Below are positions 1 through 64,000 of a stretch of DNA of 64,000 nt, piece after piece. A program made the position numbers and the translations under genes. The first letter of the stretch is position 1, and each line of letters begins with the position of its first letter. This DNA is from Lentinula raphanica (Eukaryota > Basidiomycota > Agaricomycetes > Agaricales > Omphalotaceae). Location: NCBI GenBank assembly GCA_027919835.1, contig JANVFP010000012.1, positions 806,001 through 870,000 of the forward strand, given 5' to 3'. Below the pieces are notes generated by a model. The model saw nothing but the letters and a program-made list of their open reading frames with translations. It searched no databases and was not told where the DNA came from.

Positions 1-1
1 G

Positions 2-1510
2 CTTACCCAGGTAGTAAACGAGCTCAAGAATGAGGTCAGGGAAAAAGGAACTTCGTCGCGAGAGGGACGATCTTCGAAATCCAGTAAAGGCTGTGCCTGG
101 GATGGATGTCCAGCCAAAGCGTTGAAGGACTGCGCAGATTTGGCTGACTGGGTAGCCAAAGGTCGTGTAGAGCAGAACGAGCGGGGGTACGTCAACCTGA
201 AAGGTGGAGAGGGGTTACCGAGAGACGCCAAATACCAGAAAGGTCTAGTGAAGGAGAGGTTCGAGCGATTCTTTAGTGAGAACCCAACGGCTAGGACCTG
301 GATATTAGACGTACCAGCACCATCATCTCCCCCTCCCGAAAAAGCCGGTCTTGATATAAGCCAGCATACTGCATATACCCTCCAAGGATACCAAGGTCCG
401 CACATGCTAGCAACGGCAGCGGCATACGCCATGCAAAGCGACGATGATCCCAGCGAAGCGGCGGTAGTCCGAGACCTGATATTCAAAATGGAGACGCGCC
501 GAGGGAACCGAGACCGCAACGAAGCGAAGAGTTCGTCGACAACGCCGCCATCAAAGTCCAAACCGAACGCCACAAAGGGAGATCAACCGCCTATCGTGCA
601 GGCAGCGGACCCTGAGCCATCGGTTCCTATTCCACAGCGAATTGTGTCGCAATCTAAAACCACCAAGCCTATTATCGGCAAACTACCCGAAACCTATGTT
701 CCTCCGCAAGAACGAAACCTAGGTGCACCTCCTAAGGATGACACCAAGAACTATCGGTATCGAGCACCTATTGAGACGGAGCAGGCGGTCGAGCGTGTGG
801 TGTCTACGGGGTTACAGAGTTTGGTGACGATCCGCCAAGATGATTTGTTAGCGCTAGCCCCGGATTATAGGAAACGGGTGAAAGAGGCGATCACCAGTCG
901 AAGGATTGGTTTAGATGGTGCTCTCCTAGAAGATACCGGGTTGCTAGAGGGGATAAACTTGTTGGAATCGGAGGTTCATCGAAAAGAAACGGTAGAACTG
1001 CCGTTCTCTGTCTACTTCAACGACTATGGACCGGCCAAGGAAGGTGACGAATATTATGTGGCCAAAGAGACCCATCCCATCCGAGGAGTGAACGCCATAG
1101 TAGGCGAACGAGCCGCTCACTGCGTACTCGACAGTGGCTGCAGTTTGGTAGCGGCATCTTTAGCTGCGTGCAATGCTTTCGGGCTAGCCTTCGATCCCGA
1201 ACGACGGATAAACCTCCAAAGCGCGAATGGTACAACTAATTGGTCCCTGGGATTAGCGAAAGATGTTCCGTTTCGATTCGGGGACGTTCTCGCATTCCTA
1301 CAGGTCCAGGTAGTGGATACCCCCGCCTACGATTTTCTGTTAGGACGACCTTTTGAGGTGCTCATGCAAGCCACGTACAAAAACTTCTATTCAGGAGACC
1401 AACACATCACACTAGTCGATCCCAATACCTCCAAAGCGGTAACTATACCGACGCTCCCTCGAGAGCCTCCGAGATTTAAGAAGGAGGACGGAAGGGAGTT
1501 GCGAAAGTAA
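2..1510 (+). CDS. Gag C-terminus plus retropepsin-like aspartic protease (partial)
   Basis: The frame is open from base 2, so the N-terminus lies outside the window; no in-frame ATG is needed within it. Near the left edge is a Cys-rich stretch (bases about 92-135, Cys-x4-Cys-x7-Cys) that looks like a degenerate zinc knuckle without the usual His. A Pro/Ser/Lys-rich linker follows. The C-terminal third is a retropepsin domain: the catalytic Asp is in VLDSGCSL (about 1126-1149), with LLGRPF near 1338 as the flap-distal motif. It would process the polyprotein in virus-like particles. Pol starts 59 nt downstream in another frame, so pol needs frameshifting or reinitiation. Confidence 0.85.
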   Translation, partial: LTQVVNELKNEVREKGTSSREGRSSKSSKGCAWDGCPAKALKDCADLADWVAKGRVEQNERGYVNLKGGEGLPRDAKYQKGLVKERFERFFSENPTARTWILDVPAPSSPPPEKAGLDISQHTAYTLQGYQGPHMLATAAAYAMQSDDDPSEAAVVRDLIFKMETRRGNRDRNEAKSSSTTPPSKSKPNATKGDQPPIVQAADPEPSVPIPQRIVSQSKTTKPIIGKLPETYVPPQERNLGAPPKDDTKNYRYRAPIETEQAVERVVSTGLQSLVTIRQDDLLALAPDYRKRVKEAITSRRIGLDGALLEDTGLLEGINLLESEVHRKETVELPFSVYFNDYGPAKEGDEYYVAKETHPIRGVNAIVGERAAHCVLDSGCSLVAASLAACNAFGLAFDPERRINLQSANGTTNWSLGLAKDVPFRFGDVLAFLQVQVVDTPAYDFLLGRPFEVLMQATYKNFYSGDQHITLVDPNTSKAVTIPTLPREPPRFKKEDGRELRK

Positions 1511-1569
1511 CGAAGAAGGGAAGTGGGGGAGAAGTCCTGAGTATATCAAACAGAGGACCTCCTTCACAC

Positions 1570-4500
1570 ATGGAGTTCGAGAACCTAGAGGAGGGTGGAC
1601 ACGCCGGATTGGTCATCGACCTTGCGGAAGCTTGGTCATCCTCCGAAGACACCGAACTCTGTAAACAAATCAACATTTCTTTCGTGACTTCTACCTTGGG
1701 CCGTAACCCAAGTAACTCTAAAATTGCGTTATCGTGGCTTCATGCCTATTCCTACTTCCAATACGACACTCCCACTTATGAGGGAGTTCTTTCCCTTGCT
1801 TCTATTTCCGGCGACGATTTGTTCAACCAACGCTCGACCGACGAAGCCTCGGATTCAACTCCGGGAAATAAACAAATTAACGAGTATACACCTGTTTTCA
1901 GTAAGCACGCCAATGAATTTTGTGTGTCTTATCCTGCGTTCGCTGCCACTAAGAAAAGATACAAACCGGTACACCGTCGTGTGGTTCCGGTGCCCGCCAC
2001 ATTACCAGAAAAATTCCGAGTCGTAAGACACTTCCCTTCAGACCCTTTAGAAAATTTACCTCAGATGAATCCTCATCCCCAACCTTTCGAGCCCTTGGGA
2101 CGCTACACGCAGGAGCGGAAGGACTTCATCGATTCCATACACGATACCAACTTCCTTTGGCCCGACGAAATAGCCGCGATCCACCAGCTGATGATGCTAC
2201 ATGAGAAAGCCTTTGCCTGGTGTGAGGAGGAAAAAGGTCAATTAAATCCAAAGTACTTCCCCCCCGTAGAAATGCCCGTCATCGAGCATGTGCCGTGGCG
2301 GGTACCTACTCTTCCCATTCCTCCCGGCCTCCTGGACCGTATAGTGGAGTTAGTAAGGGAGAAGATTAGGACTGGGGTGTATGAACCGTCGAACTCTTCA
2401 TATCGTACGCGGTGGTTTGCAGTGGTCAAGAAGGACGGCACATCCTTGAGGCTCGTCCATGACCTCCAACCGCTAAACGCAGTCACGATTAGGGATTCCT
2501 CAATCCCCCCAATACTGGAAAATCTCGCTGAAGAATATGCTTGCAGATCTGTCCTCGCAACCCTAGACTTGTATGTCGGGTATGACGAACGATCGATCGC
2601 AGTATCGTCCAGGGATTTTACAACGTTCCAAACGCCGTTAGGAGCCCTCCGTCTCACCTCCATTCCTATGGGGTGGACGAATTCTGTACAGATCTTCCAT
2701 GGGGATATCACGTTTATCCTGCAACCAGAGATCCCTGACTATACTATCCCATATATCGATGATGTGAACGTCAAAGGACCCAAGTCACGATACGAACTTC
2801 CGGGTGGGGGCTTCGAGACTATCCCCGAGAATCCAGGAATTCGTCGTTTCATCTGGGAACATCTCACGATGGTGAACCGAATCCTTACTCGAATGGCTTA
2901 TGCAGGCGGAACATTTTCCGGGAAGAAGACGCTTATTGCCGCAGAGGAGGCTATCATAACAGGTCACCTCTGCACCTACGAAGGACGTCGGCCTGATCGA
3001 TCCCGGCTAGCAGCAATAGTGGATTGGGGTCCACTACACAAGCTTACCGACGTTAGGTCGTTTTTGGGTACGGTGGGGGTGTGTCGAATGTTCATTGACA
3101 GATTCGCAGAAAAAGCAGAGCCCCTGGTGCGACTGACTCGGAAAGACATTCCGTTCCAGTTTGGGGAAGCGGAATTGAAGTCCCAACAACAGCTCAAAAA
3201 TGCTGTCATTTCCTGCCCCGCTATACGTCCGCTGGACTACACGTCCTCTCTTCCGATCATTCTCTCCGTCGATACCTCGAAGATTGCAGTGGGGTATGTT
3301 CTTATGCAGCAAGCAGCAGCCGGCTCAACAGTCCGCCACGTCAACCGTTTTGGATCGATCACGCTCAACGACAGGGAATCTCGATACAGTCAAGCAAAGC
3401 TAGAACTCTACGGTCTCTTTCGTGCTCTCCGGGCCACCAGACTGTGGACTGTTGGGGCCCAAACCTTTGTGGTGGAGGTCGACGCGCTGTACATTCGCGG
3501 AATGATCAACCATCCCGATATCCAGCCCAATGCTGCGGTTAACCGGTGGATCGCTGGAATCCTCTTGTTCACCTTTGTTTTAGTCCATGTTCCTTCCGAG
3601 AGAATCGTAGCGGATGGTCCATCCAGAAGGATCAGACAACCATCAGATCCGTTAGAGACAGACGACGACTTCGAGGACTGGATTGACCGTGCCAATGGAT
3701 TCATGCACATTATACATCCTACTCCCTTCCAAAACCGATCATTAGAAGAAGTGATCGATCACCCCATGTTTGGCGTTGAGCCAATTCTAGATAACGATGA
3801 CCCAACGGCTCTCCCCTACGACGTCGTTCCACGGTCCAAAGCTGCCACAGAAGCCGACTCCCGTTTGGATCTGGTGCAAGACTACCTCCTGAATCTTCAG
3901 CGCCCCGAGGGCTATTCGGATGCCCAATACTCTTCCCTAATACATTATTGCCTTCAGTTCTTTGTTGACCCGTCTGGTCGCCTGTGGCATAAAGATCAGC
4001 ACGGTCACCATCGTCTAGTGGTTCCGCAACAACGTAGGCTGCACCTTCTACGAGAAGCACATGATAAGATGGGGCATAAGGGGGTATGGGCTACTACGGC
4101 GACGGTTCGCGAGCGGTTTTGGTGGCCCCACCTCCCTGAAGATGTGAAGTGGTTCGTTAATACTTGTCACCAATGCCAATGCAGACAAACGGAGAAGTTG
4201 CGCATTCCCCCAGTGGTGGCAGAGCCCTTGCATCTGTTCTCGAAATGCTACATGGATACGTTGGAGCTGCCGAAGTCGGGGGGATTCAGATATGTCGTTC
4301 ACGGCAGGTGTTCTTCCTCCGCTTATCCCGAGTTTCGAAAACTCCGCCGCCAGACGGGGGAGGCGATCGCGACATGGATCTTTGAGGATATCCTGTGCCG
4401 GTGGGGTACCCTTTGTGAAATTGTCACCGACAATGGCTCTCCCTTCATCCTTGCACTAGAAATTCTGGCGAAACGTTACGGTATCAGACACATCACCATA

Positions 4501-5202
4501 TCCGCATATAATTCCCAAGCCAATGGAGTCATCGAGCGCAAACATTACGATGTACGGGAGAGCGTTTTGAAAGCTGCGGATAACGAAAATGGCTGGTCAC
4601 CCATCCTCCATACGATATTCTGGGCTGAGCGTGTAACAGCGCGAAAGTCGACGGGCACTAGCCCATATTTTCTGGCTCACGGTATTCAACCTATCCTACC
4701 AATGGACCTCGAGGAGGCCACCTACCTCTTGCCTCCCCCCGATGCGGTGTTGTCCACCGAGGATCTCATAGCGCGACGGTCCCGGGAGCTCCAAAAGCGA
4801 TGGGATGACCTCGAGAGTATGCGAAATCGAGTCCACCGTAATCGGTTGGAATGGGTTCGTAGGTTCGAGGAACAACATCGCCATTCAATTAAAGACCATG
4901 ATTTCAAGACTGGAGACCTGGTGCTTGTCCGCAACACCCGAATCGAGAAGACGTTCAGCGCGAAGAACAGATCGCGGTATATGGGTCCGCTCGTGGTAAT
5001 CCGGCGAAACCGAGGTGGCGCATATGTCCTCGCGGAGCTGGACGGTACGGTGTGGAGGCTACCTGTAGGGGCTTTTAGAGTGATTCCTTACATGGCTCGA
5101 ACTGCCCTACCCATTCCAAACCTCGAGGAGTTTATTGACATATCATCCGACGCCTTGAAGGAGCTGGGAAGTTCGTTGGACACAGGAGAGGCATCCGAGT
5201 GA
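1570..5202 (+). CDS. Pol polyprotein: reverse transcriptase, RNase H, integrase
   Basis: A single 1210-codon frame. Reverse transcriptase covers about residues 240-430: TLDLYVGYDE carries the first catalytic Asp and YIDDVNV the catalytic DD pair. RNase H follows at about 560-690, with Asp in LSVDTSK, Glu in KLELYG, Asp in VEVDAL and Asp in VADGPSR. Integrase has the His-His-Cys-Cys zinc module (HDKMGH to CHQCQ), then Asp in YMDTLELP, Asp in IVTDNGSPF and Glu in NGVIERKH, so the DDE triad is complete. The C-terminal tail has a GPY/F-like patch (YMGPLVVI) and no recognisable chromodomain. No stop or frameshift is visible, unlike the older element around it. Confidence 0.93.
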   Translation: MEFENLEEGGHAGLVIDLAEAWSSSEDTELCKQINISFVTSTLGRNPSNSKIALSWLHAYSYFQYDTPTYEGVLSLASISGDDLFNQRSTDEASDSTPGNKQINEYTPVFSKHANEFCVSYPAFAATKKRYKPVHRRVVPVPATLPEKFRVVRHFPSDPLENLPQMNPHPQPFEPLGRYTQERKDFIDSIHDTNFLWPDEIAAIHQLMMLHEKAFAWCEEEKGQLNPKYFPPVEMPVIEHVPWRVPTLPIPPGLLDRIVELVREKIRTGVYEPSNSSYRTRWFAVVKKDGTSLRLVHDLQPLNAVTIRDSSIPPILENLAEEYACRSVLATLDLYVGYDERSIAVSSRDFTTFQTPLGALRLTSIPMGWTNSVQIFHGDITFILQPEIPDYTIPYIDDVNVKGPKSRYELPGGGFETIPENPGIRRFIWEHLTMVNRILTRMAYAGGTFSGKKTLIAAEEAIITGHLCTYEGRRPDRSRLAAIVDWGPLHKLTDVRSFLGTVGVCRMFIDRFAEKAEPLVRLTRKDIPFQFGEAELKSQQQLKNAVISCPAIRPLDYTSSLPIILSVDTSKIAVGYVLMQQAAAGSTVRHVNRFGSITLNDRESRYSQAKLELYGLFRALRATRLWTVGAQTFVVEVDALYIRGMINHPDIQPNAAVNRWIAGILLFTFVLVHVPSERIVADGPSRRIRQPSDPLETDDDFEDWIDRANGFMHIIHPTPFQNRSLEEVIDHPMFGVEPILDNDDPTALPYDVVPRSKAATEADSRLDLVQDYLLNLQRPEGYSDAQYSSLIHYCLQFFVDPSGRLWHKDQHGHHRLVVPQQRRLHLLREAHDKMGHKGVWATTATVRERFWWPHLPEDVKWFVNTCHQCQCRQTEKLRIPPVVAEPLHLFSKCYMDTLELPKSGGFRYVVHGRCSSSAYPEFRKLRRQTGEAIATWIFEDILCRWGTLCEIVTDNGSPFILALEILAKRYGIRHITISAYNSQANGVIERKHYDVRESVLKAADNENGWSPILHTIFWAERVTARKSTGTSPYFLAHGIQPILPMDLEEATYLLPPPDAVLSTEDLIARRSRELQKRWDDLESMRNRVHRNRLEWVRRFEEQHRHSIKDHDFKTGDLVLVRNTRIEKTFSAKNRSRYMGPLVVIRRNRGGAYVLAELDGTVWRLPVGAFRVIPYMARTALPIPNLEEFIDISSDALKELGSSLDTGEASE

Positions 5203-5468
5203 TGGGATCCGGTTTCGCTGGTCTTCCCCCTCTGAAGCTTCTCGGTCCATGTTTTCTCTTTTTCTGTCTTCTCTCTTTTTTTTTTTCTCTCTCTTTCTGT
5301 TTTCTTACTTTCCTTACTCCAGAAGTGTACTTCCTTTCATGAAATTGATTTTAACTTATTTTGTCTTTCCCTTGTAGTGCACTCCCTCCTCCGACAGGTT
5401 CGCGCTCAATCAGCTCGGATTGATAAGGTGCTGTACGCTATGGTCTACGACTACCCGTACCGCGGCTC
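5203..5468. other. Spacer after pol with a long pyrimidine tract
   Basis: No gene. About 5213-5335 is a C/T-rich tract with a run of T around 5275-5290. It is followed by TTTCCCTTGTAG ending near 5378, which resembles a splice acceptor and could serve a spliced retroelement transcript. That role is inference. Confidence 0.4.
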
Positions 5469-6154
5469 CTAGTCGAAATCGTTTCCCATCCAATTCCAAA
5501 CTCGTTCCATGGCCGCCGATATATCGAACCTCGGGGGGCCCCCCTGATTTCCTTCCATGTACACCCGTGTAACGTTGCGGCGTATTATTCGCACACCGTG
5601 CGACGCCCCGTATACAGAACGGTCGCATTCCTCCACGGGTGGGTCAGCTTCCCAGTGTTCGTAGAGCATTCGGATCATTTCGTCCAGGCTGCCTGTCGTG
5701 TAGAACCTTTGGAAAGTCGGTTAAACCGGTGGTCGCGGCGTACATGGTAGACGGTGACTTGCCTTTCCCCACCATAAAATATCACGAATCTCGGGCTGTC
5801 AGACGCATCCGCCTCGTTGAAGATCACGACTGCGCCTTCTGGCCGTCCACAGGCGAGGTGTTTTAGGATCGCTGGATTCCAACCAATGGCCATGGCGACA
5901 GTTCGGCGCGGGAGGACACTGATAGCTTCGGGATCAACGTCGACCAAGGTGTCGTATACCTCGATCGGGAACGAGGGAATGGCAGTACCCCCTGCCGGTG
6001 TCGGTAGGGACTCGACCTTTCCGTAGGTCATTATCACCTCAAACGCCTTCTCCGCATTTGCTGGGTCAGCTTCCCATTCGCGCAAAGCGCGTTCGTACAT
6101 CAGTTCGTCGTGTTCTCGGGCGTAAAACGCTTCGCGTGGGGTGGGACCTTCCAT
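5469..6154 (-). CDS. Antisense ORF inside the retrotransposon, unknown function, probably one frame break
   Basis: A minus-strand ATG at 6154 opens a 159-codon frame ending at 5675. The coding-like sequence resumes at once in another frame from 5678 to 5469 (69 codons). The two frames meet at an ATGA, so either the gene is frameshifted or the two parts are separate ORFs. The translation is acidic in its first half (MYERALREWEAD, later HWEADPP) and has an alternating hydrophobic core such as RFVIFYGG. No known domain was recognised. It lies wholly between pol and the polypurine tract and is read against the element. Extra ORFs, some antisense, occur at this place in some LTR elements; the role here is unknown. 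Confidence 0.5.
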
Positions 6155-6260
6155 GATGACTCTTTGGGGTTTGTTGTGTTTTTCTTTGGATCTTTCTTCC
6201 TTTGCCTCCTGTTTTTGTACTCCTTGCGGCCTGGCACTGCCTTACCCCTGCGTTTGCATT

Positions 6261-6275
6261 AAAGTGGAGAGGGGG
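6261..6275 (+). promoter_or_regulatory. Polypurine tract, plus-strand primer site
   Basis: The 15-base all-but-one purine run AAAGTGGAGAGGGGG abuts the LTR start TGTCGCGACC exactly, as required for plus-strand DNA synthesis of LTR elements. Confidence 0.85.
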
Positions 6276-6657
6276 TGTCGCGACCCGTACACGGCTGTGC
6301 ACGGAATCGCACCAGGTTCGAATTCTCGAACCCGTACGACACTTGAGGGTGGCCGGACTTTGCTCACCAAAAGGATTAGTCGGGCTGGACTCCCAAAAGG
6401 AGAAATAGATCCGACCTTGTTTCATAAAATTTCCCTTCCACATGTAACGTAGATTTTGGACAGTACTTAGATACGCGTACATGAAGAAGAATAGATAGAT
6501 TTTTCCTGCCGACGAAAAGCTAAAAAGCTTAAGGCCTCCGAAGTCTCATCGATCTCATCAGCTATACCGAAAATCGTTGAACGAAATCTGTCCTCAGTTT
6601 CTCTTCGATTGAACTCTTCCCCCGAACTTGCCTCTGATCTGACTCGTACTCGGGACA
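6276..6657 (+). repeat. 3' long terminal repeat (about 382 bp)
   Basis: It begins TGTCGCGACC right after the polypurine tract and is proposed to end at CGGGACA, giving TGTC...GACA termini. The end is supported by biology: from 6658 on, the minus strand reads as the C-terminal part of the surrounding transposase. The next five bases are GTGAG, the predicted target-site duplication. The 5' LTR is not in the window, so the exact end was not confirmed by alignment. Confidence 0.75.
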
Positions 6658-9600
6658 GTGAGGAGCATTACACTAATCGATACAAGCACATCGAAGTTGG
6701 TGTGATCATGTGGTCGAAGGTCAACCCGGGAGGGGTCACGATGGTCGGGGGAAGACAGAGCTGACACCAAATCAGTAACAGCAGACCTAGACTCTGAAGA
6801 AAGTTCGGCAGCTTCTTCATCTGCCTCTTCTGCTTCAGTAGATAGGGCCGCTCTGTATACCAATAGCGTTATTGATGATCGGAATAGTAAAAAAGCGAAC
6901 TTACAGGTTGATATTCTTGTCCAATTCCAGTGCTACAGCTGCAAATCGTTGCGACATCAAACACCTTTCTTCTTCGAGTGTATCAGGTTCTACGTGCTCT
7001 ACCATTTCGAGAGCGGAAAGAAGAGTACCAGACTCATCAACCTCTTCACTTTCGCACTCTGAGCCATCATTGTCATTGTCATTGTCGACACATGTGGGAG
7101 ATAAGGGAGGAATTGTGGTACTAGGTGCTACCATGTTCGTATGGAGGGAAGCGTTGGTGATCCTTGATGCTTCAGCTCATCAGGAGACAGGCCAAAAAGG
7201 CAGAAAAGATCAGAAGCATCACTGTAAGCCATACGTGATGCTTCGTCAATCTGGTTATCAGTAGGGAAGAGAGATAAGCTCTTGACATCAACACCATGAC
7301 GATCGAGATAGCTATGGTTGTAACCACTTGCCCTCGCTTTGGAATCAGATGACTGCCAGGACTGATGAACAGCTCGCTCGAGCATCATCGTTAACTTGGG
7401 CTTGAGCGTATACCAACTGTAAAGGGTAAAATCTGGATCAAGTGTGCGAGCCATTCCAAAGACGTGTTCACACAGGGAAGTACCAGCGAGATAAGTGAAA
7501 AGCGCCCATTGTCGACCAAGGTGGTCGCAATGGATGTATAGAAGCTCGAAGAAGCCACGAATCGAGATCCGGATGATATCCACCACCTCCTTCGAGAGAA
7601 AGTACTTTGTCTTGGGATATGATGCCTGATCTAGGAAAGTTTCCCAGAAATCCAGGAAAAAATATGCTCGCAATACCATCCTGCAACGATGTAAGAGACC
7701 AACACTTCTGTTCTGATAGGCGTCAACGAGTTCTCCAAAAACAAAGAGATAGACCACAAGACCGATGTGAGTTTCTGAGCGATCCTTGGATGATAGCCAT
7801 TCAATCGTAGAAGCCGAAAACAGCCTCTGCGCTGCATTGTCATCCTGACGGTCAAGCTTGATAACATCGCGCTTGAATAGAGGTCCATCCTGCAGTGCAA
7901 TTTCGCGGATTTGCGAAAACATAATGACGCAATTGGGGAAGACTAGAACGCGCGCACCACTCAAGGCATTGTTCTGAAGAGTTTTGAGAAGATGTAGGTC
8001 ATCTTGTATACAAGTGAGAGGATTTCCGTTGTAGAATTTGACTTTGAAGACAATAGATCTATCTCCAGTTCGAGGATCATAGACAGTGTATGTGTGAGTT
8101 TTATCGGCGGCAAGCTCAAGTCTGTGCTGAACATTACGCTCGGTGGTAGTCCCATCACAGGAGTATCCAATAACATGGATTTTACGCTCCCAGAGTCCCT
8201 GAAGGATATCCCAGGTGAACGAAAATAACTCGGGAACTTTCAGTGATTTCGAAATGCCTTTCGCCGCTAAGACATACGCCGCAGCTCCAGGACAAAGGGG
8301 TTGTAAGCAAAAAAGACGAAGCTAGACGAAATGATCATTGTGTTTGGATGGTATACAGGCTCATATCGTACCTTGGTAGCCTTTTCAACAAGTGCGTCCT
8401 TCAAGGCTTCATGAAATTCTTCAGGGTTCGCCACAGTCAAAGGTTTACCGGTCGATCCTAGCAGGCAGTACGCATCACGATCAGCATCATAGAATGGTCG
8501 TATTGCTGGCTGAAGCTCCGTATCATCGACACAGATAATGTAAGGACCTTCTTGAAGCCCAATTTTCTTGACATGCTCCCACGCAAGTTCAAATGTTCGT
8601 TCATTGATATCGACTGGGAATTTTGGGACTTGTGCTCGATGTCGCCTACCAGATTCATCAGTATGAAGATTCGGACCAAGCGAAGTTTACTGACTGTAGA
8701 GTTCGACGATTGGGAAGAGGTATATATTCCTTCAGCACACGAAACGCCTGGGGACTGATCATTTCGATGATTTCTCCGAGCTCAGCTAGCGTTGGCGGCA
8801 TCTTCATTCCTTGAAGACCGACATCTCGAGCTTTTTTGTCATTGATGATGGTCAGCGCTTTGAGAAAATCACCGAAGAATTGGTCTTGCATTGAAGTTTC
8901 TTGCTCGCCATCGAGAACGGCAGCAGCATACTTGATACAAGGGGTTCTGTGTGTTTTCTTTCAAGAAGCGTAGTCAGTACTTAGCTGTTTCAACTATCAT
9001 TACAAAAGACACTAGTTACCTCTTTGGAATCTGCACTAGGAGTAAACAGTTCTTCTATGCCTTTTGAACGTGCATAGATTTGAGCAATCGACTCATTCAG
9101 ATATTGCTTTGGTAGATATCGAAAGTTGTAGGCACTGGGTATCAGTCGTTTTATTGCTCGACGGAACCTCCGAAGACGGAGGAGTGCGATACAGTTGTCA
9201 CAAGCAGAGGCATCGTGCGATGCCTTACCAGTACACGTAGATGCACAGACTCTCTCCAGTTCATGGTAATTGAACCACTTCCACTGTCTACGCTGAGCTG
9301 CCTTGACAACCTCTTTCCTCTTGTCAATCAGACGGCGATACGGTTTACCGTAATAGTAGCGAGCAAGTTTGGTGACACTGGGTGAACCTCCTCCCAACGC
9401 CCCAGTCCAGGTGAGATATTGGCGAATCAGAGGATGGTCATCACTAGTTAAGCCTGGACATGGTTCATCAGCGTTGGTGGATGGTTGAGGTGATGGCTTG
9501 TGTGAGGATGGAGAACCTGAGGTACGCTTCGAGATAGGTTGGAAGAACTTCTTGATATCCTGATTATTCTTGACAACGTCACCACGTCCGTTACAGTAAT

Positions 9601-11738
9601 GTTTCATGTGCTTGAGAAAGTTCCCTAGCTGAAACGGCGCTCCAAGCTTCTGTGTCTTCCCGCACTGAGAATGAATAACTTCCTTTCCATTGATTACACG
9701 AGCATGAGGATCGATACGACGAACACAAGAGATGAATTTACGCATGCGAGCGCGACCTTCCCGGTTTTTACAAGATGGATCAGTTGCCCAGTTCAGATTC
9801 TGCTGACGCGCCCATGCCGAAGACTTGGCCACACCTGTGAGACGCCGAGAGGGCTCTGACATAGAGGATGAGAGTGCAGCTGGGGCAGAATCTGGATTGA
9901 GTTCTGAATCTGACCCAAAGAACGAATCTTCAGTATGGACTGTGGCTTCTGAGAGTGAATCGGATTCGTATTCAACGTAATCGCGGGAAGGTACGTCTTC
10001 GTCAGACTCGGATTCGCACATGTTTCTTTGTCGTTTACTGCTAACTGCTTGATCAGTGGTCGGCGACACTGGTTCTTCAAACCCGCTCATCAACATTGCA
10101 TTTACTGAGGTTTGGGGTGTTTCGGTTGCGCAAGTAGTAGGCTCAGGTCCATTCAAGAGCGACAAGATATCGATTCTGGGACGATACAGAGGATCAGAAT
10201 ACGAGTTCGAGTGTGGATTGAGAAGGGAGGTGATGTGTAGTTTGGAACCTGGCGCCGGCTCTGCAAACGTTGAGTGTTCAAATTCTGGATCCTCCGTTGT
10301 GACTGATTGTGGATCGTTCAAAAGGTTATCGATACGCATTGTGCCGAGTCCATGCATAGGTACCTCTGGGACATCAATGTTCATCTGACAGCGACAGCAT
10401 TATCAACGAATTGCACGAGATGTATCAACCATAATCTTACCTTCGAAAGGATCAGCCCTGCTACTCGATTGAAAGTTGAAACACGGTGCTCGGTTTTTTT
10501 CTCAGCAGTCCAAAGAGGCGTATCAGGAAAGACAGCATGCTCAATTGCGTTGACACAGATGAAACCGCAATTCACGAAATCATCTTGCACTCCATGAACC
10601 AGTACATTTCCATTCGTCGGGAGCGCAAATTTCTTATCTGCGAACTGATACTCTAGCCAACACTTGAGGCGACGAAGAATGCTTTGAGGCCAAGGGTTAC
10701 CCTCTATTCCATCGGCTACAACAGTTATGAGCATCTTCACTTGACGAGAGATATTGAAAACATACCATAGGTTATTGATGGTGAGACTTTCTCTGTTAAA
10801 CTGATTTTCAACGCAATCCAATGTTTCTTCTTTTGCCAATGCACAGGGCAATACACAACCTCCTTGTCTACCACTCGTTCTTTTATTCTCCTCAGTGAGC
10901 TGTGATCTGATAGCTCAGCAACTGATCTCTGCTTCTTTGACTCAAGCCCCTCAACGAGTGGTTCCATAAGCCGCAAGCTCTCGACAACTATCTTCGAGTC
11001 CAAGTCTTCATCCTGCTCGATGCGATCCGAAACCAGGCCCAGCAAGATATCGATCATATTACTGTTGAGCCATCGATCTCCAAGCAAACGAGAGAGGTCA
11101 CTAGTCATGCCGTTACTCGATGCATACGTCAAGTCTAGCTTCTGGAGGGATACGTGGGCAGGAAGCACCCGCATGATGGCCAACGTCCTCGAGATATCAG
11201 CTTCTCGAACAGCCTCTCTATGCAGCCAGTCAATAACGTCGCTCCAGCTTTTCTGACATTCTATCGACATGTGTAGATACCACCAAATCTCGATGATGTA
11301 GAGTGGGAATCGGCGCATCGTGTCATTTGGGTCTGTAATTGCCTCTTTTCTATCAATGACTGCTTGATTGACCTCTTTTCGCAAGGATTGAACAATTTCC
11401 TTGGGTGGAATAGAAGTGGGAATTGTGAACGAGTCGGTGTAGTTTGGAAGTTCGCAAGAGAACCATAACGGGATGTGGGGCAACGCAAGGCCACTATAGA
11501 TGTTTGGAAGAGGGAGTCGAACAAACTCGAGGACAGGTGCTGAGAGGACAGGTAATTTTCATTGTATATGTGAAGGTATTTTCTGTAGTCGCCGAATGTA
11601 TAGTCGAACATCGGCTGGTAGCTGTGAGTCGTTCGAGGGGATGGTTTTATGGGTTCCTAACCATTGCTTGAGTACTTTTGCATTGGGCTGCTCCTCTTCG
11701 TCTGAAGAATCAATAATGACAAATGGTTCTTGTGCCAT
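6658..11738 (-). pseudogene. SIM-Ulp1 protease-zinc finger-RNase-H-like transposase fusion, lightly decayed
   Basis: Exons by splice phase: 11738-10766, 10715-10441, 10384-9020, 8957-8695, 8645-8372, 8321-7128 (about 1,366 codons). The N-terminus carries FVIIDSSDEEE, a textbook SUMO-interacting motif. Next is a C48 (Ulp1) protease: His in KKKHWIAL, Asp in ITYADG (formed across an intron), Gln in VQDDF, Cys in VNCGFICV. Exon 3 carries a zinc-finger-like C...H...H..C segment (HSQCG to HMKHYC) and a second Cys cluster. The rest resembles P-element/THAP9-type transposases: ICVDDTEL, SCDGTTTERNV and DDLHLLKTLQN. Defects: in-frame TGA at 11561-11559 (single C-to-T from CGA) and a frame break at 7128, after which acidic coding (7127-6901, 6863-6658) continues until the LTR. 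The family assignment of the transposase part is inference. Confidence 0.75.
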
Positions 11739-11925
11739 TGCAGACTCGAAGGAAGAAATTTTTTTAAAAATGAGCACGAACAATAATCAGGATACTTAGG
11801 GGCACGATATCTATGAGATATGCTCATATTCCTACTAAGGTTATCTATAGTAGTATTGCTAAGAGGTTATAGTGGCTACTCAGTCTGGGCTCTAGGGTAT
11901 ATGGATCGAACCCTTGAAAGAGCAC

Positions 11926-12071
11926 CATTTTTACCCGAACGTGCAGTCAGAGCACTCCAAAACCCTCATTTTTACCCGAATTTAGGCGCAGAGATTTCAA
12001 AAATTTTGGGCCATTTTTACCCGAACTGGGCGCTGACTATGTCTCAAGAAACCCCCCATTTTTACCCGAAC
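11926..12071 (+). repeat. Four direct copies of CATTTTTACCCGAAC, 41-45 bp apart
   Basis: Copies start at 11926, 11967 (last base differs), 12012 and 12057. They lie 190-330 bp upstream of the transposase-fusion start codon, where subterminal transposase-binding repeats or promoter elements of a DNA transposon would sit. The spacing of 41, 45 and 45 bp is about four helical turns. Confidence 0.85.
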
Positions 12072-12137
12072 GCGAACAGGGGTTTTGGTGGGCTGCTGGG
12101 GGTCCTCATGCACATTGACAGTACATTGCACAGGTGT

Positions 12138-12167
12138 GAGATGGGCGGAGATGGGCGTAGATAGGCG
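12138..12167 (+). repeat. Short tandem repeat, three 10-bp units
   Basis: GAGATGGGCG occurs twice in tandem, followed by TAGATAGGCG, near the presumed outer end of the Ulp1-transposase element. Confidence 0.7.
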
Positions 12168-12249
12168 TGAGTAAGGCCTGATACGGCAGCGGGTACCTCT
12201 CATGCCTTCAGCAACGTTCAGCGTGCCATGGTCCACGAGAACAATGTTA

Positions 12250-14214
12250 TCGACTGAGTCATTGCCTCGTAGATATTACATAGCATTTTCTGCTAAGTTT
12301 TGAAAACAAGTGCACTGAGGGCAGGTGCTGCAGGGTTGGTTTTCTGCATGACACTGCGCCATGCTCATTGGCACTTGAGATCTACTCAGTAGGTCGGAAA
12401 AGAACTACCTGAGACAACTCAGAGTATTACTCTCCAGTTCTCCTTGCATCATGACACCTAGTACAGCACAAGCTATCGCAGAGACCTTCTTTCTCCAGTG
12501 GGGTGTCAGGGGGTGTCCCAGGCAACTCCTTCCTCTTTTTATCCGGTGTAGCATCGATGACTGTTTTGTTGAATCTAGCCACGATAAATACTGGAAAGAA
12601 GACATTTTCCTTGGCGCTCCCATGCCACAAATATCCCCCGCTGTCACCCATGCACTGTACGTACTATTTGCACTCTCCATCTCCCTCCCATCCGAGTGGG
12701 AGAATGACCTCAACGTAACAATGGCAGGTGCAGGACGGGAGTTGGTGGAGAAAGAACCGGAGATCGAGAGGGTATCGGTTGGTTGGTGTGACGCCGTCAG
12801 TCCGGGGTGGTTCGCTCAGGACCAGAATGGGACAGGGAAGAGTGCAGGAGGAGGAGGAGGAAACTGTCTATGGAAGACAATTACTCGAGCCCGAGGAGTA
12901 CGAAGTTGAGCAAAACCAATTCGCCATCGACTCCACTGCTGCCGCCGTTGCCGCAGCTTGCCTCGTCAGCTACTGTCTCTACCGTAGCATCTGCATCGAT
13001 GTTTTGAAGTTTTCCCTGACCCCTTCCACAGTGCTTCTACCATCCACATCTGCGGTTAACATCCCGAAAGCACACAAACGATGTCTCGGAGGTCCACGAT
13101 GAGCATCGTGATGGCCAAGTAGAGAAATACAGTGGTTGATTTTACGAGCATCCAGGCAGAGCTTCTTTCTCCCTCTTCGCCTCCTTCCAAGTCTCTATTT
13201 TCAAGTCCGCAATCAGCAAGATCCCAGGTGGGCAGTTTCAATGAACAACGGACTTCTCAACGTTGTGGATTCGGAGAGCAAGAGAAGCGGGCCCAAGTGC
13301 CTGGTGATAGAAGTGGCGGCGCGTATCTGAGCAGCTGAATGTGGTACTAACTTAGCGCAAGGGAACCCAGAGTTCTCTTTTGATGCTCCTGGCTAATGAT
13401 GTTGCCCATCGACTTCCCTAGAGCCGAATGAGACTACTTACATCTCGAGTAGTAGTAGTACCGCTTGAGGTACCGCTTCATCACACATATTTCAATCATA
13501 TACCAACTAGTTATACCCTTTCATCAACACAAAGTCCATATGCAATCGTCATTCGTTTGTTCATTGAGCTTTTTCGGGGTTCCTTCTGATGCTCCACGTA
13601 TGATTATGGTATTATTCGTTACAAGTTGTAGTAGTATGTATATCACTTAGATTTCCGAATTCTAGCGGTCTCGAGAAACACAAGTGACTGAGCGCTGAGC
13701 ATTAGCTTGAAGTAGCTGCTAGAATCCTTTCCTGTGACTCTGAGAGCTCCTCGCGATCGGAATTTTGACATAGAATCAATTTCAGCATGTATGTGTAACG
13801 GAGTTGGGAGTAAGTATTGGGAATCGAGTTGTCAGAAGTGGTGGGGGACACATGGAGAAATGGATGAATGTCAGGAAGAAAGGAAGGATCTACAAACGAG
13901 GATGGGACATAAGAAAGTTCTAACAAAGAGGGGCATCAAATATATACACGTGGAAGAAGAAAAGATATTCTAGACAAAAACGAAGGGGAGCGGCAGAAAA
14001 AGGTGAATGGGGAGAGAGTAAAACAGAAAGGGATAACGAATGGACATGATGCAGTATGGCGCATGCGAATGTAACTCGAGGGGACCAAATCGTGACCATG
14101 GGCGTACAAGGGTAGAGGGGCAATGGACTCTGGGAAATGGGTCCGGGGAAAGGCCCTCCTTCTCCTTCGGTGGTAGTAATAGGATCATAGTGAACGTCCA
14201 GCAGTGCAATGGAG
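12250..14214. other. Gene-poor stretch with no confident gene
   Basis: Several ORFs of 60-152 codons overlap on both strands (longest 12451-12909 plus; 12405-12713 and 13056-13241 minus), but none shows a recognisable domain. A minus-strand segment near 13056-13241 could form a membrane helix and is followed by plausible splice signals, but no consistent gene model could be built. It may be decayed transposon sequence or a fast-evolving gene. Confidence 0.5.
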
Positions 14215-15816
14215 CTACTGTGGTGCAGAATGACCAGCTCCCTGAGAACCAGAGGGGCTCGAGGCACTTTCGGGCTTCAATTTCTCACATTCTTCTTCCA
14301 GGACTTGCGGAAAGATCTTTTTTATAGCTTCCTTGTATGACTCTTTGGTACCATGGGGAGTGGCATATTGGGTGACCAATAAATCGAAAGCCCGGTTGAA
14401 CAATTTCTGTGCTTCAGCATGTTCTAGGTTCCGCTTCATCATCGCCTCACCGAATTTTGTGGCACGAGCTTTCTTCAAATCACCACCACTGCTATTGAGG
14501 TCGTTGACCCAATTTATATCAGTCACTGTCAGCATCATCTCGAACATACGTTGCGCAATTTGCGTGGCTATGTACACCCTCGCATAAGGAATCACATAAG
14601 GGTTTTCCTCGCTGAGCTTCGAGATAGTTTCACCATATTTTGAGTATCGTAAAACCAGATTGGCGTCGTCATAGAACATGTTGAGCATCGATTTGAATTC
14701 AGAGAGATCCAGTGGTCTGGTTGCGACCAGAGCTTGGAGCCTGAGCTGAGATTCGGTGGGTTGACGGCGATTAAGAGAGGATGTTGGAGAACGAGGGAGG
14801 GATGCAGGAGTTCTAGCAGCCTGTCGAGTAGCAGAAGCAGAAAGAATTCCATGATTTGTGTCCTGACGACATTCCGTGCTAGGATTTTCGACATCGACTA
14901 ATCGAAGCTTGCATCCACCTGTGGCGAGACCTTGGTAATTGCCAAATCAGGTATCACCAAAAGACATATCAGATACGATAACTAACCCTGGACGGACGAT
15001 TTCACAGAAAGGGCGAGTGTCTGTTGGAATTTCAGTCAGATGGACGATCACTTGAGCACGGACGGAAAAAGACCAATGAACCTGTGGGTCAAATTCAGGA
15101 GGAGAAAGCAGGGCGGGGACGACGTGGAGGTCAGACTCGGAGTGTGACTAGGTTTGAGAGGAGATGAATGAGCCCCACTTATGAGAAAATTATGAGTAGA
15201 TGCCCTTACCCCTTGTTCGACGTGTGCATCGAAAGCCAGGTGTGAAGAACGTTCCTCGGTCTTCTCGACATCAAGCTCTCCCTCAGCGTGCCAGTGAGGA
15301 GCATGACGCTTAGCTTTCTCGACGTCGAAATCAATGTCTACTTCTTCGTCAGAGACAGGTAACAGCTCGGGGTGATGGAGACGATTTTGTTCGAGTTCTT
15401 CAGCAAGGTCAACGTCGATGTCCTTGCCGTAGTGCTCTAATTGGACCTCGAGCTGATCATCGTGGAGAGGATGATCCTCCCCACCAAGATAATCAAGGAC
15501 ATGCTGATAAAAGATAGCCATTGGTGAGTATGAAATACACAAGCAAGAATAGAGAATGTCATCTCACCTCGTCGGTCTGCTTGTCAAGAATAACGTCTAC
15601 CCGATCGGTGTCAAAGACGTTATCTGCGAACTTGATTACGCCAGGAGCAGCTCCTTGAGGCATTAAGTGAGCAGTTGGCATAACGGGGCCTGGCATGCCA
15701 ACTAAGCCCATAGGAGGACCACCACTTGCGGTTGGAGGCAAGGGAATAGCGCCAACGGTGGCCGCTCCGACAGCGATGGTGACGGCAGTGAGTACGGTAT
15801 AAGAATGGAGCGACAT
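14215..15816 (-). CDS. Secreted protein of unknown function
   Basis: Model: 15816-15568, 15503-15210, 15147-14958, 14918-14215, giving 478 codons with phase conserved. The start MSLHSYTVLTAVTIAVGAA is a typical signal peptide, ending near the APL/IPLPP boundary. A Pro/Gly/Met-rich stretch follows, then an acidic His-rich region (residues about 85-175), then a beta-like segment (AQVIVHLTEIP), a Ser/Arg/Pro-rich linker and a helical C-terminal half with YIATQIAQRMFEMM. No known family was recognised. The last intron would be only 39 nt, which is short; that junction is the weakest part of the model, and an alternative is two separate genes. There is no neighbour within 1.4 kb on either side. 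Confidence 0.6.
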
Positions 15817-17292
15817 GAATAGCGTTCGTAGGGTGATAGAAGGGGAATGTGTTGAATATAGCGACCAGCGGATTTTTGCTTGTACGAAGATGTGAATGAG
15901 ACCAGCTCTGAGGGGGAAGGGAATGATTGAAGGGAGAGTGCTTTATATCACTCAAAGACGACGATTGTGTACTGCCGATACGCGACGGGCGTATATGTCG
16001 ATCGATTGTCTTCATGTTGATTATAATGGAAAAACGGGGTGACAGGGGGGTCAGATCTGGTTATGCATGCTTGCTTGAAGACTTTTTGGCTTGAAGAGAG
16101 ATGATCCATGTGAATGATCCAGGATCCAATACAACCAGATACTTACCACCCTATACCACCTTGCTTGCAAATTGAATGGTATCAGCTTCCAAGCGAACCA
16201 GGATGTCAGATGAGCCAGAAACGCTGCAAGCGATATCAGGTAGAAAGATGAACATGAAACGTGGCTGAGATCGGAAGGAAAGGTGCATAAGCTGGATAGA
16301 CAGACAAAAGCTGGACAAGAGAGGGTTGAATTTTACACGGGCGCTTGCCAAGTTCATCGTTGAACGTTGAACGTTGAACCATGTCATCCATGCTGTTCAA
16401 TCCAGGGTTGGCCTCCTCGAACAGACTTCATGTAGGGTGCATGTAATTTATACAACATGGAGTCTTCTCTTCTCTTCCTTGACCTCTCCCAGCCGCGCCT
16501 CTCCTCCACAAGTTCACCCCGAAACTGCCTTCTATTGATCCAGCTGTAGGCTGTAGCCTGTGAAGGACGACAGCTGACAGTATCGTGACCTCCCTCCAGG
16601 CCTCTTCCCCTTTCGCTTATGCTCACAACGATTTTTGGCCTGAGCTGCGAGAAACCACAGGAAGCCACAAGAGGAGATGGATATACGCAGAAGGACCCCA
16701 ACACGACCTGATACATTATTGCTATCTCCAGCGACGCGGATGCGTGATTGTTATTTTGCTCATGTTTCAAGCCCGTGTGCACACTGCACAGGTCTGCGCA
16801 GATAACGCCTCCAGCTATGTATATTCGGCCTCAGCATCGTTCCGTCTCATTCCTTGCTTCTAAAAGTGGCATCTTGTTTGCGTCTGGGCCTTGGGATGCG
16901 GGAGGGTGTTACAAGATGTTGGCTGGTGTCGAACGTCGTTGATCAGCTTTGAGCTAGATACAAAGCGAGGTTGGGTATGGTGAAGCGAAAAGGAATGGAT
17001 GAGGGTTGAACATTTCCACCAGCGACGTTGAGAACTGAAGCAGAAGAGCGCCTGCGATGAAAGACGCCGAACGTTTTCTACGGGCGCTTGTGCAACTTGA
17101 AGTTGTTCAAAGATCACCGTCCTGTAAAATCCTGTAAATTGAAGCTTGTTCAATGTTCAGTAAAGCGCGTATGAAAAATCAGTGAACACTGGTCTTCATC
17201 GACATCCACGGACCACTGGCAAGGTGAAGTGATGAGGTCAACTTCCATCAGATCCAAGGCTCTTTCCCCTTCTTCCTTTCCTCTAGGCTCTC
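15817..17292. other. Intergenic, no gene recognised
   Basis: Only short overlapping ORFs (16384-16782 minus, 16585-16863 plus, 16860-17153 minus) without domain or splice support. It holds a small triple repeat of CGTTGAA at 16358-16379. Confidence 0.5.
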
Positions 17293-18144
17293 ATGTATGC
17301 TCTTCTATCTTCGACGCGTTACGATAGATCCCTCGAGAACTTTGAATGGAACAATGACATTGACGGGCCATCCTCATTCTTTCTTCTTCGTTATCACTTT
17401 GATCGCCTTCTGGATGCATCCAATCAGCATGGTTGGCAAAAAGCTCAAAGATCGCTATCCTATTCACAGTTGAAGCAGAAATGTCGCGAAGAGGTTGAAA
17501 GAGAAGGTCAAGGCCATGCTTACAAGGTGAATTGTATCGCGGTATGCCCAATGAACATATAACAAGAAATATGGCAGGTCCGGATAACGCTTTCTGAGGA
17601 AGGGGAGATAGAAGTTACTCTCTCTCCGGTATCTCCGTTTGAAAGAGATCCTCTAGGCCTCGCACATATAGATCCAACCTCAGATCTCTCCAGAGATGAA
17701 CCCATCATCTCCGTCTACCTCGAACTATCCCAACAAATCATCTCCGTCTACCTCGACACTATCCCAACAACCTCATCTCTGTTCACTCACACAAAAACAA
17801 CACAACGAGCGCTTTACGACGAAGCACGAGTACGGGCAAAAATCGCATCGCCTACTTCGGAGGTCGTATTATACAACGAAAACCTTGAGATCACTGAGGC
17901 ATCTATATCGAATGTCTCCTTTTTCCGTGCAGGACGTTGGTCGACACCCGCTGAATCGACGGGATGTCTTCCAGGTGTCATTAGGAGGTTGTTGCTCGAG
18001 AAGAATTTTATCGATGAGGATCATGAGAAATCATTGACAAAAGACTCTATTTTGGAAGGTGACTGGGTGCTACTTTCGAACGGTGTTCATGGATGCAGGC
18101 TGGGAAGAATAACAGCAGTTCCATTCCAACAACAAAAATTGTAG
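17293..18144 (+). CDS. ABZ2: Aminodeoxychorismate lyase (class IV PLP aminotransferase fold)
   Basis: Exons 17293-17526 and 17578-18144 (51-nt intron), 266 aa. It converts 4-amino-4-deoxychorismate to p-aminobenzoate and pyruvate for folate synthesis, using pyridoxal phosphate. N-terminal FFLLRYHFDRLL matches the fold's early helix. In FTHTKTTQRALYDEARVRAK the Lys of TKTT is the likely PLP-binding residue. VVLYNENLEITEASISNV and LPGVIRRLLLE are the conserved class IV motifs, and LLSNGVHGCRLGRI closes the domain. The size fits the fungal enzyme. A 33/34-nt tandem duplication sits just before the catalytic segment (17704-17770). The gene ends 5 nt from the stop of the convergent Utp13 gene. The symbol follows yeast nomenclature. 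Confidence 0.88.
17704..17770 (+). repeat. Tandem 33/34-nt duplication inside the aminodeoxychorismate lyase exon
   Basis: Unit 1 is 17704-17736 and unit 2 is 17737-17770. They are identical except for one inserted base late in unit 2, so the protein reads IISVYLELSQQ then IISVYLDTIPT. Confidence 0.9.
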
Positions 18145-18149
18145 TAGAT

Positions 18150-21148
18150 TCAGCTCATATCTAAATCCCCATCTTCGTCCAATAACCCATCGTCCATCTC
18201 CCCCAGAATATAGTCCACTGTATAACTCTCTTGGAGCAGCTTGTCCATTCGCATTAGATGTCGCTCTGTATAAGGTACAAGTGAGTCAATGAGCTCTTTT
18301 AACGCATTCCCCCCTTTGAGGTTTGCAGACGGATCGTTCAACGCCCCACCAAGGACGGCAAGCTCCGTTGCTTCATCAACAAACGTTTTCAAAACATCTT
18401 CTGCCGTGCGCAATTTGAAGATCGCGAATAAAACTCTTTGTGCTACCTCGCTCGTTTTTGCATTTGCGTTCCAGTCCCGGGCATAACGCATGAGACGGCC
18501 AAGGTCAGACCCGGAGAGCGTTCGCAGTACCTCGTCCACAGCAGGGTCACCAGATAATGACAGGGACGACGGCTCGCGTGAGCCAACGTCTCGAAATAGC
18601 GAAAGGAGTCGCCCGGGCTGTTGCATTGCCAGAGCGAGCTGGATGGCCTTGCGATAATCGTTCAGGGATAAATAATTGTGGTAATCTTGTTCCCTGTTTT
18701 CCCATTGAGACAACGAAGATAATCACCCAATTATCGATGGTACGTACTTGAGAACCAACTCTTGTCGCAGTGTTTCTTTCTCCTGCTCCTGTTCTTCTGT
18801 ACAATCTTCCCAGAATGTGACAACAGAGTCAGCTGCTCCGGATATGATGGTCTTTTCATCCGCGCTGATAGCAAGGGCCCAAACCTAAACCCGTATGGAT
18901 TCATGAGAAATAGCACTGAATGAAAACAAAAAAAGCCGGACATTACCTTGTCTTCGTGATTATCCAACGTCGCCACACATTCTTCCTCCCGAACATTCCA
19001 CAATTTGACCAGACCGTCTGACGCAGAACTTACCATCTGCATTCCAGCATTCAGAAAATCTACCCGGAGAACCGAGTTGGTGTGTCCCTCGAATGTCTTC
19101 ACACAAGAAAAGTCATCAATATTCCACAACTTGACCGTCTTGTCACCGCTTCCGGTAGCCAATACACGTTCTTCTTTCCCGAAACGCACAGTCCAGACCC
19201 CTCTTTTGTGCCCCTTGCACACGCCGAGCAACGTCAAACCCCCAGATTTTTGTTTGTTGTTGTAGCTGATTGAGAAAATCTTCGCGGTACGATCTTGAGA
19301 ACCGGATACGAGTAGGCGATCATTCGGAGCAACATCGAGTGAGTTGATATCCTTGTCATGAGCTTTGAGAGTAACCAGACTTTTACACCGACTTGGATCA
19401 CCATCATGTGTTCTGGAGTCAAAATCTATTTCGGAAAGATCCCACATTTTGATTGTACGGTCCTGGCTTCCAGTGAACATGAATGCAGGAAACGGAATTC
19501 CGTTTCCGTCTTCGGTCGATGTGCGAGACATGGCCACAGCGCCCACACTTTCGCTATGTCCTTCACATATGGCGATACAGCGGTATCCCCAATTAGACTC
19601 GTCCTCTATCGAGAAGGTGGGCACCCATATCCTTGCAGACCGGTCTTTACTACCACTAGCGAGCACTTGACCATTTGAGGCTTGATCAAGGGCCAACACG
19701 ATATCGGTATGCCCTTCAAGTAGCCGAGCATCGAAAGACTGGGAAGAGTAAACCCTGATCAATGATGAGTTCGTGGCTAGGGCAAAATGAGTGTCTCGGA
19801 ACTCTCGGGAGGATGAGGAAATTGCGGGAGATAAGAAGGTAACATCAACGATCTCATCGTTGAAACCGATGAGCTGGCGAGACAGTTGACGGGTGGAAAG
19901 GGAATGAAAGAGGATGTTTTGGTCGGCGTGTATTGATACAACGGTTGATGTTTGGGGAAGATAGCTAAAGACAAAATTAGCATCGAAGATGAACGCTCGT
20001 ATCGGAAACCTTACATTCCATGTACGATTTGTCGCTGTTCCTCAGCGTCGTCTGATATCTTGACTTGTTCATTTCCGAGGCTGAAAAGGGTAGTACCCTC
20101 TTTGGCTTCCCAGACTTTTATCAAGCCCGATTCTCCTCCAGTGAAAAATCTCAGGCTATTGACACCTGTGGTAGTTGAGCTCGACTCTTCATCTAAACGC
20201 AAAAGTCCTAAAGCCTCCACACGTTCCAGTATAGGCAAGGTTTTCACCAGGTTCGGGACGGCGGCTTTGCGTTTGCCCTTTTTACTCGGCTCTGGTGGGT
20301 TTGAGTTTGATAGAGGAGATAAATCCCACACGAGAACCACAGCATCTCGTCCTCCACTAACCAACCAGCGTCCATCGGGGGTAACGTCTAAGCCTCGAGG
20401 GACTGATGTATGCCCTTCCAAAACGGCGACGGGTTTGAGTCCTGCACTCTTGTTTTGACTAAGCTCAAATATTCGAATTCGAGTATCGACCGAAGCGGTT
20501 ACTAACTGCATAGAGTCTTGTCGTTTCAAAGAGCTTAGGTCTTGAGGATAGTTAAATTTCAGTGCACTAACGACACCACCGTGGCCTTTGAAGACATGCG
20601 TGACGAACCCGCGAGCGATATCCCAGACCTTGACAACCCCATCTGCTGAACCCGAGGCGAGATATGTAGAAGTGGGATCGGACTGGCAAACGTGGATTGG
20701 GGCATCGTGGGCACGAGCGATGACACGGATGGGAGGAACGGGATTGGAAGATGGCGTAGAAGATTTTGGAAGCTCGAATATTCGAAGAGAGAGGGATGAA
20801 GTGAAGACCAGTAGATGGGTAGATGATGGTGTTATACAGAGAGAGGTGGCGGCTTGGGTATCCTGAAATATCTTGAGTAAAAACTTGATACAAGTAACAA
20901 AAACCTACACTGAGAAAGCGACATATCTCAGCACCCGAGTTCACATCTGTCAACAATATCTCTTCTTCGACACAGGTGACAATTTTCTGGCCATCTGGAG
21001 TCACTGCAACAGGACCAGATGTATAGAGAGGGGATATTTTGCGTGCATTTTTGAATCTATAGCGACACCTTCAGCGCTGTTCTAAGTGAAGACGAAGAAC
21101 AAAAGTTTACGCGGTTCTCAGTTTTGGACGAGTGGTTGGTACTGCCAT
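18150..21148 (-). CDS. UTP13: Utp13/TBL3, WD40 subunit of the U3 small-subunit processome (UTP-B)
   Basis: Exons 21148-21111, 21056-20909, 20862-20015, 19964-18947, 18884-18748, 18693-18150; 910 aa with phase closing exactly. It acts in the nucleolus in early 18S rRNA processing as part of UTP-B. The N-terminus (ISPLYTSGPVAVTPDG) and more than ten WD repeats are visible, for example LASGSADGVVKVWD, LVSGSQDRTAKIFS and LATGSGDKTVKLWN, arranged as two propellers. The C-terminal about 180 residues (DYRKAIQLALAMQQPGRLL, RMDKLLQESYTVDYIL) are the Utp13-specific helical domain. The acidic end LDEDGDLDMS is usual. The start is set by a 38-nt first exon joining in frame to FKNARKISP. Confidence 0.93.
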
Positions 21149-21353
21149 GAAAGACAAAAATTCTGGGCGCTAATTTTCCTCAAGTTTCTCAGTGTCACTC
21201 CGTCTCGTCCGAGTCTATTTGTGTCACTGTTTGTGGTTCGTGGGTCCTTTGGGTGTACTCTGTGTGTATCATAGCATTTCGTGATAATGCACTGTGTACA
21301 AAGACGAGTGTAGTATGATAGTTGTAAAAATGCGCTAAGAGATAACAGAAGAG

Positions 21354-22630
21354 TCAAGTCAGTGAGATATCTTTTGGGGCCCAGCGTTTTTCCAACAGCA
21401 ATAACGCCTCTTCAGCTTCTTTTCGTAGCCTCGTCTCGTCGTCTGCAATTCTCTCTGCATCTAACCGTTTGATCACCTCTTCTTCTAACAGAGCTTCCAC
21501 AGATCTCAGAGCAGATTTCGCTCTCAAAGCTTCGTCGTGTGCCTGGGCCAGTTGATCGGTGAGTCGTATCGAGAGTTGAACAGCATCGGAAGCTTGTTGT
21601 CGAAGCTCAGCTGATTCAGACTCTAATCGTTCAATTATTCTGTTGCTCGATTCGTCCGGAGGAGGTAAACGTGACTGAGATGAAGGGACGCTGGTTGGGT
21701 AGTTTGTTAGACCTATGAGAGAAGACCGGCGGTCAAAGGGATGTAAAAGCTCCTCGTCACTCTCATCATACATTTCCTCATCACGAGGGGTCTGAGCTCC
21801 TTCATCACAGGCCATCAGCTCATCCTGTCCTTCCACATCTTCGCATTTGACCGGTGGAAGAGATAGTTCTTTGCGAGGCCGGCCACGACGAGGAGGCGAA
21901 GCTGAAGCAAGGGGTTCTGGTACGGCGGGCGTGTTCGTGTTCGTGTTCACGTTCGAGCCAGATCCGCTCGCAACTGCTGTAGTATCTGTTTTGGGTGTTT
22001 TATTGCCCCTACCACGTTTACGAGGACGTTTAGTTCCTGGCGGCGCAGACAAATTCACAGTCCAATACGATCCAAATCCAGGATCAGTAGCAGGCCGTGG
22101 TTGCCGTTCGAAGAGACGGTTTAGTGAGAGATGGTGTCGAACGGATTGCTTTGGATACGCAAGTCAAGGGCTACAGAGTACTTGTACCAGAATTACACAT
22201 ACCTTCCACGTAGGACCAGATGTCCTGTAGTAGTGATATTTCCCTTCCATTGCAGCATAGATCTCCCGTATTGTCAGTCGCTTCCGTGGACTACCCAAGA
22301 TCGCACATCGCAGAATCACAGGAAGAGTGTGTTGTGGTCTTCCGTCAGTATCTGGTAAGCAATCCAGAGAATCCGGGCAGTTGGGATGTGGTTCATGATC
22401 TATACGTTCTGGTACTTCTTCCTGGGGATAGTCTATCGTAGTATTGTCGCTGAAGCTCGATTCAGGAGAAGATGGGATTTCGTTTTCTGTAGCATTGTGG
22501 TTTAAGAGTAGTCTTTAGGGTGATCGTTGATCAGGATATGGAGGGAAACAACGATGTGAATCCATAGGACGTACTTGACGGTTTTCTTCCGTACTTCGAT
22601 GGGATTCAAGAGGTCGCGGATACTGGCCAT
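21354..22630 (-). CDS. Forkhead (winged-helix) transcription factor with AT-hook-like motif
   Basis: Exons 22630-22575, 22512-22203, 22148-21354; 386 aa. The forkhead domain runs at about residues 78-160. [18 protein letters not shown] is helix 1-2, and the recognition helix [15 protein letters not shown] is restored exactly by removing the 54-nt intron. [10 protein letters not shown] is wing 1. A basic stretch [13 protein letters not shown] follows. RRGRPRKEL is an AT-hook-like motif at about residue 205. An acidic region and a C-terminal coiled coil (about residues 290-375) end the protein. It is expected in the nucleus as a DNA-binding regulator. The targets cannot be read from the sequence; it lies upstream of Utp13 on the same strand. 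Confidence 0.9.
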
Positions 22631-22929
22631 GAGATAAAGAAATGAAGGGGGAAGAGAGGTAGAATGGCGAAAAGCAGGCGGTAAGTGGATTGTTGTAGGA
22701 CCAAGAGGTGTTTATATAGAGAACTAAATTTCTCACACATGTATTTCATTGTTCTTACCTGACCATTCTCGTCAAGATCGCTGATGAGATTGGCGCAGTT
22801 GTTTTTGTATCTTATTCGTGTACACATATGTCTACAAAAGGCAACCAAACACAAAGTACAACAACCATGGATACATGCATGAGAATGCTACACTACATCG
22901 GGATCTAGAGTCTATGTATTCATAATAAT

Positions 22930-25900
22930 TCATACCCCATACTGACTGTAATTATAAGGATAGCTGTAATCCGGAACCGCATTTGAAACATTCATCATAT
23001 TTCCCTCACCCATCCACCCCACAACTGGCCCATGGTAATCACCTTCCGTTCTCGTTTGGGTGTTTACCCCAGATGGAATTTGGGAGTAAGAAGGGCCTTG
23101 TTGCGTAATCCGCGACGTAGGTGTTGGAAGAGCATCCGTCCCTTGACTTTGCACTGATCGAGGCGGAGGCCAGAATTCATATCCAGGGAAGAAAGACGTC
23201 GACGGTTCGACACCGGGAACAAGGCCCAACATCTGCGCCATCAATCGTTGGCTAAGATCCTGAACACCGGTCTCTTCAGGCGATCGCGCGATCTGTTCTT
23301 GAGGTAACACTTGTTGGCTTCCTTCACCTACCATACGGAATGCGTCATGCGGAAGATCATCATTCGTCTTCTCTTGTCCGAAAGCGTCGTCAATGTCCCG
23401 CTTTGGCCTGCTGACATTTTCACAAACATCCAGCCCAAGCTTGACGCCTGTTTGTTTCGATCAATATAAACTTGGATAGGCCGAAGATGATGAAAAACAT
23501 ACTTCCAACAGCCCCACTAAGTAAATCTTTAGCACGCGATGCACTCGGCCAAAGGACCTGTGCAAACTATTGGAAAAATCTCATGTGGCTTTGTTGCTAG
23601 AACATACCTCCATCTCTTGCAGTGCTTCTAAGCATTGTCTAAGTCCTTTCGAAGCTTGGATGTTTCCTGGACGGAGTGTCACTGCAGATAACGATCAGAT
23701 GAGATCAGACCTTGCAACATATTAGAGATAGCGTACATGTCAGCAAATGCATGATCCTATGACAATGGATCATGATTGTTAGAAGCCTCAGGACGGAAAG
23801 ATATCGTTGGTGACTTACCCAGTGCTAAGCATATAAGATGTCAAAAAGGGAGATGTCCTTCTCAATGTGAATGTTTCCCGCCAAGTGGTTACTACGGGAT
23901 TTACCGTCTCAGCTTGAGAATTTGAGATGCAAAAGATGCTCCAAACCTAGAGTGCTGAGATGAGAAGCAGCTCCTTGGGCAAGATCGAATGCTTTGAGCT
24001 CCAAGGTGGACCTTCGTGTAGAGAAATCGAATCTATAGATGGATTGAGATCCAACTTGGCAAAATCACAAAAGGACAAAAACATACTCTGTCCAATTTGG
24101 GATACTGAAGGCGCCAGTCAGATACACGTTTCTAGGGAAGCTTGTGGAACAACTACTCACAACGCCCGATGCAACAATAACACGGCTCCCCAATACCGAA
24201 TGTGCAAAAATATAACATGCGGTGGTGGGACGTTGCGTTTGCTGGCAACGTCGTAGCGAAGAGGTTCTGGTAGGGTGTGATACCATCGATCGAGTTGTGA
24301 TTCGTATGTTTGCAGCAACACTCGCCGTGGCAAACTGTCGGTGACCGTTATCGGATACAGCTTTTGTATGATTCTACCAAGGATCACAACTTTGTGACAG
24401 AATGTAGAAATTAGATCACTGAAAACATGAGAAGATAGAGAGGCTCACTGAGATCTCCCGTGACACGCTGGCATGCTATGATATGACAAGGGGTAGGAGT
24501 ATAACGGATCTCAATCGAATCAGAAGCCAATGGCTGCCAGAGTTCTTGATCGTCCTAACAGATGATTGTTTGAGCTAGTGTATTCAGTGTGAAAAGCTGC
24601 CGTTTTTTCCCACCTCTTCAATCTCCGGTAAAGGTGCGTCGAAATCTTCATCTCTGATGATACAAGGCCGTCCTAGAAAGAGGTGAGATCATCTTCCTTA
24701 CTCAAACAATCCCTACTCACCCATATACACGGACCCATATCTGAATGCGTGCGAGAGCAAGACATGAGATACTCGGATGCAATAGGTCGTGAACACTTAC
24801 CGGTCAGTCAGACAGCACGCCCACCAAATCAGCCTTCTCGACTGACTTTCATTTTTGGAAAACAAATTGTGGCCGTGATGCTTCCAGCTATCGGAGTTCC
24901 GATGCAATCCCAAATCAACAGCCTAGCGGATTCTGCATTCGAATCAATCATACGAAGGGTCTACGTTCACATACCATCCGTATAGCCATGCCTTGTTGAG
25001 ATGGGTGAGTTCATGTGGCAAAATAAGCACAATCGTAATTACCAATGTATATCCATCCTTGCTCCATGCTACCTATACCGAACTCGCGATAACCAAGAAG
25101 CAATAGTGATTGCACTGTCGAAGGTCTGGACCGGTCAAATATTTTTGCTGAAAGATGTATGTTGGATGACTGAAGCAATAGTTCAAACGATTGCACGCAC
25201 TCAATATTTTTCTAGCATTTTCCAAATATTCACACCCAGCTTCCCACATTTGACCCGGGGGAGATTTAGGAGCTTCATCGTCGCAAAATCGTGCGGTAAT
25301 GGAAAACATGGACAGCAGGAGTAGGTTCGTAACTTTTTGGGCAGATTCGGGCTTAGGTGATGACACCGAATACGGGCTGTTTTCTCGCGTACGTCTAGGT
25401 AAAATGAGATTGCTGTGGTAAGAAGTTGGATGCTTTGCTCACCCTTTTTTCCTGTCAAAGAAACGAGTTGAGTGTTGAACTAGGAAGATGAACCCTGAAA
25501 CATCGAACACCTACCTTGCCGTATATTCTGAGAGAAATCGATTCTTGTTGAGGACAGGGAAGACGGGATGTATGTAAGCGAAATACAGGTCGACGAGGTG
25601 GTCTTGAATCTGTACGGGGGGAAGTTCAACTTCGATGTCATCTTCTTGTATTCTGTAGGTGGCAAAATCTTTGGAGGGAGGCCACACACGGGCCATGGGC
25701 AATTTCCTATCGGAATCAGAACGCATGCCAAACCTTAGATACAAGACAACAATACCATAGACCACCTTCCACTCGGTCATCTGTTCGATTATTCTTGCTG
25801 AGAAATTGGAGTCCACTGGCTTTTCCGTGATACCGAATCTGTGAGACGGAATTTATACGGTCATTGTACAAGAAGCGTGGTTGGGACCAACCTCCTGGTT

Positions 25901-27080
25901 TTCTGTAAGTGATAGCTCCCCCATTCCCTCCGCTATTCCATCACATTCTTCATTATCTGATTAGACGGATGAGTTCATGAATGCATCATCGAGGAAACTT
26001 TGCACACCTGATAACGCTTCGAAAGTATACATATCATTCCAATCAGGGTGTCCTTGAGAATCAGTCGGAGTCGATTCTAGACGACGTCTTTGTGTGACAG
26101 GTCCTTCGGGGGACGACGCAGAAGTGACGCTGTAAGCAGATGACGAGGAGCTCAAAGAACAAAGGCGAGCTGCGAGATTGTCTTGCCAGTCTTGAGTAGG
26201 TACGATGGATAACCCCCGGTCTAGATGTAGTACGATTATGATCTGCATATATTATAGTAGGCAGCCTCAATATACCTTGCGTGAGAGACACCTTTTCCCT
26301 CGACACCCGCGACTGTCTTCTTGACCGCGACTGGTCACGGCCAGGAGCGCCTCCGTTACTTCTGAGGACAGATGCAAAGAAATCTTCTTTGGTTGCCCCT
26401 TGCGGTTGGAAACGTCTACCTGAGGGGCCCTATCTCTGAGTCAGCTTGGAAAAAGGCGAGACAAACAGGGGAACACACATATGGGCCCATATCAACCCTG
26501 TTCAGAATTTCACAGGCGAGTTCATCCTGACGGAGATCTGCAACAACACCTTGGACGCGAGGATCCGTGCACTGTAGGATGACGCCTAAAAGGGATTCGA
26601 CCTGGTGCCACCTTTGCTCGATTGCGTGAATGTAACCTTTAGGAGGTCCTCGTTTGTAACTTGGACCTGGATCTGAGTGAGTTTCGGTACATCCAATGAT
26701 GGATGGAGAGTTTAAATACCGAGGAATGTACAAGCTTTGATGAAAAGGTTAATGATCGTTCTGGACATGATTATTGATGGGTACCCACTCGTTCCAGCCA
26801 AGGCGCAACTTTTACAAGGAACACCCTCTCCCGCTACTCTCTCGCATTTACTTTTAGTTTTCCTATTGCAACCGTTAGACGGATGTATGGAGGTATATGG
26901 ATTGTTGATACTTTCCTGCACTGATCACAAGCTGTGAATTGGAGTCAGAAAAAAAAGTTGATACGTTCGGGAAGAGAAATAATGATGGTAATAAGTACCT
27001 CTACTACTACGTTTTCGAGATGCCGTTTGAGATTCTTGGGCATCACCGTCTTCAGAAGGATCAGAGTCATGCCAGTCCAT
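22930..27080 (-). CDS. Zn2Cys6 fungal-specific transcription factor
   Basis: The start ATG at 27080 opens MDWHDSDPSEDGDAQE, with a basic end that splices to ACDQC at 26933. The zinc cluster is spread over small exons: CDQC, then KTKSKC, VPCKSC and TTCTF; KRGPPKGYI follows as in many Gal4-family factors. The middle domain PF04082 is recognisable from VDLYFAYIHPVFPVLNK (about 25590), MFSITARFCDD (about 25310) and SLLLLGYREFGIGSMEQGW (about 25090); LPEPLRYDVASKRN and FLHIRYWGAVLLLHR (about 24200) are later motifs. The C-terminus (23334-22930) is Pro/Ser/Tyr-rich, a likely activation region. More than ten introns were seen, not all placed. The intron inside the first Cys pair does not fit GT-AG in frame. 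Confidence 0.85.
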
Positions 27081-27451
27081 TGAGCGCAAAAAGATTTGTT
27101 AAGGACGGAAGATAGAGTGAATGAAAAGAGAGAGATATGTAAAACTTATAATAATCTGTATGACGGAATTCATAACATCTCAGAGAGGCACGTGATTTGA
27201 AACCTCGGAAGTGGTCCCGAAGTTCCGAATTCCCGACAGTCGGTTGTCAACGCCCGCAGGTGCCAGGAAGGCATGTGAACGATTCGTCGATTGAAGATTC
27301 CCTTTGAGCTTAGGACATCGAAGTACTTACGAAGCGAAAGACAGTAGGAATACTTAGTAGTCCCTTGAGGCCAAAAAGCATTCGAGTCAAACGGAAGAAA
27401 TAATCATCATCATTCTCTTCATCACCACTCCAACCAATGATCATTCTTCTT

Positions 27452-28688
27452 TTACTTCAGAGGACTGTAGGACAGAGGGGACAGTATGAAAGAGTCCATG
27501 TATTTAGCCAGTTGCGAAGTCTAAGGCAATAATGATGTATCAGTGTTGTAGTCATCACTAGCTGCTGCCTCAAGTTACCTTGTCCACAGTCTCCGCCCAA
27601 CCGTCAATCTGCCATGCCTTTTCTCGAGTTTCCTTGCGGCTTTCAAGGTTGCTAGCAACACTTTCCGTGAGCATCGCGGAGCTTCACCCTTTAAAGCCTC
27701 AAGTTGACTTACGGGTATTGCCACATATGGTGTACTTGATGTAACCGGCCGATTTGGGAAAACCACGCACCGACAGGAGCCACGAACTTCCTTCTTGCGT
27801 CGATTCCTTTGCGCCTAGAAGTGGAGAGCGTTACAATGGAGTTTGAACAGAGAACAGGTTAGATGTACCATGCATGCTCCCATGCTAAAAGTGTACCAGG
27901 AATCAACTGATAGGTCCGTAACTCGAAAATTCCTCCTTGCGCGTGAGGCGGAGCAGTAGGCAAGAACGCAAACTCTTGGTTGAGCTGCAAAGATCGAGAG
28001 TTGATATATGGAAGCATTGCTTCGTATTCTTTGAAATGCTGGAAAGAGATATGGATCGATCAGCAATGATCCTGCAAGGCAGATGCAAGCCAAACACGGA
28101 CCTTCGAGTTCTTCACTAACTGGACCGTCTTATCATAACCACCATAGTTCTCGTATTCAAGGATGTGTAGGAAGGTATCCTGTTGTCCAACAAGCGTCTC
28201 CCAAGAACCGCTCAACTTCACATGAAGGTTTGGATCTCGTATGAGTCCTGTATAGTATTTTTCACTGTCGTTGTCGCGTCATGAATTTTGTATAAAACTT
28301 CGTTGAGATGCTTTTGCTTACGCAGCTTGTTTGTATTCTTGAGTCTTGTCGGGCTTGACACAGTGAACTGTACACGAGGTAATTGAACGAATGAAATAAG
28401 AAGAGCGACGGACGTACACTCAAAACCATGGACGTATTTGCCACGACCGACTAGTTTCGAATGCTAAAGGAATTAATGTTCTCAAGATATATCATCCAGC
28501 AATCGGCATCTTGCACGCACCTGCTGAAGGTCAATTTCTCCAGCTTGCTGGGCCTCGGGCGAGCCGTGTAAAATGTGCTACATCTTTGTCAGTCAAATTC
28601 GAAACGTGCAGTTTGCTCATTTCACCTTCACAGAAATCGAGCGCCTCGATGCTGTGGTTAAGAGGTTGGTCACTGGTCGCCGAAACAT
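27452..28688 (-). CDS. NIPSNAP family mitochondrial protein
   Basis: Nine exons: 28688-28626, 28577-28521, 28463-28418, 28367-28322, 28264-28102, 28038-27869, 27814-27713, 27651-27579, 27520-27452; 262 aa, phase consistent throughout. The N-terminus MFRRPVTNLLTTASRRSIS is basic with Ser/Thr, a typical mitochondrial presequence. Two NIPSNAP (ferredoxin-like dimeric alpha-beta barrel) repeats follow: KYVHGFEFHCVKPDK to the FLHILEY segment, then GGIFELRTYQLIPGTLLAWEH to VGAWFSQIGRLHQVHHMW. Known members are mitochondrial proteins linked to membrane or mitophagy functions; the biochemical activity is not established. The nine exons for 262 residues are unusually many for the window. Confidence 0.92.
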
Positions 28689-28824
28689 GCGATCGACTGT
28701 TGTAGTAGAATGAGAGTTGAGGAAAGAGGCTTTTATGACGTAAGTGTCAGGTTGAAGTTGTACTACAACCGGTTACGACTACGACGCAGTTACCAGTACT
28801 AAGTACTGCGATATACTGAACAAG

Positions 28825-30635
28825 TCATACAACCCATATTTCTTGAAAACAGGCCCTTCGTTCAACATCCCTCACGAAAAATATTTGGACAGCTGAAATA
28901 TCAAAGGAAGGGGATGAAGAGCTGCATTCGTGCATGTCGTTTTCAATAGAGACGCAAGTGAACGGCTGACTGGAACCAACCTAGGTTTGGATTTAGATAT
29001 GTACAATTAACCAGAGGAGATGTATTCCCGAGAAAACCGCTTACCCATCCATTTCCACAGAATTGCAGATTCGCCGCAGCTATCAACAGAGATCGAGCCT
29101 CATGGTCAACGAGGAAGTTGATTTTCCTGTGTTCCGTTTTGGCTTTCACACCAAGGAAGTCTAGTGTAATCGTATCTCCATTCCGGACGCCTGTATACAG
29201 TCAGTTCAAATGTAAGCTACTGATAGTGTGGAAGTCCTACCTTTCGGGATACAGAACTTAGTCTCTTTCTTCCCATCTACCGCATGAGAAAGAGGATGCC
29301 GAAGATAATCTGCTGTATGGCTAGATGTGAAGGAATCGCGAATGAGATTCTCATTCTCAAGTATTTGGTCCGCGGACTCGAGATCGTATTGTGTAGAAGG
29401 GAGCAGTTGAATAGTTGTTTCCAGTAAACACAATTGACCGACACAGGGAGCCCTATGTATCAAAGAGAGGAACTGATCTTCCGAAGAGACAAAAGGAACA
29501 TCGCCGTGAATACACGGCGGATGAAGGCAATTCATGATTCTGTCGAGATATTTTGCTGCTTGCGTCTGTATATACACATTAGACCTTTGGCATGAATAGC
29601 AGACTCATGGAATCATACTATATGTTTATTATTCCGTTCCGCCCCTTCTACACCTTGTGTGAAAGCCTCACCGCCTCCAAGCTCTATGCCTTGGTCGACC
29701 CATACCTCAGGAAAGACATTTGCCAGAAGAGCATAATAATTATCGGCCATCTTCATCACATCATTGGAAACATTCAGATGCTTCATGAGTGCTAGAAAGT
29801 CTTGCGCCTGGGTTCGTCTCATGATCGCACCGTGTCCCAACCAAGCAAAAGAGGTGTGAATCTTGGGTTGTACGCGTATTCTCTTGAAAGCACTCGAGAG
29901 CGCTTCGTGAGGAGGTAAAAGGTAGATAGCTGATGTGGATTCGTTAGAGAAACGTGTCCGAAGGGCTTGAATTATTTCTGGCAAAATGAGATAATCGTCA
30001 TCCTGCAGATACCATGAAGGTTCAGATGGCAATGCAAATGCAGATCAGTGATAGATACCTGTATGAAACAGAACGGCGTGGCAGCTTCGGCACAAGCTAG
30101 AAACCTTGCTTGGAAATAAAGATTTAGAGGAGAGTTGGTAATTTTGAGACGATCAGCTGGGCAAGTAGCAAAGTCCTGATGCTATGAGTTGAATAGAGAA
30201 ACAACCTGATATCACGGAACATGAATGCACTTCTTTTGAAATCTTGTTCGGACTGTTATTCCAGACGTGTATGGTGGCAATTGTGTTTTCTAGTTTGGAT
30301 GAACAGAGGAGAGACACTATCCGAACAACATTTGGAAACCTTGACCAATTCAGAATGACTGCAGTAGTATCCGCGACTTGCTTCGAAGGCGAGAAAGTTC
30401 GAAGAGAGCATTGAGACGTGTGGGATGCCGATGATGAAGGACAATCATCTGGTGAAATCTTCTTGATTAGCAAGGCAGTGAATGTTCCCCATAGCACTAT
30501 GAAGAACAACCTAGTAATCCACATAGATGACTGTCGGTGGGACGGAAAGCTGTGGGAAATTTTGGAGATTGGCGGCAAGAACTCTTTTCCTTTCGTAATG
30601 TCACGTTGACAGACGTCCATAGACGTCCATGCCAT
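28825..30635 (-). CDS. Type II membrane glycosyltransferase, GT64/exostosin-like
   Basis: Exons 30635-30231, 30175-30059, 30002-29619, 29565-29241, 29190-29045, 28980-28825; 510 aa. One N-terminal membrane helix (WITRLFFIVLWGTFTALLI, residues about 40-58) places it in the Golgi or ER with a lumenal catalytic domain. TAVILNWSRFPNVVRIV and IATIHVWNN are the usual first strands of a GT-A fold. FIQDDDYLI is the metal-binding DxD motif, formed across an intron. ADNYYALLANVFPEVWVD and LGGGEAFTQG are later conserved stretches. The C-terminal about 150 residues look like a beta-rich accessory domain. The acceptor substrate is unknown. A downstream Met at 30521 (MWITRLFF) is an alternative start. Confidence 0.75.
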
Positions 30636-30686
30636 GAACTTGAAGCTTGAATCTTGTAGCTCATTCTATCGTCCAAATCTACAACG
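30636..30686. promoter_or_regulatory. 51-bp divergent intergenic region, presumed shared promoter
   Basis: The start codons of the glycosyltransferase (minus, 30635) and of the MoaA-MoaC gene (plus, 30687) are 51 bp apart. No clear TATA box is seen. If the glycosyltransferase starts at 30521 the gap is 165 bp. Confidence 0.45.
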
Positions 30687-32894
30687 ATGAGACTTCCTTA
30701 TCCACGTCGACCACCACCCGTGTTAGGCACCCGGTCACTATCCATCTCACGACCAAATTCGTATGTTTCGGCTAGTGAACTGAAGCGAGCTGCACAGGTA
30801 GAAATTCTGTTGAAGTTGGGAAAGGATCCAAACTGACTCCGTAATTTGCAGGCGAAGCTCGACCTTGTGGACTCAGTCAATCCATCTCCCAGAGCCTTAG
30901 TGGATTCCTACAACAGACGTCATGATTATCTGCGGATTTCTTTAACGGAAAGATGCAATCTACGTTGTAAATCTTTGTCCTTGCACTATAAACATGGCAC
31001 CAACTCATCCGTAGGCTTTTATTGCATGCCAGAGGAAGGCATACAGCTTTCGCCGAATGACAAAATACTCACGGACGAAGAGATCATTCGGTTGTCCAAG
31101 CTGTTCGTCCAATCTGGAGTTACGAAAATACGTCTCACTGGTGGAGAGCCAACGGTGCGGAAAGGTTTAGCAGGTATCATACGTGAGTCTATCCTGCTAT
31201 TCCCGAGATTTCATATGCTCAATATGTATGAACTATAGGTAGTCTGAACGGTCTACGTTCCTATGGACTGAAATCGATAGCTATGACAAGCAATGGACTT
31301 GCACTTCATCGACGCCTTCCCGAATTCATAGATAATGGGTTAACTCATTTAAATCTCAGGTGCGGATTGTCGAGTACCAATATTCGACTCAACGTGTTGA
31401 CTCTTGCAGACAGTATAGATACACTCGATCCTTTCAAATTCGAGTTTATGACGAAGCGGCCAGGTCTTGATGCCGTTCTCAAGACCCTCAATGTCGCGCT
31501 AGAATACCCAGGTCTTCATAAAATCAAACTGAACGTGGTTGTTATCAAAGGCCTCAACGATTCCGAAGTGCTCGATTTTGTGGAAATGACAAAGGACAAG
31601 CCAATATCTGTCAGATTCATCGAATTCATGCCGTTCACCGGTGCGACTTTGTAGTTATCGATGAAAGTTTGTTTGATCACCAAATTCATGCAGGTAACAA
31701 ATGGAACAAATACAAGATGATACCATCATCCGACTTGCTCGAAATGATATCTGAAAGACACCCTTCGGTTGTACGACTTTCTGATGAGGTGAATGATACT
31801 GCTCGCTCTTGGAAGATTCCTGGATACCGGGGAGAGTTTGGTTTTATCAGCAGTATGTCAGATCATTTCTGCTCTACTTGTAATCGCCTCAGGATTACAT
31901 CGGATGGGCAAATCAAAGTAAGAACTTGATGTCTGTTCTTCACCTGTTCTCTAAACTTCTTCTTCAGGTTTGTTTATTCGATGCGAAAGAGGTTTCTTTA
32001 CGAGACCACATGCGCAATGGTGCCAGTGATTTAGACCTTCTCCACATAGTCGAGCGGGCGGTTGGTGGGAAAGAAGAAAAGCACTTACATATGGAGAACA
32101 TTGACGTTGTCTCTAATCGACCGATGATATTGATTGGTGGTTGAGTGCTTCCATTTGTGTGACATATAACTGTATCTATATCGTGTTCTTTTACTGTAGG
32201 ACCAGCGATCTTGAATCCCCTTTCATCTTCGCCTGTGTTATCTCCCCGCCGATCCAGAAATGATTACACGCTTCTGAAAGCTCGCCTGGTACCAGCAAAA
32301 CAGCCAAGACTGGCACGTAACTTCTACTCATCGACCATTCGGCTATCCAGTTTGACACACCTTGACGGGCAAGGTCGTGCTTCGATGGTAGATGTATCCG
32401 ATAAACCCCCTACGAAACGTTCCGCGACTGCTATCGGGCGAATCATCATACCCGAGCGTGCTTATGAACTCATCAATGCCTCTTACTTAGACTACAGAAC
32501 GGCTTCACCAATGACTGAGGCCGAGGGGAAGGTTCTGAGAAAAGGCGATACGTTAACCATCGCACAGCTGGCAGCCCTAATGGGGTCGAAGAGAACCTCT
32601 GACTTGATCCCTCTCTGTCACCCTATTCCGTTGACAAACGTCAAAGTATATCTCTCTTGCGAGGCTTCTCAAGAACCCCAGGGAACTTGGAAATATAGTG
32701 TCGTATGTCAGGCCACGGTAACCTGTGAAGGGAAGACTGGAGTAGAGATGGAAGCGTTGACAGCTGTGTCTGTGGGTCTTCTCACGGTTTGGGATATGCT
32801 GAAGGCTGTCGCGGGCAAGGAGATGATGATTGGTGAGATCGTGGTATCTGCGAAGTCAGGAGGTAGGAGTGGAGATTTTGTGAGGAAGCTCTGA
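30687..32894 (+). CDS. cnxABC: Fused MoaA-MoaC, GTP 3',8-cyclase plus cyclic pyranopterin monophosphate synthase
   Basis: Exons 30687-30797, 30852-30966, 31015-31182, 31239-31359, 31414-31640, 31694-31917, 31968-32136, 32200-32894; 609 aa. It makes cyclic pyranopterin monophosphate from GTP, the first steps of molybdenum cofactor synthesis. The radical SAM cluster motif CNLRCFYC is restored across an intron. LTGGEPTVRKG follows, and the second 4Fe-4S cluster motif is CSTCN with VCLFD 13 residues on, again across an intron. The C-terminal MoaC part has SPMTEAEGKVLRKGDTLTIA, LCHPIPLT and GVEMEALTAVSVGLLTVWDM. The N-terminus is Arg/Pro-rich, compatible with mitochondrial import. The fusion in one frame matches the A. 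nidulans cnxABC arrangement. Confidence 0.95.
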
Positions 32895-32952
32895 ATTCAT
32901 CTAGTTACTACATGAACGTGGTGAATGTCGCTGTTGTCTCGAGCATTGCGGA

Positions 32953-33477
32953 TTACGATTGAACAAAACTCGCCAAACCTGGTTTGATCTCTCCTTGATC
33001 AACTAAACGGCCGACTTCTTTTCCCTGACGAATGAGGGGTATATCAGTTGCAAGTCATGACTCGAAAAGATTGGTTCTACATTCTGTATCTTCACGATGG
33101 TGGGGACACATTGCACGGCTAGCGGTCCACTCCTGAAGGGATTTGTTGGAGATTTCCACCTATACATAGAGACAAATGTGAGTGGCTTGTCCTTCCTCCT
33201 CCACAGTCAAGCCATACTCACGTAGGACGATCGCCAGCATATACAATCAATGCGGATGGTGCATCCTCTGAAGAAAATGTGTTCTTGACCAGGTCTTCCA
33301 CAGCAAGGCAATCCTTTATTTATCTTCAGCTTACAATCTTGATACGCTTCATGGAAGTACACGAACCGGACACCACATCTGCCCGTTGACGATTGACGAG
33401 TAGAAGATTAAGAAATCTTCGGAAGCTTTGGTAAGAGATTCAGGTGTGGTAGCTGAGTCCGCAGTGTGGATAGGCAT
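32953..33477 (-). CDS. TXNDC17-like thioredoxin-domain protein (DUF953)
   Basis: Exons 33477-33367, 33313-33222, 33159-33081, 33024-32953; 117 aa, about the size of human TXNDC17 (TRP14). The active-site motif is WCPDC, completed across the first intron (MWCP then DCLAVEDLV). SALIVYAGDRPTWKSPTNPF and VPTIVKIQNGKEVGRLVD are the family's later motifs. It is expected in the cytosol as a disulfide reductase. It ends 58 bp from the stop of the convergent MoaA-MoaC gene. A further ORF upstream (33691-33500) could be 5' UTR and is not included. Confidence 0.88.
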
Positions 33478-34200
33478 TGTAAGTGATCGACTGAACGCTT
33501 CACATCTTTTGAGCAGGCATCTTTATATGTCTCTGCAAGACGAGATTTGTGAGATAGGATGATGTGCTTACGGAGAGCATCGTGACTGTCCACGTGAACG
33601 GTGAAGCGCTGTATGTCGACACCCCACCTTCAGGCTTCCAGTTGACATAGCGCTCAACGTTCAGCTTCAATAATATCTCCATGGGTGGCAAACAATGTCG
33701 AAGATGTCGACTATTCTATTCATGATGGCTGAGCCTGATGGAGCTGGACGGAGGCTGGAGCTGGATGGAACATGGGTTCACTGGGTTTCAAGGACACTCG
33801 CTCGCTTATCGCAAGGCTCAAAGCACTCCTGCTAACAAGTTGTTTCGTGTCTTGAACGTTGAACTATTGCGGCTTACCATTTGTGCGCATTTCTTTTTCC
33901 GACGAGGTTAGTTTCTTTCTCCGTTGAGGTTCTCTCGATTTCATTTCTGATTCACCCTCAAGTCAATACCTGTAGAATATCGTTTGTGACTGCGGCGAAT
34001 TCTTCTTTTCATAACCATTGTTGTATCGCTGCCTGTGGTCTATCGAAGCTGGATCGATTCCTTATCGATTCACCAACGCAGCGCTGGTTTCCGTCGCATC
34101 ATAGCGCGCGCGTCGGCTTTCAAGATGGACTCGCCTGACTTAAGTATAGTGGTTCTCAGCGTTCAATGGTCCGGCACCATGGGCAAAGAAACATTACAGG
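33478..34200. other. Intergenic between the thioredoxin gene and a small unknown gene
   Basis: Short ORFs only. A first exon of the following plus-strand gene may lie here (an ATG at 34125 starts an open frame) but no in-phase splice was found. CTTGAACGTTGAAC at 33851-33864 recurs in other spacers. Confidence 0.4.
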
Positions 34201-34605
34201 ATGGACCTCAGGTTTACCCTCGAGCTAGGCAACAAACGCTCGAAGTTCGATGACCACAGTCTATTCTTTTTGGCGAAGGTCTTTGATGAAGCAATCACAC
34301 CGTTATTACCAGAGGGCACGGGTTTATGGAACGGGTTGGAACCGCCTTATCCGTTCAGTTCCTTCAAGAACAGGAAATACGAAGTAAGTCTTTTGACAGA
34401 ATATACAACAAATTGCTTCACACTGGATATCCTGTAGGTGCTACATTCTATCAGATATCATCACAGCTTGGATTTCAGGCCCGATGTCGATGAACTCCAG
34501 TGGAAGCAGAACCGCATACCAATTCGAAAGACCGAAATCAATTCGAGGCATGTGTTTTTGTTTACAGAAGCTGAGGAAGGACAAGGAGAGAAGGACAAGG
34601 TCTGA
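34201..34605 (+). CDS. Small conserved-looking protein of unknown function
   Basis: Two exons, 34201-34383 and 34438-34605, joined in phase by a 54-nt intron (GTAAGT...CTGTAG); 116 codons. The sequence has a well-behaved codon pattern, with DDHSLFFLAKVFDEAITPLL, EPPYPFSSF and DELQWKQNRIPIRK. No family was recognised with confidence. The base before the ATG is preceded by ATTACAG, so the true protein may begin in an upstream exon. It is rich in charged residues and has no signal peptide or membrane segment. Confidence 0.5.
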
Positions 34606-35167
34606 CGAGGTAAAAACGAGTGAAGATGGGCAAAGGGGGTCAACTTGGAAGGACTTGAAGGGTTGCGTATCTGGCGATGGCTATAAACAGGGCTGAGCTA
34701 GCTACTAGGTTTTTACTTGTTACTCTCATATTCACAAGTCAACCATCATTTTCTGAATCCATCTCAGCATCGATTTGAGCAGCCGTGAGAAAAAGCTCAA
34801 GGTCCACCGTCCAAGAATTCATGCATGAAGCATTCGGTATTCATCTGTTCCCCCCTAAGCTAGCTTTGCGAAAAAGTATGATTTATGTCTATTTGAGCAA
34901 AGAACAAATCATCCAAATATTTAGACGACTAGGAATCGACCCCTGAACCTATCGTCAAATAACTACTTCGCAAAACCTATTAAACACCAGAATAAAATTT
35001 TAAATAGCAGCGAAAAATCAAGATGGTATAAGTCAAGTCCTTGAGTGTATAAGATGAAATGAGTAAGATGGTCCATGAAGAGTGCCACGAGAAGGAATAT
35101 CTACAGTTCCCAGACGACGTTATGACATTACCGCATTAGCAAGGAGTTTGAGCAACTCTCTACCCTT
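34606..35167. other. Intergenic, A/T-rich, nothing recognised
   Basis: The stretch contains the 3' flanks of the small unknown gene and of the Thr-rich gene. No ORF or repeat with support was found. Confidence 0.5.
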
Positions 35168-37352
35168 TCAGCAAGAGCCTGACGAGCAAGATCCAGATGA
35201 TGCACCGTACGATGACGCTGCAGAGCTAGCAGCGACGGAGGTAGCGGCAGCAGAAGACGTCGCCGAAGTAGAGCTAGCGACCGAATATGACGCTGAAGCC
35301 ATTGACATACTCGAGTAGGCAGCCATGGTCGTTGCTGAAGTGGCAGCGGCAGTCGAAGTGGCCATGGTAGCGTACGTGTTTCCATACATGCCATTACCAG
35401 CTGTCATTCCCCACGAACTCTTGCAAGAAGCGAGGCAAGAAGCGAGAGCTGTCTCTTGGACGGTGGTGGTAACTTGTTCGGTTTGGGTTGCAGTCGCAGT
35501 GGCGGTGGCGGTGGAGAGGTATGTCAATCTATAGATGAAACTTAAGTGAATCTATACATAGTTGCAGTGGAAAGAGGCTCACGTCGACAGATAGGTCAGT
35601 TTGTCAGTCATCGTCTGGGTGATTGTGTTTTCAACAGTGGATGTTTCATCAATGACCTGAGTAGAAACGTATGTTGATATATATGTCGTCTAAGGCAAAA
35701 AGAAATGAGTTGGAGGAAAAGATCATGGTTGAAAAAACATACCGGCTCCACCATCGTACTGATTTCAGTCATTGTAACGAAATCTATCTCCAGTCAAAAC
35801 GAAATACATAAGACACGACAGGAATCGCGGAGCGTACCAGTAGCGGTCATGGTTTGAACCTGGGTCTGAATGCTGGTGAACCTATTGAACGAGTATTTAG
35901 AAATCGTTTGAAACATGTGGCGAAAAACTCACATCTCAGTTTGAGTCGCAGTTAGAGTGTTCTCGACAGTCAATGTCTATGTGATCCGTCAGCATTACAC
36001 GCTGCGCGTCAGTTCAAGAGACTAAGACTCACGTTGTTCACGACTTGAGTGCTCACATAGACGCTCGTGTACGTAGTGGGCTGTACGATGGTCGAGAAAT
36101 CAGTCTGCGAAGGAGGTTAGTCTTAACCGGCAGTCGAAGACATAGTCACTTACCATCGTGACGAACTGATTGATAGTTGAAGACAAAACTGGTTAATGAA
36201 CGTCATGGTAACAACATAGATAGAGGTTAAGAACCTGAGTATCAACCTCCGTCTGGGTGGCAGTATCCGTCTCCGTATCCGTCTTTGTGTAGATGTTCGT
36301 CTGTGTTTGTGTCTCCGTTGCAGTTATGGTGTACTCTGAGCTTATGTCAGAAAAGAGCACTGGTGAGCAACAGATAACGGACGCACCTTGAGTAAGAGTG
36401 TTGTCGATAACTTCAGTAGAGACATAAACTTTTGTCTGTTAAACAATGTCATGAGAAGCAGGTATGAAATCAGATCAGCAGGCACACCGTTGGAACAATC
36501 TCAACAGATGTATACACTTGTGTCTGTGATATTTAGGAACAGACGAATGAGCTAAAACAGTCGTGAGCACAGTGTAACTGCATCACCTGAGTGAGGGTAT
36601 CTGTTTCTGTGTTGGTCTATCCAACAGAAAGTCAGAAATGGCACCATCAAACGCAGTTGATATTGGGCTTACCTGGGTTTGGGTCACGTACATTGTGACT
36701 GTGGTTGCCTCAGTCATTGTTGATGTCTTGTGAAAGGTAAATTTCCTAAGAAAATCGGAATATTTCTGAACTGACCATTGTAACCGTCGAATATTCTGTC
36801 TGAAACTGAATGAGAACACTTATCACAAACGTTCAGGCTTGTAACTTACCGAGGTTTCAGTGACGGTGGAGACGCTCCCATAGCCGTAGTTATCGCAGTA
36901 TCCCGAACTACCCTCGCTAAAACTTTTTTTTAGAAAGGAGGAACGGAAGGAAGAACACTCTTACTTGATGATAATAGTTTCGTAACAACCCGAGAACTGG
37001 GTGTTATACTGAAAGAGAATGAATATAAGGTGAGCTATACATGCTTCCGATTTGAACTACATACCCACGACTCAGCCTGACAAGAACCATCAGACTGTTT
37101 TGAGTACCCATAACCGCAAGCCAGGCTTTTATATCCACCACTAGTATACGACGAATAGGGCATCACAGAGTAGAAATCCGAAGATGATGGCGCAGCAGTA
37201 GCAGAAGAAGCAGGAGCGCTTGACGAGGCGGAGGCGGCCGTAGCACTAGCATAACTGTACGCGGTCATGGCAGGGACCATCGAGACACCATTTACTGATA
37301 ACTGCGCGGCAGCAGCACTAGCAAGGGAAAGACCGAAGAATGTTGACTTCAT
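35168..37352 (-). CDS. Secreted Thr/Ser/Ala-rich cell-surface protein built from many micro-exons
   Basis: The signal peptide is MKSTFFGLSLASAAAA. A Ser/Ala-rich segment and a Cys-containing segment (SLACGYGYSKQSDGSCQAES, then FSGCYETII, then SGYCDNYGYG) follow. After that about 12 small exons encode Thr-rich repeats of the form FVTMTxxST...PTTYxSxYVSTQV. The last exon (ending 35168) is Ser/Ala/Thr-rich and ends in SGSC. About 16 exons and 15 introns fit in 2.2 kb, several exons being 30-36 nt and one possibly 12 nt (FVTM near 36156). Exons between these points were placed by GT-AG and phase. The composition suggests heavy O-glycosylation and a cell-wall or spore-surface role; this is inference. 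No clear GPI signal is seen. Confidence 0.7.
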
Positions 37353-37915
37353 GATTAAAAGAATGGCTGCGTGTGGTGCTGATAGGAAATTGAAGTAGAA
37401 GTCGAAAACGAATGGGCGTTCTACGCTGATTGACTGGCTTGCAGTATAGGGAGGTTGAGTGTGGTGCGGCTAGCCTAAACGAAGCGGCAAGCGCTCTGAG
37501 AAACCCCCATCATCGGTTTGAGAACTTGTGATCGAAATTCCTGACTTACCGCGAAAAACAAACAAAAAAGAGGGGAGGGAGAAAACGAAAAGAGAACGAA
37601 AGAAGGGGGAAAAGGATGGAACCCAATATTGATTGAACCTCGTATTTGAACCCCTTGTGAATTGATCGGAATCGTCCTTGCAACCAACCAGAGTTCATAT
37701 CAAGCTTCACACGTTGATTGTTCGACATCTCGGTGTTTCCAGGGTCTCTGTTCTCACTTCATATGAATTCCCTTTCTTTGGTTCAGGTTCGCCATCTCAT
37801 TGGTCAACCATCGCGAGCATCCAATAGTATTAAGGTTGTGCTACTACAGACTGTATTACGATTCAACACAGCATGTCACATATAACTGCTACACAACAAA
37901 TGGCCAAGCACATAC
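37353..37915. other. Intergenic upstream of the Thr-rich gene
   Basis: No supported gene. The minus strand near 37560-37620 is T/C-rich, as in promoter regions. Confidence 0.45.
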
Positions 37916-40900
37916 CTAGTCCTTCCTGGGGTTCAGTTTAGGTGATATCAAAGAGAGTTTATCTCCTGAAGCTGCTGCCCGTCTTCCAAAATCACCGTGG
38001 ACGTCAAGCAGGATCTTCAAAGCGTTTCGCGCGCGAATTTTTGAAATTTCGTCTGGTCGCGACGTTAGAGCGGTTTCCACGCGGCGAGGCTTATCATCCC
38101 AAGGATACTGGAAGAAAGATGAAGAATCGCATCAATACCAAGAGCAAGGAAAGCCTTACGGGGAACTGGGCGTTACAACCAGGGTGATGAGTGCGCGTTC
38201 GGACTATCAAGCAGCGGTAAAACTCACGAATTTCTTCAACTGTTCGTATGCTAGGAGAGTGAATCCGAATTGAGGGCTGCTCCTGAGAATTCGAGCGGGT
38301 CCACCCTTGAATAATGCACGGAAACCTTCCTCTTGATCTAAAACCACAGTTTTAATGCAGAGAAACATATCCAGCCATTTAACATACATATCTTTACAAA
38401 TGCATCCTGAAGACCTTTGTAGTGCGTCTGTCCTTTCCGAGCTTCAACTTGGAGCCGTGTTTTGACAACATCTTTCAATCAATCAATGAGTGCCATGCGA
38501 AGACGAAAACAACACAATTATTACCTGCGGGAGTTGTGAAGTAAGCTGCTGGCATACCGCTGTATAGCATGGTATCAGTCATTCAACGTCAAAGCACTGC
38601 ATTCCGAAATCACGGATGGCAGGAATGGGGGGTCAACCTACGCAATTCCAGCTGCAGCAAGCGTTTCCATAAACGATAACTGCTTGCCATTGTACCCTTC
38701 CTTGAAGACGTCCGACTTCAGATGTCCGTACGCAGGGAAATAGATAGCAGAGAAGGGGATATCTCTCAAAAGACATGCACTCGCGCCTTTATAGAGACCG
38801 ACAAGACCCAATTGCCGAATGATGTGTATGGCTCCTCTAGGTACCGCTCCTTCGACCTTAGCAGCCTCACCCTGGACCTGCAATCGGATTTTACTATGAT
38901 GTACGCAGTCAGATCGATTCACATGATTTGAAAAGAAGCAGCAGTTGCGCCTTACACAATCTCGAGAGGGTTAGTGAAAATCTGTGATGAAGTCAGTAAT
39001 CAGTTTCATTACTACGATGCCAGGACTAACCACTTGACATCCTCCTGCAGTACCACCAGCGACTAACTCCCATCCAAGTTTAATGCGACCAGTCTCGGGA
39101 TCCATTGCTCGGGAACGAATGAGATCATTGACAGTCAATTTGATGGCTTTTTCAGGCGCTACTCCCTTCAGTACGATGGCATTTCTCAGGACGATACATT
39201 CGTGCGCGGAAAACAGCACGTACGACAAGCTGAGGGCCGAGGCCGCGGTAAAGGCCAAGGAAGCCTTCATTCAAGAGGATCTTCCTAGCACAGTCAATGC
39301 TGTTCTTGTACAAGACTTGACCAACTACTGTGCTCCTCTGATTCTGCATGCTTTGGCAACGGTTCGCAGACGTTTTTGATATCAAAATAGCAAACTCACC
39401 GTGTCTGTAGATTGGCACGGGTTGAGTTATAATCTCGTTTGTGTTGGGAAGCAATCGCAACGTACTTTGACTAGCAAGACATCGAGAGCGCGTGAGTGAA
39501 GTTTCGGAGATCGTCAAAACGAAATACTAACCCATATCAATAGGATACACGATAGTAGCACCAAATGCGCCAGCGAACCCTAAAAGACAAAAACGTCAAT
39601 ATTCGACGATGCAGCAAAGTAGAACTCGGATGACATACCTCCTTGTACAAAACTATAAAGTGAATGTCCTATTGCATGTAATACGGACGTAGGGCTTGAT
39701 TTTTTCATTTCGACCGCTTCGTGAGGAGCCACCCATCTGGGGTCAAGCAATTGAGCAAAATCAAGCAGTGCTAGGCGTTGATCTCCATTGCCACGACCAG
39801 CAAAATGAAAGATGATGGAGGCTTCCATGGGTGTGAAGAGGGAATATCGAGAACTAGAAGATGCATAGTCGAGGAAATCCGATTGGTTTATGCGACCGTC
39901 CTTGCTTGAAGCGGTGGCTTCACGAATGATACTGTTGCAGCATGCATAGTGGTCAGCGTGTGTAGCGCACATGAGAATGCTAGCTTTTTCACCGTTCGAC
40001 CATGTCCATCTCTCTAATAACATTATGGAAAGCTATAACTTCAGAATAAGAGATGCGTTGTCCGGGTGATAATGTGCAAAGTGTAGGAAGTCTATCAATT
40101 ACTGCGTCAGATAGTTTATGGCCGGCAATTTCCTAATGGATCAGTTAGTGTGGTTATTATAGATAGTGGTAGGGGAGGATATAGCGTACTAAGATTATGC
40201 GTTTGAATTCATCAGGTCTAATGAAGCCATCTTGATCCTTGTCTAAATACTTGAACGCTTGTCGCAAACGCTCTCCTTGCAATCCTTTCATGAGTTGAGT
40301 AAACTCATTGTCTGGTGGCTCGTCAGTGATGTACAGCATGGACAGAGTCGAACTCACATCCAAGAACGTGTGCTCCATTCTTCTTGCCGAGGTAGAGTTT
40401 GACCCAATCACTGAAACGCCGGTATGAGAGAATTGGACAGCACGAAAACATAGAGTTCGATGTACCAGTCGAAATCGAACGGGATGGCATCGGAACCTAT
40501 GTTGGCACTCATAACGTTCTTGAACTCGTCGAAATCAATGTAACCAGAGTTGTCACTAGGTTGATAAATGAGTACGATGGCGCAAAATCGATATGGAGGA
40601 ATTTTACACGTCGAAAAACTGAAAGGCCATCCAGTAGTCGGCGTCGGGACGTTTGAGGAGCGTCTCGAACACAATAAAATCCTCCCATGAGATCAGGCCG
40701 CGTTTAGAATGATCTGCGACCTTGAAGAGTATTGCAAATTGGGCTTTTCCGATCTTGGAGAGGTCGCCAGCAGGTGCAATTGCATTAACGAAGCTGTCTG
40801 GATCCAAATAGCTACATAGAGTCTCAGCAACGACAACAAGCATCTCACAAAGAGTTACACACCGTTCACCATCAACAACCTTGGAATTTGCGTCGAAAAT

Positions 40901-41029
40901 ACGCCTCCATCTTTTTAACTCTGTCTCCGGGACACTGACAGCGGTTCGGACGGATTTTATAGCAGAAGAGGCCAGTGAGCTGTCTGAATCACAGCGAACG
41001 ACAGGGAATATTGTAGACAAGAGACCCAT
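37916..41029 (-). CDS. AGC1: Calcium-regulated mitochondrial aspartate/glutamate carrier (AGC, aralar-like)
   Basis: The start is [11 protein letters not shown] at 41029; the first exon ends at 40608. The N-terminal half carries EF-hand repeats, for example [11 protein letters not shown] (about 40545) and [13 protein letters not shown] (about 40230). The C-terminal half is an SLC25 carrier with three signature loops: PIDMVKTRMQNQ, NPLEIVKIRLQVQ and [13 protein letters not shown], each spread over splice junctions. [21 protein letters not shown] is the sixth-helix region. The C-terminus after YPWDDKPRR (about 38105) is a short basic tail ending at 37916. In other eukaryotes the protein exchanges aspartate for glutamate across the inner mitochondrial membrane for the malate-aspartate shuttle. 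At least nine introns are seen. Confidence 0.9.
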
Positions 41030-41309
41030 TGCGAAGAGAGAAAACCGTGCAGTCTAGGGGTATCGGGAGGCAAAAGAGAATGAGCCTCAATAGTTGAGGG
41101 GGGATAATAAAAATATCCGCCCTATGTAGCGGTGGGGCGTAAAAGTATAGTGTGAGAGGTATTACATCAGCATCCGATGCGCACTTAATGCGGTGGTACT
41201 TGAACAGTGTTGAACTTCAAGCTCGTGTCACGATAGTAGTTCACGACATAAGTTGTGCGTCTCCTACTGCGACAATAACTTCGTAGCCAAACCCACGCTC
41301 ATGCCTTGC

Positions 41310-43153
41310 TCATTCCTCATTGCATGCCACTTCGGATGGAAGTCTGAAGCTGATACAGTACATTTCTTTTCCTGGAGCTACTGAACGAACTTTCCTGAGT
41401 TCAACACCGTTGAGTTGAAGCGATACTCCCAAAGCTTTCTCTACCCGCTGAATATCATTTATAACATGTATCAAATTCAATCATGAGCGTATACAACAAA
41501 GACTCACCTGTCGAATATCATTTTCAGCTTCCTCCGGTTCCAGTTCCCTTGTAAAACAATGGCAGTGAATCATCGGCATCGTTGAGTACGCTTCCCGAAT
41601 CGCTTTATTTGCCAGGACACCTCGAAAGGCGTCGAGGAAAAGGATCGCAGTATCCGGCAGATTCATGACAAAGTGATCTATCTTGTTTCTGGTATTTTGG
41701 GCTGCAGACGTTTCTTTGTCAACCTTGCCGCGTGCCGCTTGTTTCTGCAGTTTCCGCAGGGCAGTTTTGCTCAATTTTGGCCCAGTGTAGGCAGGAAATG
41801 GTGTGTCATGAACTCTGGTGAACACATTGCGAATAAAATCCCGCCCATCCTCACAAAAGGCTCTCACTTCGTCAGTGACCTGTGATGTTTTCAATAAGAG
41901 ACATTTCGATTTGAATAGAAACCCAACCCACTTCGTTGTCCTTGATGTTCTGGCACAGGTATGTGTAACTGACAGGATTCAAATCGTTTGCCATAACAGC
42001 GCATCCCTTTTTGGCAGCGGGAATAGCGAACGGGCCTACGCCAGCGAAGACGTCCGCCAGGACTTCACCAGGTTGTACCATTTGCACGATACGGTCGTGT
42101 TCGGTATGAAGCCGAGAATTCCAATAAACCTTGGAAAAATCGAATGTGAAGCGACAATCAGATTCGTGCTATAACATTGTCATATCAGTCAAGATCTTCC
42201 TTGCGCAGAAACAAACAGATACAACATGTTCTACGACGAAATCAGGATTTCCTGCGATGACTTCCATCTCAAAGAAACGGAATTGCGTATCGATATTGTC
42301 TAACTTGTTGACAACAGTTTTTATGGTCTTGTTTTTCTGCGCAAAAGGACTTAGATCTCATCATCATTGTACTGACTCATAGAGGAACGGCACTCACATC
42401 AAGAAAAAGTTGGCCAATGGTCTTTTTGTAGGGAATGTATTCATCGTTGAGATTGACATGCGCTTGGATTTTTTTGAGCCAAGTCTGCAGTAGGACAGAA
42501 CGAAGAATACAAACCTATGTGACCGGTAGCAGCAAAGCCAACAGGTGCTCCTTCACGAAGCTGTTCGGGTAGTATTGCTTGCAGCAATTCGCCTAGACGA
42601 GAGATACAATCAGATCTTGTACGCTCAACATTAGTTATTTCTTGGAGACGTACTCGCTGTCCAATAATCATAATCCAGCACCACATTGTAGTGCGTGAAA
42701 CCAGTGCCTTTGCTTTCCATCAGCTGCAGTGACTCTGGGGACAACTCGGCTGTCTTGCTGTTTGTTGAACGCCTCAGTATGAAATCACCGCTGAAAAGCT
42801 CACCTGGATCAGAAACGCCCAAGAGGACCAACCGGTCACCATCCGGTGCAGATGGATCGCTGACAACCGGTCTCACTTTCGGCAGACCAATGAGATATCT
42901 GGCAGATATTTCAGAGAACAGGACGACCGATACGCGATCACGATGCATACTTTCGCGTCAAGTCCGAGTGTAAGATGAAAGATGTATGATGGGCAGGTAC
43001 TCTAGTAGCCAGGACTGGGATGGTCTTTTGGAACGCGGATTTGTCCAGAGGAAACAGGGGACCGTTGTATCTGGGTGGCGTAGTATCCAGGTGTGATCTC
43101 GAGGACAGCTCCCGCGACATTCTTGGATGAATTCGAGCTCGAAGTCCAAGCAT
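41310..43153 (-). CDS. TRM5: tRNA (guanine37-N1)-methyltransferase Trm5
   Basis: The start is taken at 43153; the first exon ends at 42951 and is joined in phase to 42898 ([11 protein letters not shown]). Family motifs: DYDYWTA (about 42660), [17 protein letters not shown] (about 42540), then [22 protein letters not shown] (about 42050), the S-adenosylmethionine site, and [11 protein letters not shown]. The C-terminal part has [21 protein letters not shown], with the MNLP catalytic loop, and [10 protein letters not shown]. It ends VACNEE at 41310. It makes m1G37 next to the anticodon, which prevents frameshifting. The basic N-terminus [16 protein letters not shown] could target part of the protein to mitochondria, as known for Trm5. 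At least six introns are seen. Confidence 0.92.
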
Positions 43154-43414
43154 AGACAGAGATCAAATGATGAAGACAAAGGCAAACTCATCAGCCAATC
43201 AGAGAAGAGATGACACATGGTAAAGGACCCCGGTCACTCCAACATACACCCTCAATTATTGAAAAACATCAAGTTGCTAAGGTGACTCTACGTTGGACAA
43301 AATTCATCATCTGTGATTTTCCTTCTCTACGTTCGCGAGCGAGGATAAAACGGTGTCAAGTATTTCCCGATTGTATCCGGTTGAACGGACGTTTTACTCT
43401 TAATAACAGACTCC

Positions 43415-44550
43415 ATGCCTTCAATCGAACTGCCATCATCTGAAGTTCTCCAACATCTAGTCGATGTTCACTGCCATCCCACAGATGCTCCCTTGATATC
43501 TTCCGAATCAATGCATAACCTGGACATCACCATCTGCGCGATGAGTTCAAAAGCCTCAGATCAACGGCTCGTTTACAAATTAGCCAAGTCATACCCTCAG
43601 AAGGTGGTCCCTTGCTTTGGTTTGTCGCGAACATAATATCGATGGATATGTTACACTGATCAAAGCCATTAACCAGGTTATCATCCCTGGTTCTCGCATC
43701 TAATATGTCTACGTGGTGATATATCCAAAGAAGATCATTACCGAGAGCTGTTCTGCCCTACTCAGAATGATGAAGATCTTCAAGTTCTTAACACTCTGTT
43801 AGAAGATCTTCCTGACCCCATCACCCTCGATAGTATCATCACCGAATTACGCAGCAATTTCCATGAATTTCCTAACGCGATGTTGGGCGAAGTTGGTTTG
43901 GATCGCGCATTCCGGATTCCCTACGATTATAACGCGTCTCCCCGAAAGTTGACTCCCTTCACGGTACCACTCAAACATCAAGAAATGATTCTACAAGTAC
44001 AAATGGATCTTGCAGTGGAGCTAGGCAGGAACATCAGCTTGCATAGCGTTAAATCTCACCAACCAACAATGGAACTGTTGGCTAGAATGGAATCGAAACA
44101 CGGCACAGATAGATGGAACGGAGTCAGTTTGGACTTGCACAGCTGTGGTTTCAGTCCAGAGATGTTGAAGGACATACAGGTATACCACAGTGCAGGTTCC
44201 TTGCAGATGCATGACGACCTGACATCATGATTCAATTACAGCGCCGTTACCCAAATACTTTCCTTTCACTCTCTACGGTGATTAATGGTCGGTCCCCCAA
44301 TCATCTATCGTTAATCAAGGTCTGCGATCCCCTTCGCATCCTGGTGGAGTCTGACTATAATGATGTGGATTATTGTACTGAACAAACTTGGGACATGGTT
44401 CGCACTGTGGCCGACATCAAAGGATGGTCGATTGAGACAGAGTGGAATTCAGAAGACGACTCTTCACAGCGGGGAGTTGTCCGACGGTTGGAAGAGAACT
44501 GGGTGAGATTTAAATCTGGGAACCACACCAGAAAGAAACAGACACGATAG
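43415..44550 (+). CDS. TatD-family metal-dependent hydrolase (Scn1-like)
   Basis: Exons 43415-43619, 43677-44179, 44242-44550; 338 aa. The metal ligands of the amidohydrolase-type barrel are visible: HxH in LVDVHCHPTD, Glu in MLGEVGLDR, His in NISLHSVKSH and the late Asp in LVESDYND. GYHPWFSHL is the usual second-strand motif, restored over the first intron. TatD proteins are 3'-5' DNA/RNA exonucleases; the fission yeast relative Scn1 was named as a Cut9-interacting protein. The loops are longer than in bacterial TatD. The start is the first ATG, 262 bp from the divergent Trm5 start. Confidence 0.88.
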
Positions 44551-44610
44551 ATTAGAAGTCCGTTGTAAGCAGTGACTGCGGCTTGCGACAATGTGTATAG
44601 CCGATACGTT

Positions 44611-45542
44611 TCACCACAGATAAGATAGGATGAGTATAACGCAGACCCCAATGACAACTCCTAGAATGATTGAGTCCCGTCTTCGTCTAGACTTGATCAT
44701 AGACACCAAGTTGTTGATACCCGGCATAGTGTCTATTCGGGAATTAGGCCAACATACAACAGTTGAAATTGAACAGGACGCACTTAGAACGTTGTTCATG
44801 CGAGTATTGATGCCGGACAATGAGGAACGCTGCCTGGCAAGGTCCGCACGCGTTTCGTATGCTTGACTGATTATAACAATGGACATTCTATAAAGTAGGA
44901 ACAGACGAGGAACACGCACTCGAGAAGATCATCTGTCATACGATGTGAGCTATCGATCCTGCCTCGTTCTGCTAACAATGAATCTGCAGCAGAGGATTTG
45001 TATGCGCTGCGTAAGATGGTAAACATAGAAGTTTCGTAGTATAATTTTGATACATACTCGATGTCATTCCTCACACCACTCAATAAGTTCGCCTGGTCCA
45101 AAGCTTGCTGAACACTTGCCTGTGTGGCGAAGGCTGAGCTGTGCTCTACCCAGTAGATAGGTAGCATCACTCACTTTCGTACGCTTGAGTTCCCGAGAGT
45201 TATCCTGGAACAGCTCTCTGTGTCTCTGTATTGCGCGTAACATGGACGAGGAAAGCAGTTCGGGGTCGAGCGCAGCTAGTTGTTCGTTGGTCTCTTCTAG
45301 CTGAGCGACTATGTAAGAGTGAATTCGCCAACGTTGAACAGAGTGAGATTAAGACCAACCTTTTCGAGCAACTCTTCAGCTTCCATTTCGAGATCTTTCC
45401 ATCTAGCTCTTGAACCATCGGCTTCAACATCCTCTGAGGGACGCGAGATTGTTGAGACCAGCTGCGAGTAGGAGGTGAGCTTAGTGTCGAAGAGATTTTC
45501 TAGTGTCCGGCACTGTCGATGAAGTTGTTCGTAACTGGACAT
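44611..45542 (-). CDS. GOS1: Golgi v-SNARE Gos1 (GOSR1/GS28)
   Basis: The start MSSYEQLHRQCRTLENLF at 45542 is the conserved Gos1 N-terminus. Six exons are needed and the phase works for each: exon ends at EELLEK, RELKRTK, NDI, DDLL and NNVL, the last joining to NTMPGINNL. The SNARE motif lies in the last part (QAYETRADLARQRSSLSG to NLVSMIKSRRRRDS). It is followed by the C-terminal membrane anchor IILGVVIGVCVILILSYLW, which ends the protein. It acts in ER-Golgi and intra-Golgi membrane fusion. It is convergent with the TatD-like gene, whose stop lies 60 bp away. Confidence 0.93.
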
Positions 45543-45786
45543 CGGCGCACAGAAGAGAAGAGTGATTATGTAAGTGCTAAATGGGCGCCTATGTGATAAT
45601 TGCCCTAAGCGCTAAATCGCCGATAGCCCTCCAACCATGACGCGCGAAACGACAATGTCTCTACTGCAGAATAGCATATATAAGCCTAGCTTTCCGTGCA
45701 CTGTCTGAATGTTTCTACTCGCTCGAACACTCACTCACAAACCATTTCGACCTGATTCGAACTTTTACGTCTTCCAACTTGCAAAT

Positions 45787-46537
45787 ATGTCAAACATCAA
45801 CGCTGCGGGACTCGAACCTTCTCAGTCGAAGGAACTAGAAGAACGTAGTGCTCAGCCTTTTGAACGAGAGATCATACAAGCCATCAAGGAGGTATGTATC
45901 GACATCATGCCTAACACAGCTCAGTGATCATCTCGCAAAAGATGTACACATGTTCTCCAAAAGAGGTTTGTTGTCTCTCCTCCAAATCATTTGTAATACC
46001 TACTCTGTATGTCAGAGCACGTTTGCAGTGTATGCGCCTGAAGCTGTCTTTCAAGACCCAGTTGGCATCGCAGAAGGAGCGAGCTCTATCAAAGCTCAGT
46101 TCAACGGTTTGACCAAGGTACTTACACGCCATTTCTGCAAGAATGTTCCAGTGCATAATTTTACAACATTCGAAGATCTTCCCCCGCGCAGACATTGTCA
46201 AATTTCGTATTCTCACAAATCCCCCGTCAGTGACCAAGAATACGCTGTTGATTGATCAAGACGTGGCGTACTTCAGAGACGCTAAATCCTTCAGCCCAAC
46301 CAAGGTAAACTATTACACCATGGACATTCCTTTTGAGCTCTGAATCTCCCCTGCCAGACGCTGAACTCTCTCCTCACGCTTCACTACGATGACTCTTATA
46401 AGGTGTTACGACACATTGAGGAGTGGGATCATTCCAAATCAACAACTCGCGAAGACGGGGTTTTGGGAATGTTGAACGAATATCGCAAGAAGTTCACTGC
46501 AAATATGACTGATAAGGTCGTTGGTAAAGATAATTAG
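45787..46537 (+). CDS. SnoaL/NTF2-like fold protein of unknown function
   Basis: Exons 45787-45891, 45942-45965, 46016-46117, 46176-46304, 46358-46537; 179 aa. It reads as a single NTF2-like cone-shaped domain: a helix (REIIQAIKEMYTC), STFAVYAPEAVFQDPVGIAEG, IKAQFNGLTKIFP, VKFRILTNPPS, LLIDQDVAYF and the final strands with HIEEWDH. Such domains are enzymes or ligand-binding proteins and the substrate cannot be told from sequence. No signal peptide is seen. Exon 2 is only 24 nt. The gene starts 244 bp from the divergent Gos1 start. Confidence 0.78.
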
Positions 46538-46627
46538 AATAGGATCCAGATCCTCTGAAATACGACTCATACATAGCCCACAACGTAAAATCATATCGCT
46601 TGAACATTTCCGATTCAACTTCGATAT

Positions 46628-49600
46628 TCAAAACCTGAACCAACTCTTCGCAGATTGTTCAGCTGCTAGTTTCTTTGCCTACGAACAGCGCGCATAAGTT
46701 GAGCTCCATCGCATTTACATAACGAAAACATACCTGATCTACCATGCTGCGACTACCTGACTCCAGGGAGTTAAAGCGATCTTCCAGGTCGCCCAGCATT
46801 TGACTGTATGGAAATCAACACCATCATTCAAATAGACAACTGCAATTTACCCACCCTCTTTCATTGAGAGCGGAGGTCAGCCTATCATAAAGTGAGTTCT
46901 GTGTTTCCGCAGCTTGATTCGCAATTTGGGAATGATCGTTGCCTAAGGACGGATTTCTTGGCTGTTGCATAGGCACTGGTCTATCTGGCCCACCAACTAT
47001 GAAAACAAAAAAACGTTTTTATCAGGATCGGAAATATCTGAACCATCATGTAACCTACGCAGTACATCAACTTGAACGCCGGTCATTGATTGTTGGAAGT
47101 TGAACCAAGAACCCAGCAGAGAGGTAGGCCCCACAGATACAGGTTGCGGCTGGGCAGGAATTACTGGTTTGGAGCTGAGTAAATCAATAGCTGGCGGTGT
47201 GTCAATACGCCTGAAATCGAAGAGTGTTCCATAAGTTGCTTGTCGTATGAGCCCAGTCTCTGGATCTCTGGTCCACGCGAAGTAATCCCCGGTCTCGTCA
47301 GCCGTTATCGGTCTATGTCAAACCAAATGAGATACGTTGATGCACTTGGAACTGATGACACACAGATAAGTAACTGGGGGTAGAGTCACGCTGTGCATGA
47401 ATTCAAGGTTGGGCAGAGAATAAGCGCATGCTTCATGACTCTCTGTAAAAGCCACTAGAGCATATGAGCCTGTGGAGTATTCAGGTCACATCGAGCCAAC
47501 GTTGGAGAAAATGCAACATACTCAATTTCTGGACTATCTGAACGTTCAAAACCTTGCCCATTCTATGGTTCCAATCGACTTTTCCAATACGGTCACCATT
47601 CATATTGAAATTGCAACGAACACCCTTCGATCCAGCGATTATACACATGACTGAGCCAGGATTAGATGGGTCGCTCAGCGCTGCTGCAAGCCTTGACCTA
47701 TCAGCAGGACAGCGACTTCCGTTTTTGGGATTCAGAACGAATATGGCTAAGGGGTGAGCGGGACCATCAAACTTCACTACATCTTCAGTGACGATCCAGG
47801 AGGAATCTGTCGAGCGTTCAAAAGTGAAAATTTGGAAGGTTCCCGATTCATGACCCGCTATCAGCCGAAGCGCTAGACGGTGGTCTATCAAGATAGATGC
47901 GCTGAGCGAGTTGGGACGGACACGGTAATTAGAAGGTACCTTTATATATTGGACCGATTGTCCACTCAAGGCAAACGATAGCATCGTCCTGGCCCATGTG
48001 TAAGCCAAGGGAATGTCTGCTCTTCGTTTTAATACCATGGCGTAAAATAATTGTAGGACCTCTCATATCAACCACAAACAGGGAACCATCTGCGTAAGCG
48101 ACAGCAAGAAAACCTGAAAGAATGTTAGATCAGTGTTTGTGTCCATCCAGATGATACATATCTACTAGCTTACCGATATCTGCAATAGCGCAAGCTGATA
48201 GTTGACCCCTCGTTGGTAACAAGGCAAAATACGGAGAGAATTTCGATTTACTAGAATCAGGAGAAAGGTGTTTTAAAGACACCAGTTCTGCATCGGGAAG
48301 ATCTTCGAAAGGGACAGTATTCGGTGGTGAAACGAGTCGGTAGATGATAACCAATCCTGAGGAAAATACCACCGCACACTCTAAGGAGTCTGGCGCCAAT
48401 TCGACGGTTTGAATTTTCAGTTCCGGCGTTAGTAGTTTGGACGCCACAGAAGGGGTCGTCAGGACGAGATTGGTGTCTATAGTAAGATTTGGAAGAGGAT
48501 TTGGGAACTCGCAGTCGATTGGGTCCGGTTTGAACTTGTGTAGGAGTTGGGCACTCACATCCCACAGGTGGATAGATAAATCGGCATGCCAAGTCAAAGC
48601 TATGCGAGGGGGTTGATACTGAATCAAGAGAATGTCAGAGATCACCTATAAGTTTGTTGACCGCATTCATTATACATACCTTGGAAACATGTTCAACAGG
48701 ATCTTGCCAAGCGAACCCAGCTTTTAATGAAAGGACGTGTTGAGGAACGTCTTGAATTTGGAACAAGGAAGAATACGCATCCTTAGTCACATTTCGAAGT
48801 ATGCCTTCCAATAATCCAGTAGCGCCATTGCTAAGATAGCCTGGGACTACCAGATGAGAAGGTTCATCGTTCATTTGCAAGTCTTGCAAAGTATCAGCTA
48901 GATCGTCAAGAGTGTCTTTTTCTTGATCGCCTTCTGTGTCCGGAGTCTCCTGTTGCACATCTCGGTGGCGAGCAAGTCTCGGCGGAGGAAATTCGTATGC
49001 CTCGACTATACGTGTCCCAGATTCAGATTCTCTGACAATTAAAATCGAAGTCGCATCGAAGCATCCAGCAAAGTGAGGACTCTCGCGTGGTAGTAGAAGA
49101 TAATCATGCACTGTCCCATGGGTGTCATAGAAGTAAGTATCGAGAGGTTCAACTGATGCTCGCATACTCGATCTGATGTCTGAATGCAGAGTGATGGGGG
49201 AAGGAGTCGCAGGAGGCTCTGTTGGGTTGAAAGCAGGGAACCAATGCACAGTAAGACCCGGAGAGTCTTCAGGAGTCAGACCACCCAGAATCACAAGGGC
49301 AGTTTCGCCACCTCTTGGATCGGAAGAATTTGAGAAGCCACACCATGAGAGTTTGAAGATAGGCTCTTTCTCCGTGAACAGAGGAAGCTGCCCTTTGCGA
49401 GCAAGATGTGTTTCGAGTTTCTCGGCATCTATACTTTGCACGTCAAGATCGTTGAGCGTTCGAACGAGTAAAGGCTGGTCTTCATCCTCGATGGCCCAAA
49501 ATGCTATAGATCCATCAGCGTAACCAGCTGCGAAGAAGTGGCCAGATGGATGTATTGCCATGCAAGTTGCTTCGGGACGGCGATGGGTGAGAATTTCCTA

Positions 49601-50739
49601 CCAATGAACGATGGATTGAAAAAATCTGCTAGTGCAGCAATGAACACGAACGTACCTCGGAACTATATCCAGTGCCTCCAGGAGCTCCTGGAGGGTAGAC
49701 CAGCTCGTACGTTCTCAGAGTAGTTCGTTCGCTCTGAAAATATAATCCAATTCATATATCGAGTCACATTCGACAATCAGGACGAGCAAACTCACCAGGT
49801 CGGACAGTACGATTCCTCCTAACAGACATTTCTTTCAGTGAGCAACATCATCACGATACATCATCATGGCATACCCCCGTAGACAACAAACAGGAGGTTC
49901 AAATTTCGAGGATGTACCACGGTGTCTATTGCTATTCCACTAGATAGCGGTTGAATGAATAAATTCAAGAAGGAGAGCAGGGAGATCCTCACGAGGTTGG
50001 CGTTGCAATCTCAGGCATGCCACTTGCGGCCATCTTCTCTTCGTATAATTTCCACATGTTGGGCATATAATAAGATGATTTACGGAGGCATTCCACGTCG
50101 TAAGTCTGAATTTCACCGCTCTGCAGGGCAACGAAAGCCTTTGATGAAAAGGTTTAGCAGCATCGTCCAGAAATGCGGTCATGGACAGAACCAACATGAG
50201 AATGAGAGGGTGAGATGGTTATTGAACTGGTAAGATAGTATCATGAGAGGCCTCAGCGAGAAAGCACAGATTGCTCAGCTCACTTCGACGGATTGAAGCG
50301 TGCAGTGGTCAACAATTTCGGTTGACCATAGGCCGATAGATCCCAGACATATAGTTTGTCATGGTCGTCTTCGGAGCGTCAACGCAAAGCTCAGGTAGGA
50401 CGAGTTAACGTACCAAGGCACAATAATTTGAAGGTCGAAGGTGAGATATGAAGTACCCTGACTTCGTGAGGATCAGGGAGGGTAATCCTGCATGCTACGC
50501 CTGGCTTTCCAAGCAACTCGATAGTTCCAGGAGTGGCTGTAAATACTATCAGTTTCTGCCAGTAGCAGGTAAGCGGGATGGTGCGCACCAACTGCCAAAA
50601 GACCACCTATTGGCTCATATGCGAGCGCAGTGACCTTTAATGCATAGTCAAGAGTCCTCAGTACTCCAGGTTTCCAATCTTGTGGTTCACGCAAATCGAG
50701 AGAAAGATCGATGACAGGCTCATGGTGTTTAGAAAACAT
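46628..50739 (-). CDS. Tomosyn/Sro7/Lgl family protein with C-terminal R-SNARE motif
   Basis: The start MFSKHHEPVIDLSLDLRE at 50739 leads into WD-like propeller repeats (GGLLAVGTSTGTIELLG; at 49561 HPSGHFFAAGYADGSIAFW). The Lgl-type second propeller follows, with PGLTVHWFPAF, GTVHDYLLLPRESPHF, LTWHADLSIHLWDV and VISDILLIQYQPPRIA. The 3' exons encode NSLYDRLTSALNERG, LGDLEDRFNSLESGSRSMVDQ and AKKLAAEQSAKSWFRF (stop at 46628). This matches the R-SNARE coil of tomosyn; the Arg in LEDRFNSL is the likely zero-layer residue. These proteins bind Q-SNAREs and regulate exocytosis. More than ten introns are seen and not all were placed. Confidence 0.88.
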
Positions 50740-50932
50740 GCCGATTATAATTGATGTCGTTTCCTTCGGTGACCAAGATATCGATGAGTATTTGAATGAG
50801 ATTAGACATACATAGAGTTACACACAGCTGTAACGAGTCGTGAAAGGTGAAGCTCAAGCGTGAAGATATGCGAGACGATATGCTAGTAATGATACAAAGT
50901 GTAATGTGTCCATATTATTATCAATGATGGCA

Positions 50933-53900
50933 TCATGAAAAGTCTCGCTGCGGTGCAACTGAAGATGCTCCCCGTATCTTACCCAGCCAGCTACGTTTTT
51001 TCCCATCAACAGGTTGTCCTACACTTGACAAAGGAGTTCTACTACTTGGGAACTCTGGTAAACTGGGAGAGGTTTTGATGAATACTGGATTAGAACGTTT
51101 GGGTGAGGGCATGGGTATCGTAGGTCGGTTTTGATGTCGTGTCGGAGTAAATCCTGTTTGAATACTACTGAGGACTCTCCGAACCTTGGGTGTTGTATGT
51201 TCAGATATGTTTTCACCATCTCTTGGCAGGCTTTCTGCTGTGAAAGCCTGTGGAGGAATTTCGTATCCTTCGTAGTCATCCGGTGCTCGACGTTTCTTGC
51301 TTTGCGCCGAAGAAGGCTCGGGTTTCGGTTTGTCTTTCTTAGGTGACATGGCCCTGAACACAGGCCCCAATACCGTTCGTCTCTCGGGTGTTTTGGGTCT
51401 GGGCAACGCCGAAGGCACAGACACCACTCGGTTCATTGTCCCAGATATGGTCGGAGGCGACACCTTGTCAGAAGGAATAGAGGAGTTAGGAGTACCTATT
51501 ATGGTTGTTGTTCGAGGTCGAGACGTAGAGGCAGGTATCGGAATCGGACTGGTAGAGGCAGAGGATAACGATGAAGATGACGAAACGGGGATGGTAGATG
51601 ACGATGAAGGCATACGTTGCTCGACCGTCGTTGAAGCAGGAAGCGTGGCTTTGGCCGCCACGAGTTTCGTCTGAAGGTTATTCACTTTTCGAGTGAGTGA
51701 TTCCACCTTCGTTTTCAAACTCTTGTTCTCCTTCAACAATCTGAAACATTATAAGATCACCTAGAAACAGAACTCAACTCGCAGTCACTGCTTACCCAAG
51801 TTTGACGTCGTCATTTTCCTCTATCTCCTCGCATTTCTTTCTCAACAGGTCCTCCATCTCGTTAATCCGCTCCTCTAGTTCAGCAACCACACCCTCTAGA
51901 TCAGGGCGGCTCTTCAGGGTCTCAATTTCCTGATGAAGTTGAGAGAGTTCTCTTTTGTGTTGAGCGTTTTGGAGGCTTAAGGATACCTCGGCCGTGTTGC
52001 AAGCCTTCTCGACCTTCGCCACATGGGTGTTGACGTGGTCAAGCTCATCGCGCAGGTTTGCAATTGTGCGTTCACTGGGTGGTATTCAATAGGAGTTTCT
52101 GACACGAATAGCTAAGCATACCTTTCACGTATCTGACTCTCTAGATGGCGATTCATCGATAACGATCTTTGAATGTCGGCTTCGAGCGCAGTCATGTTCT
52201 TTTGAGCGTCTTGCTTATCTACTTGTAGACTCTCAATCTGTGCAGTCGCATCTTGAATTTGTGTTTCGAGCATCGAAATGCGGCGAGACAACTCCTTGAC
52301 ACGCATTTCTGCCTGTTCTTGACTCTCCTTTGCGTCTCGAAGTGCTTCATCATTCCGTAATTGGTCCTGAGAACGACCTTCGACTTCTTGTTTCAATTTT
52401 TGCTGCAAAGCGGATGCTTCCTGTCGGGAATCTCTCGCTGCGAGCGATTCCTTGTCCAGTTGGGTCTGGGTTTTGCAAAGGGCGTTACGTGCTTCAGTGA
52501 GGAGCTCTTCGTATTTCTCGCGAGTTTTCGCCAGCTCGTCATCCTTCTTTAGGAGACAAGAATCAATATTGTCCAGTTTTTCGCGCGCTGAGGTTAATCC
52601 AGAATCCGAAGAGGCTAGACGCTCTTGGAGTTGTTGAATCTCGTCCGCGTGCTGTCGACTGGCCGCCTCTAAGCTTTCCTTCATCTCCTTCAGAAGAACC
52701 AGTTCGCGAGCTGTCTCTTCGAGCTGTTGCTCTAGTCGTGCTCTCGATTGAGCGGAATCAGCCAACCTTTGTTCGTGTTCAACCTGGGCGGAATCATGTC
52801 TGGCCTGGAGTTCATCCAAATCCGAAGTCGCTCGAACCAAGCGTGACTGCAACTGTCCAAGGTCCTCTATATGCTTCATCTTCAACTGCACCAACTCTCC
52901 TTCTAGATCACTGTTGGCTAGAAGCTGGTCCTTCTGGCTTATCTGTTGCTGGAGAGCCTCCAGAGCTACACGATACTCTGACTCTTTACTCGATAGCGAA
53001 GAGCGAGTGACCTCGAGCTCCGATTCCAATCCTTTAATTGTTTTGGTTCGCTGTTTCAGAGTGGCTGCTGTTTCCTGTTGTACAGAGTCCAATTGGGATG
53101 CGAGAGTAGCGACCTCGGCGACGCGAGATTGGAGTTGGTCTTCGAGCTGTTGAACTCTTCCAGCTAGATCGATCTTCACCTGCTCAAGATCGTGTGTAGA
53201 CAAGACGCTCCTGGCCAGTTCTTCCCGGGACGAAGCCAAGGACTCGGTGACCCGTTTTGCATCCTCCTCCGAGGAACGAAGACGCTCCCTTGCATCTTCA
53301 AGAGCTTCGTTAAGATTCTCCACATTATGCAAGGTATTATCGTGCTCTTCGAGAAGGCTTTTCATACGTGCTCGCATCTCCTCGATTTGGCCTGTCTCCA
53401 TATTCATCTTCTCTTTCGTTCTGGCCGAATTCAAGAACATGACCTCGATGATAGCCTCTTGCTCTCTGTTCCGGTCTTCCAAGAGGCTCTCCAACCGCTC
53501 AACCTTCTCCTCCAACCTTTCGACGTTCATAATCGCTTCATCCCGCTGGTCTCTTGCATCCGCACAGTCCTCGACCATAGCATCCTTCTGAGCCACTATC
53601 ATCTCCATCTCAGTCGTCATCTCGGTAAGCCTATCTTCTTGTAGCCTCAAATTTGTTTCCAATCTCCGAATGTCATGCTGTTGAATACCGATTTGCTCAG
53701 TGCGACGCAAGATTCGACCTTCGAGTTCTTCTATCTGAGAGCGGAGGGCTTTCGTGGCTTGCGTCGAGGGCATGTCAGAGAGTTGGTGAAATTGGAGTTG
53801 GGTATAGCGCGATTCGGCTTCAGTCAGCTCTTGCCGAGCAGATGCGATGTCGGAATTGAGATTAGTGACTTGGACGTTGAGGGAATCCCGTTCGGATGTG

Positions 53901-55791
53901 ACACTAGCGAGTATTTTGGAAATGTCAACTAACTGCGCGTTCAAGTGATCCACTGCAAGTCGCGACTCGTGCTGCTCTAGATTGACATTATCGTTCTTCA
54001 GACGCCATTCCGCGTCGAGAGCCGATAGGCGCGACATAGTGTCGTTCCTTTGAGCGGTGGTTTCCTCAAGCAGTTGTATTGTGGTTGTAAGCCTGCTCTC
54101 GGTTTCACGTAACCGTTCTTCCACCAAAGCGAGACTGCTAGCCTTCTCTGCGCAGGCATTGTGGAACGAGTCTGCCTGTGCTTGTGTAACCGTTCGCTCT
54201 GCCTCCAAATTACCGATGACAAGCCCGCATCCCAAGACCAATTTTTGCAGGCGCTCAACTTCCTTCCGTTCGGTTGTTATCCAGGCGGCATTTGACTGTT
54301 CATTCGCGCAAGGGATGACTCGTATCAAAGGAAAGTCATCGTGTCGATGAAGGTTGGGGGAAGTATTGAAAACAGGTGTCGCGGAGAGGGATGCAACTTT
54401 TGCTTCAAGGGCTGAGATCGTGAATTTGGACTCCATGTCGAGGAACTGTATATCCCTACGGAGATCGTCTCGCTCCCCTCGAAGGCGATCCACAGCACCG
54501 AGCAACCGCTCAATGTTGTCTAGACTCTCTTTATCGGGACTAGACGAAGGTGTAGATCTGCTGTGAGAGATATGAATAGATATGGGTTTTGAGTTTCTGA
54601 GTGAGGTGTACACACCTCTTGAGTTTTTGAAGATCTGACGAAAGGGTCCCGTTATGATTTTCGAGCCCGGAAATGATATCTCTAGCTTCGATGAGTTCAT
54701 CGAGAGCCTCTTCTTTCTCCTGTACTAGCTCAACATTTCTGCTCTCGAGCTCATCGACACGCAACGACTCTGACTTCAACATTTCCTCACATGTCTTCAA
54801 CTTCTGCCTCAGCACGGGCAGGTCGTTCGCATCTCCAACAAGCCTTTCCAAGGCTTGGATTTTTGCCTCGTCTTCATCAATCCGTTTGAGCAACTCCTCC
54901 TCCCTCTCGTAACCTCCTGGGCTACCCTGCTCTTGAAGGCATTGTAGATCCTCCTCTCTGTCTGCAAGTAGACTCTCGAGTTCTGCCACCCGGATGTTCA
55001 GGCGAGCCTCTGAAGCCATTTGATCGTTGTTCGCTCTGATTGCATCACGCCGGGCTAACTCTAGTTTGCTCTGGATGGTTTGTAGTTCTGTATTGCGAGA
55101 TACGAGAGTGCGACGGAGTTCTGCGAGCTCATTTTCAAGCGTGGTAATTCGGAGGTCGGAGATTGAGGAAGATCGGCTCCTGGGTCGTGAAGTGGGGGCA
55201 GCAGGCGAAACTACGGTGGCTCGGACAGTGGATTCGAGCTCCTTCACCCTTCCTTCAAATTTCTTCTTTTCTGCTTCGATCTTCCCAATTCGTGTCTGGT
55301 GTCCTTCCAAATCACGCGACAATGAGACTAACGTATTCTCCAGTTCCTTCGCCTCCAGGTCTTTCTGTCGAAGCTTTTCCTCTGTAGAAGCTAGAGCGTT
55401 GGACGTGTTTTGAATATTGATATTCGAGCTCTGGAGATCCGTGTTGACTTTGGCTAGAGTATTCTCGAGTTGAAGGACCAGGGAGGTTTCGTTGTTCAAC
55501 TGAAAGCAAGTACTTAGTCAAAAGACCGTCTCAGGAGGACAGTTATAGCTGTGCGGAGACGGTACCTTTTGCAAAGCATCTGTCAAAGACTGTTTCATCT
55601 CTTCCATTTCCCCCGCTCTCCTCATGAGCTCGCCCTGTTGCGCTGCAATCTGCGCATCTAGCTTTTTCGTTGGTATTTTCCGGCTCGACACAAGTAGATT
55701 TGCAACTAAACACACCTTTGCTTGCTAGTTTGTCCTTCATCGCCTGCATGCTTTCCGATACATCATTGATCCCCAAAGTGAAGATGGACAT
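50933..55791 (-). CDS. Very long coiled-coil protein of unknown function
   Basis: The start MSIFTLGINDVSESMQAMK at 55791 splices to DAQIAAQQGELMRR. Large exons follow at 55499-about 54590 and 54560-52120, then smaller ones near 52020-51790 and 51740-50933; about 1,500-1,600 residues in all. Apart from a Ser/Pro-rich segment with RPRSRSSS (about 55170), nearly the whole protein is heptad-repeat coiled coil rich in Glu, Gln, Leu and Ser. The C-terminal about 250 residues are Ser/Pro/Thr-rich and basic, with proline-directed phosphosite-like sites (SPKKDKPKP, PSPKRSN). Such a layout suits a cytoskeletal, spindle-pole or Golgi tether protein; no specific family was recognised. Confidence 0.8.
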
Positions 55792-56693
55792 GAGAGAACT
55801 TCAACAGAGTTCACAGAAAAGAAATTTAAAAGAAGACGACTCGGAGCGAGTAATTCAACGTGGGCACGTGGAGGTAGTGGTAATATCATGTGACCGCGAT
55901 GCTTGTCTCCCGGCACGTTTCGGCCGAACTCCGCATACTCATTGGTTCTCTACACCAACTTGAACTTGAACCTCCTTAGACTCTAGAGGGATCTACTTGT
56001 GTCTGCTTAGACCTGCTTAGTGCCTAACTATAAGTATGCGATGCAGGCCACTGAGCCCACGTTTTCTGATAAAGGAATGGCAAATGTCGGTATTTACCTT
56101 TTCCCGAAAACGGATAAACGAGATGGAAATTGGGAAGCCTCTCCCCATCCACAGACTTTCCATGTTCGTAGGTTATGCTTCATGATACTAGGACCAACTT
56201 CCCGATATAGCGAGGCAATTGAAGGAAAATTTGTGGAGCAGGATTATGCTCGAACAACCCGGTACCAATGAGAGGATCTAACTGTGAGTGAAGAGGGACG
56301 CTGGCAGGAATATCTGAGCTTTTGGTATCATTTCAATTACTTGTGCGATAACTTTGGAAGTCCTGTGTCCTCCCGAGGATCATGATAAATGGTGAAATTT
56401 GAAAGGTGGGAAGTACTACAAAGCAGGTACTCGGCCTGAATCCTGGAAAGTGACGTTTGAAGATTTTGCGTGATGTAATGTTTATAGATTGTATCAATAA
56501 AAGGACCAAAGCTATATAGTTCCTACTCCGAGATATCCATCGCTGGTTAGTTTCCATCTTCCATCATCACCTCTTGATTTCCTCTTTGCTGTGAAACGAG
56601 CTCGCCGGCCTCCTACATATCTTCACTGTACGCTCTTCTGGCCTTGCACTATACGAATCTTACGCGGTTCCTTTAGTACTGTGACATCTTGAA
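55792..56693. other. Intergenic, no gene recognised
   Basis: An 83-codon plus ORF (56020-56271) and a 74-codon minus ORF (56333-56557) lack any domain or splice support. Confidence 0.5.
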
Positions 56694-58561
56694 ATGGCTG
56701 AACCTCTTCCACGAGTCACTCTTTCGCTTGGCCACCTGCCTAGCAAGAAGAACATTAAAGCACCATGGCCAAGGACACCGACCAGGGTAAGCCACGAAAT
56801 CGAGCTCTAACAAGTGTTATCTTTGGTGAATATATGCTAGATCGATCCCAACAACCCTCCATGGCCCGCATTTCGAGGATACCACGAGTATTCTTTCGCT
56901 CATGCAACTATGCAATCACGCCTACCAACCATCCTCGGCAAAGCCATAGATGACACTACTCGCACTCTCAACGAACAATCTTCCGAAGACAAAGTCATAG
57001 ATCTTGTACAATGTATCGAACGTATGGAAACTCTCATGACTGATCTCAGTGGAAACGCCAAACTTCGCCCTATACTTGACGACAATGAAGCCGATGTAGC
57101 ACTCTGGAATAAAGAGATTGCAAAATACTTCCAAGGTACCGTGTTCAACAGTGTAACTCAACGCCACTGTTATAACAACCACTTTTAGGCAAGGACTTCA
57201 TGAATGCACCTTGGCTGTTTGCCGAAGCATACAAGTATCGTCGTCTCAGAGAATGCTTCAGTGTTTCCAAGTTCTGGTCTGATTACGATGTTTTCTATCG
57301 CCAGAAGGTTGGGTTTGCGCAATATCCGTCTTTCTCCGTCATTGACAGCACCTGGTTGCGTAGTGCGATACCTTTTCTCGCTCTGCTGATGCTGTCTTTG
57401 AGCTATCACTACGTTTCGCCGAACCTTTCACTATCTCCGACAAACTTTCCGCCCAGGAACAGCTTGAGGCTGAACGTTTGATGTTCCTCGAGCTCACGCA
57501 AGGTGAATCATGTGCAACAGCATACATCGTTCTTGAAGGTTAACTTTAGTATATAAATTCATCCCAGTCTGTCTATGGGGTAATTCCACTGACCTTTCGC
57601 TGCTCATCAACATGACCGAAGAGCAGATCAAGGCCCTCCAGTCTACTGGGGGTGATCACCTCGCTGCGACAGAGAAGAACATTCTCGGAAATCATCTAGG
57701 AAAGCTCTGGGAGACCGTCAAGGAGCTTCGAGAAAAGACTCACGGGCGTATCGATTTCGTATTGGATAACGCTGGATTTGAGCTGTACTGTGATATGGTT
57801 TATGGTTCGTATTTTTGGTTCCGCCTTTGATAATTCCTATTCACTGCTTTCCAGCCGATTTTCTCATTCAAAGCGGCCTTGCAAAGGAGATCCATTTCCA
57901 TGGAAAACGTTATCCATGGTTCGTATCGGATGTCACGAAGAAAGACTGGGAGTGGTTGTTGAACACGATGGTTTATGGGCAACTATTCCCGAAAGCTGGC
58001 GATGCCGAACTGGAATCGTTAAGGCGTCTCGGGGCTAGATGGAAGGTGAGAGACTAGATTCTAGAGAGGTTTTGATAGTCTGAACTGGCTTATAGCAATA
58101 CGAAAAAGAAGGCAAATGGGTTTATGAGCAACATCCTTTCTGGTGCACAGGATACACCTTCTGGGATCTCCATTCGGAAGCGCCTGATCTCTTTCTCCAC
58201 CTCTCGCGGTCCGATCTTGTATTCTTCAAAGGCGACCTCAATCACCGAAAGTTGACATACGATTGTGCGGCGCCTGCCTCGACGCCCTTTGAGATTGCCA
58301 TAGGCCCGATGGCTAACAGCGCTGGAGCACCCAAGATTGCCAGTTTGAGAACAATCAAGAGTGATGTGGTTGTGGGACTGGGTGACGAGGGCGATGAAAT
58401 CGCTGAGAAGCTGGATAATGAGGAGCCTGGCTGGAAGATTAGTGGAAAATACGTGAGTAGCATCTGGGGTTCATTGAAACAGTATGACTTACTGTCAATT
58501 GACACAGGCTGTTGTTCTTCTTTCCGAGGGACGTCCTGGGGAGAAAGTCCGCTTTGCGTAA
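56694..58561 (+). CDS. ARMT1/DUF89 damage-control phosphatase
   Basis: Exons 56694-56786, 56841-57135, 57189-57307, 57364-57502, 57568-57804, 57855-58045, 58096-58452, 58508-58561; 494 aa with phase closing exactly. The start at 56694 was chosen because the alternative ATG at 56765 is out of phase with exon 2. Family motifs: GYHEYSFAHATMQSRLPTIL, LWGNSTDLSLL, the metal-site motif DFVLDNAGFEL, WFVSDVTKKDW, VFFKGDLNHRKLTYD and VVLLSEGRPGEKVRFA. Known DUF89 subfamily III members (yeast YMR027W, human ARMT1) hydrolyse fructose-1-phosphate and related damaged sugar phosphates in a metal-dependent manner. Human ARMT1 was also reported as a protein carboxyl methyltransferase. Confidence 0.95.
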
Positions 58562-58568
58562 ATGTTGT

Positions 58569-59335
58569 ATGGCTGCTATGTCGCGTCATTGTTCGTCTTC
58601 TGAATCCCCTCTTGTAACATTAGATGATAGTCCTGTACCGAGAAATGTCCTAAGTTTAGTGAAGAGTAACGATCGTTTGTACAAAAATTCAAAACGTTCA
58701 ACGAAGTTCAAGCCTAAAGTGACGAAGCGCACCGCCAGCGCTAAATGGTTTCCTAATCAAGCGGAGCTTGAAGCGGGCTCTCAAAGTACTGCCAAGTCTT
58801 GCTAAGTGTACGCCGTATATAGTCTCCCTAGTCAGACTCGTAGATTGACTATCCTTACAGGACCACGCATGACAATCGATGCTGTCAATCTAGAGTCTGA
58901 TTTCAAACGCGGTGTCCATACCGTCTCTCAGCGCTATCCTTTTTGGGAAGGTGACCCACTTCCTAAAAGAGAGGCGATGAGCAATAATCTTAATCACATG
59001 TGAAGTTGCATGAGCCGCGTTTCGATTACATGTTCATACCCACTTCTCATACCAGTACTACGATGAGCTTTTATTCATTTCAACTCAATCAATCCAATTC
59101 TCAGAAAAGCCCTAATCGTCGCACTCGATCTTTTGTGACCGTGTCTCCTTCTTCTTTCTACACCACACCGCAGTCGTCTTCTCACAACGAAGCTAACGAT
59201 GTACGACTCGCAACTCCGCCCCCTTCAACTCCTACTTCACGCTCTGTTTTTGTATTCGATCAATTGCCGTGGAACACATACAGAGCTTATTCTTCACTCG
59301 TTAAGGCAGGCAAACGACGCGTCGTATATGATTGA
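58569..59335 (+). CDS. Small basic Ser/Thr-rich protein of unknown function
   Basis: Exons 58569-58785, 58861-58999, 59056-59335; 211 codons. Every junction keeps phase (1, then 2), which would be unlikely by chance. The N-terminal part is basic (KRSTKFKPKVTKRTASAKW). The middle has RYPFWEGDPLPKREAMSNN, and the C-terminal part is Ser/Thr/Pro-rich with LPWNTYRAYSSLVKAGKRR at the end. There is no signal peptide or membrane helix. No family was recognised. It starts only 7 nt after the stop of the ARMT1-like gene on the same strand, so its transcript may overlap. Confidence 0.55.
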
Positions 59336-59393
59336 TCAGCGTGTGAACTGAGAACGTGATGTACACATGATGCCCTAATTAGGCAAGACTGTC

Positions 59394-59417
59394 AGTCCGC
59401 ACCTGTGATTCGTCATC
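59394..59417 (+). repeat. Left terminal inverted repeat
   Basis: It pairs with 59647-59670 over 24 bp, the first 16 perfect. Confidence 0.85.
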
Positions 59418-59429
59418 GCCCGTGACCTG

Positions 59430-59450
59430 TTAGGTTAGGTTAGGTTAGGG
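59430..59450 (+). repeat. Interstitial telomere-like repeat (TTAGG units)
   Basis: Four tandem units TTAGG, TTAGG, TTAGG, TTAGGG, followed to about 59580 by a G-rich strand with GGTTAGGG-like words. The fungal telomere repeat is usually TTAGGG. Confidence 0.85.
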
Positions 59451-59646
59451 TTGGGGGTTCTCACGTGACACGCGCGAAGCGCGTTTGGTTAGGGTTCGGG
59501 GTTGGGTTGGTTAGGGTTGGTTAGGGGTTTGGTGGGGGTTTGGGGGCTTGCCCCCATGGTTAGAGGTTAGGGGGTGAGGATATCTTCATTTTTGAAGAAG
59601 TTAGAAAAATTGAGAAAATGTCATGTGATGATCTTAGGTTACAGGT

Positions 59647-59670
59647 GATGACACATCACAGGTGCGGACT
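59647..59670 (-). repeat. Right terminal inverted repeat
   Basis: It is the reverse complement of 59394-59417, with two mismatches toward the inner side. Confidence 0.85.
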
Positions 59671-59894
59671 AACCGTCCGGTTCAGACCCCCAACTTGAAA
59701 CGAGACACAAAGGCAGCTGTAGTGGTAAGTCCTTTTCCTGCTCAATCCCCAATGATGATCATGGTTCCCTATTATACGAGGATTTTTGAGCTATACTCTC
59801 AAATCCGCGTGAGATCATACACCGGGTTTACTGAACTTAAACGAATCTTTCTTTGTCAATTCGCTAACAACCTTCTTTCTATCTCTTTCAACAG

Positions 59895-64000
<4,106 letters not shown>

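What the first reader, a model, noticed from the sequence alone, without database searches (positions are those of the whole stretch)
7128..11738. A SUMO-interacting motif, a SUMO-type protease and a transposase in one spliced protein
Removing five GT-AG introns in exact phase joins FVIIDSSDEEE (a canonical SIM), a complete Ulp1/C48 catalytic set (His, Asp, Gln, Cys), a zinc finger and an RNase-H-like transposase with a D..HLLK..N motif. A transposase that carries both a SUMO reader and a SUMO eraser could strip SUMO from host repressors bound at its own ends. The joining of the protease to the transposase depends on the 56-nt intron at 10440-10385, whose removal turns an ATGA overlap into one frame.
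Basis: partly seen in the sequence, partly recalled or inferred. Interest (0 to 1): 0.75.

Follow-up and report, generated by a model that had tools for sequence, protein, structure and literature searches.

The report
P-element-type mushroom transposase fused to SUMO protease
A mushroom genome holds a decayed jumping gene whose DNA-cutting enzyme is of the fly P-element type and carries, in the same protein, a SUMO-removing-type protease, a pairing seen in many mushroom relatives that may help such elements evade host silencing.

The parts
12107..12114 (+). 8-bp target-site duplication, identical to the 8 bases beyond the other end of the element (G000:C12:803275-803282, outside the window)
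12083..12106 (-). 24-bp terminal inverted repeat at the gene's 5' side; the partner is at G000:C12:803283-803306 (one difference)
11925..12071 (+). subterminal array of four CATTTTTACCCGAA[C/T] repeats (start spacing 41, 45, 45); three more in the same orientation near the other end. Candidate transposase binding sites (inference)
10766..11738 (-). exon 1: N-terminal tail, conserved N-terminal region, first half of the Ulp1 domain
11691..11723 (-). FVIIDSSDEEE, SIM-like hydrophobic-acidic motif
   Evidence: retained in a relic at C39:395177; family-wide control
11559..11561 (-). in-frame TGA; a sense codon in the C11 copy and a residue in L. raphanica P0081; CpG-type transition
10441..11132 (-). 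Ulp1/C48 protease domain (boundaries approximate), interrupted by intron 10765-10716; His 10823-10821, Asp 10713-10711, Gln 10587-10585, Cys 10569-10567
10716..10765 (-). intron 1 (50 nt)
   Evidence: an alternative acceptor near 10704, implied by two relatives' gene models, would drop the Asp
10441..10715 (-). exon 2
10385..10440 (-). intron 2 (56 nt) whose removal joins the protease to the transposase
9020..10384 (-). exon 3: acidic/Ser-rich linker, C-C-H-C zinc finger, DNA-binding region
9593..9727 (-). putative zinc-finger residues C636, C657, H675, C680
   Evidence: C657, H675 and C680 counted; C636 not counted
9202..9756 (-). stretch (555 nt, in frame) missing from the C11 copy; removes the zinc finger there
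8695..8957 (-). exon 4: HTH region (Tnp_P_element HTH, PF12017, in some relatives)
8372..8645 (-). exon 5: first strands of RNase H; first catalytic Asp 8527-8525
7128..8321 (-). exon 6: second Asp 8156-8154, DDLHLLK 8003-7983, helical insertion, Glu 7469-7467; the apparent stop 7130-7128 is a frameshift product
6673..7127 (-). continuation of the transposase gene beyond the apparent stop (homology to P0001, P0003, P0004)
1..6672 (.). right part of an 8.15-kb LTR retrotransposon inserted in the element (396-bp LTR at 6277-6672, 99.7% identical to the left LTR; CTAAT duplicated)

Best explanation
The region is a decayed copy of a cut-and-paste DNA transposon of the P superfamily in an agaric, probably a Lentinula. 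Its single gene codes for a long protein: an N-terminal tail with a SIM-like motif, a Ulp1-type protease, an acidic linker, a C-C-H-C zinc finger, an HTH, an RNase H core split by a mostly helical insertion as in P-element transposase, and a further C-terminal region. SHOWN: element ends, 8-bp duplications, short non-autonomous copies, conserved catalytic sets, P-element-type fold of a homologue, and long co-inheritance of protease and transposase. INFERRED: the zinc finger binds the subterminal CATTTTTACCCGAA repeats, the transposase excises and inserts with 8-bp staggers, and the tethered protease removes SUMO (or a similar tag) from proteins at the element's chromatin or in the transpososome, aiding escape from silencing or assembly and repair. 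The window copy is dead; the excess of CpG-type transitions suggests that it was methylated.
Against: No biochemical or transcript evidence. Both long copies in this genome are defective. PF02902 was not found in 13 of 26 homologues, some of which lack that part. PF12017 was only E 0.11 in the window exon and absent from the spliced window protein and from P0028. By sequence alone the A2 profile did not find the P-element chains. At the Glu column 3 of 39 aligned residues are Lys. SIM enrichment is not clearly beyond composition. Tree agreement shows co-inheritance within an element, not by itself one polypeptide; one pair of well-supported splits conflicts.
Confidence: 0.6

Rival explanations
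1. The protease acts on the transpososome and on DNA-repair factors (SUMO-regulated end joining), not on silencing proteins at the element.
For: Bao et al. (PMC2836005, passages) propose repair or transposition roles for the Ulp1/OTU domains of Ginger1. The domain is fused to the enzyme itself.
Against: No data here separate this from anti-silencing; CpG-type decay hints at silencing pressure on this element.
Confidence: 0.3
2. The Ulp1 domain was captured from the host or from other elements and is only tolerated.
For: The own genome has 36 Peptidase_C48 matches, so such domains are at hand. Ulp1 diverges more than the transposase (mean distance 0.73 against 0.57).
Against: H, Q and C kept in 32 of 33 proteins despite that divergence, and co-inheritance, point to selection.
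Confidence: 0.15
3. Protease and transposase are made as two proteins: intron 10440-10385 is retained and the ATGA overlap restarts translation.
For: The overlap exists at 10384-10381.
Against: Annotated relatives read through this point as one frame, P0081 with exactly this splice; 20 proteins hold both catalytic sets.
Confidence: 0.08
4. The protease matures its own polyprotein by cutting at the Gly-Gly(-Gly) stretch before the HTH.
For: GG is found at this place in most aligned members that cover it, and Ulp1 enzymes cut after Gly-Gly (recalled).
Against: P0057 has the H-D-Q-C set without GG there, and P0037 and P0060 lack GG too; Ulp1 needs a folded SUMO (recalled).
Confidence: 0.05

Closest known systems
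Drosophila P element / THAP9 transposase (P superfamily)
   Same: RNase H core with mostly helical insertion, D-D-E, D(2)H signature, 8-bp duplications, subterminal sites, short internally deleted copies
   Different: No THAP domain found; C-C-H-C finger instead; large N-terminal Ulp1 domain and a further C-terminal region; the C11 copy is 6.1 kb even with a deletion, against 2.9 kb for P (PMC7776569, passage)
Ginger1 DNA transposons
   Same: Transposase carrying a Ulp1 (or OTU) protease domain (PMC2836005, passages)
   Different: Gypsy-integrase-like transposase with C-terminal Ulp1; here P-type transposase with N-terminal Ulp1
Mutator elements with Ulp1 (hydra, lancelet, Arabidopsis, maize, rice, melon)
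   Same: Ulp1-type protease coded in a DNA transposon (same passages)
   Different: Different transposase superfamily
Zisupton / KDZ elements of fungi and fish
   Same: Cut-and-paste elements present in agarics (PMC12730594, abstract); their Ulp1 association is recalled, not seen in a call
   Different: No KDZ or Zisupton model was returned in the Pfam scans here; the fold match is to P-element transposase
Yeast Ulp1 / human SENP1
   Same: Catalytic domain and H-D-Q-C set
   Different: Not part of a transposase

Membership tests
P superfamily | RNase H fold with D-D-E | tested here: met
   First Asp in 47 of 47, second in 49 of 49, Glu in 36 of 39 non-gap rows of 51; fold of homologue P0028
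P superfamily | Mostly helical insertion between strand 5 and the helix with Glu | tested here: met
   Model of P0028: after strand 225-228 mainly helices (two short strands) up to the helix 405-417 with E408; model 36..439 aligned with P-element 197..565
P superfamily | [C/D](2)H signature after strand 5 | tested here: met
   D229 and H232 listed as invariant in 30 members; definition from PMC8230255 passages
P superfamily | HTH of P type (PF12017) | tested here: met
   Met in a minority of relatives: 6 of 26 (E up to 0.1, best 2.1e-5) and 6 of 30 (E up to 1, best 2.5e-6); in the window only E 0.11, not returned for the spliced protein
P superfamily | 8-bp target duplications and TIRs | tested here: met
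P superfamily | GTP as cofactor | not testable with these tools
   Needs biochemistry; residue-level mapping of the GTP contacts was not done
[quoted passage not shown]
   No THAP hit in the window protein or in 26 and 30 homologues. The review says THAP is restricted to animals (PMC7776569 passages), so I do not file it in this subgroup
Ulp1/C48 peptidases | His-Asp-Gln-Cys set in a C48 domain | tested here: met
   Asp depends on the first-intron acceptor
Ulp1/C48 peptidases | SUMO-specific cleavage | not testable with these tools
   No assay
KDZ/Zisupton | KDZ-type transposase | tested here: inconclusive
   No such model returned in Pfam scans; no direct comparison made

The most novel reading that the evidence does not exclude
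A whole lineage of P-superfamily transposons in mushrooms carries a SUMO reader and a SUMO eraser in its transposase, tethers them to its own ends through the zinc finger, and strips SUMO from chromatin silencing proteins there: a built-in counter-silencing device in the family best known from fly hybrid dysgenesis.
Probability: 0.3. Interest if true: 0.8.

Novelty: new variant of a known kind. Interest (0 to 1): 0.55.

Why it matters
P-element silencing is a model for how genomes tame transposons, and SUMO conjugation is part of transposon silencing in animals (recalled). A long-lived P-type lineage with its own SUMO-type protease would give a direct way to test whether transposons fight back at the SUMO step, with one residue (the Cys) to change in an intact relative. 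It also extends Ulp1 capture to another transposase superfamily and gives a fungal branch of P elements with a different DNA-binding domain.

Tried and rejected
Conserved SIM as a family trait: only suggestive. Gly-Gly self-cleavage: weak. The 58% paralogue at C9 was searched for Ulp1: only a 3' piece and an opposite-strand relative were matched, with no Ulp1 match in that 7.3-kb stretch. A profile search with A3 returned only its own first row among 7996 scored candidates, so nothing new. The A2 profile found no P-element chain by sequence in the PDB set at E up to 10; the relation rests on structure, the signature and PF12017. Folding P0028 without an alignment gave a useless model (pLDDT 35). 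NCBIfam gave nothing of use. A search of the own genome with PF12017 found nothing there or in the 14 controls, hence uninformative. The Rhizophagus relative P0108 (830 aa) shows no C48 match, but its gene model may be partial.

Full report
WHAT IS IN THE SEQUENCE. The gene lies on the minus strand. The frame holds FVIIDSSDEEE, the four Ulp1 residues (His306, Asp326, Gln368, Cys374), a C-C-H-C finger and the transposase motifs.

A BROKEN COPY OF A REAL TRANSPOSON. A second long copy on contig C11 is 99% identical. Comparing the two gives the ends: a 24-bp terminal inverted repeat at window 12083-12106 and at C12:803283-803306, flanked by the same 8 bases. The C11 copy (C11:365527-371648) has a perfect 8-bp duplication too. 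Eighteen loci with short copies were fetched; 17 have two recognisable ends, of which 15 have perfect and 2 imperfect 8-bp duplications; three of the 17 share one duplication sequence (up to strand) and may be one event; the 18th locus had one end only and was left out of the count. Further inverted-repeat hits, for example on C23, C25, C28 and C56, were not examined. A repeat CATTTTTACCCGAA[C/T] sits four times near one end and three times near the other, in the same orientation; the 16-mer CCATTTTTACCCGAAC with at most one mismatch occurs 72 times in the genome against 0 for the reversed pattern. The inverted repeat with at most three mismatches occurs 42 times against 0.

HOW THE COPY IS BROKEN. 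In the window copy the codon at 11561-11559 is a stop where C11 has a sense codon. A 7-nt length difference shifts the frame at 7130, and an 8.15-kb insert with 396-bp LTRs (99.7% identical) and a 5-bp duplication splits the 3' part of the gene. Homologues align beyond 7128 down to 6675 and again on the far side of the insert. The C11 copy lacks 555 nt in frame, including the zinc finger. A search with the main Ulp1 exon finds only these two copies in the genome at E up to 0.001. Of 29 substitutions between the copies in the part 6673-12106, 17 are CpG in C11 and TpG or CpA in the window, and 2 are CpG in the window and not in C11; this is what deamination of methylated CpG in the window copy would leave (inference). 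Four further differences in the left part were not classified.

THE PROTEASE. Peptidase_C48 matches the window ORF at E 7.9e-7. A profile of 26 homologues matches yeast Ulp1 at E 3.1e-14 and SENP1 at 1.2e-9. The window protein was aligned with 50 of the 112 proteins held; 33 of the 50 cover the His, Gln and Cys columns; 32 have all three and 27 also Asp. The six without the full set are P0001, P0007, P0010, P0011, P0081 and P0027. Some of this may come from gene models with another acceptor at intron 1; the Asp counted for P0002 may also be a product of such a model. Pfam itself recognised C48 in 13 of 26 at E up to 0.1; some of the 26 lack that part.

ONE LINEAGE, CO-INHERITED PARTS. The first search found 26 proteins (only the 7988 candidates sharing most words were scored); all 26 are named from mushroom genera (Agaricomycetes; placement of the genera recalled), and six align over 98-99% of the query. 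A second search with the transposase part found 94, including unnamed metagenomic ones and one from Rhizophagus. Twenty proteins carry H-D-Q-C and D-D-E together. In 29 sequences long enough in both parts (the window and 28 of the 50 homologues), distances in Ulp1 and transposase correlate at r 0.81 with 0 of 2000 permutations as high (maximum 0.22), and 18 of 26 tree splits are shared. One pair of splits with support of at least 0.9 conflicts; the two differ in where P0040 and P0048, among others, fall. P0043, one of the 29, has non-catalytic residues in its Ulp1 columns. So protease and transposase have travelled together for much of the history of the family. This shows co-inheritance in one element; that they are one polypeptide rests on the phase of the splice, on P0081, which spans it residue by residue, and on gene models in many species, not on RNA.

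THE SIM. FVIIDSSDEEE fits the recalled SIM pattern. Tails could be defined in 24 of 113 proteins (the 112 held and the window; P0081 is a near copy of the window). A strict pattern was met in 7 of 24; 149 of 2000 shuffles of the tails reach that, and 3 of 2000 sets of random windows from the same proteins. So the tails are SIM-like in composition, and the order adds little. A relic at C39:395177 shares only 44 nt with the element, and these code for IVVDSSDDEEQPNAK, which is at least consistent with constraint there.

COMPARISON WITH WHAT IS KNOWN. Ulp1 in transposases is known: Ginger1 elements and several Mutator elements, with the suggestion that the ubiquitin/SUMO pathway takes part in transposition (PMC2836005, passages). 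The review of P elements says that THAP domains are not found in fungi (PMC7776569, passages). Kojima's 2025 paper on TET/JBP in fungal transposons (PMC12730594; abstract, outline and a term search) has no occurrence of ulp, protease, peptidase, sumo, thap or P element. Ten searches of open papers listed no paper that by title or start of abstract reports a P-superfamily element with Ulp1. Two listings were capped (20 of 63 and 20 of 89); subscription papers and Repbase were not searchable, and one likely source was not held. I therefore file it as a new variant of a known kind.

MECHANISM. Most likely the protein binds the subterminal repeats, pairs the ends, and cuts and inserts like P element; the Ulp1 part, held at the ends, removes SUMO from proteins there. 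Whether these are silencing proteins, the transposase itself or repair factors cannot be told from sequence.

Noticed in passing
window 1-6672 with C12:804524-806000: Young LTR retrotransposon (LTRs 396 bp, 99.7% identical) nested in the P-type element; 5-bp duplication CTAAT.
   Followed up: partly
G000, 36 matches: Peptidase_C48 matches are numerous in this genome, at many places beyond the two P-type copies; some may be other transposons that carry Ulp1.
   Followed up: no
L008 (C11:365527-371648): The C11 copy has an in-frame 555-nt deletion that removes the zinc finger but leaves the main protease exon open; it could resemble internally deleted P elements that act as repressors (idea).
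   Followed up: partly
L071 (C9:36500-43800) and the C24 and C21 matches: Related P-type transposases at 56-58% and 34% identity lie head to head on three contigs, in what look like duplicated segments.
   Followed up: partly
L006, position 5178 (C39:395177): Relic in which only the SIM-coding stretch of the element is recognisable.
   Followed up: yes
P0108 (Rhizophagus irregularis): Distant relative with a finger-like stretch and transposase but no C48 match and no GGG motif; possible ancestral form, if the gene model is complete.
   Followed up: partly
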